From Bacillota bacterium (GTDB taxonomy: Bacteria > Bacillota > UBA4882 > UBA10575): a stretch of 56,202 nucleotides of DNA. The stretch lies in NCBI GenBank assembly GCA_012837715.1, contig DUQR01000050.1, positions 1 through 56,202 of the forward strand. Direction: 5' to 3'. The position numbers and the translations under genes are program-made. The stretch's first letter is position 1; the number at the start of each line of letters is the position of its first letter. Positions 1-56,202 of the stretch are shown in pieces. The notes under the pieces were generated by a model that made no database searches, was not told where the DNA came from, and saw only the letters and a program-made list of their open reading frames with translations.

Positions 1-1230
1 ACATTCTTCTTCAATTACTTGTTCAGTTCCTTCCGCTGATATTCTCATCTGGCCGTTGATTTCATTACCGAACCTAAATTCAATATCAAACAGATTTTCT
101 CGGGAAATAAGGTCACCTTCGTTGATTTCGTCATCGTCTATGAGCGGCTGATTAATTGTTCCACTATATGTATTGGTTACACCCATATGCTCCTCATAAT
201 AAGTTAGATCAAACTTAAATTCTTCGTTTTCCTCTGACTCTAATCTTGTGACCTCAACCGTCCACATTCCTAAATATACGTCATTTTCGTCAAATACTTC
301 CTTCTTATAGCGCCATGTCCCCTCTCCTGGAGTATAATCTTCTAGTTCAAGTTCAAGGATTAAATCCCAAATCTCTTCTTCAGTGCAAGCAGTATAATCT
401 CTCGCCGGAAGACAGAAAAGGCTGTACCACATCACATGTTCAGTCACATCATCAACAACAGAAAAGATAAGTTCGGCATGGGGCATTAGTTCTTGATTTA
501 GAATGATCGGTAAACGGCCACTCTGGGTAAAACTGTTCCAAGCCGTCTGGGAGTCACTGACCAGTTGTTCACCGGCTTTTTGTAAATGTTCCTCAACCGT
601 AGTAACTTCAATTTGGACTGGGTCGGAAGAAATATCTCCGGCTTTACAAATCAATTCATAAATCCCGGGATTATTACCTGCGGTAAATAAACCGTCTGCG
701 GTGATCTCCCCTGCCCCTTCAGCCAGTATCCATTCAAATTCAACATTTGACATTGCTTGATCGTATTGGTCCATCACCGTAGCTTCAAATTGTACCTGAC
801 TTCCAACCAAAACTTTAGGTTTATCAGGTTTTATAACAATTTTTGTTGGTTTCGAAGGTTCAAGTTTTCCTTTGATAGTGACAGTTACCTTCTGAACAAC
901 TCCATTGGCCGCACAGACTACTTGGCACTCCCCTGCTTCCTTGCCGGCCGTGAACTTTCCGTCCTGTGTAATTTCGCCGAATTTAGCGGGGTCTACCGAC
1001 CATTCAAAAGTAATCCCCTCCATCTTCCTACCATTTTGGTCGTATCCCTCGGCGCTAAATTGGAGAGTTCCTTCGGTATAAACACTATTCTCTCCAGTTT
1101 CGTTAATGATTTTAATTGTTTTAAGGGTAGGCGTTGATGGTTGTTTTGGTGTCTTTTTCGGCCCACAACCGGATAACAACAGAATAATTAAAAGAAATGG
1201 CAATACCCAATAAACAAATTTTCTGTTCAT
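1..1230 (-). CDS. Lipoprotein with two Ig-like (BIG-type) repeats, 3' end beyond the window
   Basis: The reading frame is open from an ATG at 1230 to the left edge (410 codons, no stop), so the C-terminus is missing. The N-terminus is a lipoprotein signal: MNRK, a hydrophobic stretch, then the lipobox LLSGC, so the mature protein should be lipid-anchored on the outer face of the membrane. Two consecutive segments of about 85 residues follow, each with the invasin/BIG2-like pattern (FEA or FSAEGYDQNG, FEW, GEITxDGxFTAG, a closing beta strand). The rest resembles no family I know. GGAGGGG lies 6 bases before the ATG, and a TATAAT-like hexamer lies about 40 bases upstream without a convincing -35 box. 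Function is unknown; a surface or envelope adhesive or structural role is inference from the Ig-like folds. A second lipoprotein at 37.2-38.2 kb has a different domain content. Confidence 0.82.
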   Translation of the reverse strand, partial: MNRKFVYWVLPFLLIILLLSGCGPKKTPKQPSTPTLKTIKIINETGENSVYTEGTLQFSAEGYDQNGRKMEGITFEWSVDPAKFGEITQDGKFTAGKEAGECQVVCAANGVVQKVTVTIKGKLEPSKPTKIVIKPDKPKVLVGSQVQFEATVMDQYDQAMSNVEFEWILAEGAGEITADGLFTAGNNPGIYELICKAGDISSDPVQIEVTTVEEHLQKAGEQLVSDSQTAWNSFTQSGRLPIILNQELMPHAELIFSVVDDVTEHVMWYSLFCLPARDYTACTEEEIWDLILELELEDYTPGEGTWRYKKEVFDENDVYLGMWTVEVTRLESEENEEFKFDLTYYEEHMGVTNTYSGTINQPLIDDDEINEGDLISRENLFDIEFRFGNEINGQMRISAEGTEQVIEEEC

Positions 1231-1295
1231 TGTAATCCCCTCCGCCAATTCATATTTCTTATATTATATCGGTATTTTCTCATATTTCTTGATGG

Positions 1296-1323
1296 CAAAA
1301 AAATAATCCCTTTCGGGATTATT
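1296..1323 (-). terminator. Rho-independent terminator downstream of ytxC
   Basis: On the minus strand a 9-bp stem AATAATCCC/GGGATTATT with a GAAA tetraloop is followed by a run of T. It lies just after the ytxC stop and before the lipoprotein gene, so the two genes are probably separate transcripts. Confidence 0.8.
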
Positions 1324-1329
1324 TCGGGT

Positions 1330-2190
1330 TTATTTTTTCTCCTCTGTATTCCGGCACAATTCGCAATCACGGCAGAAGGTCACCCGGCCGGTAAAGACAT
1401 TCAGAATTGTATTGACAATATTAGTCTTATCTGAATGATGGAGAATAATCCGTTGCGGAGAAAGGGTGATTAACGCGCTCAGCAAAAGATCTTCATACTT
1501 AAGGCCTTCATCCTTGAGATCCCCGAGGACTTTCAGGAGATACTCCTGTTCGAGAGGTTTCTCTTCCTCATCCAAGAGCCGGAATTTCTCCTTTGAATAA
1601 AAGAGGACATGGACCTCCAGGATCTTCGGCTCCTGAATCTCCACGAAATAGCGGAGTAGTTTGATAAATTCCTGGTATTCCTTGTCGGCAAGTAGTTGGT
1701 CAATGGCCTCTTCCAGGTTTTCTTTGAGTTCGGAAAAATAATCCTTCAAGCGGAAACGGAAAAAGCCCTCCAAAAAGATGGCATTGTTCTCACTTAAAAA
1801 GGAGCCGACTTCTTTTTGCACCCGCTTGATCCGTTCCTTTTCGTCGGCCGAAGTCAAGGTGGTGATGGCTTTTTGGGAAAGGAGCTCCGCCTCGGCGGAC
1901 GAAAGATAAGGATGATCAATCCGGATTATCCTCCGCAATAGGTTTTGGGAGACTTCTCCCAACAATAGGTTGGTAACGACCAACGTTAAATTCTGGCGGA
2001 AGGTATCCTCTTCTTTTTTACTGATCCCCTTTTCCGGTTGGCCAAAGGTAAAATTGAGGAATTTGAACTTCCCCATTTTTTCCTCTTCGACTTGGAGCGC
2101 CAAACCTTCCTTTTTCCAGCGGGTGATCTCTTGCTCTAAGTTCGACCTTAAGTCAAAGAGGGACCCGGTACCGATTTGGATCGTGGACAT
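1330..2190 (-). CDS. ytxC: Sporulation protein YtxC family
   Basis: A 286-residue protein matching the YtxC-like family of spore formers. The recognisable part is the central block EGFFRFRLKDYFSEL followed by EAIDQLLADKEYQEFIKLL, RYFVEIQEPK and LEVHVLF, which is the family's most conserved region. There is no signal peptide or membrane segment, so it should be cytoplasmic. Its biochemical role is not established; in Bacillus it is associated with sporulation. The C-terminus carries two CxxC pairs (CRDCELC and nearby), which could bind metal but is not a family hallmark I can vouch for. The ATG is preceded by GAGGGGGG at suitable spacing, and a terminator follows the stop, so it is probably transcribed alone. 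Confidence 0.85.
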   Translation of the reverse strand: MSTIQIGTGSLFDLRSNLEQEITRWKKEGLALQVEEEKMGKFKFLNFTFGQPEKGISKKEEDTFRQNLTLVVTNLLLGEVSQNLLRRIIRIDHPYLSSAEAELLSQKAITTLTSADEKERIKRVQKEVGSFLSENNAIFLEGFFRFRLKDYFSELKENLEEAIDQLLADKEYQEFIKLLRYFVEIQEPKILEVHVLFYSKEKFRLLDEEEKPLEQEYLLKVLGDLKDEGLKYEDLLLSALITLSPQRIILHHSDKTNIVNTILNVFTGRVTFCRDCELCRNTEEKK

Positions 2191-2240
2191 GGTCTACCCC
2201 CCTCGTAAGAGTATTATATGAGGATAAGAAGAGAGGATAT

Positions 2241-2263
2241 ACAGTCCACTTAAAGTAAACTGT
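2241..2263. promoter_or_regulatory. Imperfect 23-bp palindrome upstream of ytxC
   Basis: ACAGTCC-ACTTAAAGT-AAACTGT reads the same on both strands except for the two-base blocks flanking the core. It lies about 50 bases upstream of the ytxC start in a gene-free gap of about 120 bases. The symmetry resembles a dimeric repressor operator, but no regulator is known. The assignment is inference from symmetry only. Confidence 0.3.
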
Positions 2264-2311
2264 CGCGCCGGGCCCTCTTATTTATGTTAAGAGGCGGTTT
2301 TCCTGATTTCG

Positions 2312-4564
2312 TCATAGCCCGCTTTCCCATTTATAGATGAACCCGCTAGAAGATGGCAGGGTAAACCCGCCAAAATGGCCGGTGGTTTTGATCGTCGTCG
2401 GCAGGTCAATGGAATTCTCACCCGCCGGGGGCAGGTCATTAACGCGGTCAATATCGGCCAGTTTCACCCAATAACCGGGTAAAGGAAACTCCAGATCCAC
2501 CATCACCTCATAGGGTTCAAAGTTTAATAAAACCACCATCCGTTCCCATGGTTCCGGGCCGGGGTTGGTCGTCCAGCCGATTACTTTTTTTCCCTGACCG
2601 TATTTTTCCCCCAGCCAGGGCCCTAAAAGCCACGCAAAGGCCCCTTCCTGACAGGGGTCATAGCCATAAATCCGTAGCCCGGGGTAACGTCGGCGTAAAC
2701 GTATTAAGCCCGATGACCACTGGTAGTAATGGTTTTTTTCTAAAAATTCCGGCCAATCCAGATCAATCCGGTTACGCGGACGTTCCACCCCAAATTCCTG
2801 TCCCATATAGATCATGGGCTGTCCCAACGCCACCATGGTGGCGAATAAGCCTAGGCGGGATTTGCGTTCCTTCGCCGGTTCCCAGATTAAACCGTCCCCG
2901 CGGGTAGCCACTTCATAGGGGACGCTGTTCTCATCATGGCTTTCACAGTAGTTTATCACGTTGTTGGTGTGGGCGGCGTAAAAGTCTTTAGAAAAGTAAA
3001 AAATACTCCCCAGATAAGTGGTGGAATCATCGATCCAGTCCCGGAAAACCCCCTCACGGAGTAAGGCTTTTATTTTATCGTGGAAAGCATCGCACCATTG
3101 GGCGTACCCGTTATACCCTTGCAGGTTCAGATCGACCTCGTTCGGCAGGTTTTCGGCGATAAGAATGCAATCGGGTTTAAAGCCCTTGTCCTTGATTTCA
3201 TAAGCCAACCGGTGGAGAAAAGTATGATCCATCCAGGAACTATGGGTGGCATCAAAACGGAACCCATCTACGTGGTACTCCCGGATAAACATCTTACAGG
3301 CATCAATCAGCATATTCTGAACTTCTTCCTTCTCCGTCGCCACCCGGTTCCCCCAGGGGGTTGAACCGGAAAAGTAAAAACCGCCGGGCGTCCCGTCCTG
3401 AATTAATTGCCAGAGCGGGTTAAAATAGTTGGAAGTATGGTTAAAGACCTGATCAACAATGACCGCTAAACCATGTTGGTGGGCGGTGTCAACCAGTGCC
3501 CTAAACTCGTCGCAGGTCCCAAAATCCCGTTCAATGGTCATGAAACCGCTAGGGTCATAACCAAGGCGGTTATCACTGAGGGCGGTCGGCGCTTCTGAAG
3601 TGGGCATTAAGGCTAAGGCGGTAATCCCTAAATCTTCAAAATAACCTTCTTTAATCCGGTGAATCGTGCCGCGAAAGGTCCCCGCAAGCTCCGCCGGAAG
3701 GTCCGGATCTTGATCGGTGAAGCCGTAGACATTAAATTCATAGAGGATCAAGCGGTCGACCGGCGGCGTTACCCAGTCCTGATCATGCCATTGATAGGCG
3801 GATGGATCAATCACCAAACAATCATTCCGGTTGTAGTCGGTGCCATAACGACGGGCATAAGGATCTTGCGCCAGTTTAACCGGTTGTTGTTTTTCGTTGA
3901 GGGGAACACCGCCGACCACTAAATATTGATAGGCGTTCTTCTCCGGATCGGTCGGGTCGGGTAGTTCGGTCCGGAGCAGCCAAAGGTTGGGTTCGTTTTT
4001 ATAACCCAGGTATAACTGCATCGGCAGAAACAGCTCCGGTTCAGGCCGCTCATGGTAGGGCGACTGCCAGTTATTGAAGTTCCCAACCAGGTAAACCCGG
4101 GCTGCCCGCGGGTGGTAAAAACCAAAAAGGGTGGTCCCATCCTGCAAATAAGTGGCGCCCAACATCGCCACCACACCTTCCCCGCGCACATCCGTCTCGG
4201 GTAAGTATTGGTTTTTCCTGACCAAAGGGGCGATCTCGGGAAAAAGATCCCGGACGGAACCGGCCACCACTGCCGGTTTTTGCGGATAAACCTCATTATG
4301 ATGGCTAACGGTCCAAACTTCGGGGCCTAGGTGTTGGCCATAGCAACGTTCCTGTTCCTCCCAAGTTACTTGGGAACCGTTTTTCTCCCCAAATTTAAAA
4401 CAAAAATAGTTCCGGATTTGCTTAAATTCAAATACGGCGCCGTAATCGTCCCAGTCAGTAACCGGGTAGTCCTGATAAGCCTCATTATGTCCGGGATACC
4501 AAAGATGCAAAAAAGGATTTTTAAAATTCAGACTGTACGGGGCATGAATCTTCACGCGGTGCAT
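2312..4564 (-). CDS. GH13 alpha-glucan-acting enzyme (branching-enzyme/alpha-amylase-like) with N-terminal CBM-like domains
   Basis: A 750-residue glycoside hydrolase family 13 protein. The N-terminal 100 residues are beta-rich and look like a carbohydrate-binding module. A CBM48-like segment spans about 143-225 (FYHPRAARVYLVGNFNNW), then the (beta/alpha)8 barrel. The four GH13 motifs are present: VIVDQVFNH (about 368-376), GFRFDATH with nucleophile D438, ILIAENLPNE with acid/base E471, and ESHDEN with D543. There is no signal peptide, so it should act in the cytoplasm on glycogen or maltodextrin. The order CBM48-GH13 with SHDE suggests a branching-type enzyme, but the sequence deviates from canonical GlgB (no RVDAV or AEES), so amylase or transglycosylase activity is possible. 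It is transcribed away from the phosphorylase gene at 5.2 kb, with one small gene between. Confidence 0.85.
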   Translation of the reverse strand: MHRVKIHAPYSLNFKNPFLHLWYPGHNEAYQDYPVTDWDDYGAVFEFKQIRNYFCFKFGEKNGSQVTWEEQERCYGQHLGPEVWTVSHHNEVYPQKPAVVAGSVRDLFPEIAPLVRKNQYLPETDVRGEGVVAMLGATYLQDGTTLFGFYHPRAARVYLVGNFNNWQSPYHERPEPELFLPMQLYLGYKNEPNLWLLRTELPDPTDPEKNAYQYLVVGGVPLNEKQQPVKLAQDPYARRYGTDYNRNDCLVIDPSAYQWHDQDWVTPPVDRLILYEFNVYGFTDQDPDLPAELAGTFRGTIHRIKEGYFEDLGITALALMPTSEAPTALSDNRLGYDPSGFMTIERDFGTCDEFRALVDTAHQHGLAVIVDQVFNHTSNYFNPLWQLIQDGTPGGFYFSGSTPWGNRVATEKEEVQNMLIDACKMFIREYHVDGFRFDATHSSWMDHTFLHRLAYEIKDKGFKPDCILIAENLPNEVDLNLQGYNGYAQWCDAFHDKIKALLREGVFRDWIDDSTTYLGSIFYFSKDFYAAHTNNVINYCESHDENSVPYEVATRGDGLIWEPAKERKSRLGLFATMVALGQPMIYMGQEFGVERPRNRIDLDWPEFLEKNHYYQWSSGLIRLRRRYPGLRIYGYDPCQEGAFAWLLGPWLGEKYGQGKKVIGWTTNPGPEPWERMVVLLNFEPYEVMVDLEFPLPGYWVKLADIDRVNDLPPAGENSIDLPTTIKTTGHFGGFTLPSSSGFIYKWESGL

Positions 4565-4633
4565 TCCTCAACTTCCTTCCCGGCGATCATCAGAATTATC
4601 TTCAGTATACCCCGAACCCGGGTGGCTCAATGC

Positions 4634-4861
4634 TTAATAGGGTGGTCTTTCCCGGAAAGCAAGGGTGGAATGATGTGTAAGCCAGTAGACAAAAAAACCC
4701 CAGAGTGGAAAGAAGAAGGTGATCAGCGCCCAAATTCCCGGTGGTAGGTTGAGCCGGTCCAGGCCATGTTTTTTTGCATCCACGTAAACCGCTGCCGTTA
4801 AATACAGATTGATGAACAAGAGCGCAACAAGGATCAAAGTTAACCAAAATTGCCAAACCAT
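4634..4861 (-). CDS. Small two-helix membrane protein
   Basis: A 75-residue protein with two hydrophobic helices, about residues 5-25 and 42-62, separated by the basic loop DAKKHGLDRLNLPPG. The layout (helix, short charged loop, P-rich entry to a second helix ending in W/Y) recalls PLDc_N-type small membrane proteins, but I do not assign a family. The start is fixed by AAAGGAGG 9 bases before the ATG at 4861. It ends 70 bases before the GH13 gene and could be co-transcribed with it. Function unknown. An overlapping frame at 4602-4856 is not the gene, because it lacks that ribosome site. Confidence 0.6.
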   Translation of the reverse strand: MVWQFWLTLILVALLFINLYLTAAVYVDAKKHGLDRLNLPPGIWALITFFFPLWGFFVYWLTHHSTLAFRERPPY

Positions 4862-4995
4862 CCAGGATAACCTCCTTTGTGATCTTAAATTTTGATTATG
4901 TTAAGCTGGAAATAATTAAAGCTATATTTAGCAGGCCTTTTTATGATATATTAAGAATCAGTTACAGATTATATCTTCTTCTTCGTTCGCTTTAA

Positions 4996-5079
4996 GGAAT
5001 TGTATACTATGTTACTTTTCGCTGGCGCCATCAACTCGGGAATAAGCAAGGTAAAATGTGACGTTAATTATACAATTCC
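4996..5079. repeat. Inverted repeat in the leader of the phosphorylase gene
   Basis: GGAATTGTATA at 4996-5006 is repeated exactly in inverted orientation as TATACAATTCC at 5069-5079, with 62 bases between that include a GGCGCC palindrome. It occupies the gap of about 300 bases between the divergent small membrane gene and glgP, which otherwise holds no ORF. It could be an operator pair, a structured leader or a worn mobile-repeat copy; no consensus decides. Confidence 0.4.
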
Positions 5080-5157
5080 CTAATCTTCTCTGTTTTAACT
5101 TTTTCTCTTCTTTTTATTATCTTCAATTTAAGAGCATTAAATAAGGAGGCTTTTTAA

Positions 5158-6792
5158 ATGGGTAAAGAGAAAAAGGTTCCAGCAGTCGCCTATTTTTGTA
5201 TGGAATTCGGGTTACACCCTGATTTTCCCATCTATTCGGGGGGCTTGGGTGTTCTCGCCGGCGATTATCTGAAAGCCGCCGCTGATGCCGGTTACCCCGT
5301 GGTGGGGGTTGGTATTTTATGGCGCAAGGGTTATACTGCCCAGTATATTAACGACGCAGGTTACCCCTACGATGTCTCTCCGGAGTACAATTATGATTTT
5401 CTCAAGGATACCGGGGTTAAAGTCCAGGTCACCATCAAACAACAGCCGGTAACTTGCAAAGTCTGGTTAACGGATCATTTTGGTAACGTCCCGCTCTATC
5501 TCCTTGATGCCGATTTGCCGGAGAATAAGGAGCCTTGGCTAACCCATTCTCTCTACCGTGGCAGCGGCGATGACCGGATTGCTCAGGAAATCATTTTAGG
5601 CATCGGCGGCCTCCGGGCGCTCCGGGCCCTCGGCTTAGAGATCGACCTGTACCACTTCAACGAAGGCCACGCCGTTCTCGCCGGAGTTGAATTGATCCGG
5701 GAAAAAATCAGCACCGGTCTTTCCTTTGAGCAAGCGCTAAATGCAACCCGGCGGGAGATTGTCTTTACCACCCATACGCCGGTACCGGCGGGGAACGAAG
5801 CCCACCACCACGGCGCCCTTTCCTACGTCGGCGCCTATAACGGTCTTTCTTACGAACAGATGAAACAGATCGGGGGCGATCCCTTCAACATGACCGTGGC
5901 TGGCCTTAAGCTTTCCGCTTTGGCCAATGGTGTTTCCGCCCTGCATGGTGAAACCGCCCAAAAGATGTGGCAACAGGTTGGCGCCGCGGCCCCAATCATC
6001 GCCATCACCAATGGTGTTCACCAAGGAACCTGGCAGGCGGCGAATATTGCCCATGCTTACGCGCAAGCGGAAGGTTTACTCCAGGCTCGCCAGGAGAATA
6101 AAGCAAACTTACTGGCGGAGATTGAGCGCCGCACCGGTCATGTACTTGACCCGAACGGTCTTGTCATCGGGTTTGCGCGGCGGGCCGCCACCTATAAAAG
6201 GGGCGACCTGATCTTCCGCAACCGGGAAGAGATCCTTCCCCTGTTGGAAAAGGGCCGGATCCAACTGGTTTTCTCCGGTAAAGCCCATCCGCAGGATGAG
6301 GGCGGTAAAAGCATGGTAGCGAGTATTGTGGCTTTTGCCCGGGAATTTCCCGGGAAGGTTGTTTTCTTAGAAAATTACGACATGAGGCTAGGAAAGATCT
6401 TGACCAGTGGTTGCGATGTGTGGTTGAACAACCCCCAACGGCCTCAGGAAGCCAGCGGCACTTCGGGAATGAAGGCCGGTATGAATGGGGTTCTTAATTT
6501 CAGTACTTTGGACGGCTGGTGGGTGGAAGGTTGCGCCCACGGAAAGAACGGTTGGCAGTTTGGCGACGGTTACGTCGGTCCCGACCAGGACGATCATGAT
6601 TTACACGCTTTGTTCCATGTTTTGAAGAATGAGATTTTGCCCGTTTATGAACAGGACAAGGCCAAATGGGTAAAAATGATGCGTGCCAGCATCAAAACCT
6701 GCACGCAACAATTTTCCGCCCGGCGGATGGTGGATGAATACTATGACCGTCTCTATCTTCCTCTGGTCGCCGCGGAACGGAAAATTTCTTAA
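5158..6792 (+). CDS. glgP: Alpha-glucan phosphorylase (GT35)
   Basis: A 544-residue member of the short alpha-glucan phosphorylase family. It cleaves terminal alpha-1,4-glucosyl units of glycogen or maltodextrin with inorganic phosphate to give glucose 1-phosphate, using PLP. Diagnostic segments are YFCMEFGLHPDFPIYSGGLG at the N-terminus, HFNEGHA (about 166-172), HTPVPAGNE, TYKRGDL, and GTSGMKAGMNG, whose K439 is the expected PLP lysine, followed by LDGWWVEG. It starts directly at the catalytic core and lacks the extra N-terminal domain (DUF3417) of longer relatives, so it is near the minimal size. AAGGAGG precedes the ATG. A small hydrophobic gene follows 62 bases downstream, then a terminator. 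With the divergent GH13 gene it forms a glucan storage or utilisation module. Confidence 0.93.
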   Translation: MGKEKKVPAVAYFCMEFGLHPDFPIYSGGLGVLAGDYLKAAADAGYPVVGVGILWRKGYTAQYINDAGYPYDVSPEYNYDFLKDTGVKVQVTIKQQPVTCKVWLTDHFGNVPLYLLDADLPENKEPWLTHSLYRGSGDDRIAQEIILGIGGLRALRALGLEIDLYHFNEGHAVLAGVELIREKISTGLSFEQALNATRREIVFTTHTPVPAGNEAHHHGALSYVGAYNGLSYEQMKQIGGDPFNMTVAGLKLSALANGVSALHGETAQKMWQQVGAAAPIIAITNGVHQGTWQAANIAHAYAQAEGLLQARQENKANLLAEIERRTGHVLDPNGLVIGFARRAATYKRGDLIFRNREEILPLLEKGRIQLVFSGKAHPQDEGGKSMVASIVAFAREFPGKVVFLENYDMRLGKILTSGCDVWLNNPQRPQEASGTSGMKAGMNGVLNFSTLDGWWVEGCAHGKNGWQFGDGYVGPDQDDHDLHALFHVLKNEILPVYEQDKAKWVKMMRASIKTCTQQFSARRMVDEYYDRLYLPLVAAERKIS

Positions 6793-6854
6793 AACAGAAA
6801 TTGGTCTGCATTTACCGCCCGGCGCTGGAGAAAATAAGACCGGGAGGTGTGAGG

Positions 6855-7022
6855 ATGAAGAGCACCACCACCAGTTGGGTTGTGACCGGCTTGGGTGCGG
6901 TGGTCTCCGGGCTGGGGGCAACCATGCGCCAGAGCCGTCTCGGTACGGGGATCCTCGGTTTCGGTCTGGCGCACGTGGTTTTAGGCGTTTTAGATATGCT
7001 CCGCCCCCAGCCCAACAAGTAA
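6855..7022 (+). CDS. 55-residue glycine-rich hydrophobic protein
   Basis: The ATG at 6855 has GGGAGG ending 7 bases upstream, which fixes a 55-residue product rather than longer frames without a ribosome site. The sequence is mostly one glycine-rich hydrophobic stretch (WVVTGLGAVVSGLGATM, then GTGILGFGLAHVVLGVLDML) with a basic R-S-R break, suggesting one or two short membrane helices. It lies between glgP and a strong terminator, so it is probably co-transcribed with glgP. I cannot assign a function. Confidence 0.6.
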   Translation: MKSTTTSWVVTGLGAVVSGLGATMRQSRLGTGILGFGLAHVVLGVLDMLRPQPNK

Positions 7023-7036
7023 CATTTCCCTAAAAA

Positions 7037-7074
7037 ACAAAGTGGCCCACCACTCCGCCACTTTGTTTTTTTTT
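7037..7074. terminator. Bidirectional terminator between the glgP unit and glyS
   Basis: A 10-bp perfect stem ACAAAGTGGC/GCCACTTTGT with a 10-base loop is flanked by a T run on the plus side and by A residues (T on the minus strand) on the other. It can end the plus-strand glgP transcript and the minus-strand glyS transcript. Confidence 0.88.
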
Positions 7075-7081
7075 ATTTTAT

Positions 7082-8401
7082 TTAACCCAGTTTTTCCCGG
7101 AGATAAGCAACCAATTCATCAACGGCAATCCGGGTCTGGGCCATCGTATCCCGTTCCCTGACCGTCACTGTCCGGTCTTCCGGCGACTGAAAATCCACGG
7201 TCACACAGAAGGGGGTGCCCACTTCATCCTGCCGACGGTAACGACGGCCGATGGACTTGGCATCATCATATTCGGTGTTCCAATAACGGCGCAACTCCCC
7301 ACTGATCTCCTTGGCCATACTCTGCAAAGGTTCTTTCCGGGAAAGAGGAAGCACCGCCACTTTGATCGGGGCAATTTCCGGATGGAAACGCAGCACAACC
7401 CGGGTCTCATCTTTATCCGGTTCTTCATGGTAAGCGTCAACTAAAAAGGCCAACGTCGCCCGGTCAGCTCCCGCCGACGGTTCGATCACATAGGGGATAT
7501 AATGCTCGTTGGTTTCCTGGTCGAAATAATCCAGTTTATTTCCACTGTATTCGGTATGACGTTTTAAATCAAAATCGGTGCGGTTGGCAATCCCCTCCAG
7601 CTCCGACCAGCCCATCGGGAAGTAGTATTCAATGTCGATACAGGCTTTGGCATAATGGGCCAACTCTTCCGGATTGTGGGGTCGCAAGCGCAGACGATCC
7701 GGATTGATGCCTAACTCTTGATACCAGTTGTACCTGACCTCCACCCAATGGCGGTAACATTCTTCATCGTCGCCAGGTTTGACGAAATATTCGATCTCCA
7801 TCTGTTCAAATTCCCGGGTCCGGAAAGTAAAGTTACCCGGTGTGATCTCATTCCGGAAGGATTTTCCGATCTGACCGACCCCAAAGGGCAATTTCTTTCT
7901 GGTCGTGGTGAGGACATTGGCAAAATTAACAAAAATCCCCTGGGCAGTCTCGGGCCGCAAGTAAACCACAGCGGCTTGGTCTTCCACCGGCCCCATAAAA
8001 GTCTTAAACATCAGGTTAAAATTGCGGGCTTCGGTTAATTCGCCGCCACACTCTGGACAGACGTTAGTCGTTAAGTGGTCGGCCCGGAACCGCTGCTTAC
8101 ATTCTTTACAATCAACCAAGGGGTCGGTAAAGCCGGCTAAATGGCCACTGGCTTCCCAGACCCGGGGATGCATTAGGATACTGGCGTCTTGACCAACCAT
8201 ATCCTCCCGCTGCCGAATCATCCGTTGCCACCAAGCCTGTTTCACATTGTTCTTCAGTTCCACCCCGAGTGGTCCGTAATCCCAACAACTATTTAAACCC
8301 CCATAAATCTCACTACTCGGAAAGATAAAACCCCGTCTTTTCGCTAAAGACACAATCTTCTCCATCGTGGTGGTGGCGGTCGGTGTTTTTCCGTTCTTCA
8401 T
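7082..8401 (-). CDS. glyS: Glycyl-tRNA synthetase, single-chain dimeric type
   Basis: A 439-residue class II aminoacyl-tRNA synthetase that charges tRNA-Gly. It is the single-polypeptide (alpha2) type, not the bacterial GlyQ/GlyS tetramer. N-terminal [13 protein letters not shown] and [12 protein letters not shown] are typical, as are [21 protein letters not shown] (motif 2 region) and [10 protein letters not shown] (motif 3). An inserted CKEC...CPEC zinc-binding pair follows DPLVDCK. The C-terminal anticodon-binding domain ends with [17 protein letters not shown] lies 8 bases before the ATG. A 118-bp dispersed repeat lies immediately upstream, ending about 20 bases before the start codon. 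Confidence 0.95.
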
Positions 8402-8420
8402 CGTTCGTTCCTCCTAATCT

Positions 8421-8538
8421 GGGCTTTTTGCGTTGTCCTTTGCCTTAACAATTCCAATACAATATATCGATCGCTAAATTAAGTCAAACTCTATATATTG
8501 TATTGGAATCCTTTTTAGTGGTTGCAACCCAAAAGTTT
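8421..8538. repeat. Dispersed palindromic intergenic repeat, copy A
   Basis: About 118 bp starting GGGCTTTTTGCGTTGTCC and CCAATACAATATAT, with the inverted inner block ATATATTGTATTGG and a degenerate far arm CCTTTTTAGTGGTTGCAACC. It is in the opposite orientation to copies B (19441) and E (48305). It fills the gap between the SpoIIM-family stop and the glyS ribosome site. Flanking ATCT occurs on both sides, which may be a target duplication. No coding capacity. Confidence 0.75.
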
Positions 8539-8594
8539 TTATCTAGTCCCCGCTTTATACGATCCTCTTTTAAAAGTTTACTCCAAAAGCGCTT

Positions 8595-9227
8595 CTAGGC
8601 AAAGCGCGGCAAGGTATAGATGTGGGGTGTTACCAAAACTTCGACCAACGCCGCGATCAGCAGCAAGAGAATGATCAGCGGAAGATAAGTCAGACTTGTC
8701 TTCGCATGAACGCCAAACTTCCGGACGCTCTCCCCGGTGAAGATACTCCGCCAGTTTCGTCCGCCCCAAATCGTCCCGACCGTGGCCGTGAGCAAAATGG
8801 CGGGCATTTCGAAAAAACCATGGGGCAACAAGCTCAAGAAGAAGGCGCTTTTGCTCAGTAAGCGCTCCACTTCAAAAAAACCCGCCATCAACCCAATCAT
8901 AAAACCATTGGGCATAATTCCCATCAACAACGGGAAGATCGGTAAGAAAATTCCACTGATCATAATCAAAGCTGACGCCTTCAAATTATTGACAAAGATA
9001 ATGATTACTTGTTCCCACCAACCGGCGTTGAGCATTTGCTCCACAATCGTGGTAAATTTCGTATTAATAATTTGATCGATGGCCGTTTTCGCTAAGGCCG
9101 GATCTACCGCCCAGGCTTGGTAACCCAAGGCAGTACTGAGCATCATGATAAAAGCGGAAAAAGCCAACATCATCCGGTAGGATCGGGGAAATACTGGTAA
9201 TAATTTAAATCTGGGCAAATTGATCAT
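8595..9227 (-). CDS. SpoIIM-family (stage II sporulation protein M-like) membrane protein
   Basis: About 210 residues with an N-terminal helix and three or four further membrane segments. The family signature LLPHGFFEMPAILL is present, together with NNLKAS and GIMPNGFMIG. SpoIIM/DUF95 proteins take part in peptidoglycan remodelling during engulfment in the SpoIIDMP complex, but many homologues in this family are not the sporulation paralogue, so the name is at family level. A sigma-A-like promoter at 9248-9277 starts transcription only about 15 bases upstream, so longer N-termini are excluded. ATG 9227 is used here; a TTG at 9218, about 9 bases after AAAAGG, is better spaced and would remove three residues. 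The gene follows recO but has its own promoter. Confidence 0.8.
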   Translation of the reverse strand: MINLPRFKLLPVFPRSYRMMLAFSAFIMMLSTALGYQAWAVDPALAKTAIDQIINTKFTTIVEQMLNAGWWEQVIIIFVNNLKASALIMISGIFLPIFPLLMGIMPNGFMIGLMAGFFEVERLLSKSAFFLSLLPHGFFEMPAILLTATVGTIWGGRNWRSIFTGESVRKFGVHAKTSLTYLPLIILLLLIAALVEVLVTPHIYTLPRFA

Positions 9228-9247
9228 CCTTTTGGTATCAATATACA

Positions 9248-9277
9248 AGTATAACAAAGACCGGGAAGACCTGTCAA
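9248..9277 (-). promoter_or_regulatory. Sigma-A-type promoter for the SpoIIM-family gene
   Basis: On the minus strand TTGACA (9272-9277) and TATACT (9248-9253) are 18 bases apart, just after the recO stop. The -10 box lies about 20 bases from the start codon, giving a very short leader. This suggests vegetative expression rather than only mother-cell expression. Confidence 0.7.
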
Positions 9278-9283
9278 TTTAAT

Positions 9284-10054
9284 TTATGAACCCGAAGGCT
9301 CCTGCCACACCAGTAAAGACTGTAAAAAGGCCAACGATTTCAGGGGCTTTTCCGCCCGCCATTGAATAAAGGCAAAAAGCAAACGACCCAATTCGTTACC
9401 AAGGGTCGGATCAACCGGGCGGCGTGCCACTGCCCGTAAATCAGCCGCGTAGAGGGCGCGGAGCTCCGCTAAGGCCGACGGCCGCAGAGGGATTAGTTTT
9501 TCGCCCGCGCTTGTGGCACAGATCCGGCAAAGCATTCCTCCTTCGACGGGGGCAAATCCTGCTAAAGACCCATGTGCACCCTCCTGACACCGGACACAAT
9601 GGTCTAAAACAGGATCATAGCCTAAATACCTTAGTAAACGCAGTTCAAAAGCCCGGGAGACCAGCATCGGGTCGGGAGTTTGTTCTAAAACCACCAGGCC
9701 GGCTAGGGTAAAAAGGAAGATTTCGGTGTTGACTTCAGCCAGGGGCAGGAAAACATCGAGCAACTCCGCCCACCAAGTGGCATAGGCCATTTTTAAAAGA
9801 TCATCCCGCAGCGGGGCAAAGGACTTAATCAGCTCCGCTTGGCTCAACTGGTCCAAATTTTTACCGGTAAAAATTAATCCCCGTAGATAGGAAAACTGTT
9901 GGGTCACCCCCACCAATCGGTTCCGGGGCCGCCGCGCCCCTCTGGCTACCGCTTCGATCTTCCCCTTTTCTTTGGTCAACAAAGTTACGATCCGGTCGGC
10001 TTCCCCGAAAACCCGGGTCCGCAGGATGATTCCTTCACAATGATAAAGCCCCAC
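9284..10054 (-). CDS. recO: DNA repair protein RecO
   Basis: A 256-residue RecO, which loads RecA with RecF/RecR and anneals single strands in recombinational repair. The N-terminal OB-fold starts GLYHCEGIILRTRVFGEADR; the C-terminal part contains the C4 zinc site CVRC...CRIC. Length matches the family. The start is GTG, with GGAGGTGA a few bases upstream. It ends the run ruvC-ruvA-ruvB-queH-DUF2905-recO and is 4 bases from the DUF2905 gene, so translation is probably coupled. Confidence 0.95.
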   Translation of the reverse strand: MGLYHCEGIILRTRVFGEADRIVTLLTKEKGKIEAVARGARRPRNRLVGVTQQFSYLRGLIFTGKNLDQLSQAELIKSFAPLRDDLLKMAYATWWAELLDVFLPLAEVNTEIFLFTLAGLVVLEQTPDPMLVSRAFELRLLRYLGYDPVLDHCVRCQEGAHGSLAGFAPVEGGMLCRICATSAGEKLIPLRPSALAELRALYAADLRAVARRPVDPTLGNELGRLLFAFIQWRAEKPLKSLAFLQSLLVWQEPSGS

Positions 10055-10058
10055 CGCG

Positions 10059-10286
10059 TCACCTCCGCGTAAACAGGGCCATCACCAAGCTCAAAATAAT
10101 ACTCAGGAGGATACAGGTCCCCAGGGGAAAGTAAAAGGTGAAATTGCCACGTCGGATCAGAATATCCCCCGGTAGCCGCTTCCCGCCGAATGTTTTCTCC
10201 CCGAACTGAAAAATAACCCCCAGCACAAGGAAGACCAGTCCGGCCAGGATCAACAGGCGCCCGATCGACCCAAAGGGATTTGGCAT
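10059..10286 (-). CDS. DUF2905 family two-helix membrane protein
   Basis: 75 residues with two membrane helices (RLLILAGLVFLVLGVIFQF and a C-terminal IILSLVMALF) bracketing the conserved loop RLPGDILIRRGNFTFYFPLG, the signature of DUF2905. The ATG at 10286 is preferred over the adjacent GTG because it sits 8 bases after GGAGG. It is commonly found between ruv and que or rec genes in Firmicutes. Function unknown. Confidence 0.88.
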   Translation of the reverse strand: MPNPFGSIGRLLILAGLVFLVLGVIFQFGEKTFGGKRLPGDILIRRGNFTFYFPLGTCILLSIILSLVMALFTRR

Positions 10287-10302
10287 CACTTAGACCTCCT
10301 CA

Positions 10303-10848
10303 TCATGCTTTCTGCTTCGGTTTATAATAACGGTCCCGCTCACTAAAGATGCAACCGCAGTATCCTTGCCGGTATAGTTCGTATTCCCGCGCCAGTTGCT
10401 GACTGCGGCGAAAACCGGGGCGCAAATCAAGGTCGCAGAAGGTTAGGTTGAATTCGGCGGCCAGTTCCCCTCCCACCTGACAGATGAGGTCCCGGTTTTG
10501 ATAGGGGGAGATTAACAGCGTCGTCCCGAAAGCGGGCACCCCTAATTCCTTCGCTTTCCGGGCGGTTTTCTCAAGACGCATCCGGTAACAGAACCCGCAC
10601 CGTTCCTGTTCATGAAAGACGGTCTGCTGTAAAAACGCCGAGAGCTCATACTCTTCCTCCAAGAGTAAGGGGAGCTGTTTTCGGGCGGCGAATTTCTCCA
10701 GACTTTCTTTCCGCCGCCCCCACTCTTGATAGGGGTGGATATTGGGATTGTAGTAATACATCGTCGGCGCATATCCTTGCTGGATTAAATACTCCGTTGA
10801 ATAAGTGGCGCATGGCCCACAGCAGGTGTGTAGTAATAGATCCATCAT
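10303..10848 (-). CDS. queH: Epoxyqueuosine reductase QueH
   Basis: A 181-residue QueH (DUF208), the cobalamin-independent enzyme for the last step of queuosine synthesis in tRNA, reducing epoxyqueuosine to queuosine. The cysteine motif LHTCCGPCA at the N-terminus, CGFCYRMR in the middle and CGC near the end supply the metal and iron-sulfur ligands. NPNIHPYQEW and TTLLISPYQN are also typical. It sits between ruvB and DUF2905 with short spacers, so it is likely in the same transcript. Confidence 0.93.
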   Translation of the reverse strand: MMDLLLHTCCGPCATYSTEYLIQQGYAPTMYYYNPNIHPYQEWGRRKESLEKFAARKQLPLLLEEEYELSAFLQQTVFHEQERCGFCYRMRLEKTARKAKELGVPAFGTTLLISPYQNRDLICQVGGELAAEFNLTFCDLDLRPGFRRSQQLAREYELYRQGYCGCIFSERDRYYKPKQKA

Positions 10849-10891
10849 TTGTTCCCCTTTTCTTCCAAAGCAAGCGCAGATTGTTCCCCCG

Positions 10892-11929
10892 CTAACTTAA
10901 CTCCAAAGTCCCCTGGTTAGTCTCGTCCGCTTTCGGATAAATTAACCCCAAGTGTTCCCAAGCCAACCGGGTCGTAATCCGGCCCCGGGGTGTCCGTTGG
11001 AGAAAACCGATCTGCATCAAATAGGGTTCACAGACATCTTCGATGGTCTCTACCGCCTCCTGGGTGGCTGCGGCCAGGGTCTCCACCCCCACCGGTCCAC
11101 CGTCGAATTTACCAATAATCGTCTCCAGGACCAGACGGTCAACGCGGTCCAAACCTTGCGCATCCACTTCTAACCGGTTAAGAGCATCGGCGGCCACCTG
11201 CGCCGTAATTACCCCATCTGCTTTGACCTGGGCGTAATCACGAACCCGTTTTAAAAGGCGGTTGGCAATCCGGGGGGTGCCCCGCGCCCGCCGAGCCAAC
11301 GTGGCAATCCCGTCCGGGTCCGCTTTAATCTTAAGAATCTGCGCGGCCCGGGCGATAATCTGCTCCAGGTCGGCGCTGGAGTAAAAATCGAGGCGGTTGA
11401 TAATGCCAAAGCGGTCACGGAGAGGCGCCGATAATGCTCCTGCCCTGGTCGTCGCGGCGATGAGAGTAAAATGGGGCAGATCAATCCGGAGGGAACGGGC
11501 GCTGGCCCCCTTACCGATGATTATATCCAAGGCATAATCCTCCATCGCCGGATAGAGAATCTCTTCTACGGCCCGGTTAAGACGGTGGACCTCATCGATG
11601 AAGAGCACATCATTGTCTTCCAAGTTAGTCAGGATGGCCGCCAAATCACCCGGACGTTCGATGGCTGGACCGGAGGTGATCCGGATCTGCACCCCTAGTT
11701 CCGCCGCGACGATATGGGCCAGGGTGGTTTTACCCAAGCCCGGCGGCCCGTAAAGCAAGACATGATCTAAAGCTTCTCCCCGTTCCCGGGCTGCCTGGAT
11801 GAAGATTTGTAAGTTTTCTTTCACCCGGGTCTGTCCGATGTATTCGTCCATCCGCCGGGGACGGAGCGAACTATCTATTTCCCCATCTTCCTCCCGGAAC
11901 TGAGGGGTAACCAACCGGGTATCCTCCAT
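10892..11929 (-). CDS. ruvB: Holliday junction branch migration helicase RuvB
   Basis: A 345-residue AAA+ motor of the RuvABC resolvasome. It begins with [14 protein letters not shown] and contains Walker [10 protein letters not shown], Walker [11 protein letters not shown], the sensor region TTRAG, arginine-finger region LRDRFG, and the C-terminal winged helix with [13 protein letters not shown]. Length is normal. It lies downstream of ruvA with a gap of about 65 bases. Confidence 0.97.
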
Positions 11930-11995
11930 TCTATAACCTCTTTTCTCTCTACAAAATACGGGTTTATTCGCAAAAGAGCCTCGTTAAAAAAGGTT

Positions 11996-12595
11996 TTATT
12001 CCTTCATCAACTGGCGTAAAGCCGTTTTGATGACCATTTGCAGGTCAAATTGGGGGTTTTCCGCTCTCACCGTGCGTACTGCTCTCAAAGCAGCCATCGG
12101 CTCATAACCCAAGGCTTCCAGGGCAGCGACCGCATCATCCCCCGGTGGGATCAATCCTCTGCCGTCACCTGCGTCCGGGGTGAACGTTTTCGCTTCTTTC
12201 TCCACGGTGGTTTTTAACTCCAGGATCAGGCGTTGGGCTGTTTTTTGCCCAATCCCCGGGACTTTGGACAATAACTTGGTATCTTCACTCAAAATCGCCG
12301 TATAAAAATCCTCCGTCGACAAGACCGATAGGACGGCTAGGGCGGTCTTAGGACCGACGCCAGAAACATTGATTAATTTCGTAAATAACGCTTTGTCGGA
12401 CAGATTAAAGAAACCATACAGGAGCATCGCGTCTTCTTTATGGGCCAAATAAGTATGGATTAAAACCTGTTCTCCGGTTTTCAAGCGTTGTAAAGCCGGT
12501 GTCGGCATAAAAATCCGGAATCCAATGCCGTTCACTTCAAGAAAAAGCGCTTCCTCGGAAAGGTCAACAACCCTTCCCCGTAAAAAGGCGATCAT
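11996..12595 (-). CDS. ruvA: Holliday junction DNA-binding subunit RuvA
   Basis: A 199-residue RuvA, which binds four-way junctions and recruits RuvB. It starts MIAFLRGRVVDL (OB fold) and has two helix-hairpin-helix motifs (INVSGVGPKTALAVLS and KVPGIGQKTAQRLI), then a flexible linker and the C-terminal RuvB-binding domain. The start at 12595 is preferred to an upstream frame because it matches the family N-terminus, has GGAGGAGAAGG directly before it, and overlaps the ruvC stop as ATGA, implying translational coupling. Confidence 0.97.
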   Translation of the reverse strand: MIAFLRGRVVDLSEEALFLEVNGIGFRIFMPTPALQRLKTGEQVLIHTYLAHKEDAMLLYGFFNLSDKALFTKLINVSGVGPKTALAVLSVLSTEDFYTAILSEDTKLLSKVPGIGQKTAQRLILELKTTVEKEAKTFTPDAGDGRGLIPPGDDAVAALEALGYEPMAALRAVRTVRAENPQFDLQMVIKTALRQLMKE

Positions 12596-13092
12596 CCTTC
12601 TCCTCCCATCGCTAAACCGGTCCGCCGCCACGAATGGGCATAACAAATGGCAATCGCCAAGGCATCGGCGGCATCATCGGGTTTAGGGAGGGCTTTTAAT
12701 TTTAAGATCACCCGCACCATCTCCTGAACCTGTATTTTTTCCGCCCGTCCGTAACCCACCACCGCCATTTTTACTTGCAAGGGTGTAAATTCAGCTATTT
12801 TTAGGCCATGGTTGGCTGCCGCCAAGAGAATCACGCCCCGGGCTTGTCCCACCGCCAAAGCAGTCCGGGTATTCTTATTGAAAAAAAGTTCTTCAACAAC
12901 CATAACAGCAGGCCGGTACTGCTCGATTAAAGCACCGATCCCGTCGTAAATATGTTGTAATCGGTTGGCTAACGGACATCCGGCTTTGGTCCGAATGACA
13001 CCATAGGTTTGGGGCACGAGCCGTTGACCTTGCTGCTCAACTAGGCCATAACCAGTGATGGCCGTCCCCGGATCCACTCCTAAAATTAACAT
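12592..13092 (-). CDS. ruvC: Holliday junction resolvase RuvC
   Basis: A 166-residue endonuclease that cuts Holliday junctions. Acidic catalytic residues appear in LGVDPGTAITGYG, VVEELFF and PDDAADALAIAI. It is the first gene of the ruvC-ruvA-ruvB run; its stop overlaps the ruvA start by four bases. The preceding gap of about 180 bases to the divergent peptidase gene holds no ORF and no clear promoter. Confidence 0.96.
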   Translation of the reverse strand: MLILGVDPGTAITGYGLVEQQGQRLVPQTYGVIRTKAGCPLANRLQHIYDGIGALIEQYRPAVMVVEELFFNKNTRTALAVGQARGVILLAAANHGLKIAEFTPLQVKMAVVGYGRAEKIQVQEMVRVILKLKALPKPDDAADALAIAICYAHSWRRTGLAMGGEG

Positions 13093-13273
13093 CGGTTCAC
13101 TCCTGTTCTTTCCGCGCTAAGCTTACTCTTCTGCAATTACCTGTTTTAATCCTTCATGCTACCCGCTTTCCTTTATTAATTTTCCTTAACACAATTTAAA
13201 GCAGGAACCCCTCCCCCCTCGTCGTATTTTAGATATACACGAAATTTTATTGGAAAAGAACGGGGGTTTTAAC

Positions 13274-14416
13274 ATGTCCCAAGCTTATCAATATGTTCGA
13301 GCCTTAGCGGAAAAAATTGGTCCCCGCGGTTCTTGCACTGAAGCGGAGAAAGAAGCCGCCAACTACCTAAAGGCCGAAATGGCCCGGGCGGGATTGGAGG
13401 CTTCAGAGGAGCCCTTTAAGGCAGTAACCTCTTTTTCCTGGGTTTTTGGCCTTATTGATCTCCTGTTTATCATTGCCGCCCTGATCTTTCCCGCCCGTCC
13501 CAACTGGGGACTGGCTTTGGCGCTCTTTGCTTTTTTGGCCTTTATCTTGGAAAGCAGTACTTTCCCCTTCCTCTCGGTTTTGATTCCGAAAAAAAAGAGC
13601 CAAAATCTGGTTGCTAAGATTCCAGCCCGTAGTAAAAAGATTCGAAAAGTCATCATCACTGCCCATTATGACAGTTCAAGATCGGCGTTGAACTTCTCTC
13701 CAGAAATGGTAAAAGGTTTTCGCCGCAATTACCTGCTTATGGTTGGCGCCATGAGTCTGGAAGTAATCCTCTTCGCCTTGACTGTTTACACTACCCTCCC
13801 CCTGAAGCGCTTATGGTTTTTGTCCCTCCCCGCCGCCTTGTATCTCTTCTTCACCTTCTTAACCCTTGTTCACCGGGAGCTTGCCGGCCAGTACACCCCC
13901 GGCGCCAATGATAATGCCTCCGGAGTGGCGGTCTTGTTAGAGGTAGGTAAGATTCTGACCCGCTTTCCCCTACTCACCACTGAAGTAACCCTCGTGGCTA
14001 CCGGTGCCGAAGAATCAGGCACCAATGGGGCTTTAGCCTATCTCCGCCGCCATCGCCCTCCCAAGGATACATACATCATTAATCTAGATAACCTAGGTAT
14101 CGGCCGCTTAACCGCCGTTACCCAAGAAGGGATTCTCGGCGCGAAAGCTTCTTCTCCGGAACTAGTCTCCTTCGCTCGAACCGTGGCTGCGGAGAAAAAT
14201 GTACCGATGCAAACCGCCCCGTATAAACTCTTGACCACCGACGGGACTGTCTTTCTCATGCGGGGTTATCCCACCATGACCCTGATGGCCTTTGACGATG
14301 AAGGCCTCTTGCCCAATTGGCACTGGCCAACCGACCGGGCTGAGTTTGTCGAACCGAAAAATTTGGATGACGCGAAAGAATTAGTCCTGGGGATCGTGCG
14401 TAAGTTAGAAAGTTAG
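13274..14416 (+). CDS. M28-family zinc peptidase with membrane segments
   Basis: A 380-residue M28 (aminopeptidase-type) metallopeptidase. Metal ligands and the general base are visible: AHYDS, GANDNASG, TGAEESGTNG, INLDNLG and NWHWPTDR. Between residues of about 60-105 and 155-205 there are hydrophobic stretches (FGLIDLLFIIAALIF and others), so the domain is interrupted by membrane helices, an unusual arrangement compared with secreted M28 enzymes. ATG 13274 follows GGGGG by 8 bases, whereas an upstream TTG in frame has no ribosome site. The substrate is unknown. It converges on the histidine kinase gene with only 8 bases between the two stops. Confidence 0.82.
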   Translation: MSQAYQYVRALAEKIGPRGSCTEAEKEAANYLKAEMARAGLEASEEPFKAVTSFSWVFGLIDLLFIIAALIFPARPNWGLALALFAFLAFILESSTFPFLSVLIPKKKSQNLVAKIPARSKKIRKVIITAHYDSSRSALNFSPEMVKGFRRNYLLMVGAMSLEVILFALTVYTTLPLKRLWFLSLPAALYLFFTFLTLVHRELAGQYTPGANDNASGVAVLLEVGKILTRFPLLTTEVTLVATGAEESGTNGALAYLRRHRPPKDTYIINLDNLGIGRLTAVTQEGILGAKASSPELVSFARTVAAEKNVPMQTAPYKLLTTDGTVFLMRGYPTMTLMAFDDEGLLPNWHWPTDRAEFVEPKNLDDAKELVLGIVRKLES

Positions 14417-14424
14417 ATTGTGGT

Positions 14425-17047
14425 TTATTCGGGCTCTAAGAGCCCTTTTATTTTGGCGCATAAGTCTTCCATTTTAAAGGGTTTCGACACAACCCCTTGA
14501 AACCCGAACTTGCGGTAATCGAACATAACCGGATCTTCTGAATAGCCACTGGAGGCAACGACCTTTGCCTCCGGGTCCAAATTCAAAATATGGCGGACCG
14601 CTTCTTTCCCCCCCCATGCCCCCCGGGACCGTCAGATCGAGAATAACCACATCAAAGGGGGCTTGGTTCTTCTTTTCCCGGGTGTAAAGGGCAACCGCTG
14701 CGGCGCCATCCTTCACCACCACTGTTTCATAACCGCAACCCTCCAAATACTCCTGGAGGGAAGCCCGGATTAAAGGTTCATCATCCATCAGTAGCACCTT
14801 CCCCTTGCCCTGTAGGTGAGAAGCTTTTTTCCCTTTCTTTGCGACCACCGGTCTTTCCGTAGCCGGTAGATAAAAATAAAAAGTGGAACCCTCACCCATC
14901 CGGGACTGAACACCAAGGTAACCGTCGTGATTTTGGATAATATAGTAGCTGGTGGAGAGGCCAAGACCATTTCCCTCTTTTTTGGTGGTAAAATAAGGAT
15001 CAAAGATCTTGCTGATCATCTCTGCGGGAATCCCTGTTCCCTGGTCTTCGATCTCCACGCGCACATAATTACCGGGACGAAGTCCCATCCTATTCTGGGG
15101 GGAAACGACAACATTATGGGCGGAGATCCGGATTACACCCCCGTCCGGCATGGCATGATAGGCATTGAGCATTAAGTTTTGGATCACCTGACTGATCTGG
15201 TCACCGTCAATCTCCACCGGCCATAGATTGGAGGGCAACAGATACTGGCACTTGACAGTCGCCCCTCTTAACGCAAACTCCGCCGTTTCTTTGATAATAT
15301 TGGCCAGTTTGGCCGGCTGCTTGATGGGCGCGCCGCCTTTGGCAAAGGCCATTAATTGCTTGGTTAGTTTCGCCGCTTTTAAGATGGCCTTCTCGACTGC
15401 GTGCAGATCCTTCCTCCCGTCCAGTCCTTTTTCCCATTTAAAGGCCGCCAGTTGTACGTTGGAAAGAATCGCCGCTAGCAAATTATTGAAATCGTGGGCA
15501 ATCCCGCTAGCCAGAATTCCTAGGGATTCCAATTTTTGCATCTTCAGGAGCGAGCTGCGCTCCTTTTCAGCGGCCAGTTCCTGGACGGAAGCCTGCAGGG
15601 CTTCCTCGGTTTGGTGGTAAAGGGTAAAATCCCAGTTCGTCCCACTCAGTCGGAGCGGGTTGCCCGCGGCATCCTTCGCCAGACAAATTCCCCTGCTCCA
15701 AACCCGTTTCCAAGCACCGGATTTGGTCTTAAACCGAAACTCCGCTTCGATGTATTTTTTTTCTCCCTTCAGATAGTCATGGATGGCTTTGTCGACCACT
15801 GGCCAATCCTGAGGATGGATGTTCCGCCGGAACCACTCCTGGTGAAAAACAACTTCCCCCGGTTGATACCCTAAAATCCGCTGCCAGTTTTGATCATACT
15901 TAATCGTCCCGGTCGTCGCATCCCACTCCCAAAGGCCTTCGTCCGTTCCTTCCATGATCGCGCTGACCCACTGTTCATTCTGGCGCAGACGCTGTTCGAT
16001 CTTTTTCCGCTCCGTGATTTCAGCCTTTAATTGTTGATTCGCTCTTTCCAGACCTTCTTTGTAGCTTGTACTCTCTAAGGACAAAGCGAGTAGGTTTAGG
16101 TAGTTGAGGAGAAGTGACCGCAAACGGGGTTGGCGGATCACCCCCCGGGGTGGTAGTAAAAGATAGCCAAAGACGGAACCTGCCGTCCGGATTTCAAGCC
16201 GGTCTTCCTCCACAGTCCCAGCGGGGGTCGCTACCGATTCCGCCCAGATGCCTTTTTGTACGGTATAACCTGCTAAATACAAATAATAGTCCTTCAGATG
16301 AAAGACTGTTTCTAAAAAACTTGACGTAAACTCGGCCTTCTTTTCTAAGGTCGGCAGGGTTTTCAAAAGCGCGGTCACGATTAAAAGGACGGCAGAAATC
16401 CGTTCACACCAATTTTTTCTTGCCTTCTCTGGCCTGAAGAGACGCCTCCGTTCCGAGAGGCGAGACTGGAATAGAGGATTGTGCAAAACTTGTCCGTTGG
16501 CGATGACCATGGGGTGAGTAAATAAAAGATCCATCAAGTTGGCGCCAGAAACTTGTTTTATGTCGAACTGACAAAGCACAAGGAGGGGAAGGCCCTTGAG
16601 ACGAGCATTAATTATCTGCTCATACTCAACAAAGCGTTCCGCGCCGGGAATGCCCTTTGCTAACCAGTTGACTTCCCCAGTGACCCGCAGTAGTTTAAAC
16701 CCTTCCGCCATGGCCACTTCGGTATATTCCCGCCAGCGCTCAATCATTTCCTCCGGAAGAAAAGAACCCGCGGGAAAGTATGCCCGAGTGCTTTCCACGG
16801 TTAACCCCCGTTCCGGATCGTAACCATTGGTTTTGACCTGTTCGGTTCGGAACCAGTCCAGGATGGCTTCTTTGGTCAAAGAATCCATTAGACAAACCAC
16901 TTTTTCTCCGTTACGAATTCCGGCTGCCACATATTGCAGGATGATCCGGTTCTTCAACGCTTCCTCCTGATAGAATAAACAGGTATGGGTTCCGACCGGA
17001 ATTCGCTCTGTGGTAAATCCTAAATCCACAAAACCGCGCTTCTCCAT
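14425..17047 (-). CDS. MEDS-PAS hybrid histidine kinase, receiver domain frameshifted
   Basis: A long hybrid sensor kinase. Order: MEDS-like domain (HTCLFYQEEALKNRI, about 15-180), a GAF-like region (about 220-340), a coiled stretch (RANQQLKAEITERKK), a PAS/PAC domain (about 365-490), HisKA with the phosphorylated histidine in SGIAHDFNNLL, and HATPase (NLMLNAYHAMPDG, DQGTGIP, GNGLGLS). The receiver domain begins LLMDDEP and has the phospho-acceptor D in VVILDLTVP. After GGMGG the frame is lost: eight consecutive G (14608-14615) put the ribosome one base out and the frame ends at 14474. With seven G the frame continues to 14425 with SSGYSEDP and the conserved lysine in VVSKPFKMEDL. The kinase core is intact. 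ATG 17047 follows AAGGGGAGG. No cognate regulator is adjacent. Confidence 0.85.
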
Positions 17048-17156
17048 TAAACCTCCCCTTAACACAAGCGTCCGGTTTAGAGTATTCGCTTTTTTTCAAT
17101 GACTCCCTGCTTATTTGGAACATTTCGTATTTTTGCCTAAATTGATTTCAAAGGCA

Positions 17157-17183
17157 TAAAAAAACAACACCGTATTCGGTGTT
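17157..17183 (-). terminator. Terminator downstream of the YteA-like gene
   Basis: On the minus strand AACACCG-AATA-CGGTGTT is followed by GTTTTTTT. It separates the YteA-like gene from the histidine kinase gene. Confidence 0.8.
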
Positions 17184-17262
17184 CTTCCCCCCCAGAACTA
17201 TCTTGTTTGAAAGCTTTTGCTGTACAAAATGAACCGAAAGGGATCACGAGCGGAACCGGGTT

Positions 17263-17916
17263 TTACTCCCCCAGCTCCGCCTGGACCCGAACAGCTAAAC
17301 CATCTTCCTGGACTTGTTCCTGCTCGACCGAAGAAACTACACCACGGGGCTCATCGGAATACATCTCTTCGTAAATAACATTCCCCCCTAAATCCTGGGG
17401 TGATTCCGCGGTTCCGAACTGGGCTACCGCCTGCCAAGCGTCTTCTCCGTCGAAGGCCGCCTGTTCTTCTTCGTCATCGGTAAAAGTCCGGGCGAAGGGA
17501 ACACCCAAGACTTCCTCCTCAACTGGACGTACTCGGCGGAAATTGGTAGCTTCGCTCTCCTGCTGACAAGTAATACAGGTAGCCACATAGGGAAGGGCTT
17601 CTAACCTTTCTTCATCGATCGAACGGCCGCACTTTTGACAAACACCATAAGTTCCGGCTTCAATTCGCGTGAGGGCTTCCTCAATGGCCGCCTGTCGAAC
17701 ACGAAAGGCATTGGCGAGACCTAAATCCTTTTCTTGTTCAAAGGCTTCGGAACCCAGATCGGCCGGATGGTTATCATAGGCTGATAACTCTTTCACCGAA
17801 TCCCGCAAGCTCCGTTCCGCTCCTAAATCATGGGTTTGCGTCAAATCTTCACTCAGTTCCAGCAGTTGCGCGCGGAGCGTTTTTTCCAATTGACGAATCT
17901 TTTTTTTCTTGAGCAT
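17263..17916 (-). CDS. yteA: YteA-type DksA/TraR zinc-finger protein
   Basis: A 217-residue member of the YteA group of the DksA/TraR superfamily, found in spore formers. It has an N-terminal coiled coil (LEKTLRAQLLELSEDL), the acidic helix region, EALTRIEAGTYGVCQKCG, and a second CxxC (CITCQQE), giving the C4 zinc finger. DksA/TraR proteins bind in the RNA polymerase secondary channel; the role of YteA proteins is not settled. The C-terminal extension of about 90 residues is acidic and ends with LAVRVQAELGE, as in sporulation-type relatives. AAAAGGATGG is near the start. Confidence 0.87.
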   Translation of the reverse strand: MLKKKKIRQLEKTLRAQLLELSEDLTQTHDLGAERSLRDSVKELSAYDNHPADLGSEAFEQEKDLGLANAFRVRQAAIEEALTRIEAGTYGVCQKCGRSIDEERLEALPYVATCITCQQESEATNFRRVRPVEEEVLGVPFARTFTDDEEEQAAFDGEDAWQAVAQFGTAESPQDLGGNVIYEEMYSDEPRGVVSSVEQEQVQEDGLAVRVQAELGE

Positions 17917-18036
17917 TTAGACCATCCTTTTCATTATTAAGAGGTAGTAATTCCCGCCTTCTTTTGCTCATGTTTGATGCCGGGGGTTAACTCAATAAAC
18001 TAGTGCTTCGTTCTGGTTTCTCCTCCCGATGCCTTT

Positions 18037-18345
18037 TTAGTACGGGAGCTGTTCATTAACCAAACGAACGAGGCGGGCAATATAATTACTGATGATCGGC
18101 AGATTGAGGCTGGCGATTTTAGCCAGGATCCCCAAAAAAACAGCACTCACCAAAGTGAGACCGACGGCAATCCCAAACCCCCGGGCTATTCCAGCCAGAA
18201 AGTTCAGATAAACTAGGCGCCCGGGGCGGGAGAGGAGATCGAAAATGCCTTCAATGTTATATTTGACCATCAACCGATTTAAAACCAAGACTTGTCTTAT
18301 AAGGCCATTATTCTTCTGCCGGTTTTTTCTTGGCTTGTTGCCCAC
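18037..18345 (-). CDS. DUF5665 family membrane protein
   Basis: About 102 residues with a basic N-terminus (KPRKNRQKNNG), the family block RPGRLVYLNFLAGIARGFG and a membrane helix (IAVGLTLVSAVFLGILAKI), ending LNLPIISNYIARLVRLV. The GTG at 18345 is chosen because AGAGG lies 8 bases before it; a GTG three codons earlier is closer to the SD than usual. DUF5665 proteins are widespread in Firmicutes without assigned function. It lies just downstream of a glycosyltransferase gene. Confidence 0.8.
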   Translation of the reverse strand: MGNKPRKNRQKNNGLIRQVLVLNRLMVKYNIEGIFDLLSRPGRLVYLNFLAGIARGFGIAVGLTLVSAVFLGILAKIASLNLPIISNYIARLVRLVNEQLPY

Positions 18346-18414
18346 ACCGTTCACCTCTTTAATTTACCGGTATTCGCCCACTTTTAAAACGGAAAAGGAT
18401 GGTTTTTGCCCTGT

Positions 18415-19416
18415 TTAACGAAGGACTGCTTGGTAAGCTTGGAAAGTGACTCTGGCCACCTGGTCCCAGGTAAAATTGGCTAAAATATGTTCTCTTAACC
18501 CGGGCAGCGGTGGTGAATACAAAGCCTTCCGCAGCGCGTCTTTGATGGAAAAGGGTTCCGGCGAACAATACCAAGCCATCTCGCCGAGATACTCCCGGGC
18601 GGTTCCCCGGTCGGTCGTCACAACTTTACTCCCGGCCAGACCCGCTTCGAGATTAACCAAACCGGGAGTCTCATACCAGCTAGGTAAGGCATGGACACCG
18701 CAAGCTGCATAAGCCGAAGCAATCCAACTTTGGTTCAGCGCGCCTAAAAACCGGACGCGGCCTTCCCCCTCTTGCCGGCACTCTTGGTAATACTGATAGT
18801 CATTGATCGGACCGATTAAGACCACCGGTTGATTGAGCGCCCGGGCTGCCTTGATTAAGGCCTTTTGGTTCTTACGCCGGGAGATCCGGCCTACACAAAG
18901 GATAAACCCTTTCAGTCCGTAGCGTTTAATAAATTTATCCGGATTGGCATAGTAAAAAACCGGATCCACTCCGTTGGGGATAATACGGTAAGGTGTGATC
19001 AACTTATATTCTTCCCTTAACAATTCTTGTTCAACCAGGCCATTTGGGAGTAAAAGGTCAACCCCGTCCAAAACTTCCTGCCTTAAGGTATTGGTCTTCG
19101 CCCACCAGGAAAGAAAATGCTCTTTCCGGTCGGAATCGATGTTGATTAAGAACTCTTTGGGATCCCAATAAATCGGCGAGAGCACGATGGGAATCCCATA
19201 TTTCTTTGCCTTCTGGTAAAATTGATAGGTTTCCTCAATGGGAATGATGTTAAAGAGATGGACAAGGTCGTAACGGGAAAAGTCGGTAGTTGGTTGGGTC
19301 TTGATTTCCACCTCCACCCCCAATTGAATTAAGGCCTCCCGCGTCTTATTCATCTGTACACTATCCCCGGCGAGCATTTTAAAGATTGTGGAGCGATTTT
19401 GCATTAAAACCTTCAT
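18415..19416 (-). CDS. GT4-type glycosyltransferase
   Basis: 333 residues with a GT-B fold. The N-terminal domain runs to about 150 and the C-terminal donor-binding domain begins FILCVGRISRRKNQKALI. HALPSWYETPGLVNLEAGLAG is the E-x7-E sugar-nucleotide region of GT4 enzymes. There is no signal or membrane segment. AAGGAGGTGA lies before the ATG. The position next to SPOCS spore-envelope genes and DUF5665 suggests spore-surface glycosylation, but that is inference; donor and acceptor are unknown. Repeat copy B lies immediately upstream. Confidence 0.85.
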   Translation of the reverse strand: MKVLMQNRSTIFKMLAGDSVQMNKTREALIQLGVEVEIKTQPTTDFSRYDLVHLFNIIPIEETYQFYQKAKKYGIPIVLSPIYWDPKEFLINIDSDRKEHFLSWWAKTNTLRQEVLDGVDLLLPNGLVEQELLREEYKLITPYRIIPNGVDPVFYYANPDKFIKRYGLKGFILCVGRISRRKNQKALIKAARALNQPVVLIGPINDYQYYQECRQEGEGRVRFLGALNQSWIASAYAACGVHALPSWYETPGLVNLEAGLAGSKVVTTDRGTAREYLGEMAWYCSPEPFSIKDALRKALYSPPLPGLREHILANFTWDQVARVTFQAYQAVLR

Positions 19417-19440
19417 TCTTTCACCTCCTTGCCCTAATTA

Positions 19441-19559
19441 AGCTTTTTGCGTTATAACCAGTAAAAAGGATTTCAATACAATATAGAGTGTTCAGTCTAA
19501 ATTAGACTACCAATATACTGTATTGGAGTTGTTGCGGCTAAGCACAACGCAAAAAGCCC
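19441..19559. repeat. Dispersed palindromic intergenic repeat, copy B
   Basis: 119 bp beginning AGCTTTTTGCGTTATAACC, with TTTCAATACAATATAG, an inner palindrome (AGTCTAAATTAGACT), CTGTATTGGAG and the end CACAACGCAAAAAGCCC. It fills the gap between the glycosyltransferase ribosome site and the stop codon of the next upstream gene, and its last base is the first base of that stop triplet as read on the plus strand. TAATT flanks both ends, a possible target duplication. Confidence 0.8.
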
Positions 19560-21577
19560 TAATTTGAATGGGAAGTAAAGGCCAGTAATTCCAGGGCAAT
19601 CTCACACCAGACTCCGCCCTTTTCCCATTTCCACACTGGTAAAGGAGAACAATTCCACCCGGTCAGGATGGGAATCAACACTGGCACCCTGCTGTACTCC
19701 GGTGGTAAGCTTGCCCACAGTTCTTTCTGCAACCGATAATGACGATAGACTCCATCTTTTGCTAAATAGGTGATTTCACCCTTTACTTCCCCTTCCAACA
19801 AAAAAAGTTCAGCGGTTTTGATCCGACGGAACTCCCCTAAAAAAAAATGAGCCGTTAGAATCTGCCGTACCGCAGAGGGTAATTTTTCTTCCCATTTCAA
19901 AACAGCTTTTTTCTTTGGCGGGAGGATTGGCCTTTCCCCATAGTCTGGCTGCCCGCCCAGTTCAACACGGCGTACTTCTTCGGTGGTAACCACTAACCAG
20001 CCACTCAATAACAATTGGATTGAAAAGGAACCTTGGTTGTCTTTTTGTAGTTGCAAACCGATGGCTTCCGTCTTTACACATGCCTGTTGTCCACGGCAGA
20101 CTTCCGGTGAGGAATGGAACCAACTTAAGACCGGTTTCAGCTCCACCACTTTGCTTTGGTGGTCCCGATTCCGATACTGCCAGATAATTGTTGGTTGGGT
20201 GCGAATGATTACCCCGCCGTTTACCGTGTCGCCCCTTTCAGAACCCCGGCGCCACCATAAACGGTGGTTCTCGCTAAAATCCGCAGGCGTGGTAAGGGGA
20301 ATCTCTACATAATACTCGATCTTCTCTTCGGAAATGATTTTTTTCGCTAAAATGGTAGCGGTTCTTCGCGGATGCAAAGGAAGGGGTAAAGATACTTTCT
20401 GTCTTTGCGTTACCCTCACCAGGTAAGCCAGATGGAGAAAGAGGGTTAACTCATCCCCATTGGTAAAACGGATCAACTCTGTTTTTACCTCTTCCACCTT
20501 CAGGTGATGGGAGACCGTTTCCGAATGGCGGTCGACTGTCTCTTGGAAATGGGCCGCCGCGAACCATTCTTCCCACGGAATCTGTAACCGGTAAGCCTTT
20601 TCTTGGTCCTGATGGTTAATATATAAAAGTTCCAGGTCAATGCGGCCCATGCACAGCAGTCCTTTTTCATCCTTTACGGTCCACCCCTGAACACCGATCA
20701 CCGTCACTTCTTCGATCAGCTTGGCTTTTTCGGGAAGTTTAAGGTGGAACGTCCCGCCCCATTTTTCCGCTTTTTGCCCTTGCAAACGCTGGAGAAAAAA
20801 AGCCTCCCCCTCTTTGACCGGCGCTCCTTTAACCAGCAGGAGTTTCTCTTCAAACAAGCGCCAGTCAAGCTTAACGAGCAGGAGGGCTTTTTTTACACCG
20901 ATTATTTTCAGGTCGGCCAGTTCCGCTTGGCCGGTCACGATGGCGCCGACGGGAACTTTTTGCGGGATCAGGACCGAAAGCGGCCGGATTATTTTCGGCC
21001 GGTGGACGAAAATAAGCTGTAATTCTCCTTGGCAATGGATCCCCTGGGGGGTGAGGGAAAATACCACCTTGGTCAGGGTTTTTTTAACGGGAGGATCATC
21101 TCTGCTTAGCTCCGGCCAAGAAAGGGGTTCCGTATGTAAGTAACTATCCTGGGCGACCAGAATCCGGCCGCAAATGGGGATACTCTGTTCCCCCGTCGGC
21201 CAGTCTGGACTTAAAGGGCGCCGTTCCCACCCAAAGAAAGTAAGACCGATTCCCTGTTCCAAATAGGCGGTGGCTTCTTGATACTGAACGGTCAAATAGC
21301 GGCTGGTAGCTTTAACGGCAAGCGGTTGGCCCCGGATCAGACCGGGCGGTATTGTTAGCTTCCGTTCGTAAGAGATCCGGTCAACAGTCCTCTCTAATCT
21401 TCCCGTTTCCGCGATGAACAGAATTTCCCGTTCAAGATCGACCTTTAAATGCACCCGACCAGTCTCCCACTTAACCACTAAATCGTTAATGGTCAGATCA
21501 ATCCGGTGGACCTTTGCGCCGAAAGGCCAAGGGACTTTGATCATAAGTTTGCCATAGCCCCGCCACCGCTTGACCAT
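19559..21577 (-). CDS. Large beta-rich protein with divergent SPOCS-like segments
   Basis: A 672-residue protein without signal peptide or membrane helix. Several segments follow the SPOCS (DUF3794) rhythm in degenerate form, for example EEVTVIGVQGWTVKDEKG followed by a beta strand ending in a YRLQIPWEEWF-like block, and a similar unit near residues 150-260. It directly follows two genes with clear SPOCS repeats, which supports a spore-coat or cortex-envelope role, but the assignment rests on pattern and context. GGAGGGGGG precedes the ATG. The similarity to SPOCS could be tested with a profile search. Confidence 0.55.
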   Translation of the reverse strand: MVKRWRGYGKLMIKVPWPFGAKVHRIDLTINDLVVKWETGRVHLKVDLEREILFIAETGRLERTVDRISYERKLTIPPGLIRGQPLAVKATSRYLTVQYQEATAYLEQGIGLTFFGWERRPLSPDWPTGEQSIPICGRILVAQDSYLHTEPLSWPELSRDDPPVKKTLTKVVFSLTPQGIHCQGELQLIFVHRPKIIRPLSVLIPQKVPVGAIVTGQAELADLKIIGVKKALLLVKLDWRLFEEKLLLVKGAPVKEGEAFFLQRLQGQKAEKWGGTFHLKLPEKAKLIEEVTVIGVQGWTVKDEKGLLCMGRIDLELLYINHQDQEKAYRLQIPWEEWFAAAHFQETVDRHSETVSHHLKVEEVKTELIRFTNGDELTLFLHLAYLVRVTQRQKVSLPLPLHPRRTATILAKKIISEEKIEYYVEIPLTTPADFSENHRLWWRRGSERGDTVNGGVIIRTQPTIIWQYRNRDHQSKVVELKPVLSWFHSSPEVCRGQQACVKTEAIGLQLQKDNQGSFSIQLLLSGWLVVTTEEVRRVELGGQPDYGERPILPPKKKAVLKWEEKLPSAVRQILTAHFFLGEFRRIKTAELFLLEGEVKGEITYLAKDGVYRHYRLQKELWASLPPEYSRVPVLIPILTGWNCSPLPVWKWEKGGVWCEIALELLAFTSHSN

Positions 21578-21636
21578 TAACTTTGTCCCCCCTCCGGTAA
21601 GCTCCTCACTTTATAATGTATATGTTAGGAAAGGAG

Positions 21637-21673
21637 AAAAAAAATACAGGCCTTTGAAATTCGAGGCCTGTAT
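21637..21673 (-). terminator. Terminator after the three-SPOCS gene
   Basis: Minus-strand ATACAGGCCT and AGGCCTGTAT form a 10-bp stem followed by TTTTTTTT. It lies between the SPOCS gene at 21691 and the following gene at 21577, so the two may be separate transcripts. Confidence 0.85.
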
Positions 21674-21690
21674 TCCGGGGGAAAGGCAGT

Positions 21691-23490
21691 TTAGAAATAA
21701 TAGGGACCATACGGGGCAGCAACTTGCACCTGCAATTGCTGGGATTCGGTAACCTTGATAAACAGTTCGACTACCACCTTCTGCCGAAGGGTAGTGCTGT
21801 CCAGTAATTCGAAGAGCACCGTCTCGATGACCGGCTTAATTCGGACATCCATGCCTGGCACGGCGCCAGGAATATCCACAAAGGTACTGAAAGGCACATC
21901 TTCGCTTTGGTGAATTTCCAGATTATCCTCGTTAATAAAGAAGATCTGTTTGTGCACAACCCCTTGAATAATGACCTTATCTTCAATTACTTCCGCCATG
22001 AGCCGTTCGACTTTGGCGACAATCTCCCTGATTTTGATCGCCGGTTGGGACAAAGTGATGGCATTCTCCACCAACAACTGCTTGGTATCTTCCCCGACCA
22101 CGGTATCCAATTTCAGCAGGGCGCCGGGACCAAGCGCCACATTCAGTTGGATGCTTTCCGTCACTTTGACGAAGAATTCAACGACCACTTTCTGGAGTAA
22201 GGTATCTTCATCCAGTAATTCAAAGTGAATAAATTCGATCGTCGGTTCAACCACTACATCCATCCCGGTGGTCGCGCCGGGGATATCAAGGAAAGTACTG
22301 AACTCTAAATCTTCCGCCTGATGGTATTCGATATTATCCAGACCAATATAGAAAATTTGCTTGTGGATGATTCCTTGAATAATTACCTTATCATCAATGA
22401 CTTCAATCGTTAAGTCGCGGATTTCCGCCGTAATATCATCGATTTTTAGAGCTGGAGCATTTAGCGTGATCGTGTTTTCAATCAGTTCCTGTTTGGTCCC
22501 TTCGCCAATTACTTGGTCTAAACGGACGAGCGGACCGGCGCCTTCCACCAGATTAAGCTGGTTGGACTCGGTAACCTTGACGAAAAACTCAACTACAACC
22601 TTTTGATGGAGTAAGTTTGATCTGATTAAAGAGAAGAGAATCGTCTCGATGACCGGGTGAACCTGCACATTCATCCCCGGTTCAGTCCCGAAGATATCGA
22701 TGAAGGTGCTGAACGGGACGTCTTCCGACTGATGATGCACGATGTTATCCTCACCAACGTAGAAAATCTGTTTGTGGAGCACTCCCTGGATGATAATCTT
22801 ATCCTGGATCAGTTCAGTGGTCAAATTACGAATCTCCGCCGTGATGTTCCTTATTTTGATTGCTGGCCGATTTAAAGCCACATTTGTCTCAATCAGAAGT
22901 TGCTTTGTGCCTTCACCGATGACCACTTCTGCCCGCACCAAAGGATCCATTAACCTATCTCCTCCTTCCAAAGTTTCTACAGGAGCCGCTTCCACGGGAT
23001 TAGGTTGAGAGCACGTAGTTTCCAGCTTTTCACCGCGCTTTTTTTTTACCTTCATTATCTCTTGCTTTATTTCTTTCGTTTCCTCCATACCGATCTGACC
23101 CTTTTCCGTTCCGGACGGGCTCTCCACTGGCCCCTCCCCAACCTCTACTGACCAGACCTTTTCTTCATCTCCTGTGCGCTCTGGTTCACGATTAGCCGTT
23201 GCCGTTCGGATCTTTCTTGATAACCACTGGTCTTTAGTCATGCTGCACAGCGATGGCCTTTCCTGATTACTATTTGCGAAAAAAGGCTTCTTCCCCCGGT
23301 CTCCTCCGGAAACCTCCCCTTGTGCGGTGGAAGGCTCCAAAAAAGAATAATCATCTTCTGCTGTCCTTTTGGCCGAATCTTGATCATCCAGAACCAGATA
23401 GCGACGGTGAAGGTTGAAAAACCAGAATGTACAGAGGGCAATCAAAGCGGTGATCAAAGCAAAGGCGCCAATTATTAGTGCTAACTCCAT
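21691..23490 (-). CDS. Membrane-anchored protein with three SPOCS (DUF3794) repeats
   Basis: 599 residues. A single N-terminal helix (LALIIGAFALITALIALCTF) is followed by a charged, low-complexity linker to about residue 185, then three repeats of about 130 residues. Each repeat contains a VIGEGTKQ-type start, xxITAEIRxLT, a DKVIIQGxxHKQIFYxG core and a closing VVVEFFVKVTES. SPOCS domains occur in spore-envelope proteins such as SipL, where they bind SpoIVA. A bitopic protein with the repeats at one side of the membrane would fit the mother cell or forespore face, but topology is not decided. AAGGGGG precedes the ATG. It follows the four-repeat gene at 23667 and shares its repeat sequence closely. 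Confidence 0.85.
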   Translation of the reverse strand: MELALIIGAFALITALIALCTFWFFNLHRRYLVLDDQDSAKRTAEDDYSFLEPSTAQGEVSGGDRGKKPFFANSNQERPSLCSMTKDQWLSRKIRTATANREPERTGDEEKVWSVEVGEGPVESPSGTEKGQIGMEETKEIKQEIMKVKKKRGEKLETTCSQPNPVEAAPVETLEGGDRLMDPLVRAEVVIGEGTKQLLIETNVALNRPAIKIRNITAEIRNLTTELIQDKIIIQGVLHKQIFYVGEDNIVHHQSEDVPFSTFIDIFGTEPGMNVQVHPVIETILFSLIRSNLLHQKVVVEFFVKVTESNQLNLVEGAGPLVRLDQVIGEGTKQELIENTITLNAPALKIDDITAEIRDLTIEVIDDKVIIQGIIHKQIFYIGLDNIEYHQAEDLEFSTFLDIPGATTGMDVVVEPTIEFIHFELLDEDTLLQKVVVEFFVKVTESIQLNVALGPGALLKLDTVVGEDTKQLLVENAITLSQPAIKIREIVAKVERLMAEVIEDKVIIQGVVHKQIFFINEDNLEIHQSEDVPFSTFVDIPGAVPGMDVRIKPVIETVLFELLDSTTLRQKVVVELFIKVTESQQLQVQVAAPYGPYYF

Positions 23491-23616
23491 GCTAGTGCCC
23501 CCTTTTTACCTACCCCCTCGGTTGGCTAATATAATATATGAAACACTCCCGGATTGTGCTCATTTCTTAAAAGGAGGAATTTCATAATTACCAAAACTTT
23601 TATTCGCCTGCTGCGT

Positions 23617-23645
23617 AAAAAAAGATGGGCGACCAAGCCCATCTT
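23617..23645 (-). terminator. Terminator after the four-SPOCS gene
   Basis: Minus-strand AAGATGGGC-TTGGTC-GCCCATCTT with a T run forms a 9-bp stem 22 bases beyond the stop. It makes the four-repeat gene an independent unit from the three-repeat gene. Confidence 0.88.
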
Positions 23646-23666
23646 GCCAAGATTTTACTAGATTCA

Positions 23667-26048
23667 CTATGCCCGGACGGTCTGGAGCGGAGTAACGGCA
23701 AAGATGACATCGGTGACGACTTCGATTGGCACCGGATTCGGGTTCCCGTCGTTGACCACATCCAAGAGGACCACTGCCCGTTCTACCCTTTCTATACCGG
23801 GGCCGGAGACATTGGTCACAACCGGAAATTCTCTTACTTCAACCCCGGTCGGAGTCTGGATCGGGGCCCCGACCAAAACGGTTTCGGTCACGATTCCCGG
23901 GCCGGTCACCGCAGTTACGACCTGGAAAGGTTCGGGCACCGGTGTTTCACCGGTAACTTCCGCGTTGAGCACGATAATCTGACGGAGAAAACGTCCATCC
24001 GGTGATAAAGTGAAGGAGATGTTTTCAATCTCAACCGCTACCGAGAAGGGGGTTTCAGGCGTGATTCCGGGCACCGTCACCAGAATGGAAAAGGGAATCC
24101 GTTCCGTAACCGAACGAACCACTCCATCTTCACCCACGAAGAAAACTTGTTTATTGATGATCCCGTCGATGAGCACCGCATCGTTAAAGATCACCCGCGC
24201 TCGTAAATCGCTGATTTCCCCCTGGACTTCTTTGATTTTGACCGCCGGTTGCGGTAACTCCACCACATTTTCGACGATAATCTGCTGCCGACCGGTGACA
24301 ATCCCCGCCGGTGGAACCACAACTTCAACGACAACATTACGGACGGGCGTCACCGGAATCCGCTCCCGGCGTTCAACCAGAATCTGGCGAACTCCTTCCC
24401 CGATCACCTGCTCCAATTTGAAGAGGGAGAAATCACCGGTAACCAACGGAACTTGAATTGTCTCGGTTACGACCACATTGATGAGAACAATCACCTTTTC
24501 CCGAAGAAGGGTCTCGCTTTCCAACTGGAAAAGGATGGTCTCGATGCGTGGGCGAACGGTGACGTTTAGACCAGGAACAGCCCCCGGCACATCGATGAAG
24601 AGACTAAAGCGGCGCTCCTCGGCTTGATGGTATTCGATATTATCTTCGCCGATAAAAAAGATCTGTTTATGGATTATCCCTTGGATAATCACTTTATCCG
24701 GAATTACTTCCGTAACCAGGTTGCGGATCTCACCCACAATTTCCCGTATTTTAATGGCCGGCCGTTCTAAGGTGAGGACTGATTCATTCAGAACCTGTTG
24801 TTGCCCTTCACCAATCACCTGTTCAACTTTGAACAAGGGTCCGGCGCCGATCGCCACTCTTTCCTGAATACTTTCGGTGGCTTTGACAAAGACCTCTACT
24901 ACTACTTTTTGCCTTAGTTCCGTCTCGGACAGTAGCTCAAAGAAGATCCCCTCAATTCTGGGGTGCACTTGGAGATCGACCCCCGGAACCACTCCCGGAA
25001 GATCTAGAAATAGGCTGAAAGGCACCTCTTCTGCCTGGTGGCGGGCGTTATTATCCTGATCGACAAAGAAAATCTGCTTATGAATAATGCCCTGGACCAC
25101 AACTTTATCAGGGATGACATCAGTCTCAATATTCCGGATTTCGCCACGAATTTCATCTACTTTCAGCGCAGGAACAGCCAAGGTGAAAACATTCTCAACT
25201 AGTTCCTGTTTAACCCCCTCACCAACGACCCGGGGCAAGAGCAGTAGGGGACCGGTCCCCAATTCCAACCCGACTTGGACAAACTGGGTAACCTTGATAA
25301 AGATCTCCAAGACAATCTTCTGGCGGATAAACAAGCCATCATCGGTCAAGCGAAAGAGGATCTTTTCAATTCTCGGCTGAACCTGAACGTTCATCCCCGG
25401 TTCCGCGCCCGGAAGATCAATAAAGGTACTAAAAGGCAGATCTTCGGCAAAATGCCGAACGATATTATCAAGACCAACAAAAAAGATTTGTTTATGGATT
25501 ATACCTTGCACAATAACCTTATCTTTAATGAGTTCAGCAGTTACGTTCCTTATTTCACCGGTGATGTTGCGGACTTTAACCGCCGGCATTGGCAGCTGAG
25601 TCGGGCGAACCACCGGATTGACCCGGGCGGTACGCTCACCCACAGTTACCTCCGCTCCTTGTAACCGTTGAACAAGCCCTTGATCCCGGGGGATTTCGGC
25701 GCCCAACCCACTTTGCTGATTACTCACCCGGATACGGGTCACCTGCGGGTTAAAATCTCCGGCCCAAGCAGGGGTTTTTGGTTTAACTTGAACCCGGTCG
25801 GGCATGACTAAGGTTGGGTTATCCGCTTCCAGTTCGAAGGGGAAAGAACCGGATCGGCCGTCTCCCGTTTCATCCTGAGGCGTAACCGCTAACTCCGGCG
25901 GAAAATCCTCTTTAGTCTCTGTATTTAGCTGGTCATTCGTAACCCATTCTTCGTCAATGCTTTTTTGACCGCATTCCCCATTTTCACTTTGTTCCCCTTT
26001 ATCTACTTGAACTTGTTCTTCTTTTTCCAGGTTATCATCGAACTCCAT
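23667..26048 (-). CDS. Multi-SPOCS (DUF3794) spore-envelope protein, four repeats
   Basis: 793 residues from ATG 26048, which has AAAGGAGG 9 bases upstream; the in-frame extension upstream has no ribosome site. An acidic, Gln/Glu-rich N-terminal region of about 150 residues precedes four SPOCS repeats (about 160-270, 275-405, 405-540, 570-690). All keep the core GIIHKQIFF with only small changes (the fourth reads GIINKQVFF) and the endings VxxxxRIExIxF. A more divergent valine-rich tail follows. There is no signal peptide or membrane segment, so it should be made in the mother cell cytoplasm and assemble on the forespore if it acts like SipL. It has no LysM domain, unlike SipL. The exact role is unknown. 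Confidence 0.85.
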   Translation of the reverse strand: MEFDDNLEKEEQVQVDKGEQSENGECGQKSIDEEWVTNDQLNTETKEDFPPELAVTPQDETGDGRSGSFPFELEADNPTLVMPDRVQVKPKTPAWAGDFNPQVTRIRVSNQQSGLGAEIPRDQGLVQRLQGAEVTVGERTARVNPVVRPTQLPMPAVKVRNITGEIRNVTAELIKDKVIVQGIIHKQIFFVGLDNIVRHFAEDLPFSTFIDLPGAEPGMNVQVQPRIEKILFRLTDDGLFIRQKIVLEIFIKVTQFVQVGLELGTGPLLLLPRVVGEGVKQELVENVFTLAVPALKVDEIRGEIRNIETDVIPDKVVVQGIIHKQIFFVDQDNNARHQAEEVPFSLFLDLPGVVPGVDLQVHPRIEGIFFELLSETELRQKVVVEVFVKATESIQERVAIGAGPLFKVEQVIGEGQQQVLNESVLTLERPAIKIREIVGEIRNLVTEVIPDKVIIQGIIHKQIFFIGEDNIEYHQAEERRFSLFIDVPGAVPGLNVTVRPRIETILFQLESETLLREKVIVLINVVVTETIQVPLVTGDFSLFKLEQVIGEGVRQILVERRERIPVTPVRNVVVEVVVPPAGIVTGRQQIIVENVVELPQPAVKIKEVQGEISDLRARVIFNDAVLIDGIINKQVFFVGEDGVVRSVTERIPFSILVTVPGITPETPFSVAVEIENISFTLSPDGRFLRQIIVLNAEVTGETPVPEPFQVVTAVTGPGIVTETVLVGAPIQTPTGVEVREFPVVTNVSGPGIERVERAVVLLDVVNDGNPNPVPIEVVTDVIFAVTPLQTVRA

Positions 26049-26197
26049 TTTTCTATGGCCTCCTTTCTCCGACCAACTCCCTTGCGCAAGGGAAAACCGC
26101 ACCATTCCTAAGCACGAATTAGGACTAGTACAGTATATGCTGGTCCGCAAGAAGGTGCTTATCGCCAAAGAAAAATGAAAATAAGCCCGATTAAAAG

Positions 26198-26219
26198 AAA
26201 AACCGCCAAAAACGGCGGT
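26198..26219 (-). terminator. Terminator after the 136-residue orphan gene
   Basis: Minus-strand ACCGCC-GTTTTT-GGCGGT followed by TTTTCTTTT; a 6-bp GC-rich stem directly after the stop of the gene at 26240. Confidence 0.75.
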
Positions 26220-26239
26220 CCAACCGGAACCTTGGCCAT

Positions 26240-26650
26240 TTAGATCTGTTCTTGGGCCATCGGCACTTCTCCATCATCAATCAGTTCTGAAGCCCTTCGT
26301 AACCCTTGCCTTCTTTCCTGAAGCCATTTCTCCAGCCTTCCCGGGGTGGAACCAATGATCTTAAAGAACAACTCCAGAGCTTGCCTACAACCGGCTGACA
26401 GCGGACTTTCCGCGGCAACCTCATGAATTCCGGATTCTTGATAGCGCATAAATGCATAAACGCACGCCTTTTCAACTCCGGAATTCTCGATCAGATTGAT
26501 CAAGCGAGTATATTCATTCCGACGAGCTTCGGCGTGCGCTCTCCAAAAAACTGGATCGTTCGTCATTTCACTGGTGAGAAGATCCTGCTTCGCTAAACTT
26601 TTGAATTTCTTCAAAGCCCGAATCAGATCTTCTCCCTCCACTTGAAACAT
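26240..26650 (-). CDS. Uncharacterised 136-residue helical protein
   Basis: A helical, soluble-looking protein (EDLIRALKKFKSLAKQDLL, then RAHAEARRNEYTRLINLIE, and LEKWLQERRQGLRRASELI) with two cysteines. I do not recognise the family. GGGAGGGG lies upstream of the ATG. It sits between the SPOCS genes and a 72-residue orphan, and shares with the orphan a strong purine-rich ribosome site, suggesting a two-gene unit ending at the terminator. No function can be proposed. Confidence 0.7.
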   Translation of the reverse strand: MFQVEGEDLIRALKKFKSLAKQDLLTSEMTNDPVFWRAHAEARRNEYTRLINLIENSGVEKACVYAFMRYQESGIHEVAAESPLSAGCRQALELFFKIIGSTPGRLEKWLQERRQGLRRASELIDDGEVPMAQEQI

Positions 26651-26706
26651 GGCGGTACCCCTCCCTTATTTTTGATGGCTGTGGCTGCTAATAACCTCCT
26701 TTCCCA

Positions 26707-26925
26707 TTAGTCTTTGCTCTCCTCGGTCGTGAGGTCAAAAACAAAGTAGGCTTGGTCATCAAATTCCATACGATAACAGGAACAGGGAAAACCATTCTGG
26801 TTAAAAATACCGATCAATTCCGCCTCCCCGGCGAGAATTTTATCGCGAATGGCGCGATCGGTTAACTCAACCGGCTCCGTAGTGAGGGCTTTATTTTGCG
26901 CAGGAAAAGGTATAATTTCGCCCAT
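26707..26925 (-). CDS. Uncharacterised 72-residue protein
   Basis: A small acidic protein starting MGEIIPFPAQNKALTTEP, with a helix DRAIRDKILAGEAELI and a C-terminal strand pattern YRMEFDDQAYFVFDL. The only cysteines form CSC. GGGAGGGGGGAGA precedes the ATG. It is 56 bases upstream of the 136-residue orphan and probably in the same transcript. Family not recognised. Confidence 0.65.
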   Translation of the reverse strand: MGEIIPFPAQNKALTTEPVELTDRAIRDKILAGEAELIGIFNQNGFPCSCYRMEFDDQAYFVFDLTTEESKD

Positions 26926-26963
26926 TCTCTCCCCCCTCCCTTAGCGCCTCCCGGGAATTAATT

Positions 26964-27044
26964 GGGCTTTTTGCGTTGTCCTTTGCTTAGTCAAACACTA
27001 TCTATCGGATTGGAGTCTTTTTGTTGTTTAGAGCGGAAAAAGCC
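26964..27044. repeat. Dispersed palindromic intergenic repeat, short copy C
   Basis: An 81-bp derivative with the full left arm GGGCTTTTTGCGTTGTCC, a reduced centre (CTATCTATCGGATTGGAG) and the right end GAGCGGAAAAAGCC. The inner CCAATACAATA palindrome is partly lost. It lies between the 72-residue gene and the stop of the MgtC gene, its last base being in that stop triplet. AATT flanks both ends. Confidence 0.7.
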
Positions 27045-27664
27045 TAATTCCATTCAACGCTAAAGAGTCCCGGTAACAAACGTAACTCATCCAGGACTTT
27101 TTCTTTATTGATATTATCTCCCCTTATCTGCAAAGAAATTACTGCTTTTTGTTTTTCTTCGTCAATCTCCAGATAAATTTTTTTAATACTAATCCCCTGG
27201 TCTGCAAAGACCTGACTAAAAGCAGCTAAAGCCCCCGGCCGATCGGCTAATTCGGCCCGTAGGCGCATGACCGAGCCACCAATGAATTTTCTTTCCAAAT
27301 CATCCAAAAAAACCAACACCAGTACCGCAATAACGGCAGTAATGGCGGCAGCCCAATAGAAACCGGCGCCGGCCGCCAAACCGATCCCGGCCACCACCCA
27401 GAGACTGGCGGCGGTTGTTAAACCCCGAATACTAGTTCCGTCCCGTAAGATGGTACCCGCGCCCAAGAAACCAATACCGCTGACCACCTGTGCGGCGAGG
27501 CGCGCCGGATCCCGATCTACGCCCCCGGGAAAACCATAAATCGAGATCAGCATGATCAAACAGGAGCCTAAGGCAACCAGAATATGGGTGCGTAAACCAG
27601 CCGGTCGGCCGTGTTTTTCCCGCTCCAAACCAATTATTGCGCCGAGAAAAGTTGCTACTGCCAA
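27044..27664 (-). CDS. MgtC/SapB family membrane protein with C-terminal ACT-like domain
   Basis: About 206 residues from TTG 27664. The family core AIIGLEREKHGRPAGLRTH and GIGFLGAGTILR is clear, with four further helices and an ACT-like C-terminal domain (RPGALAAFSQVFADQGISI). MgtC-family proteins are linked to magnesium limitation and intracellular fitness in other bacteria; the role here is unknown. The TTG start removes half of the first helix. In frame upstream there is no ATG/GTG/TTG before the ribosome site GAGGAGGG; an ATT at 27688, 7 bases after it, gives ITIAILVRLAVATFLG, a complete helix. A rare ATT start or a sequence error upstream is possible. Repeat copy C follows the stop. Confidence 0.85.
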   Translation of the reverse strand: MAVATFLGAIIGLEREKHGRPAGLRTHILVALGSCLIMLISIYGFPGGVDRDPARLAAQVVSGIGFLGAGTILRDGTSIRGLTTAASLWVVAGIGLAAGAGFYWAAAITAVIAVLVLVFLDDLERKFIGGSVMRLRAELADRPGALAAFSQVFADQGISIKKIYLEIDEEKQKAVISLQIRGDNINKEKVLDELRLLPGLFSVEWN

Positions 27665-27730
27665 ACGAACTAAAATCGCGATCGTAATCGTGATCCCTCC
27701 TCTTCATTGCTGGTTGTTCAAGGCTCATCA

Positions 27731-27786
27731 CTCGTTACACTTTACTCGTTGCGCGTCGCCCGTCGCTCGTCGCGCATCGCCCGTCC
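27731..27786. repeat. Imperfect heptanucleotide tandem repeat
   Basis: Eight consecutive 7-mers: CTCGTTA, CACTTTA, CTCGTTG, CGCGTCG, CCCGTCG, CTCGTCG, CGCATCG, CCCGTCC, with consensus CNCGTCG. It lies in the intergenic region between the MgtC gene and the zinc-ribbon gene. The best-conserved units are the central four. Nothing coding is seen in the surrounding 330 bases. Confidence 0.6.
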
Positions 27787-27937
27787 GCATCAACTTAGTT
27801 AGCGCCGAATGGGGTTCCTTATATCTTACGCAGCAGCGAAATATAAATATCCTCTCGGATAAAATTTCCTCGTATTTACCCAGCTGGGGCCGAATAGGGT
27901 CTTCGACGCTTGCGCATGCTTTCCCTTTCTTACTTGG

Positions 27938-28028
27938 CCGCTTCGGGTTGCGAAAAGGTAAAGTTTTCTTCGCAAAGCGGAAGATACCTTCATATACACC
28001 AACAGTCGCCCGGGGAGGCGACTGTTGG
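27938..28028. other. Structured intergenic region with two hairpins
   Basis: CCGCTT (27938-27943) pairs with AAGCGG (27975-27980) and encloses GCGAAAA against TTTTCTTCGC. Next, CCAACAGTCGCC at 27999 pairs with GGCGACTGTTGG ending at 28028, a perfect 12-bp stem with a 6-base loop but no T run on the transcribed side of the zinc-ribbon gene. The second could be a weak terminator of that gene. The stretch 27787-27937 holds no gene that I can support. Confidence 0.5.
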
Positions 28029-28038
28029 CACAGACAAA

Positions 28039-28416
28039 TTAAAATTTAGTCAAATTCATTGAACCGCAGTGGGGACAACGTTCCGCTTCCCATTCCACCG
28101 TATCATGACAACGTAAACATTCCCGCTTGACCGATTGCCGACAATGGGGGCAAAAAGCCAATACATCATGGACTTTCTTCCCGCAATGGGGGCAAGTGAT
28201 CAATTCCCCTTTGGGTCGGGTCATAAGGTACATCAACAAAATGATGGCCGCAGTAAAAACGGTGCTGATCAGTTCCGGGGTAAAAATCAGCAACACCGGG
28301 ATAAAAGTCCACATAAACCAAGAATAGTCCCGTGCACGGGCATCTTTGTATAAGAAAAACATTAACCCGCCTGCTATAACCAATTTAATGATAATCACGA
28401 TAATGGTCGAATTCAC
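28039..28416 (-). CDS. Membrane protein with double zinc ribbon
   Basis: 125 residues: two N-terminal helices (TIIVIIIKLVIAGGLMFFLY and PVLLIFTPELISTVFTAAIILLMYL), then two zinc-ribbon units CPHCGKK...CPHCRQ and CLRC...CPHCGS. Zinc ribbons of this kind often lie on membrane-bound accessory proteins, but the function is unknown. The start is GTG, with GGGAGTGA upstream. It is an orphan between the heptamer-repeat region and ynbB. The ribbon orientation implies a cytoplasmic C-terminal domain; no other domain is present. Confidence 0.75.
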   Translation of the reverse strand: MNSTIIVIIIKLVIAGGLMFFLYKDARARDYSWFMWTFIPVLLIFTPELISTVFTAAIILLMYLMTRPKGELITCPHCGKKVHDVLAFCPHCRQSVKRECLRCHDTVEWEAERCPHCGSMNLTKF

Positions 28417-28533
28417 TTTTCATCACTCCCGTTCGCTCAAACAATTTTTATATTCCCGTTTCTTCTTCTGTTTCCTGCTGAATTCTGTAATTTTATTCTA
28501 AGGAAAGTGCCTGTTAAGGGTATAGACTCTTTT

Positions 28534-29796
28534 TTATTCGGATGCTTTCGCCAATCCCTTAAGCTGTTTTAAGATGGAGATTAACCCGATCTTAGCGTGG
28601 AGATAGGAAAGGCAACCTTGAAAATAGAGGCTATAGGGCGGTTTGAAGGGAGCATCGGCCGTTAACTCACTGGTCGAACCATTAATAAAGGTTCCTGCCG
28701 CCATAATGACCCGTTCCTGATAACCGGGCATCTCTGCCGGTTCGGGCGTCAAATAACTATCAACCGGAGAAATCTGCTGCAAACTCCGGCAAACCATCAG
28801 CAAACGTTGGGGTGATCGGAGATCGATCCTTTGAATAACATCGGTCCGTGGTTCGGTCGCCGTCGGTACAACCGTAAACCCGAGTTCCGCAAAGACTTGG
28901 GCAAAAAGGACTGCTGCTTTCAGCATTTCGTATACCCGGTGGGGAGCATCGAAAAATCCTTGGAAAAAAAGGCGCAAATTCATTAAAGAAGGGCCTACTT
29001 CCCCGCCAAGCCCGGGGGCATATAGCCTGGAGGCGACGGCAGCAACTAATTCTTTTTTTCCGGCAATATAACCTCCCGATGGAATCCAGCCTCCACCCGG
29101 ATTTTTGATCAACGATCCGGCCATCAGGTCAGCACCCACTGCGACCGGTTCTTCCTTCTCCACAAACTCACCGTAGCAATTATCCACAAAAATAATGGGG
29201 GGTCGCGCCTGCTGTCGCAGGGCGGAAAAAGCCGGTATTAACTGTTTAACCGTAAAAGAACGTCGGTGCTCATACCCACAAGACCGCTGAAAGGCTACCA
29301 TCCGGGTCCGACTAGAGAGGGAAGAAAGAAGCAGCTCTAGATCGATCTCCCCTGCGGCATCAAGGGGAATTGATTTCACCGTTACTCCGTAATCCATCAA
29401 GTTGCCCGGAATATTTCCTTCCAGGCCACAGACGGTCCGCAACGTATCATAGGGCAAACCGGTAGCAAAGATCAATTCGTCGCCGGGGCGGAGCAATCCA
29501 GAAAGACAAAGGTTGATGGCATGGGTTCCGGAAACGATCTGTTGACGGACTAGGGCCGCTTCAGCGCCGAACGCCCGGGCGAAAACCCGTTCCAACGTTT
29601 CGCGGCCTAAATCACCGTAACCATAACCGGTGGAGGTTGTAAAATGATGGCTACCGACTTTCTCCTCCCGGAAAGCAGTTAAAACCTTATCCTGATTATA
29701 GAGGGCATTCTCCTCAAACCTAGCAAAAATCGGCGCCAGTGCTTGTTCTGCTTTTTTGACTAAAGCCAATTCCGGGGTTTCTTCAATGCATGACAA
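28534..29796 (-). CDS. ynbB: YnbB-type (aluminum-resistance/methionine gamma-lyase-like) PLP enzyme
   Basis: 420 residues of the family once named aluminum resistance protein, a fold-type I PLP enzyme related to methionine gamma-lyase. The Schiff-base lysine lies in AGSLIKNPGGGW, and the substrate-recognition segments TSTGYGYGDLG and QIVSGTHAINL are present. Its substrate is not established. It is placed downstream of hfq, as in many Bacillota (mutS-mutL-miaA-hfq-ynbB). The TTG start at 29796 is preceded by AAAGGAGGAAC at 9 bases. A TATAAT-like hexamer upstream has no good -35 partner. Terminator at 29951 separates it from hfq. Confidence 0.88.
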   Translation of the reverse strand: MSCIEETPELALVKKAEQALAPIFARFEENALYNQDKVLTAFREEKVGSHHFTTSTGYGYGDLGRETLERVFARAFGAEAALVRQQIVSGTHAINLCLSGLLRPGDELIFATGLPYDTLRTVCGLEGNIPGNLMDYGVTVKSIPLDAAGEIDLELLLSSLSSRTRMVAFQRSCGYEHRRSFTVKQLIPAFSALRQQARPPIIFVDNCYGEFVEKEEPVAVGADLMAGSLIKNPGGGWIPSGGYIAGKKELVAAVASRLYAPGLGGEVGPSLMNLRLFFQGFFDAPHRVYEMLKAAVLFAQVFAELGFTVVPTATEPRTDVIQRIDLRSPQRLLMVCRSLQQISPVDSYLTPEPAEMPGYQERVIMAAGTFINGSTSELTADAPFKPPYSLYFQGCLSYLHAKIGLISILKQLKGLAKASE

Positions 29797-29950
29797 AGAA
29801 TAGTTCCTCCTTTACTGGGCGGTATCCCCAATTCCATCATTTTCCAGAATAAACGGATCGCTTGCTTTGGGATTAAGTACGAAGCTTAATTATAATTACC
29901 TGCTAAATATGGTTTAAAACGAAAAATAACAGCGCGCCTTTTTGTAAATG

Positions 29951-29980
29951 AAAAAAAGGGCAGACCATTGCTACCCTTTT
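29951..29980 (-). terminator. Terminator after hfq
   Basis: On the minus strand AAAAGGGTAG pairs with CTGCCCTTTT (one G-U pair), followed by T residues. It lies 29 bases beyond the hfq stop. Confidence 0.75.
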
Positions 29981-30008
29981 TGTTTGTCAATTTTCTAAAC
30001 CATTGCTC

Positions 30009-30251
30009 TTAATCCACTTTGGGTTCCCCGCTAAACTCCCGCAACGGTCGGGAAGGAATGATCGTAGAAATCGCGTGTTTATAAATGAGCTCGGGTTTTC
30101 CTTCACAGTCTAAAATTACGGTAAAATTATCAAATCCCTTAACCAAACCTCTGACCTGAAAACCATTGACCAAATAAACAGTAACCGGCACACTTTCTTT
30201 ACGGACCTGGTTCAAAAATCCGTCCTGTAAATTAATAACGGGCTTACTCAT
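30009..30251 (-). CDS. hfq: RNA chaperone Hfq
   Basis: 80 residues with the Sm1 motif ([41 protein letters not shown]) and the Sm2 motif YKHAISTI. Hfq forms a hexamer that binds small RNAs and mRNAs. It lies directly downstream of miaA as in most Bacillota. GGAGGTGAAA precedes the ATG. The C-terminal tail is short ([15 protein letters not shown]), as usual in this phylum. Confidence 0.97.
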
Positions 30252-30317
30252 AACATTTCACCTCCAAAATAAAACAACAAACCCTTTTTTTAAAAATATT
30301 ACCGTATTACCCTAACC

Positions 30318-31268
30318 CTATACTATACTATTCGACACTTGGTTTATTCTCCCTTCTAAATATTGCAAGATCTTTTTATAACAAATCTCCTCTTCACCGG
30401 GGCTTAAGCAGAACCATTTTTCCACCGGTTCCCGCCGAAACCAGGTTTCTTGTCTTTTTGCGTAATGTCTGGTTCTTTTCTTTAACAGGTCGACCGCTTC
30501 CGGTAAATTTTTTTCTCCCCGTACCACCGGGACCAGCTCTTTATAGCCTAAACCTTGCATCGCCGGTAAGTCCGGTTCATACCCTTGCGCCAGGAGAAAA
30601 GCCACTTCTTCCACCAAACCGGCTTCAATCATTAGATCCACCCGCCGATTAATGCGCGCATAGAGCTCCGCCCGGATTCGGGTCAAGCCTAAGTAGATAA
30701 CGTTCGGAGCTAACTCCGGACGGGCGACCTGTTGTTGCTCAGAAAAAGGACGACCGGAAGAAAGGGTCACTTCCAAGGCCCGTAAAACCCGCTTTAGGTC
30801 TTGCGGGTGGATCTTCCGGGCAGCCGCCGGATCTAACTCTACTAAGCGCTGATAAACAACGGCCTTACCTTTAATCTCTGCTTCTTGGCGTAAAGCGGCC
30901 CGTAACTCCGGATCGGGCGGGGGCGCAGGAAAAACAAAGCCTTGGGTCACCGCTCGAATGTAAAGACCGGTACCCCCGGTCAGGAGCGGCAATATCCTTT
31001 GTTGTTCCAAATCGCTTTTCACCTTATTATAATGCTCCTGATAGTCCACAACCGTAAAGGATTGGTCCGGATCGACCAGATCAAGGAGATAATGGGGAAC
31101 ACCCTGCCGTTCCTCCACCGAAGGTTTGGCGGTACCGATATCCATCCCGCGGTAGATCTGCATCGAGTCGGCGGAGATAATTGCCGCCCCTAAATGGCGG
31201 GCTAATTTAACGGCCAGTTCCGTCTTGCCCACGGCAGTCGGACCGACCAGCACAATCAGGGGCCCCAT
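30318..31268 (-). CDS. miaA: tRNA dimethylallyltransferase MiaA
   Basis: 316 residues. MiaA adds a dimethylallyl group to A37 of tRNAs reading U-starting codons. The P-loop VGPTAVGKTEL, SADSMQIYRGMDIGTAKP and the PHYLLDLVDP segment are typical, with the C-terminal KRQETWFR motif. ATG 31268 matches the family N-terminus (MGPLIVLVGPTAVGK) and has CGGAGGTAG before it, overlapping the mutL stop; the longer in-frame start has no support. MiaB, which acts next on the same nucleotide, is encoded two genes upstream. Confidence 0.95.
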   Translation of the reverse strand: MGPLIVLVGPTAVGKTELAVKLARHLGAAIISADSMQIYRGMDIGTAKPSVEERQGVPHYLLDLVDPDQSFTVVDYQEHYNKVKSDLEQQRILPLLTGGTGLYIRAVTQGFVFPAPPPDPELRAALRQEAEIKGKAVVYQRLVELDPAAARKIHPQDLKRVLRALEVTLSSGRPFSEQQQVARPELAPNVIYLGLTRIRAELYARINRRVDLMIEAGLVEEVAFLLAQGYEPDLPAMQGLGYKELVPVVRGEKNLPEAVDLLKKRTRHYAKRQETWFRREPVEKWFCLSPGEEEICYKKILQYLEGRINQVSNSIV

Positions 31269-31272
31269 GGCG

Positions 31273-33138
31273 CTACCTCCGTTGAAACATCTTTTCGAGC
31301 TCGGCTTTGGTAATGGCGACCATGGTCGGCCGACCATGGGGACAAGTCTGGGGAACCTTGGCGCGTCGTAGATCCCGCAGTAAAACAGCTGCTTCCTGGG
31401 GGGAAAGGCGATCACCCGCTTTAATCGCCCGCCGACAGGCCATAATCTTTAACAAGCGGTCTGCCGGATCTTCCTCCCGTCCGGTACTGCTCCCCGCCAA
31501 TTCATTAAGGAGACTAAGGAACAACTCCTCCACTTCGGTTACGGAAAAATCTTGCAGGCCCGATCGTAGGATCAGCGTTCCACCACCAAAGGCTTCAAAG
31601 TCCCACCCTAATTCCCGGAGCAACGCTCCTTCTTCATTAACCAAATCCCATTGGGCTGCCGTTAGCTCCAAGGTCAGCGGGGTAAGAAAATACTGCATCT
31701 TCGGACGCGACCCGGATCGATAACGGTCATAAAGGATCCGTTCATGGGCAGCATGTTGATCCACCAACACCAAAGCAGATCCATCTTCCCATAAAAGATA
31801 AGTGTCGAACAAAGTCCCCACTGGATGACAGTCAACTTCGGGGGTGCCCTGGAATGAATCGGCCGGATCCGTTTCTTTCTCGCTCTCTTGCTCTCCCTTG
31901 TTCGCCTTTTCGTTCAGACGGACTTCCGATAAGACCTCTAAAGAAGCAGGAAGCGGTCCTTTCAGTACTCCGGTCCCAGCGAAAGACGGCGTGTCTTCTT
32001 TCAGGCTCGCCACCCCGGCGCCGGCTCCCGTCTCCAAACTAGTTGCTTCTTCCCAGGCGGGCGCCGTTGGTAAAATGCTCCCTTGCACCGGTGGGGGAAG
32101 GCTGGATAAAGCGTTTGGCTTATATTGGGGTCGCCACATAGTTGCGGTTACATTTGTCGCCAAAGCCGAGCGGACAATCTGGAGAATCCCGCGGAAAATC
32201 TCCTTTTCTTCCCGAAACTTCACTTCCATCTTGGTCGGATGAACATTGACATCAACCAATTCTAAAGGTAACTCAATATTCAGAAGTAAAAAGGGAAAAC
32301 GGGCCACTGGTAATAAAGTATCATAGGCTTTTTCGGCGGCAGCCGCAATCAAACGGGAGCGGAATAAACGGCGATTGAGAAAGAAATACTGTAATCCCCG
32401 GTTTCCCCGGGCGATATTGGGGCGGCCCAAAAAACCGGTCACGTGCATCGGACCATAGGCCCCCTCCACCGGAAATATTTCCTGACAAATAGAACGGTTG
32501 AAGATCTGCTCCAAAGTCTGTTCATAATCGCCGCTTCCCAGGGTATGAACAAGCTCCATGTCCTGGTGGAACAGGCGGAAGGAGATCTCGGGGTACCCCA
32601 AGGCCATACTGGTGACCATCTCCTTCACATTCGACACTTCCGAAGGAATACTACGCATAAACTTTAAGCGGGCGGGGGTATTAGAGAACAGATTCTCCAC
32701 ACTGATATTGGTTCCACGGGGCGCGCCCACCGGTTCCACGGCGCGAACAATCCCGGCTTCCACCTGGATTTTAACGCCTAAAGCCCCCGGATCGGGGCAA
32801 GTTTGCAACACCATGCGGGAGACGGCGGCGATACTGGCTAGCGCTTCACCGCGAAAACCTAAGGATCTGCTCTGTTGCAAATCCTGAAAAGTATGAATTT
32901 TGCTGGTGGCATGCCGTTCAACAGCCAATAAAGCATCTTCCCGTTCCATCCCGGCGCCGTCGTCGATCACCTGTATCTTCTGCCGGCCGCCATTAACCAG
33001 ATGGATCTCAATTTTCTTCGCCCCGGCGTCGATCGAATTCTCTACTAATTCCTTCACCACGGAAGCCGGACGTTCCACTACTTCACCGGCGGCAATTTGA
33101 TTAATAGTAACTTCATCAAGGCGTATAATCTTCCCCAT
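31273..33138 (-). CDS. mutL: DNA mismatch repair protein MutL
   Basis: A 621-residue MutL. The N-terminal GHKL ATPase shows IAAGEVVERPASVVKELVENS, DDGAGM, ATSKI and GFRGEALASIA; the central linker is acidic and low in order; the C-terminal dimerisation domain has LVDQHAAHERILY and ACRRAIKAGDRLS and ends PHGRPTMVAITKAELEKMF. The DQHAAHERI and ACRxAI(K) motifs are those of the endonuclease-type MutL of Gram-positive bacteria, so it should nick DNA itself, consistent with no MutH. It follows mutS by 20 bases. Confidence 0.97.
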   Translation of the reverse strand: MGKIIRLDEVTINQIAAGEVVERPASVVKELVENSIDAGAKKIEIHLVNGGRQKIQVIDDGAGMEREDALLAVERHATSKIHTFQDLQQSRSLGFRGEALASIAAVSRMVLQTCPDPGALGVKIQVEAGIVRAVEPVGAPRGTNISVENLFSNTPARLKFMRSIPSEVSNVKEMVTSMALGYPEISFRLFHQDMELVHTLGSGDYEQTLEQIFNRSICQEIFPVEGAYGPMHVTGFLGRPNIARGNRGLQYFFLNRRLFRSRLIAAAAEKAYDTLLPVARFPFLLLNIELPLELVDVNVHPTKMEVKFREEKEIFRGILQIVRSALATNVTATMWRPQYKPNALSSLPPPVQGSILPTAPAWEEATSLETGAGAGVASLKEDTPSFAGTGVLKGPLPASLEVLSEVRLNEKANKGEQESEKETDPADSFQGTPEVDCHPVGTLFDTYLLWEDGSALVLVDQHAAHERILYDRYRSGSRPKMQYFLTPLTLELTAAQWDLVNEEGALLRELGWDFEAFGGGTLILRSGLQDFSVTEVEELFLSLLNELAGSSTGREEDPADRLLKIMACRRAIKAGDRLSPQEAAVLLRDLRRAKVPQTCPHGRPTMVAITKAELEKMFQRR

Positions 33139-33157
33139 CTTTATCCCTTCTTCTAGC

Positions 33158-35761
33158 TCACGCTTCTTTCTTTTTTAGGCGTTTTTGCCACTGAAACAAG
33201 AGTTTTAGCGCCTCCAAGGGCGTAAGTTCGTTTAGATTTAAGTTCCGTAATTCCTTCACTAATGGATTGTCTTCCGCTACAAAAAGCGGTAATTGTTGTG
33301 CCGGGTTGACGGGAAGAGCTACTTTTTGCGAACGTTCTTTCAAGCCCTTCGCTTCAAGCTGGGACAAGATCTCCCGGGCCCGGTCCAAAACGACTCCGGG
33401 AATCCCGGCCAGTTTCGCCACTTCAATACCATAACTGCGGTCACTGGCCCCGGGGAGAATTTTGTGAAGAAAGACGACATCCTCACCCTCTTTAGCGACG
33501 ACCACATTCAGGTTCTCCACGCCGGGCAACCGCTTCGCCAAGCTTGTTAACTCATGGTAATGGGTGGCGAACAAGGTACGCGCCCCGATCGCCTGCGGAT
33601 TCCAAAGGTATTCCAGGACAGCCCAAGCAATACTTAATCCATCATAGGTACTGGTTCCCCGGCCAATTTCATCCAAGATCAGTAAACTATCACCGGTCGC
33701 ATGATGGAGGATATTGGCTAGTTCGCTCATTTCCACCATAAAGGTACTTTGCCCGCCGGCTAAATTATCGGCCGCCCCGACCCGGGTAAAAATCCGGTCG
33801 ACTAGACCGATCCGGGCGTAGCTGGCGGGGACAAAGGATCCAATCTGCGCCATCAGTACGATCAAAGCCACTTGCCGCATATAGGTAGATTTCCCCGCCA
33901 TATTCGGTCCGGTAATAATCTGAAGACGATGGGTCTTCTCGTCCAAAAGCGTATCATTGGGGACAAACTTCCCCGGCGGCAGAACCCGCTCCACCACCGG
34001 ATGGCGGCCTTCCCGGATTAAAATACTTTTATCCTCATTCACTTCCGGTCGGACATAATGGTTTTGGACCGCCGTCTCGGCCAGTGCGGCATAAACATCA
34101 AGCAGCGCTAGGGTCTCGGCCAGCCGTTTTAACTCCGGTAACGCGGTAAAGACTTGCTGTCGCAGTTCGATGAAGAGCTCATACTCTAAAGCCGCCCTTT
34201 TTTCCTCCGCCCCGAGAATTAATTCTTCATATTTCTTCAATTCCGGCGTGATAAAACGTTCCGCATTGGCCAGAGTCTGTTTCCGGATATAGTCCTCCGG
34301 CACTAAATTCAGATTGGTCTTCGTCACTTCCAGATAATAGCCAAAGACTTGATTAAACCCGACTTTTAAAGACTTTATTCCGGTGCGCTCCCGTTCCTGC
34401 TGTTCCAGACTGGCGATCCATTGCTTCCCGTCGCGGGTGGCGCTAAGCAAAGCATCCAGTTCCAAATTGTAGCCTTCCCGGAAAATATTACCTTCAGTCA
34501 TAATTATGGGCGGATCTTCCCGTAAAGCATTGGTTAACAGCGCCGCCAGTTCCGGTAAAGGATTAATTGCTTTGGCCATCTCAGCAACCGGCCCCATCTC
34601 TTCCCGGAGTAACTCCACACGCAGTTCGGGCAGGAGCTTAAGGGTATTGCCTAAGGCTAACAAATCCCGGGGGTTAAGCGTGCCACAAGCCAGTTTGGCC
34701 AAGAGACGTTGAAGATCACAAGTCCGCCGTAGTAGACTCCTGGTCGCTTCCCGGATCTGGTGGCGCAGAAAAAAGCGTTCCACTTTCTCCAGGCGTTCTT
34801 CCACCTCAACCAGGCGGCGTAAGGGTTGCTCCAACCATTTTTTCAGCAACCGGCCTCCGGCGGCGGTTACCGTCCGGTCCAGAACCCAAAGTAAGGAGCC
34901 CTGGGTTTTATGTTCTCTTAGCGTCTCCACCAGTTCCAGATTGCGCCGGGTATATTGATCCAGATGCATAAAATCGTCTAAATAATAAGTCCGGAGTGAA
35001 AGCAGGTGGGACAATTGGCTTTTTTGGGTCTCGTAAGCATAGGACAAGAGGGCGCCGGCGGCCGCCACGGCCGCCAACAACTCCTGACAACCAAAGCCTT
35101 CCAATGAAACAACCTGGAAATGGGCGAGGAGGCGTTCTTGGGCATTCTCCCATTCAAAATCCAGCGCTGGCCGGGGCGTCAACAAAAGCTCCGTGTGTTG
35201 CTTAAGCCAAGGCCATAGGGGCAGTTGCTGTTCGGAAACTAAAACTTCCCGCGGCTGCCAATGGCTTAATTCATCAATCAGCAAACCTTCTTCCGCCGGA
35301 ATTTGGGTCACAAAAAAATCGCCGGTCGAAAGATCGGCGACCGCCAATCCGTAAACCTCTGCCTGCTTCACCAGAGCCATCAGATAATTGTTGTTTTTTT
35401 CATCCAGAAGTTGCTCGTCGATCAGTGTTCCCGGGGTAATTACCCGGATTACTTCCCGTTTAACCAAACCCTTTGCTTTTTTCGGATCTTCCACCTGTTC
35501 ACAGATGGCTACCTTAAACCCTTTGGCGATTAATTTAGCAATATAGCCGGTGGCCGCATGGTAGGGGATGCCGCACATCGGAATGCGCCGTCCCTTTCCC
35601 GCCTCCCTGGAGGTAAGGACGATCTCTAAAACCTCGGCCGCCGTTTCCGCATCTTCCATAAACATCTCATAAAAATCGCCCAGACGAAAAAGGAGGATTG
35701 CATCGGCGTACTCGTTTTTGATCGCTTTATACTGTTTAAGCATGGGAGTCTCCTGACCCAA
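33158..35761 (-). CDS. mutS: DNA mismatch recognition protein MutS
   Basis: An 867-residue MutS. The mismatch-recognition domain begins TPMLKQYKAIKNEYADAILL and contains FRLGDFYEMF (mismatch-binding F-x-E). The C-terminal ABC ATPase has GPNMAGKSTYMRQ, DEIGRGTSTYDGLSIAWAV and a helix-turn-helix end (LTPLEALKLLFQWQ). The TTG at 35761 is chosen because GGGAGGTG stands 9 bases before it and the TPM block agrees with family N-termini; an internal ATG seven codons later is an alternative. It lies 14 bases from the miaB stop. Confidence 0.97.
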   Translation of the reverse strand: MGQETPMLKQYKAIKNEYADAILLFRLGDFYEMFMEDAETAAEVLEIVLTSREAGKGRRIPMCGIPYHAATGYIAKLIAKGFKVAICEQVEDPKKAKGLVKREVIRVITPGTLIDEQLLDEKNNNYLMALVKQAEVYGLAVADLSTGDFFVTQIPAEEGLLIDELSHWQPREVLVSEQQLPLWPWLKQHTELLLTPRPALDFEWENAQERLLAHFQVVSLEGFGCQELLAAVAAAGALLSYAYETQKSQLSHLLSLRTYYLDDFMHLDQYTRRNLELVETLREHKTQGSLLWVLDRTVTAAGGRLLKKWLEQPLRRLVEVEERLEKVERFFLRHQIREATRSLLRRTCDLQRLLAKLACGTLNPRDLLALGNTLKLLPELRVELLREEMGPVAEMAKAINPLPELAALLTNALREDPPIIMTEGNIFREGYNLELDALLSATRDGKQWIASLEQQERERTGIKSLKVGFNQVFGYYLEVTKTNLNLVPEDYIRKQTLANAERFITPELKKYEELILGAEEKRAALEYELFIELRQQVFTALPELKRLAETLALLDVYAALAETAVQNHYVRPEVNEDKSILIREGRHPVVERVLPPGKFVPNDTLLDEKTHRLQIITGPNMAGKSTYMRQVALIVLMAQIGSFVPASYARIGLVDRIFTRVGAADNLAGGQSTFMVEMSELANILHHATGDSLLILDEIGRGTSTYDGLSIAWAVLEYLWNPQAIGARTLFATHYHELTSLAKRLPGVENLNVVVAKEGEDVVFLHKILPGASDRSYGIEVAKLAGIPGVVLDRAREILSQLEAKGLKERSQKVALPVNPAQQLPLFVAEDNPLVKELRNLNLNELTPLEALKLLFQWQKRLKKKEA

Positions 35762-35775
35762 ATCGGAACACCTCC

Positions 35776-37122
35776 CTATTTAATCAGTTCTCCCTGCAAA
35801 GTGTAGGTTAATCCCTTCTTGATTTTAACCTTGAACTCTTTTCCGATCAGGTCCCCCGCTGTCTCCGGTGGTGCAAAAAGGACCAGTTTATTACTGCGGG
35901 TCCGCCCGGTATAGATCTCCTTCTTCTTCGGGCTCGGTCCCTCGACCAAAATAGTCTCAACCATTCCCTCCAGTCGCTGGTTGGCCGCTTTCGCCTGTTT
36001 ATTCACGACCTCAATCAAGCGGTACAAACGATCCATCTTGTCCCCTTCGGAAACTTGGTTCGTCATCTTCGCCGCCTGAGTGCCAACCCGTGGGGAGTAG
36101 GCAAAGGTAAAAGCCGCATCAAAACCGATTTTTTCAACCAGATCGAGAGTATCCCGGAAATCGGCTTCCTCTTCCCCGGGAAAACCGACAATCAAATCAG
36201 TAGTCAAGGCTAAATTGGGGATCTGGGCCCGAAGTTTTTCCACAAGTCGTAAGTAATCATCCCGGGTATACTTCCGGTTCATTAGCTTTAAGATTTTATC
36301 GCTCCCGGCCTGCAACGGCAGGTGCAGATGCTCACAGACCTTCTCCGCCGTTGCCATTTGCCGGATTAACTTATCCGATAGATCCTTGGGGTGAGAAGTC
36401 TGGAACCGGATCCGGGTAATCCCGTCGATCCGATTAATCGCCGCCAAAAGATCGGCAAAATCCTTCCTCTCCTCCGCCGGAAAATCCAAGCCGTAACTAT
36501 TCACGTTCTGCCCTAAAAGGGTGACCTCTTTGACGCCCGCCATCGCCAAACCCCGGATCTCCTCCATAATCTTCTCCGGCCGGCGGCTCTGCTCCCGCCC
36601 CCGTACGTAAGGAACGATACAATAGGTGCAAAAGTTGTTACACCCGTAAATGACGGTCACCCAAGCCTGGAACGGACTATTCCGGGTAACCGGAAGATCC
36701 TCGATGATCTGCCCTTCGCTGGGAACCTCCAGGATCCGGCTGCCGGTTTCCCGGATTTTCATGATTAACTCCGGAATTTGGTGAAGATTAAAGGCGCTAA
36801 AGAGCAGATCGATATAAGGATAATCAGCCTCGATCTTCGCCCGTACCGAAGGCAGTTGGGCCATACAACCGCCCACTCCGATCATGAGGTCGGGCTTATT
36901 TATCTTTAACGGTTTTAAATTGCCAAGATGCCCGTACAGACGGTTCTCGGCATTCTCCCGCACACAACAGGTATTTAGCAGAATCAGATCAGCCTCTTCC
37001 GCCGTGGCCGCCCGGGAATAGCCCATCTTTTCCAACACCCCGGCCAGTTTCTCCGCGTCATGGACATTCATCTGGCAACCAAAAACTTGTAAAAAATACT
37101 TCTGCTTCCGGCACTTTTCCAA
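35776..37122 (-). CDS. miaB: tRNA-2-methylthio-N6-dimethylallyladenosine synthase MiaB
   Basis: About 448 residues from TTG 37122. An N-terminal UPF0004 domain carries the auxiliary cluster cysteines (FGCQMN, NTCCVR, GGCMAQ), followed by a radical SAM domain CNNFCTYC and a TRAM domain at the end (FKVKIKKGLTYTLQGELIK). It methylthiolates i6A37 in tRNA, after MiaA. A longer frame starts inside AACGCAAAAAG; the TTG after AAGGGTG is preferred by spacing. A CTTTTTGCGTTATCC stretch directly upstream resembles one arm of the dispersed repeats and may be a relic. Confidence 0.95.
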   Translation of the reverse strand: MEKCRKQKYFLQVFGCQMNVHDAEKLAGVLEKMGYSRAATAEEADLILLNTCCVRENAENRLYGHLGNLKPLKINKPDLMIGVGGCMAQLPSVRAKIEADYPYIDLLFSAFNLHQIPELIMKIRETGSRILEVPSEGQIIEDLPVTRNSPFQAWVTVIYGCNNFCTYCIVPYVRGREQSRRPEKIMEEIRGLAMAGVKEVTLLGQNVNSYGLDFPAEERKDFADLLAAINRIDGITRIRFQTSHPKDLSDKLIRQMATAEKVCEHLHLPLQAGSDKILKLMNRKYTRDDYLRLVEKLRAQIPNLALTTDLIVGFPGEEEADFRDTLDLVEKIGFDAAFTFAYSPRVGTQAAKMTNQVSEGDKMDRLYRLIEVVNKQAKAANQRLEGMVETILVEGPSPKKKEIYTGRTRSNKLVLFAPPETAGDLIGKEFKVKIKKGLTYTLQGELIK

Positions 37123-37203
37123 GATAATCACCCTTATTATAGGATAACGCAAAAAGAAAGTTTTAGCAATTATCTTTGGGTGAATTTGCTCCTAAGGCCA
37201 TCA

Positions 37204-37227
37204 AAGAAAAACGCCCCGGGCGGGGCG
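37204..37227 (-). terminator. GC-rich terminator after the interrupted lipoprotein gene
   Basis: On the minus strand CGCCCC and GGGGCG form a stem with a CCC-type loop followed by TTTTTC, 7 bases beyond the stop. It ends the lipoprotein transcript ahead of miaB. Confidence 0.8.
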
Positions 37228-37233
37228 GGGCAA

Positions 37234-38184
37234 TCAAGAACAAGAGACTAAATTCAATGTATATGTGATTCCAATGTCTTTATATTCCTGAAGATTCTTG
37301 ATTATACCATAATCAGGAACCACCCATATTGTGCTGCGGGCCCTTCCATCATCTTGAATAATAACCCGGTAAGCTTTAAAACTCCCAGCGTCGACCCGAA
37401 CATCTTCATAAGCCTCCACTTTACCCATGGGATTTTCCTCTTCCACTGTAAGGGGGGCTACAAACATGATATTCCCATCATGATCAGCTTGATTAAGATC
37501 GTAGCTTTTCTCTCCTGTCTCTTCATCCTCGGTGTTAAGATAATAATAGCGATATTCATTATTTACCTTTTTCTTTCCTATGTAATGCAAGTATTCGGTT
37601 GTTCTTTCTTCACCATCTATATTAATAGTCTCTATAATAGTTTCTTTAATGACCGAAATACCATTCGGATCGTCGATGATTACTTCATATCTAATGTCAA
37701 CATTTCCATGAAAAGTAAACTGTTCGCCTTCTTCTTCACCTTCCACAACGGCTTTATAAAGCCGGCGTGCATTATCCGTAAAGCCATAATAATCATCGGA
37801 TAGAGGCGTGTTCCCCGGTTCATCCGGTTGATCATCATTACCCGGATCATCCGGTTGATCTCCATTCCCAGGCTTATCCTCTTTTTTCGCAAATATTGCC
37901 TTAATGGATTTGTCACCATTCATCTTAATTTTGTTATCCGTTACTTCGGCACCATGAGACCCAGACCAACCTTTAAACTCCGAACCTTCCTCCGGAGTGA
38001 CCGTTAACTCAACAACGGTATCTTTTTTGTATTTACTACCGCTCTTCGGAGAGACTTTTCCTTCCCCTTCAATTTTGATTGTCAAGGTATATTCAATTAG
38101 ATTATCCAGCAATCAACAGCCGCTAAGGGTAACAAAACAAATCAATAAAAGAAGAAGAAGAAACCTTTTCATTTGCCGTTTCAA
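37234..38184 (-). pseudogene. Lipoprotein gene interrupted by an in-frame TGA
   Basis: Starting at TTG 38184 (7 bases after GGGAGG) or ATG 38172, the frame reads a lipoprotein signal MKRFLLLLLLICFVTLSGC. The next codon, at 38113-38115, is TGA, then the same frame continues for 292 residues (LLDNLIEYTLTIKIEGEG...). The rest comprises a divergent InlB-type beta repeat (about 10-70), a P/D/G/N-rich linker (PGNGDQPDDPGNDDQPDEP), and a beta-rich C-terminal domain. Intact, it would be a lipid-anchored surface protein; function unknown. Without the TGA the lipobox is complete. It may be a nonsense mutation, a sequencing error or readthrough. A terminator follows. It is not selenocysteine: no recognisable SECIS is near. 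Confidence 0.75.
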
Positions 38185-38326
38185 AATAATACCTCCCAAG
38201 GAGCTAAATATAAGGATTTAATGACTCTTATATGAAGATTCTACAATATCCGGTTATTTCCTGCTATTTTACTGAAATGCACACCATTATGAAGATACCA
38301 AATTGTCTTCCAGGCAAGCCACCAAA

Positions 38327-38360
38327 GAAGAAAAAGAAAGGCCGCCAAGGGGCCTTTCTT
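38327..38360 (-). terminator. Terminator after the SASP gene
   Basis: Minus-strand AAGAAAGGCC-CCTTGGC-GGCCTTTCTT then TTTCTTCTTT; a 10-bp stem beginning 19 bases beyond the stop of the SASP gene. Confidence 0.85.
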
Positions 38361-38378
38361 GTATTATAATATCCTTCT

Positions 38379-38603
38379 TTAGCTAGAACCATCGGGACCA
38401 CTGTCTTCCTGACGCATTGCTTCTTTTCCTTTTTCGACTAGCTTTTTAACCATGTTCCCTCCGATCTTCCCTGCTTCACGGACGGTTAGTTCATCACCGC
38501 CTTTGGTGAGATCATCATCCAGATTCAAAGCATCGGCTACTTCCCATTTCAATTTATCCATTTCGGTTTTCCTTTTATTTTCAGCCCGTTTCCGTTTGGC
38601 CAC
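38379..38603 (-). CDS. Alpha/beta-type small acid-soluble spore protein
   Basis: 74 residues. MDKLKWEVADALNLDDDL and GGNMVKKLVEKGKEAM reproduce the two conserved blocks of alpha/beta-type SASP (the helix before the GPR cut site and the DNA-binding GGxxVKxLVE segment). SASPs coat spore DNA and protect it from UV and heat, and are degraded at germination. The N-terminus is unusually rich in K and R (AKRKRAENKRKTEMDK). The ribosome site is GGAGGTGA before the ATG. Expression by a forespore sigma is expected but no promoter was identified with confidence. Confidence 0.87.
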   Translation of the reverse strand: MAKRKRAENKRKTEMDKLKWEVADALNLDDDLTKGGDELTVREAGKIGGNMVKKLVEKGKEAMRQEDSGPDGSS

Positions 38604-38701
38604 CTTTTCACCTCCAAGGTTCTCCGGGGACGTCCGGAAGATTCTTCGCTAATATGATACCCGAATCTTACCGAAAAATATCATCATCTTAATTAAGTCC
38701 A

Positions 38702-38726
38702 TAAAAAAACCGGCCATGCCGGTTTT
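38702..38726 (-). terminator. Terminator after cotJC
   Basis: Minus-strand AAAACCGGC-ATG-GCCGGTTTT with T residues, a 9-bp stem 15 bases after the cotJC stop. Confidence 0.85.
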
Positions 38727-38740
38727 TACTTAAGAAAGTT

Positions 38741-39313
38741 TTAATAATATTTCTTTGCATCCAGATGCTCCTGGACGATTTGGAGGGTCTCTCCGAATCG
38801 CTGGAAATGGACAATTTCTCTTTCCCGCAGAAACTTTAAGGTATCATTTAGATCCGGATCATCGGAGAGATTAATTAACCATTCATAGGTCGCCCGTGCT
38901 TTTTCTTCCGCGGCCATATCTTCATGCAAATCAGCCACCGGATCGCCTTTTGACTGAATGTATGCAGCCGTCCAGGGCACACCACTACCATTCACATAAT
39001 AGACCGCTTTATCATGATCTGCATAGTAACCGCCTAAATCAGCCTGTTTGATCTCCTCGATGGAGGCCCGGTCCATCAATTTATATACTAAAGTGGCGAT
39101 GATCTCCAAGTGGGCAAGCTCTTCCGTGCCGATATCAGTCAATATCCCTTTTGCCTGGGGGGTAGGCATATGATAACGTTGGGTTAAGTAGCGAAGAGAA
39201 GCAGCCAATTCCCCATCAGGCCCCCCGTACTGGGTAATTAAGTACTTCGCCATTTTTACATTAGCCCTGCCGACTTTGGCCGGATACTGTAACTTTTTTT
39301 CATAAAACCACAT
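38741..39313 (-). CDS. cotJC: Spore coat protein CotJC (manganese-catalase-like)
   Basis: 190 residues of the CotJC family, related to dimanganese catalases. It begins MWFYEKKLQYPAKV and has metal-ligand segments TEELAHLEII and HEDMAAEEKARATYE, with REREIVHFQRFGE. CotJC is a coat component in Bacillus and Clostridium and is thought to have catalase activity. It is the last gene of cotJA-cotJB-cotJC. The repeat copy D lies between cotJB and cotJC. Confidence 0.95.
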   Translation of the reverse strand: MWFYEKKLQYPAKVGRANVKMAKYLITQYGGPDGELAASLRYLTQRYHMPTPQAKGILTDIGTEELAHLEIIATLVYKLMDRASIEEIKQADLGGYYADHDKAVYYVNGSGVPWTAAYIQSKGDPVADLHEDMAAEEKARATYEWLINLSDDPDLNDTLKFLREREIVHFQRFGETLQIVQEHLDAKKYY

Positions 39314-39333
39314 TCAGACTAACCCCCTTATTT

Positions 39334-39370
39334 GGGCTTTTTGCAATGCCTTTGCTTCTAGGCAAAAAGC
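39334..39370. repeat. Minimal copy D of the dispersed repeat, between cotJB and cotJC
   Basis: Only 37 bp: GGGCTTTTTGC and GCAAAAAGC arms with AATGCCTTTGCTTCTAG between, i.e. the terminal arms without the central part. It forms a simple hairpin just upstream of the cotJC ribosome site. ATT or TATT occurs on both sides. Confidence 0.6.
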
Positions 39371-39371
39371 T

Positions 39372-39626
39372 TTATTCGTAACAGATTTCCCAAGGCCAAG
39401 GTTCCTCAATCCACTGCCATGGATAAGAGCTTGGTTCTTGCCAGGACAAAGGTCCGTATCTTTCCTGATATTTTTGTTTTAGGACTTTTAATTGTTGGAC
39501 AAATGAATTATACTCCATTAATGCTCTCTGGTCCGTAGGATGGGTATCCAGGTAAAGATGGAACTCCAGGACGGTAAACTCCAGAGCCATTAACTCTTTA
39601 AGCATGCATAACTGTTCCCGATCCAT
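39372..39626 (-). CDS. cotJB: Spore coat protein CotJB
   Basis: 84 residues. LKELMALEFTVLEFHLYLDTHPTD and the YNSFVQQLKVLKQKY helix followed by a YGPLSWQ block and the W-rich tail PWQWIEEPWPWE are CotJB features. It is a small inner-coat protein made with CotJA and CotJC. The ATG 39626 has AAAGGGGGC upstream, 15 bases after the cotJA stop, so translational coupling within the operon is likely. Confidence 0.93.
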   Translation of the reverse strand: MDREQLCMLKELMALEFTVLEFHLYLDTHPTDQRALMEYNSFVQQLKVLKQKYQERYGPLSWQEPSSYPWQWIEEPWPWEICYE

Positions 39627-39641
39627 AATCGTAAGCCCCCT

Positions 39642-39788
39642 TTACTTATGATGTCTCCGGTAAGGAAAGTACAGTTCCGGAAAGATTGTTCCCTTCATCA
39701 AACCTTCCATGGGATTCAGCCGTTGGGAGAAGATTTGAAATGGAACATAAGCTCTGGCTAAACGCATTTGGTCGTTGGGTGTGAACAT
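39642..39788 (-). CDS. cotJA: Spore coat protein CotJA
   Basis: 48 residues from ATG 39788 (AGGAGGATTCGGAAG upstream). The conserved pattern ARAYVPFQ, NPMEGL and KGTIFPELYFPY identifies CotJA, the first gene of cotJABC. In Bacillus this operon is transcribed by sigma-E in the mother cell. I could not identify a sigma-E promoter with confidence in the 800 bases upstream, although GCATAAA and CATATG-like blocks lie about 120-140 bases upstream of the start. Confidence 0.92.
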   Translation of the reverse strand: MFTPNDQMRLARAYVPFQIFSQRLNPMEGLMKGTIFPELYFPYRRHHK

Positions 39789-40346
39789 CTTCCGAATCCT
39801 CCTCTACTCAATCTAGGGATTTGCATAATCCACTCATTAAAGACTTACGCCCAAGACATTGAGCGCTAATAACCGCTAAACACCATACATGGCGGCATAT
39901 GGAAACCTGAAGTATTTATGCAATTCCCTCTACCAAGAAAGTAATTTACCCAGAAGATTTCCTGGATTAATATATCGTATTCTTGACCATTTCCAAAGGC
40001 ACCCCTTGTACCACGAAAATGCCGTTGTCCCTTAAATTACTCCCGAATAATGCAGAAAAGCCTTTATCCGATCCGATAAAGGCGGTCGTTAGGATAAAGG
40101 CTTTTTCGGGGGATTATTGTTAATTTATGGGAAGGGATTCCGGGATTAATGTATAACTTGATTACTCATGGATCTTTCAGGTAATCGCCCACGCTAGCTC
40201 CCGCCCGCTAAAGCCAAGTGTTGATAAAGCCAGGTAAGTCGAGAAGCCCAGCGGCCACAGAAGCTAGTCATTCGAAGCGGCGTTCCTGGATTAGACACAA
40301 TAATTAAAGCTTGGAGAATGATCGACTATTTTCCAATGTAGAGGTG
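39789..40346. other. Gene-free region upstream of cotJA
   Basis: A 550-base stretch without a convincing gene. It contains a hairpin system at 40056-40105 (listed separately) and three copies of TTCC[T/G]GGATTA at 39959, 40138 and 40283. No tRNA-like fold or known riboswitch motif was recognised. It presumably contains the cotJ promoter and the tail of any transcript from ccdA. Confidence 0.4.
40056..40105. terminator. Overlapping hairpins with alternative pairings
   Basis: AAAAGCCTTTATCC (40056-40069) pairs with GGATAAAGGCTTTT (40092-40105), a 14-bp stem followed by TC on the plus strand and by TC on the minus strand. The same left arm can instead pair with GATAAAGGC at 40075-40083. The long form resembles a bidirectional terminator; the short form would exclude it. 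Confidence 0.5.
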
Positions 40347-40547
40347 ATGGATGTGTCGCGTTCACGGCATAAGCAACAACATTTTCAATACCCATTAGCA
40401 TTAATCCCAACAACGCTTTTACATTTAAATAACGGGGTTGGGCTTCATGAATTTGATGAGTTATGGGTAAAAACCTTTATCACCCGTAAGCCCCCGGGAA
40501 AGACGGACCCTTTTTGGTTGACCATTTCCAAATGTGATTTTATTTAA
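40347..40547 (+). CDS. Possible uncharacterised 66-residue protein
   Basis: From ATG 40347 (or GTG 40353, better spaced after AGAGG) the frame gives a 66-residue protein, with VGLHEFDELWVKTFITRKPP and a C-terminal PFWLTISKCDF. Codon use looks ordinary. Nothing is recognised in it. It lies alone on the plus strand between the minus-strand cotJ and ccdA genes, so it may be a chance frame; the longer in-frame extension from 40311 has no ribosome site. Confidence 0.35.
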   Translation: MDVSRSRHKQQHFQYPLALIPTTLLHLNNGVGLHEFDELWVKTFITRKPPGKTDPFWLTISKCDFI

Positions 40548-40603
40548 GTTTTATATCGGGTTTAGCTTTAAATTTATAGCAAAGACAGCGCATATAACCC
40601 TAT

Positions 40604-41335
40604 TTATTTGGTAAATAACAGGTTCTCTAAGGATTGGCCACCCAAAATCCTGTTCAAATAGGCGGACAATAAGGTAAAACGGTCGGTAAAGAGCAGAATA
40701 CCAACAACGATGAGGAGGAAACCGGTCAGTAGCGTAATCAGTCGGCTATAGGAGAGGATCTTTTTTGTCCATTTATAGAACCGATGATAAGCAAGGGCCA
40801 TGAAGAAAAAGGGCGTGGCCAGACCCAACGAATAAACGGTCAAGAGCAAGAGACCGGTACCAATTCGCCCCGAACTTCCAGCTAGGGTCAAGATCATCCC
40901 TAAGATCGGACCAACACAAGGAGTCCACCCGAAAGCAAAAGTAATCCCAGCCAAGAGCCACCCCATGCTCCCCGTGAATGGTTCTTTTATCTGTAACCGC
41001 CATTCCCGTTGTAAGGGGAAGAACCGAAAAAGATCCCATTGGGATAAACCAAGTAGGATCAGTACTACCCCCCCCACCTTCAAAAATACTACTCGGAGTC
41101 CAGTTAAAAGCTGACTTAAAGCTGAGAAGGCGGTGCCCAACAAGACAAAAACCAAAGAAAAGCCGGTGATGAAAACAAGCGCCGCTTTCACCATTTGGTG
41201 TTGATTCTTCCCTTCTTCGTCCGGTAAAGACCCGGTCAAGACCGCCAAATAACCAGGGGCCATAGCCAGCACACATGGGGAAAAGAAGGAGAGCAACCCC
41301 GCAAGGTAAGAAAGGAAAATTCCCGGTGTTTCCAT
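40604..41335 (-). CDS. ccdA: CcdA-type thiol-disulfide transmembrane protein
   Basis: 243 residues with six predicted helices. The two redox cysteines lie in FSPCVLAMAPGYLAVL and GWTPCVGPILGM, as in CcdA. CcdA passes electrons from cytoplasmic thioredoxin to extracytoplasmic thioredoxin-like proteins. It lies directly downstream of a ResA/TlpA-like gene, its probable partner. AAAGGAGGATC precedes the ATG. Cytochrome c maturation, or spore cortex redox (StoA-like) are possible roles; no other ccs genes are visible here. Confidence 0.92.
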   Translation of the reverse strand: METPGIFLSYLAGLLSFFSPCVLAMAPGYLAVLTGSLPDEEGKNQHQMVKAALVFITGFSLVFVLLGTAFSALSQLLTGLRVVFLKVGGVVLILLGLSQWDLFRFFPLQREWRLQIKEPFTGSMGWLLAGITFAFGWTPCVGPILGMILTLAGSSGRIGTGLLLLTVYSLGLATPFFFMALAYHRFYKWTKKILSYSRLITLLTGFLLIVVGILLFTDRFTLLSAYLNRILGGQSLENLLFTK

Positions 41336-41365
41336 AATAGATCCTCCTTTCGAGCCACACTTAAC

Positions 41366-41896
41366 TTATTGATTGGCTAGGTAACGTTCAAACCGGGTTT
41401 GTATCTGACCGTAAGTTAACGCCCCCACATAAACTTCTCGAATCCGGCCTTTTTGGTCAATAAAAACTGTGGTTGGAACCGCTCTGATCTGGTATTTAGT
41501 GGCAGTACTATCGTCCACATCCAACAAAACCGGAAATTCGATCCCGGTAGCGTTCGTAAAAGCCCGGAGTTGTTCCCGGGTACTGTCATCCCAAATGTTA
41601 ACCGCCAGGATTTCAAGGCCTTTCGCCCGGTATACCCGGTAAACCCGATTTAATTCGGGGATCTCGGCCCGACAGGGTGGACACCAGGTGGCCCAGAAAT
41701 TCACCAAAGTTAATTGATTTTGCCGGGATATTTTCTTTAAGTCAATCCTCTCTCCGGCAATACCCTCCAGCCGGAAACCGGGAGCGACCGCACCAACCTT
41801 GGCTTCTTCCTGCTTATCTCCTAAAACCAAGCCAAGACCAATAATTATGAAAAAGATGAACGGGTATAACAGCTTTTTTCGCCCTTCCTTCGTCAT
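41366..41896 (-). CDS. Membrane-anchored TlpA/ResA-like thioredoxin
   Basis: 176 residues: an N-terminal helix (LLYPFIFFIIIGLGLVLG) and a thioredoxin domain with NFWATWCPPCRAEIPEL (active site CPPC) and AVPTTVFIDQ. It is an extracytoplasmic reductase of the ResA/StoA group. It starts after AAGGAGG and lies upstream of ccdA with a 30-base gap, in one operon read from the promoter at 41930. The choice between ResA (cytochrome c) and StoA (spore cortex) cannot be made from sequence. Confidence 0.88.
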   Translation of the reverse strand: MTKEGRKKLLYPFIFFIIIGLGLVLGDKQEEAKVGAVAPGFRLEGIAGERIDLKKISRQNQLTLVNFWATWCPPCRAEIPELNRVYRVYRAKGLEILAVNIWDDSTREQLRAFTNATGIEFPVLLDVDDSTATKYQIRAVPTTVFIDQKGRIREVYVGALTYGQIQTRFERYLANQ

Positions 41897-41929
41897 GACA
41901 AAACCTCCTTATGATACGGTACCGGGTTT

Positions 41930-41958
41930 AGTATACTATTAGATTCCATTCTTGTCAA
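41930..41958 (-). promoter_or_regulatory. Sigma-A-type promoter of the thioredoxin-ccdA operon
   Basis: On the minus strand TTGACA (41953-41958) and TATACT (41930-41935) are separated by 17 bases, with the -10 box 34 bases upstream of the start codon. This is the best vegetative promoter in the window. Confidence 0.8.
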
Positions 41959-42017
41959 TAACCAGTCCAAGCACGCCATCAAGGCTAAAATCATATTTAT
42001 ATCGGGGAGGGATAAGA

Positions 42018-43103
42018 TTGAAGACAGGTCGCATCCGCCATTTGTTTGCCGGCGGGAATACGGGTGAAGGCTTCCATTCCTTTTATGACCAAGTAATCAA
42101 GGATGAAACCGATCATCTATATATCCTAAAAGGAGGGCCCGGCACAGGCAAATCAACTTTCATGGGGACAATTGGTGAAAGACTGTTCCAACAGGGTTAT
42201 GACCTAGAGTATCTCCATTGCTCATCGGATAATAATTCCCTCGATGGCCTGGTGATTCCTTCGTTAAAAACTGCTTTTATCGACGGGACTGCCCCCCACC
42301 TGATGGATCCGGTTTATCCTGGTGTGGTTGATGAGATTATTAATCTAGGGGCTTTTTGGGAACGCCAGAGTTTGAAAGCCAACCAGGAGCGGATTATTGA
42401 AACCAGCCAAAAGAAAAAATCCTGTTATGAGCGGGCTTATGTCTATCTGAATGCAGCTTTGGGGGTCGTTCGAAATTGGCGGAAAACCAATTTTTCTTGC
42501 CTAAACCAGCAGGTTTGGTTAAAAACCAGCGGCGAACTCACGGAGGAAATTTTTGCCGGTTGTCAATCCGTCGGTAAACTGGGCCGGTTGCGCCATCTTT
42601 TCGCCAGCGCCATTACGGCGGATGGTCCGGTCCATTATCTGGAATCGATTTTTGGTAAGGCAGACCGAATCTATATTCTTGAAGGACCTCCTGGGAGCGG
42701 ACGGGCAGAGATCTGCAAACGCCTCGTAGCCAAAGGTGTTGATTTAGGTCTTGACGCCGAAGTTTTCCATTGTGCACTGGATCCCGCCAAGTACGAGCAT
42801 CTTTGGTTTCCCACCTTAAAAATCGGCGTTCTTACCTCAACCTGGCCTCATCAATATCTTACCGATAACCGTTGCCGCTATATTGAAACCAACCTCTTTC
42901 TCAAAGCCGGCCAAAATTTATTTACCGACACGTTAAAAGAGAGCCGCCTTGTTTTTCTGGATCTCTGGGAAAGAGCCATCGGTTGGTTGAATAAAGCTAA
43001 AAAACTCCACGCTGAACTGGAAACATATTACGTCGGGAGCATGGATTTCACCGAAATAACCCGGATCCGTAAGGAAATCATCGAACAGCTCCTCAACCGT
43101 TGA
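42018..43103 (+). CDS. Duplicated P-loop ATPase of the PRK06851 type
   Basis: 361 residues from TTG 42018, 7 bases after GGGGAGG; the upstream frame has no ribosome site. The two halves are related: GRIRHLFAGGNTGEGFHSFY plus Walker A LKGGPGTGKST in the first, and LGRLRHLFASAITADGPVHY plus EGPPGSGRAEICKRL in the second. The second Walker A has R in place of K and A in place of S/T, so only the first site is likely to bind nucleotide. These proteins are found in spore formers and their role is unknown. It is followed by an SPT-like gene 103 bases away on the same strand. Confidence 0.82.
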   Translation: MKTGRIRHLFAGGNTGEGFHSFYDQVIKDETDHLYILKGGPGTGKSTFMGTIGERLFQQGYDLEYLHCSSDNNSLDGLVIPSLKTAFIDGTAPHLMDPVYPGVVDEIINLGAFWERQSLKANQERIIETSQKKKSCYERAYVYLNAALGVVRNWRKTNFSCLNQQVWLKTSGELTEEIFAGCQSVGKLGRLRHLFASAITADGPVHYLESIFGKADRIYILEGPPGSGRAEICKRLVAKGVDLGLDAEVFHCALDPAKYEHLWFPTLKIGVLTSTWPHQYLTDNRCRYIETNLFLKAGQNLFTDTLKESRLVFLDLWERAIGWLNKAKKLHAELETYYVGSMDFTEITRIRKEIIEQLLNR

Positions 43104-43206
43104 AGCCAACTTGATTTCCAGAATAAAAGCCAAAAGCAGGAAAAAGGGAAATGTCACCGAATTATAACAGGATATCATTTTCATACAGAATGAGGTGCAT
43201 GTTCAG

Positions 43207-44397
43207 ATGGACTTATTCAAAAAATGTCACGATTATACCATGGCCAAAGAAGCAATGGCCGCCGGACTTTATCCTTATTTTCATGAACTTCAATCGGGTC
43301 AGGACACGGAAGTCACCATGGGCAACCATGAAAATGTCTTAATGATTGGGTCCAACAATTACTTAGGCCTCACCAGTGATCCGAGGGTCAAGGCAGCAGC
43401 AAGCGCAGCGACGGAGAAATACGGTTCCGGGTGTTCAGGGTCGCGGTTCCTCAACGGAACTTTAGACCTCCATGTGACGCTCGAAGAAAGATTGGCGAAA
43501 TTTATGCGGAAAGAGAAAGCCCTGCTTTTTTCGGCCGGTTTTCTGGCTAATTTAGGGATTATCTCCGCCATCGCCGGACGGGGCGATTATATTCTCTGTG
43601 ACCGGGCTAACCATGCCAGTATTTACGATGGTTGCCGGTTATCCTTCGCCAAAATGTTCAAGTACGAGCACAATGATATGGAGGATCTAGAAAAACTCCT
43701 TAAAAAACTGGGGACCGATACCTCCAAACTAATCATCACCGACGGAGTCTTTAGCATGGAAGGGGATCTGGCCAACTTGCCGGAGATTGTCCGTTTGGCC
43801 CGGAAGTACAATGCCCGTATTCTCGTGGATGACGCCCATGGCATTGGGGTGTTAGGCGCCAACGGGCGTGGCACCGCCGAGTATTTTGGCGTGGAAGACG
43901 AAATTGATATGATCATGGGTACTTTCAGCAAATCCTTTGCCTCCTTAGGCGGTTTTCTGGTTGCTTCCGAACCGGTCTGCCATTATGTCCAGCATGTTTC
44001 CCGACCGTTAATCTTCACTGCCAGCATGACGCCAGCATCCACCGGCGCCGCTCTAAAAGCCCTGGAAATTATCGAAACCGAACCCGAACGCCGCAGCCAT
44101 CTTCTGGCCATCGCTGAACAGTTCCGGCGCGGTCTGAAAAAACAGGGTTTTACGGTCAGCGAAGGAGTTACTCCCATCATTCCCATCCTCGTCGGTGATA
44201 TGACTAAAACATTCCTGGTTTGTAAAGTACTTTTTGAGAACGGAGTTTATGTCAATCCGGTAGTGGCGCCGGCGGTACCGGCCGATGCCACGATGATCCG
44301 GACCAGTCTCACCGCCACCCATACGGCGGAACAGATCGACCGGGCCATCGAGGTCTTAACCAAGGTCGGCAAGGAATTAGCGGTGATCCCGGCTTAA
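43207..44397 (+). CDS. Serine palmitoyltransferase/AOS-family PLP acyltransferase
   Basis: 396 residues of the alpha-oxoamine synthase family (SPT, KBL, BioF). GLYPYFHELQSGQDTEVTM, YGSGCSGSRFLNGTLDLH, HNDMEDLEKLL, DDAHGIGVLGANGRGTAE and MGTFSKSFASLGG (Schiff-base lysine) closely resemble the bacterial SPT-like subgroup, more than BioF. It is expected to condense an amino acid, perhaps serine, with an acyl-CoA. The exact substrate is not determined by the sequence. ATG 43207 lies about 9 bases after GAGGTG; a GTG at 43195 is an alternative. A short-chain dehydrogenase gene converges on it across a strong terminator. Confidence 0.85.
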   Translation: MDLFKKCHDYTMAKEAMAAGLYPYFHELQSGQDTEVTMGNHENVLMIGSNNYLGLTSDPRVKAAASAATEKYGSGCSGSRFLNGTLDLHVTLEERLAKFMRKEKALLFSAGFLANLGIISAIAGRGDYILCDRANHASIYDGCRLSFAKMFKYEHNDMEDLEKLLKKLGTDTSKLIITDGVFSMEGDLANLPEIVRLARKYNARILVDDAHGIGVLGANGRGTAEYFGVEDEIDMIMGTFSKSFASLGGFLVASEPVCHYVQHVSRPLIFTASMTPASTGAALKALEIIETEPERRSHLLAIAEQFRRGLKKQGFTVSEGVTPIIPILVGDMTKTFLVCKVLFENGVYVNPVVAPAVPADATMIRTSLTATHTAEQIDRAIEVLTKVGKELAVIPA

Positions 44398-44418
44398 TTT
44401 GTTCTTTATCTTAAAACC

Positions 44419-44461
44419 AAAAGACGTCTCCCTAGCTAATTAAGCTAGGGAGACGTCTTTT
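44419..44461. terminator. Strong bidirectional terminator between the SPT-like and SDR genes
   Basis: AAAAGACGTCTCCCTAGCT and AGCTAGGGAGACGTCTTTT form a perfect 19-bp stem with loop AATTA, followed by TT on the plus side. It ends both convergent transcripts. Confidence 0.93.
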
Positions 44462-44485
44462 TGGAGGTGTTTAGTCCTTTCTATT

Positions 44486-45328
44486 TCAATGAAAATCAAC
44501 CCCGTAAAAGATTCGAATTAACTTCTCTTTGAACCGGTCAGTAACAAAACGGGCCAACAATGGGAACTTCGTGGAAAGGAAATCTCCCGCCGCATACGAT
44601 GGTCGGGGGTTTTTCTTCAGGATAACCTTTAGGACCTGATCGGCAATGACCTGAGGAGGCGGGGCTTTCTGCATATTAACATCGATCACCCGCCAACAGG
44701 GATCGGTCCATTTCTGGTAGGGAGATTTCTCCTTAATACCGAATTGCGTAACATTATTGAAGTTGGTCTTGATATCACCCGGTTCCACCGCAACCACTTT
44801 TACCCCAAAAGGCCGGAGTTCCTGGCGTAACCCTTCGGTCAACGCCGCCAAGGCAAATTTGGTCGCTGAATAATGAACCTGAAACGGAATGACAAAACGG
44901 GCGGCCAAAGATGTAATATTAATAATTAGCCCTTTCCTTTGCGCGCGCATGAGTGGGGCGACAGCCTGGATCAACCGCAAAACGCCAAAGTAATTCGTTT
45001 CAAAGATTGCTTTTACCTGCTCCAGAGGAAACTCTTCCAGCGGTCCGAAGACACCGAAACCGGCATTGTTGATTAGGATATCTATCCCACCGGCTTCCGC
45101 CAGAAAACGTTCAACCCCGGAGTGAACCGAATCATCGTCGGTCACGTCCATAGCCAGGAAGTTTACTTTCTCTCTTAGCCGGGCGGGGAGCATCGCCACC
45201 TTGGTAAGGTCACGAGTGGTCCCCCAAACTTCACACCCCTGGTCGGCCAAAGTCATGGCAATCGCCGCCCCAATTCCGGATGACGCTCCGGTAATGAGCA
45301 CTTTTTTCCCTATTAAGCTTTTCGCCAT
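44486..45328 (-). CDS. Short-chain dehydrogenase/reductase
   Basis: 280 residues of the classical SDR family. TGASSGIGAAIA is the dinucleotide site, NNAGFG the structural motif, and S(x)12YSATK gives the catalytic residues (NITSLAARF... HYSATKFALAAL). The C-terminal extension (VTDRFKEKLIRIFYG) is hydrophobic-basic. Substrate unknown. Its neighbour across the terminator is SPT-like, and 3-ketosphinganine reductases are SDRs with such tails, so a link to sphingoid-base reduction is suggested but not shown. GGAGAG precedes the ATG. The OmpH-like gene follows upstream. Confidence 0.88.
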   Translation of the reverse strand: MAKSLIGKKVLITGASSGIGAAIAMTLADQGCEVWGTTRDLTKVAMLPARLREKVNFLAMDVTDDDSVHSGVERFLAEAGGIDILINNAGFGVFGPLEEFPLEQVKAIFETNYFGVLRLIQAVAPLMRAQRKGLIINITSLAARFVIPFQVHYSATKFALAALTEGLRQELRPFGVKVVAVEPGDIKTNFNNVTQFGIKEKSPYQKWTDPCWRVIDVNMQKAPPPQVIADQVLKVILKKNPRPSYAAGDFLSTKFPLLARFVTDRFKEKLIRIFYGVDFH

Positions 45329-45356
45329 TGATAACTCTCCTTTACCCCTCTCCTAC

Positions 45357-45932
45357 CTATTTAGACCATTCGGTCCGGGGGTTCTTGCCTGTAAAGAACA
45401 TCCCTAACCGCTGCCAGAAGCTTAACCCCCATTTTTCCCAGGTCTTTAAGACTTTCTCCGTAATGTCTTCCCCACCAATTTGGAAACCGCCTTTTAAAAG
45501 GATACAATCTAAACGTTTATCCTTCATCACTTTCGCCAAAACAGCCTCTAGTTCTGCCATGACGGCTGCTTCTTCCTGTTGATAACCTTCTTCCAATTCC
45601 TTCCTTTTACGGTCAATCCGGGCTTGGGTTGTTACTGCCAGTTCATGACTGCGGTCCAATTCCTCGCCGGTCAAAGCCATAATTTGCCGTTGATGCTCGG
45701 CTAACACCTGGGCAGTAAATTCTTCGAGCAACCGCTTGTTCGCCTCAGTTTTCTCCTGCAAACGGAGGAAGGGAGGGGCCTCTCTTTTGAGCATATTAAG
45801 ATCAAGAATACCGATTTTGACCGCTGTTATTTCTTCTTTCCCTTTTGTGGCTGCGGTTTGGCCCAAACCGGAGATTAAGAAGAAGACCAAAAAGAATAAA
45901 GTAAGCGAGAGGATAAGACGTTGTTTCATCAT
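45357..45932 (-). CDS. OmpH/Skp-like exported protein
   Basis: 191 residues with an N-terminal signal sequence (LILSLTLFFLVFFLISGLG), the start of the mature domain AVKIGILDLNMLKREAP and a long charged helical section (KRLLEEFTAQVLAEHQRQ, KRKELEEGYQQEEAAVM), as in OmpH/Skp-type periplasmic chaperones. No BamA or outer-membrane gene is in the window, so the presence of an outer membrane is not shown. GGAGCGG precedes the ATG. The closing ETG is followed after 24 bases by the SDR gene on the same strand, which could be co-transcribed. Confidence 0.72.
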   Translation of the reverse strand: MMKQRLILSLTLFFLVFFLISGLGQTAATKGKEEITAVKIGILDLNMLKREAPPFLRLQEKTEANKRLLEEFTAQVLAEHQRQIMALTGEELDRSHELAVTTQARIDRKRKELEEGYQQEEAAVMAELEAVLAKVMKDKRLDCILLKGGFQIGGEDITEKVLKTWEKWGLSFWQRLGMFFTGKNPRTEWSK

Positions 45933-46099
45933 AAACCGCTCCTAATATAAAAAATCCAAAGACAACATAAGACTTATTCAACTATTCCCCTTGTTTTCCT
46001 GCCAACAAAAGCAATCCTTCCCGAAAAGAATTATAGTAATAATTCCCTTGATCCTGAATAGAATGGGAGCAAAACCGACTCTCCAGTGGAGGACTGAAG

Positions 46100-46303
46100 A
46101 TGCGCCAACCAAGGTACCGAGTGCGGAATTTTAAGTTTACCGCCGAAAAGGGAAGATGGACCGTCCATCCCATCCGTCAAGGGGATAACCTTTATCTGCT
46201 GGCGGAAAAGTACGGAACCTCCGTTCTCCAAATCATTCAGGACAATCCGACCCTTGATCCCCGGTATTTAAAGGTTGGACAGAAGGTGCTCGTTCGGAAA
46301 TAA
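46100..46303 (+). CDS. LysM-domain protein
   Basis: 67 residues, essentially one LysM domain after a basic N-terminus: HPIRQGDNLYLLAEKYGTSV and QIIQDNPTLDPRYLKVGQKVLV. LysM binds peptidoglycan or chitin. There is no signal peptide, so it may act inside, for example at the spore cortex, as do cytoplasmic LysM proteins of spore formers. GGAGG is 7 bases before the ATG. It is the only plus-strand gene between the SDR/OmpH-like and phoU genes. Confidence 0.8.
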   Translation: MRQPRYRVRNFKFTAEKGRWTVHPIRQGDNLYLLAEKYGTSVLQIIQDNPTLDPRYLKVGQKVLVRK

Positions 46304-46331
46304 ATCGACCCGCCCCGTAGGCGGGTCGATT
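46303..46331. terminator. Hairpin between convergent LysM and phoU genes
   Basis: AATCGACCCGCC and GGCGGGTCGATT form a perfect 12-bp stem with loop CCGTA. It has no long T run on either strand but occupies the whole gap between convergent stops, so a shared terminator is likely. Confidence 0.7.
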
Positions 46332-46332
46332 A

Positions 46333-46980
46333 TCAATATTTGACCCGTTTTCCCGTATATAGCAGAATCGTTTCTTCGCCAATATTGGTGGCGTGATCGG
46401 CAATACGTTCCAAAAAACGGGCAATCATATTGAAACGAAGTGTCTGCCTTGCCCAGGAAGGATCGGCCTGCGTCAACAGATTAGTTGTTAATTCTTTATA
46501 GATGCTGTCATAAAGGTTATCGGCACCCTCATCTTTCCGGCAAACCGCTTCCGCTAATTCAGCATTGCCATCTAGAAAAGCCCTTAACGATACATCCAGC
46601 ATGTTAAGGGCCAACGAAGCCAATTGGGGAATGTGAACTAACGGTTTAATATATTCTTCATTTTTTAACTCCAGAGCGATCTCAGCAATATTCGTGGCGT
46701 AATCAGCGACCCGCTCCAGATCTTTTGCCAGCTTAAAGACGGAAAGGCTACTACGAAGCTCTTTCCCGCGGGGGTTATTCGCGGCAATAAACCGGGTGAT
46801 TAGTTCTTCAATCACAATCAACTGGTTATCAAACAAATCATCCTGATTGATAATTTCTAGTGCGGCTTGTGGATTTTTCTCCACTAAGGCTTCCATCGCC
46901 CGACGAACTGCCTTGATAACATTTTCCCCCATCTGTTCCAATTCCGTCATCAACTGTTCAAGCTGGTTCAATGTAACCAC
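46333..46980 (-). CDS. phoU: Phosphate signalling complex protein PhoU
   Basis: 215 residues, all helical. The two PhoU repeats carry KLAKDLERVADYATNIAEIA and NMIARFLERIADHATNIGEE, the metal-cluster E/D-xxx-D motifs. PhoU modulates PstSCAB and PhoR phosphate signalling; no pst genes are adjacent. The GTG at 46980 or the TTG three codons later are both compatible with AAAGGTG. The N-terminus is short for the family (starting near the first helix). Confidence 0.9.
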   Translation of the reverse strand: MVTLNQLEQLMTELEQMGENVIKAVRRAMEALVEKNPQAALEIINQDDLFDNQLIVIEELITRFIAANNPRGKELRSSLSVFKLAKDLERVADYATNIAEIALELKNEEYIKPLVHIPQLASLALNMLDVSLRAFLDGNAELAEAVCRKDEGADNLYDSIYKELTTNLLTQADPSWARQTLRFNMIARFLERIADHATNIGEETILLYTGKRVKY

Positions 46981-47225
46981 ACCTTTCTCATTTATTGTAG
47001 GGAATAATCACCGCTTTAATAATAAGAACGCCCAAGTTCATCTCATAATTCCCTGTAGCCATAATATTAGTTGCCAAGAGACCAAATTCCTGCTAAAAAA
47101 ATGAACTGCTTAGATCCCTTCCGGCCAAGGAAACCTTTTTCGGGTCGGCTCGTGGCAGGATTTAGGGAGTCCGATAGCGAATAAAAAACAGAATAGGTGA
47201 TTTATCTAAAGACAAGGAGGTGAAC

Positions 47226-47294
47226 ATGGCGCTCCGTTCGGAGAACGGAAAATACCGGAATTATCTCTTTTTTCTTCCTTTAGAAAGTGCCTAA
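47226..47294 (+). CDS. Possible 22-codon leader ORF upstream of degV
   Basis: GACAAGGAGGTGAAC directly precedes an ATG at 47226 and a 22-codon frame (MALRSENGKYRNYLFFLPLE) to TAA at 47292. The ribosome site is as good as any in the window. The coding part overlaps the hairpin CCGTTC-GGA-GAACGG. It might be a real small protein, a leader peptide or a chance ORF with a chance SD. Nothing is known of its sequence. Confidence 0.35.
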   Translation: MALRSENGKYRNYLFFLPLESA

Positions 47295-47339
47295 TTCATT
47301 TTATTAAGCTTTGGACACTGTTTATTGCTCACCCCATTC

Positions 47340-47365
47340 GGAATTGCCTTCCTAAAGGTAATTCC
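47340..47365 (+). promoter_or_regulatory. Hairpin between the leader ORF and degV
   Basis: GGAATTGCCTT and AAGGTAATTCC form an 11-bp stem with one G-U pair and loop CCTA. It is not followed by a T run. The degV ribosome site GGGAGGAG is about 70 bases downstream, so the hairpin could be leader structure rather than a terminator. Confidence 0.4.
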
Positions 47366-47449
47366 CTTCTTAAACAGGTTGCCTATTCTATATGTTCCGA
47401 CTGTTGTTCGTCGGTTGGCCAAAGAAAATTCCTTGGGAGGAGTTTAGCA

Positions 47450-48301
47450 ATGTCGATTAAAATCGTCACCGATTCCACGGCTGACCTCTCACCGGAATTA
47501 ATCAGCCGTTTTGGTATTGAAGTGGTTCCCCTTACGGTCCACTTTGGTGAAGAGGTTTATCAGGATGGTATAGACCTTACTCCGGATAAATTTTTGGAAA
47601 AAGTTAAGACTTCTCCGGTTTTCCCAAAAACCGGCCAGGCGACACCCGCCACCTTTTTAGAACTTTTCCGTCGTCTCCTCGACGAAGGCCACGAGATTTT
47701 CTTTACCGGTATTTCCTCCGACTTATCCGGCACATTTGCCTCGGCTTGCCTGGCGGCGCAAGAATTGAAAGGCGCCCCCATTGCCACGGTTGATTCGCGT
47801 AATTTATCGATGGGCATCGGCGTGCTGGCCATCCACGCCGCCGAGATGGCAGCGGAAGATGTTCCCCTCAGTGAAATTGCCACCCGGATCTCCGCCATGA
47901 CCGGACGGGTAAGAACTTCCTTTATCGTGAATTCCTTAGATTTCTTATATAAAGGAGGAAGACTTAGCCGGACACAAGCTATCGTTGGTAATGTTTTGCA
48001 GATCCATCCCCGCATTGAGGTGGTCGACGGAAGGATGATCGTCCCGGAAAAATTCCGCGGTAGTAAAGCAAAAGCCAATGCCCGCCTCTTGGAATGGGCA
48101 ACGGAGAACGTGGCCCGGATCGACGACAACTGGATCTCTGTTACCCACTGTCACGACGATGAGTCGGCTGAGTATATCGCCACAAAGCTCCGGGAGATGA
48201 AATTAGCCCGCAATATTGTCACCACCCGTGCCGGCGCAGTTGTTTCCAGCCACTGCGGGCCGGGAACCGTAGGCATCATTTATCTTGAGCGAGATGCCTA
48301 A
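47450..48301 (+). CDS. DegV family fatty-acid-binding protein
   Basis: 283 residues. IVTDSTADLSPELISRFGIEVVPL at the N-terminus, the lipid-cavity segments TGQATPATFLELF, TGISSDLSGTFASA, and C-terminal AGAVVSSHCGPGTVGI identify DegV. DegV (FakB-like) proteins bind fatty acids and may supply them to FakA; no fakA is in the window. TTGGGAGGAG precedes the ATG. A long leader with a possible small ORF precedes it. Repeat copy E begins 4 bases after the stop. Confidence 0.93.
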   Translation: MSIKIVTDSTADLSPELISRFGIEVVPLTVHFGEEVYQDGIDLTPDKFLEKVKTSPVFPKTGQATPATFLELFRRLLDEGHEIFFTGISSDLSGTFASACLAAQELKGAPIATVDSRNLSMGIGVLAIHAAEMAAEDVPLSEIATRISAMTGRVRTSFIVNSLDFLYKGGRLSRTQAIVGNVLQIHPRIEVVDGRMIVPEKFRGSKAKANARLLEWATENVARIDDNWISVTHCHDDESAEYIATKLREMKLARNIVTTRAGAVVSSHCGPGTVGIIYLERDA

Positions 48302-48304
48302 ATA

Positions 48305-48421
48305 AGCTTTCCGTTGTAACCACTAAAAAGGATTCCAATACAATAGACCTTCTTTAATTTGAACCAGTCAAGCAAAAGGTTGTATTGGCATGATTAAAGC
48401 AAAGGACAACGCAAAAAGCCC
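48305..48421. repeat. Dispersed palindromic intergenic repeat, copy E
   Basis: 117 bp, same orientation as copy B: AGCTTTCCGTTGTAACC and GATTCCAATACAATAG at one end, GTTGTATTGGCATGATT and AAGGACAACGCAAAAAGCCC at the other. It starts 4 bases after the degV stop codon, on the plus strand. The centre (ACCTTCTTTAATTTGAACC) differs between copies. The gap to the next gene is about 220 bases and contains two hairpins. Confidence 0.8.
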
Positions 48422-48433
48422 GAAACACATTAT

Positions 48434-48458
48434 AAAGGGGACCTCTCGGTCCCCTTTT
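48434..48458 (+). terminator. Terminator after degV
   Basis: AAAGGGGACC-TCTC-GGTCCCCTTT followed by T residues, a 10-bp stem just downstream of repeat copy E. A second short hairpin AAGAAGGA-AAA-TCCTTCTT lies at 48579-48597, before the next gene, with only weak T content. Confidence 0.88.
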
Positions 48459-48643
48459 CCCATCACCGGCCTGGACAAAAGATCAAGATTTCCGGCCGCG
48501 ATAATCTTTCCTCCGCACCAGGAAAACCCGGACGTTGGGAGCAATTATTTGTTCCCCTTCGAAATAGGATTTAAGAAAAAGAAGGAAAATCCTTCTTGAT
48601 TTGAAAATAGAAACTAAGATCATATGGCGAAAGGAGGGTCTTC

Positions 48644-49000
48644 ATGTATAACCTGGACCAACTCCTCTCCTATCTTGTCTTTCTCACGATTCTTACCTTC
48701 ATCTTTGAACGGGTCATTGAAAATTTACTGATTCCATTAATGCCGACAGCCCCTGAAAATGAGCGCACGAAACAAGAGGGCAACCCAAAAGTAGCCTTCC
48801 GTACTTATCTTACTCTCTTTCTTACCTTTGCTTTCGGTCTGGGGCTGGCCTTTTCGAACTCCCGTTTCCGTTTGTTGGCCGGTGGCTTGGGCATGGAAGC
48901 CAATCCGCTGATCGACAGCATTTTTACCGCTGCCCTGATGGCCGGAGGTTCCCAACCCTTACATTCCATTGTCGAACAGACCCGGAAAAAAAACAAATAA
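48644..49000 (+). CDS. Small membrane protein of unknown function
   Basis: 118 residues with two hydrophobic helices (LLSYLVFLTILTFIFERV and TYLTLFLTFAFGLGLAF) and a third weaker one, with a conserved-looking ending AGGSQPLHSIVEQTRKK. AAAGGAGGG lies 8 bases before the ATG. Its family was not recognised. It precedes the HAD hydrolase and galM genes on the same strand by 71 bases and could share a transcript with them. Confidence 0.65.
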   Translation: MYNLDQLLSYLVFLTILTFIFERVIENLLIPLMPTAPENERTKQEGNPKVAFRTYLTLFLTFAFGLGLAFSNSRFRLLAGGLGMEANPLIDSIFTAALMAGGSQPLHSIVEQTRKKNK

Positions 49001-49071
49001 TCAAATTGCTTTTTCCGGCGAAAACAGGGGCTTTATTACGATTACAATATGATCTATAAAGGAGCAGAATA

Positions 49072-49881
49072 ATGCCGTACAAATTAATCGCTGTTGATGT
49101 CGATGGTACACTCCTCGACAGTAAGATGAACCTGACCCCGGAGACGATCAAGGCGATTCGGGAAGCCGTAGCCGCCGGAAAGATCTTTACCATCTGTACC
49201 GGCCGACCAATTCAAGGAGTGGAGCCAATAATTGAAAAGATCGGTTTAGATCTGCCGTTTATCACCTATAATGGAGCTATGATTATCCTGGGTAAGTCCC
49301 GTAGAATTCTTTACGCCAAAACGATGCGGGGGGAAGATGTGCGGTCCGTATACCAACTGGGCCAGAAACTCAAGACCACCACTATCCTGTGGGTTAACAA
49401 TCAGTTCTACGCCACTCCGCTCAGCCAAAATGCGACCGACTATGGTAAACTTTCACGCACCCAACCTTTACCCATCGACAATCTGGACCACCTGATCAGT
49501 CAAGGAGTCACTAAAGTCCTTTTCTACGACGTCCCGGAAACAATTGAGCATTGGGCCCAGACCGTCGGCCCCCAGGTCCCATCAACAGTTAATTATTGTA
49601 CTTCCCAACCCTTTCTTCTCGAGTTTTTTGACCTAGAAGTCTCAAAAGCCCATGCTTTAGCTCTATTAGGAGCGCACTACGGTTTGACCAGGGAAGAAAT
49701 GATCGCCATTGGTGACGGGCAAAATGATCTCTCCATGATTAGATACGCCGGCCTTGGGGTTGCCATGGCCAATGCCGATCCTTCGATCCAAGAAGCCGCC
49801 GACTACGTTACTTTATCCAATGATCAAAACGGGGTCGCTCATGTAATCTACCGTTTCTGTCTGAATGAGCCCGCCGTTTGA
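49072..49881 (+). CDS. Cof-type HAD-IIB hydrolase
   Basis: 269 residues. Motif I LIAVDVDGTLLDS, motif II FTICTGRP, motif III in KVLFYD, and motif IV AIGDGQNDLSMI of the HAD superfamily; the cap is type IIB. Cof-type enzymes hydrolyse sugar phosphates and other small phosphoesters. AAAGGAGCAG precedes the ATG at 49072. It is close to galM and the small membrane gene, and a sugar-phosphate role fits the neighbours, but the substrate is unknown. Confidence 0.9.
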   Translation: MPYKLIAVDVDGTLLDSKMNLTPETIKAIREAVAAGKIFTICTGRPIQGVEPIIEKIGLDLPFITYNGAMIILGKSRRILYAKTMRGEDVRSVYQLGQKLKTTTILWVNNQFYATPLSQNATDYGKLSRTQPLPIDNLDHLISQGVTKVLFYDVPETIEHWAQTVGPQVPSTVNYCTSQPFLLEFFDLEVSKAHALALLGAHYGLTREEMIAIGDGQNDLSMIRYAGLGVAMANADPSIQEAADYVTLSNDQNGVAHVIYRFCLNEPAV

Positions 49882-49956
49882 ACACCGAATCAACCCTTGC
49901 TTTTGTTAACTCAAACCTTTAAAATGGTAATTATACAGTAAAAGGAGGGAATGCGC

Positions 49957-50997
49957 TTGAACATAACAAAAACACCCTTTGGTCAGGTGGACGGGAAAGA
50001 GGTATTTCAGTTTACCCTTGAAAACAACGGCAATATGAAAGTAAGCATCATCAATTACGGAGGAATTATCACTTCGCTCCTCGTTCCGGATCAAACCGGT
50101 AAAATCGACGATGTAGTGCTTGGTTTTAATAATCTATCCGATTATCTGCTTGATCATCCTTATCTTGGAGCAATTGTCGGCCGTTACGGAAACCGGATCG
50201 CCAAAGGCCGCTTTGTCTTGAACGGAAAAGAGTATTGTCTGGCGGTTAATGACGGGGAAAACCATTTGCACGGCGGGATTGTCGGTTTTCACCGGGTAGT
50301 CTGGGCTGCTGAAGAATACAGCGCGCAAGATGGCGTCGGTGTAGAACTGAGTTATTTAGCCAAAGACGGCGAGGAAGGGTACCCGGGGAACCTAACCACC
50401 ACTGTCCGTTATTTTTTAACTGACCAGAATGAAATCGTCATCAACTATCGGGCTACTACGGACCAACCTACCGTCGTGAATTTGACCCAACACAGTTATT
50501 TCAATTTAAAGGGTGAAGGTTGCGGCAATATCTTAGCTCATGAGGTTATGATCAATGCCGACCAATATACCGCAGTCGATGAAGGACTAATTCCCACCGG
50601 GGAATTGAAACCGGTGAAAGCGACTCCTTTAGATTTTACCGACTTTACGCCGATCGGCGCCCGGATCAAGGCGTTACCGGGCGGTTATGATCACAATTAT
50701 GTTTTAAAGCCGGAAAATTCTAAGCCATCGTTGGCCGCGCAAGTCCGTGAGCCCGAAAGCGGAAGGGTCATGTCGGTTTATACGACCGAACCTGGGATGC
50801 AGTTTTACACCGGTAATAATCTGGACGGAACCTTTACTGGAAAGCGGGGGGTTAACTACGATAAACACAGCGGTTTCTGTCTAGAGACCCAACATTTCCC
50901 TGATTCCCCCAATCACCCGGAATTTCCTTCGACCGTGTTAAATCCGGGTGAGGTTTACCGCCAAACCACAATTTACCGGTTCTCTACCAGTCGGTAA
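49957..50997 (+). CDS. galM: Aldose 1-epimerase (galactose mutarotase)
   Basis: 346 residues. Catalytic segments GRYGNRIAKGRF, GENHLHGG (His), NLTQHSYFNL (His) and CLETQHFPDSPNHPEFPS (Glu) match GalM. It interconverts alpha and beta hexose anomers. The TTG at 49957 is chosen because GGAGG is 8 bases before it; the ATG two codons upstream is too close to the SD. It lies after the HAD hydrolase gene. No gal kinase or transferase is visible nearby. Confidence 0.92.
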   Translation: MNITKTPFGQVDGKEVFQFTLENNGNMKVSIINYGGIITSLLVPDQTGKIDDVVLGFNNLSDYLLDHPYLGAIVGRYGNRIAKGRFVLNGKEYCLAVNDGENHLHGGIVGFHRVVWAAEEYSAQDGVGVELSYLAKDGEEGYPGNLTTTVRYFLTDQNEIVINYRATTDQPTVVNLTQHSYFNLKGEGCGNILAHEVMINADQYTAVDEGLIPTGELKPVKATPLDFTDFTPIGARIKALPGGYDHNYVLKPENSKPSLAAQVREPESGRVMSVYTTEPGMQFYTGNNLDGTFTGKRGVNYDKHSGFCLETQHFPDSPNHPEFPSTVLNPGEVYRQTTIYRFSTSR

Positions 50998-51002
50998 TTA
51001 AA

Positions 51003-51039
51003 AAAAAGGGTAGGATCAATGCTTGATCCTACCCTTTTT
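51003..51039. terminator. Terminator after galM
   Basis: AAAAAGGGTAGGATCAA and TTGATCCTACCCTTTTT form a 17-bp perfect stem with loop TGC. Its flanks allow termination in both directions, for galM and the convergent HIRAN gene. Confidence 0.93.
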
Positions 51040-51164
51040 GGTGTCTTCGCTCCATTTCTCACTTTGTCACGAAACCAAAGTGCTGGGCGGAGCGGTTTAT
51101 CTGGCGCCAGATGGTACCACGGCAGCCGGGATAATATTTTATTCGGTTCGTTTGCCGATCCGGT

Positions 51165-51515
51165 TCAATTTGATTGATGCACTTCGCTGGTCTCCACCAA
51201 CACAATCTGCATTCTGATTTTATCCATCAATTCCACAATGACGCTTTCCTTCGTCACAAACCGTACAATCCCATAGCAATATCGATCAAAGGTGTCATAG
51301 ATCCGACCGGCGCTGTGACAACCCCGTGGGACCGTTGTTGTGCTATTCGCTACATAACCAACTTGGCCTAGAGGTTTCATCTCAACACGAATGGCTTCAT
51401 CATCAAAGGCGTTATTGGGTTCTTTAACCAGCTTAACAACCTGTTCAGGTTTGAAAATCTTTCGCCCGTAGAATTGACGAAACCCGACAACCCCAATATA
51501 TCTTTCGTCCGACAC
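51165..51515 (-). CDS. HIRAN-domain protein
   Basis: 116 residues, starting GTG. VKLVKEPNNAFDDEAIRVE and GQVGYVANSTTTV are the HIRAN core, a domain that binds 3'-OH DNA ends and is usually fused to helicases or nucleases. Here it stands alone, with a C-terminal beta-rich part (IVRFVTKESVIVELMDKIRM). There is no neighbouring repair gene. The role may be in DNA repair or restriction of replication-fork damage, but this is inference. A glycosyltransferase gene ends 30 bases downstream on the same strand. Confidence 0.82.
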   Translation of the reverse strand: MSDERYIGVVGFRQFYGRKIFKPEQVVKLVKEPNNAFDDEAIRVEMKPLGQVGYVANSTTTVPRGCHSAGRIYDTFDRYCYGIVRFVTKESVIVELMDKIRMQIVLVETSEVHQSN

Positions 51516-51545
51516 CCCTCAACCGCCTTTCTCTCTATTTCAATC

Positions 51546-52751
51546 CTATTTTACCATAGAAAAAGGGCCAAAGGTAGTCGTTTTCTTTTGATACGCCTGG
51601 ATCAGCTCCCGGTAACGGTCCACTACCTCAGCCATAATTTGTTCCCAATGCCGGTAGACTGTGCGCTGTGCTTGCTCCCCGACCGCCACCAATAGACCGC
51701 GATCGACAATGATCTCTTTCACCCGCCGGGCCAGGCTTTCGGGGTCGTTTTCCGTCAAAAAACCGTTCACATTGTCAATGATCCCTTCCGCGCTATTGGA
51801 ACCGGCCACGACCACCGAGGGACATTGGGCGGCTGCCGCTTCACGAATCACGATCGGGGCATTATCGTAAACCGAAGGAAAGAGGAAAAGATCGGCCCGG
51901 GTATAGAGGGACTTTAATACTTCGCGGTCAAGAATACTGCCCATAAAGGTCACCCGCTCAGCAAGGCCTAACTCCTTAACCAACTCCTTCATCTCCTGGG
52001 CTGCGTAACCGGTACCGGCAAAAATCATCCGGTACCTTACGCCCCACTGGTGCAACAGTTTCAACCCTTGAATCAACATGCGAACATTTTTTTGCCAAAT
52101 ATGCTGTCCCACAAAGAGAAAGACAAGCTCATCCTGGTCTAAACCCAACCGCTCATTGATGGCTGCACGACGTTGCTCCGGATCATTGGGTGGGACAAAA
52201 TCGGTCCCGTTATAAACTACATCTACCTTTCCCCGATATCCGTAGGCCCGTAGCGTCTCCGCCGTCCCTTGGCTAACCGTCCAAACCGCATCCACTTGCC
52301 GGAAAAACTTTATTACTTGCCGCACGCCAAGTCGGGCAAGGGGCGCTGCTTTAACCACGGTTTTAAAGTCATCATAAAACTTGGAATGAAAGGTGGCAAC
52401 CAGTGGAATTCCCTTTTGTCTAGCGATTTTCAGGGCTAACTGACCGGAGGAGAAAGGCGAATGGGTATGGACGAGATCGAAAGGAATCGCCTTTAGTCTG
52501 CGGTGTAAATCCAGATCGAAATGGGGACAACCTAGCCGGTAGGGCGGACGAAACACTAACGGTAAAGACGGATAACGTAACACAGGAAATGGATCCCGGT
52601 CCTGATACCCAGGAAAAGCCGGGGTCACCACATAACACTTACCATATTTTCTATTTAACCAGTAGGCATAGTTCTGAGCCACATTCGCTACCCCGTCCAT
52701 CACCGGAGGGTAAGAATCATTAAATTGTCCAATAACGAACTGTTCTTTCAT
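51546..52751 (-). CDS. GT4-family glycosyltransferase
   Basis: 401 residues from ATG 52751 (GAGGGGGG upstream). FNDSYPPVMDGVANVAQNYA opens the domain as in diacylglycerol-glucosyl or phosphatidylinositol-type GT4 enzymes; DLVHTHSPFSSGQLAL and FLFVGQHIWQKNVRMLI follow; LFLFPSVYDNAPIVIREAAA is the E-x7-E donor site. It is likely a cytoplasmic-face enzyme making glycolipid or a glycan intermediate; acceptor unknown. nagB ends 94 bases away. Confidence 0.87.
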   Translation of the reverse strand: MKEQFVIGQFNDSYPPVMDGVANVAQNYAYWLNRKYGKCYVVTPAFPGYQDRDPFPVLRYPSLPLVFRPPYRLGCPHFDLDLHRRLKAIPFDLVHTHSPFSSGQLALKIARQKGIPLVATFHSKFYDDFKTVVKAAPLARLGVRQVIKFFRQVDAVWTVSQGTAETLRAYGYRGKVDVVYNGTDFVPPNDPEQRRAAINERLGLDQDELVFLFVGQHIWQKNVRMLIQGLKLLHQWGVRYRMIFAGTGYAAQEMKELVKELGLAERVTFMGSILDREVLKSLYTRADLFLFPSVYDNAPIVIREAAAAQCPSVVVAGSNSAEGIIDNVNGFLTENDPESLARRVKEIIVDRGLLVAVGEQAQRTVYRHWEQIMAEVVDRYRELIQAYQKKTTTFGPFSMVK

Positions 52752-52845
52752 TACGTTTTCCCCCCTCAGCCATAAAGTCAAGCATCATGCGGCAATTTTT
52801 AGCCTTATTATCGAGCAAAAAGCGGCAAACCCAACCTTTTTCATT

Positions 52846-53574
52846 CTAACCTAACAAAGCAGCCGCTTCCTGATCCAAGATTATGGTAACATCGGGATGG
52901 GTCTGGAGGAATGAGGAAGGGCAAGCGCTCGTTACCATACCACTCACAGTCTTTCGGATCGCTTCCGCTTTATGTCGGCCATTAGCCAATAAAATAATCC
53001 GGCGGGCTTTCAATATTGTCCCTATCCCCATGGTCACCGCTTGCCGGGGCACCTCCTCCACGGACCGGAAAAATCTACTGTTGACCTGAATCGTTTCCTC
53101 AGTTAAATCCACTAAATCTGTATAGACGGGTAAAGATGGGTTTGGTTCATTAAACCCAATATGGCCGTTGACACCAACCCCTAACACCTGGAGATCGATC
53201 CCCCCCGCCTCAGTAATCTTTCTTTCATAAGCGGCGCAGGCGGCCTTGATATCCGCAGCTGTTCCACTAGGTAGATGAATCCTCTCCGCTTTAACATTAA
53301 TATGGTTAAAGAGGTTTTCGTACATAAAATAATGATAGCTTTGGGGGTGGTCAGGCCCAAGTGAGTAATATTCATCTAAATTAAAGGTGGTTACGTTGGC
53401 AAAGTCCACTTCTCCCCGTCGGTACATGCCAATCAGTTCCTGGTATAACCCCAAGGTTGTACTACCGGTCGCCAGACCAAGGACGGTAGCGGGTTGCAGC
53501 AGCACCTGGCCGGCCACCATCAACGCCGCTTTTTTACTCATTTCGGTATAATCTTTTTCAATCAGAACACGCAT
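52846..53574 (-). CDS. nagB: Glucosamine-6-phosphate deaminase
   Basis: 242 residues. [35 protein letters not shown] and [17 protein letters not shown] are NagB hallmarks. It converts glucosamine 6-phosphate to fructose 6-phosphate and ammonia, for amino-sugar use. No nagA or transporter is nearby, so it is alone. The ATG has AAGGGGTAAAGG just before it. The gap of 347 bases to the next gene holds a promoter for the thioesterase. Confidence 0.95.
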
Positions 53575-53819
53575 CCTTTACCCCTTCTCTTTTTAAATTT
53601 TTTCCTAGAAAAATGCCTTTCGCTGATTTCGGCTTAAATCCTGCCGACAAAAGGCAACCAGAAACATTTTTTTGAGTTGGGAAGATTACCCCTCTTTACT
53701 ATTCTAAAATAACACCACCTGTTATATTCGGCAAAAGTAGACTGCCGATCCGGTCAAGGCCGTAAAGAAAGCCAAAGCCCTAAGTTAGAAGAGGTAAATG
53801 ATTAGAGAAGGAGCCAAAG

Positions 53820-53848
53820 TTGTCTCTTTTTTACTTTTATATTATAAT
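53820..53848 (+). promoter_or_regulatory. Sigma-A-like promoter upstream of the thioesterase gene
   Basis: TTGTCT (53820-53825) and TATAAT (53843-53848) are 17 bases apart, 73 bases before the ATG. The bases between the nagB start and this box hold only AT-rich sequence and no gene. Confidence 0.6.
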
Positions 53849-53920
53849 ATTCTGAAGGAATTAGCTTAAGAAGCTATTTCCCCAAGTTTAATCCTGCCGC
53901 TTCCAGAGGAGGAGATTACC

Positions 53921-54334
53921 ATGAAAAATCCAACCAACCGGGTTAGCTTCCGTGTTCGCTATGCCGAAACCGACGCGATGGGCATCGTCCACCACTCCCG
54001 GTATATCCCTTGGATGGAATTGGGACGCACCGAGTTCCTGCGTCAATACGGCTTTTCCTACCGGGAATCTGAAGAAAGAGGATACCTCTTCCCCCTATTA
54101 GCTATTAGCTGTCAATACCATGCCCCGGCCAAATATGATGATCTGGTTACGGTTGAGACGACGCTGAAGGCAATTCGCCCGCCGTATCTTGAGTTTACTT
54201 ACCAGATTACCCGCGAACCTGACGGACTCCTGCTCGTCACCGGAGAAACGAAACAGATTTGTATCACAAGAAACAATAAACCCCGCCGTGAACCAGTCAA
54301 ACAGATCGCCAATTTTTTCCGGGATCTGGAATAA
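53921..54334 (+). CDS. YbgC/FadM-type acyl-CoA thioesterase
   Basis: 137 residues of the hot-dog 4HBT family. VRYAETDAMGIVHHSRYIPW carries the catalytic Asp of YbgC; LTVETTL-type strands follow, and TGETKQICITR ends the fold. It hydrolyses short or medium acyl-CoAs. GGAGGAGATTACC precedes the ATG. It converges on lepB and lies alone with its own promoter. Confidence 0.9.
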   Translation: MKNPTNRVSFRVRYAETDAMGIVHHSRYIPWMELGRTEFLRQYGFSYRESEERGYLFPLLAISCQYHAPAKYDDLVTVETTLKAIRPPYLEFTYQITREPDGLLLVTGETKQICITRNNKPRREPVKQIANFFRDLE

Positions 54335-54362
54335 GCACCCCGCATGCACGCAAAAGCTTTTC

Positions 54363-54935
54363 TTAGTTTTTAAATTCAAGCTGATTAAATTCCCATTTGC
54401 CCTCAAGCGTGGGGGGGTTAAGTACTTGGGCTTGGTTTAACGGCCAGTAGATCATAACGGCTCTCCCCACCACATTCTCCAGGGGAACAAAACCTACATT
54501 ACGGTCGTCCCGACTATCCATACTCCGATTCCGGTTATCACCCATCACAAAAACGGTCCCTTCTGGGATGATCGTCCACGGATAATCCTCTCGCATCTCT
54601 TCGTTTATATAGGGCTCATCAACGGTTAACCCGTTGATCCGCAACTTACCGTTGGTAATCTGGAGGTTCTGCCCTTCGGTGGCAATTACCCGCTTGACAA
54701 ATTTCTTACTTGGATCCTTCGGTTTAATCACCACAACCTCTCCGGGTTGCGGAGGACGAAACCGGTAGGTAATCTTGTCAACGATTAACCTTTGTCCGTC
54801 GTATAAATTAGGTTCCATGGATTTACCTTCTACTTTATAGGTTTGTAATAAAAAGACCATGATAAAAAGGGCGGTCAGTACCGAACCGGCAATCGATTCA
54901 ATCCATTCCCTAAGCTCCGATTTGTTAAATTCCAA
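54363..54935 (-). CDS. lepB: Type I signal peptidase
   Basis: 190 residues. An N-terminal membrane helix (VLTALFIMVFLLQTY), the catalytic serine in VEGKSMEPNL, the catalytic lysine in KKFVKRVIA, and box E GDNRNRSMDSRD identify LepB/SipS. It removes signal peptides at the outer membrane face. The start is TTG at 54935, 8 bases after GGAGG. Several exported proteins are nearby, but no specific partner is implied. Confidence 0.96.
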   Translation of the reverse strand: MEFNKSELREWIESIAGSVLTALFIMVFLLQTYKVEGKSMEPNLYDGQRLIVDKITYRFRPPQPGEVVVIKPKDPSKKFVKRVIATEGQNLQITNGKLRINGLTVDEPYINEEMREDYPWTIIPEGTVFVMGDNRNRSMDSRDDRNVGFVPLENVVGRAVMIYWPLNQAQVLNPPTLEGKWEFNQLEFKN

Positions 54936-55021
54936 TGGAACGACCTCCTCAACAACTGATTTTCAGGTTATCCCAAATCTACCCTTTGGATTGTACCGAA
55001 TTATTCTATGGTTGGTTTTTT

Positions 55022-55062
55022 TTGTATTGGCATCCTTTCTAATGGTTAGAACGGAAAAAGCC
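55022..55062. repeat. Half copy F of the dispersed repeat
   Basis: TTGTATTGGCATCC and TAATGGTTAGAACGGAAAAAGCC correspond to one arm of the family (like the right arm of copies A and C); the rest is missing. It lies between the stop of the CheA-like gene and the start of lepB. TTGGTT occurs on both sides. Confidence 0.55.
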
Positions 55063-55084
55063 TTGGTTAAGTTCCTCCTCGGAG

Positions 55085-56202
55085 CTAATATTCGGGTATT
55101 AAGCCAGCCAGTTCATTTGGGTCGGCCAGAAGAACCAGGCGTCCGTTGGGACGATAGGTTTTGGCAAAAGAGAAAGGTCCCTTCACGACCGGCCGATCCG
55201 AATCGGTCCTAAGTAACTCCTGGTAACCTTCCACCTTGGTCACGGGGAGGCCGAAGCGTATCCGTCCCACCTCGATAAGGGCTAATGTTAAATCCTGTTC
55301 CTCCCGGTCCAGGGAAGGAGAGAGGTTCGGCGTAAAGAGCAACGGGATCACTTGCGGATAACGATAGAGAAAGGTGAATCCCCCACTCTCCCATACCTCC
55401 TGTTGTTTAATGGTGAGATGATAAAGGTAGTTACGGGCGGGGAGGGCATATTCTTCTTTACCGATCTGAAAAATAACAGACCGGATCGTCGCCGGGAGTA
55501 CCGGCACGGTTAGACAAAACCAGCCCCCAGTTGGGTCCAGTTTAAGCCGGCCTTGGACTTCAGCAATGGCTGCTTCGATTGGGCTTAGTTCATCCGGGAC
55601 CAACTGGTTTTCCCTGTTGGCACCGCTTCCCGGGGCATTCCCCCTTTTCACCTTTAAGGTTAAAAATTCTCCGACCCGTTCTGCCCTGACGAGAAAGGGT
55701 TTTGGCGTTTTCACTGCATCCAATGGATCTGGCTGGCCCGCTTGCGTCCATCCTAGTCCTTTAATTAACGCGGCTAAGGGAGGAACTAGTTTCGCCGCGG
55801 TTTCTCCGGTAAGTTCCGCTTCAAATCCGTTATCATTCTCGATTTCTCCCGGGAGGCCGCTCTCCGCTGCCAACCGTTGAATTAGCAGGCTCACCGGAAC
55901 TAAATGCAGTTGCAAAGCTTGCCTTCTTAAAGCGGCGTTTAGTTCCGTGGCCTTTGCCAAGGATTGCCCTAGTTGATCCCAATCGCTAAGAGCATTGGTC
56001 CCCTGCCGGTAAAGGGCAAGCATTGCTTCCAAAGTAGCGGTAAGTTCCCTTAACGCCGCCAAAAAAGGAGGGAGTAAATGCGGTCGGACCCACGTTTCCC
56101 CTTGCGCGCCACCATCTTTATCCCCGGCGGGCGCAGTCCCGACCTCTTTCGTTGGTACAGACTGCGCCGGAGTCGCCGTCAGGGCGCTGAGCCGCGCCCG
56201 CC
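55085..56202 (-). CDS. Divergent CheA-like protein, 5' end beyond the window
   Basis: The frame is open from the right edge, so the N-terminus is missing; 371 residues are visible. A P/G-rich region gives way to a dimerisation-like helix pair (LEAMLALYRQGTNALSDW, ATELNAALRRQALQLHLVPV), which resembles the CheA P3 helices. An ATPase-like domain follows but I see no clear N, G1 or G2 box. A C-terminal CheW-like segment begins SVIFQIGKEEYALPARNYLY. It looks like a CheA relative that has lost kinase activity, a scaffold in chemosensory clusters. No che genes are in the window. Confidence 0.6.
   Translation of the reverse strand, partial: RARLSALTATPAQSVPTKEVGTAPAGDKDGGAQGETWVRPHLLPPFLAALRELTATLEAMLALYRQGTNALSDWDQLGQSLAKATELNAALRRQALQLHLVPVSLLIQRLAAESGLPGEIENDNGFEAELTGETAAKLVPPLAALIKGLGWTQAGQPDPLDAVKTPKPFLVRAERVGEFLTLKVKRGNAPGSGANRENQLVPDELSPIEAAIAEVQGRLKLDPTGGWFCLTVPVLPATIRSVIFQIGKEEYALPARNYLYHLTIKQQEVWESGGFTFLYRYPQVIPLLFTPNLSPSLDREEQDLTLALIEVGRIRFGLPVTKVEGYQELLRTDSDRPVVKGPFSFAKTYRPNGRLVLLADPNELAGLIPEY

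Follow-up and report, generated by a model that had tools for sequence, protein, structure and literature searches.

What are the palindromic repeats that are scattered across this stretch of DNA, and how did they come to be there? We analyzed the whole 56,202-nucleotide stretch (the window), a single contig from a draft genome that totals 2.44 Mb. The host is a spore-forming member of the Bacillota (it has SpoIIM, CotJB, and proteins with SPOCS domains). A first-pass annotation had noted a dispersed repeat of about 118 bp at six places, copies A to F, and suggested that it might be either a MITE-like element or a family of structured RNAs.

We read back the sequence at each of the six places, and the repeat is present at all of them (Table 1). 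Copies A, B, and E are nearly complete, as noted, but the full element (GGGC...AAGCTT) is 120 bp, and the spans of A, B, D, and E shifted to those in the table. The descriptions of C as short, D as minimal, and F as half agree with an internal deletion, a 39-bp remnant, and a half copy. Copies B and E are oriented alike, and copy A runs the other way. Motifs from the arms and inner blocks are far more common in the window than in dinucleotide shuffles (GCTTTTTGCGTT, 9 vs. 0.44; CTAAAAAGGATT, 5 vs. 0.75; CCAATACAATA, 7 vs. 0.91), and none of 100 shuffles reached these counts. The CCAATACAATA inner blocks are not separate, though: they are the two halves of a single central palindrome. Similarly, the complementarity between the arms is found at the termini and at the center and is not continuous.

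Table 1. Copies of the element in the window and their flanking duplications. Copies were scored with a profile built from 25 copies from the genome.
Feature	Position	Strand	Details
Copy A, full-length	8421..8539	+	GGGC end on the left; core at about 8460-8500; profile 106 bits, E = 3.9e-32
Copy A, flanks	8416-8420 / 8540-8544		AATCT / TATCT; duplication at 4/5 bases
Copy B, full-length (120 bp)	19440..19559	-	Core at 19479-19520; profile E = 1.5e-31
Copy B, duplication	19435-19439 / 19560-19564		TAATT; exact, 5 bp
Copy C, internally deleted (81 bp)	26964..27044	+	Left inner arm gone; profile E = 4.7e-7 (right part)
Copy C, duplication	26959-26963 / 27045-27049		TAATT; exact if the right end is one base short
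Copy D, 39-bp remnant	39334..39372	+	Both ends only; profile E = 1.9, weak alone
Copy E, full-length	48304..48421	-	Core at about 48341-48382; profile E = 8.8e-30
Copy F, right half	55020..55063	+	Half core and AAGCTT-type end; profile E = 1e-6

We identified copy D from its two intact terminal repeats and from a near-duplication, TATTT/TATTC (4 of 5 bases). Similar remnants of 38-53 bp are found elsewhere (L092, L112, and L229), and three have exact duplications. Another resemblance to copy D, at 9344-9380, falls within an open reading frame; we took it as chance. Of the short direct repeats that had been proposed as target duplications, TAATT is exact at B, AATT at C extends to TAATT, and ATCT at A becomes AATCT/TATCT, which match at 4 of 5 bases. 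The flanks of copy E do not contain a recognizable target duplication.

The family is not confined to these six places: the window's own genome has at least 50 copies. A similarity search with one copy gave 53 match rows from this genome (some of which are second-strand or partial rows for the same place), and a search for terminal repeats with at most one mismatch gave 67 matches, vs. 0 for a reversed-pattern control. The family is also present in congeners and in related genomes, with matches in 10 of the 60 other genomes. In matching genomes from the same genus or the same family, the ends are the same as those of the window's element. In three matching genomes from another family, the similarity is mostly in the middle of the element.

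The element inserts into target DNA, as proven by its scars and by empty sites. Among 142 distinct sites of elements with the window's ends (type 1), 55 are flanked by an exact 5-bp direct repeat, while 67 have no direct repeat of 4 bp or more. In a control that matched the left flank of one site with the right flank of another, about 0.5% had exact 5-bp repeats. When we varied the boundaries of the element, the duplication signal peaked sharply at GGGC/AAGCTT, with 102 observed vs. 2.2 expected (counting both strands). Some duplications read as 4, 6, 7, or 8 bp, and about half of the sites lack an exact duplication, presumably by decay. The duplicated bases are 77% A+T, so the element inserts at AT-rich sites.

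Sites that lack the element also exist. If the flanks of copy B are joined, keeping one TAATT, then they align without interruption, from 520 bp to 520 bp, to a locus in congener G006 that lacks the element. The joined flanks also have near-continuous matches in six further congeners (we inspected the alignment at the junction for G006; for the other six, several of which were retrieved in the opposite orientation, the evidence is the continuous match). Congeners also lack the element at the sites of copies A and C (for C, these include G006). In UBA5486, two type-1 copies (L175 and L116) lie inside repeats with other ends (type 4, see below), and deleting the copy and one duplication restores an uninterrupted type-4 sequence. 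UBA5486 also has about 90 right ends that are nearly identical, which marks movement in that genome as recent.

Given the high copy number, the exact 5-bp duplications, and the empty sites, these repeats are almost certainly a MITE, that is, a mobile 120-bp element without genes, and this part of the first-pass annotation is borne out. The element is short (under 500 bp), multi-copy, and non-coding, with terminal inverted repeats, a characteristic duplication, and empty-site counterparts.

The 120-bp unit (consensus GGGCTTTTTGCGTTGTCCTTTGCTTTAACAATTCCAATACAATATATTGATAGCCTGATTTAAGTTAAACACTATATATTGTATTGGAATCCTTTTTATTGGTTACAACGCAAAAAGCTT) is an imperfect palindrome. It has 16-bp terminal inverted repeats (GGGCTTTTTGCGTTGT...ACAACGCAAAAAGCTT, or GGGC/AAGC followed by TTTTTGCGTTGT) and, inside the central palindrome, a core of the form CAATATATTGATAG-N17-ACTATATATTG. 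Across five genomes, consensus identity is 0.98-1.0 at the ends, 0.88 in the core halves, 0.64-0.68 in the stretches between, and 0.75 in the loop (copies were chosen by their ends, although many loci were first fetched via the core). This pattern implies two conserved blocks, the ends and the core, that are parted by drifting arms. The inner stem covaries between lineages, with 42 double changes vs. a mean of 15.7 and a maximum of 28 if halves are swapped between sequences; this set was chosen by the core, so core conservation within it is partly due to selection of the sequences. Pairing in the stretches between the ends and the inner stem was no better than for swapped halves.

The copies within one genome look different. 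For the 25 resident copies from the window's genome, RNAalifold found no pair that was common to all, and 147 losses of pairing were one-sided while 17 were compensated. The core is kept little better than the drifting arms (0.83-0.85 vs. 0.78-0.80). Both observations imply that resident copies decay and that the constraint acts on the source elements. In other words, base pairing is not maintained among residents and is maintained only between source lineages, and it is at that level that the hairpin does seem to matter.

How widely is the core distributed? When about 85,000 species genomes were scanned, exact matches to the core were found only in MAGs that are labelled as unclassified Bacillota, including UBA5486, UBA11021, UBA5388, AS06rmzACSIP_96, AS09scLD_40, and AS23ysBPME_69. 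Within the genomes scanned, the exact core thus appears to be limited to one small group of Bacillota. If two mismatches are allowed, 8 of the 29 genomes that represent the class contain the core (one of the eight, G008, has a single doubtful match), and a control pattern had 0 matches. The viral, phage, and plasmid collections that we searched had no match.

The same core also occurs with other ends: TAAGGAATTGCATAATT...AATTATGCAATTCCCTC (type 4), TAGGCGGTTTCATAATT...AATTATGAAACACGCTC (type 2), and AGAGAATTTCAAATC (type 3). Types 4 and 2 leave a different scar. Counting both strands, 4-bp duplications were observed in 16 of 42 cases for type 4 (1.2 expected) and in 10 of 14 for type 2 (1.0 expected). 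Sorted by scar, the end pair GGGCTTTTTGCGTTGT / ACAACGCAAAAAGCTT goes with 5 bp and the pair TAAGGAATTGC / GCAATTCCCTC with 4 bp. The N17 spacing of the core also holds in a second bacterial family, where the ends differ. Most of the other-ended members were found through the core, so its conservation across types is partly ascertained. We also found chimeras of types 1 and 4, although two is a small number. In UBA5486, L284 (G011:C52:88700-89300) combines the left half of a type-4 element with the right half of a type-1 element, and its outer flanks are TTATG/TTATG. In UBA5388, L306 consists of two right arms, one of type 1 and one of type 4, connected via an inverted half core. Separately, the core of L284 holds a different insert (CTGGAGTTCTGTGAAG...GAATTCAGACT) of about 100 bp, with AATAT on both sides; this insert may be a further small mobile element, again one with a 5-bp duplication.

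Which enzyme moves the element? No copy that we examined has a gene inside it, and we found no autonomous element with the same ends, either from end pairs or by searching for PF01609, PF01526, PF01797, PF00665, and PF13701. The earlier statement that no transposase is present therefore holds for the copies examined and for these five transposase families. The six end pairs with long spacings (0.9-3.9 kb) enclose ordinary host genes and no transposase. DDE_Tnp_1 and DDE_Tnp_1_4 are both absent from three copy-rich genomes (G000, G001, and G011). Genes with rve domains are present in 7 of 8 genomes, and those of G011 look IS3-like; the stretches that we examined around the rve and DDE_Tnp_1 members had no matching ends. 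Assemblies of metagenomes often lose multi-copy genes, including transposases, so these absences are not proof. Because we found neither a transposase nor an autonomous copy, we read the enzyme from its scar. A short target duplication of fixed length is what the staggered cuts of a DDE transposase leave behind. The 5-bp duplication and the precise insertion thus point to a DDE-type transposase that is supplied in trans.

In the mechanism that we propose, this transposase would recognize the ends of the element, cut the target with a 5-bp stagger, and paste the element in, and gap repair at the staggered cut would yield the duplication. The core might act in propagation by aiding assembly of the transpososome, by forming a cruciform, or by binding an accessory protein. 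Since source lineages have kept the core while resident copies decay, the core probably serves propagation rather than the host. The core and the palindrome might also permit the swapping of half-elements, by template switching or by recombination, and a swap could let the element pass from one transposase to another. We infer that the exchange of ends is such a route. Our tentative proposal, which we consider possible but not probable, is that the core is a portable, inherited module that recruits new transposases by exchanging half-elements with other palindromic elements, and that the lineage has moved between enzymes that duplicate 5 bp and 4 bp while its core and size were kept.

A simpler view is that this is an ordinary MITE and that the shared core is a functionless remnant of a common ancestor, conserved because all of the lineages are young. 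The ends of type 1b (AAGCTAATTGCGTTGTTACCTTAA, vs. GAGGGAATTGCATAATTACCTTAA) are intermediate between those of types 1 and 4, so the types may be related by descent. However, the stretches that flank the core differ between genomes at 32-36% of positions, whereas the half-sites of the core hardly differ, and the N17 spacing was retained in another bacterial family despite the different ends. We consider this view unlikely, although it deserves to be taken seriously.

A structured RNA or regulatory family that is selected by the host (such as a 3' UTR hairpin, a terminator, or a mobile promoter) and dispersed by chance is strongly disfavored, and we think it very improbable. Its consensus fold is far better than for shuffled sequences (z = -7.65), the copies sit between genes, and the inner stem covaries between lineages. 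But Rfam gave no match at the gathering threshold, the resident copies have no consensus structure and lose pairs mostly on one side, and the insertion scars are precise, with empty sites. The copies also show no orientation bias: of 44 that lie between co-directional genes, 25 have one orientation and 19 have the other. Because residents decay and orientations are mixed, an RNA function for the host is unlikely, and the first-pass suggestion of a structured RNA family is not borne out. We did not find a promoter-like or terminator-like site within copy B. In some lineages, the reverse strand of the core has a layout similar to TTGACT-16-TATATT, but the -35 part is lost in others, and we rejected the promoter reading, for which the orientation bias is also absent. 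None of 81 copies lies in an intact open reading frame, but a copy that interrupts a gene would escape this test.

Another idea is that these are REP/REPIN-type elements, which are moved by RAYT, a Y1 transposase that recognizes hairpins. To our knowledge, Y1 enzymes leave no target duplication. Like REPINs, our elements are intergenic hairpins in high copy number, and they tolerate symmetric truncation. However, 5-bp duplications are the rule here, and the Y1 transposase (PF01797) has no match in the copy-rich genomes G000, G001, and G011, so this reading is untenable and scarcely credible. It is just as hard to believe that the element is a TIME derived from a Tn3-family transposon: the 5-bp duplication and the ends that start with GGG do fit that family, but none of the 29 genomes of the class has a Tn3 transposase above the cut-off, and the conserved terminal block is 16 bp while Tn3 ends are about 38 bp.

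How does this element compare to known MITEs? Correia/NEMIS and RUP are also short, palindromic MITEs (about 107-155 bp). Correia elements insert at TA. So does RUP, which is linked to IS630, and the longer form of Correia contains an internal protein-binding block, an IHF site (PMC2229807). Here, by contrast, the duplication is 5 bp, and an internal block is common to elements with different ends. ERIC elements, according to the available descriptions (PMC2229807, PMC10969869, and general knowledge), are also intergenic, about 120-127 bp, imperfectly palindromic along their whole length, and present in many copies across a clade. Our element differs in its 5-bp duplications (4-bp in sister elements), its changing ends, its unrelated sequence, and its host, a class of Bacillota. 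As described in the available text on QMITE1/QMITE2 and Chunjie (PMC10969869), those elements share terminal repeats, target duplications, and graded internal deletions (down to REP-like remnants) with ours, but differ in sequence, size, and duplication length (7-9 bp for QMITE2); in that text, we saw no mention of a core that is common to differently ended elements. A literature search, which was not exhaustive, found no description of this MITE family. Its anatomy, with two conserved blocks and a core that is common to elements with differing ends and scars, is new.

The usual explanation for a bacterial MITE is that it derives from a single insertion sequence by internal deletion and is tied to the enzyme of that sequence. 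Here, a core with fixed spacing spans elements with differing ends and scars in two bacterial families, and chimeras were caught in the genome. If the core is functional, this would be a tractable case of gene-less elements that outlive the transposases they need.

There is also a practical message for annotators: these hairpins, which coincide with many of the breaks in assemblies of the uncultured Bacillota studied here, are mobile DNA rather than RNA genes. Lone ends turned out to be fragments, scaffold gaps, or truncations at the ends of contigs, and end spacings of about 250 bp, which had suggested larger elements, are scaffolding runs of N. Many contigs of G011, G012, and G001 start or stop inside the element (for example, G011:C9, C16, and C35 and G012:C19 and C118), and copies are also interrupted by scaffold gaps (runs of N), so the element often causes the assemblies of these genomes to break.

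We also noticed some other features. Some copies have an extra small hairpin in the loop of the core (L216 and L217 in G001; L116 and L147 in UBA5486), such as AAGGGAATTGTC...GGCAATTCC or CACTAGTAATTGTCTAATCTTAGACAATTACC. Another palindromic repeat, GGTAGCCAGCGTGAGCGACTACC, is present at L103, L128, and L221 in UBA5388 (G012), where it takes the place of an arm in some elements or adjoins them. Elsewhere in the window, a sensor histidine kinase (14474-17065, minus strand) has an N-terminal MEDS domain and a PAS domain. Two adjacent large genes (21691-23490 and 23667-26168, minus strand) encode three and four SPOCS (SipL) domains, and DNA repeats with a spacing of 411 bases fall within these two genes.
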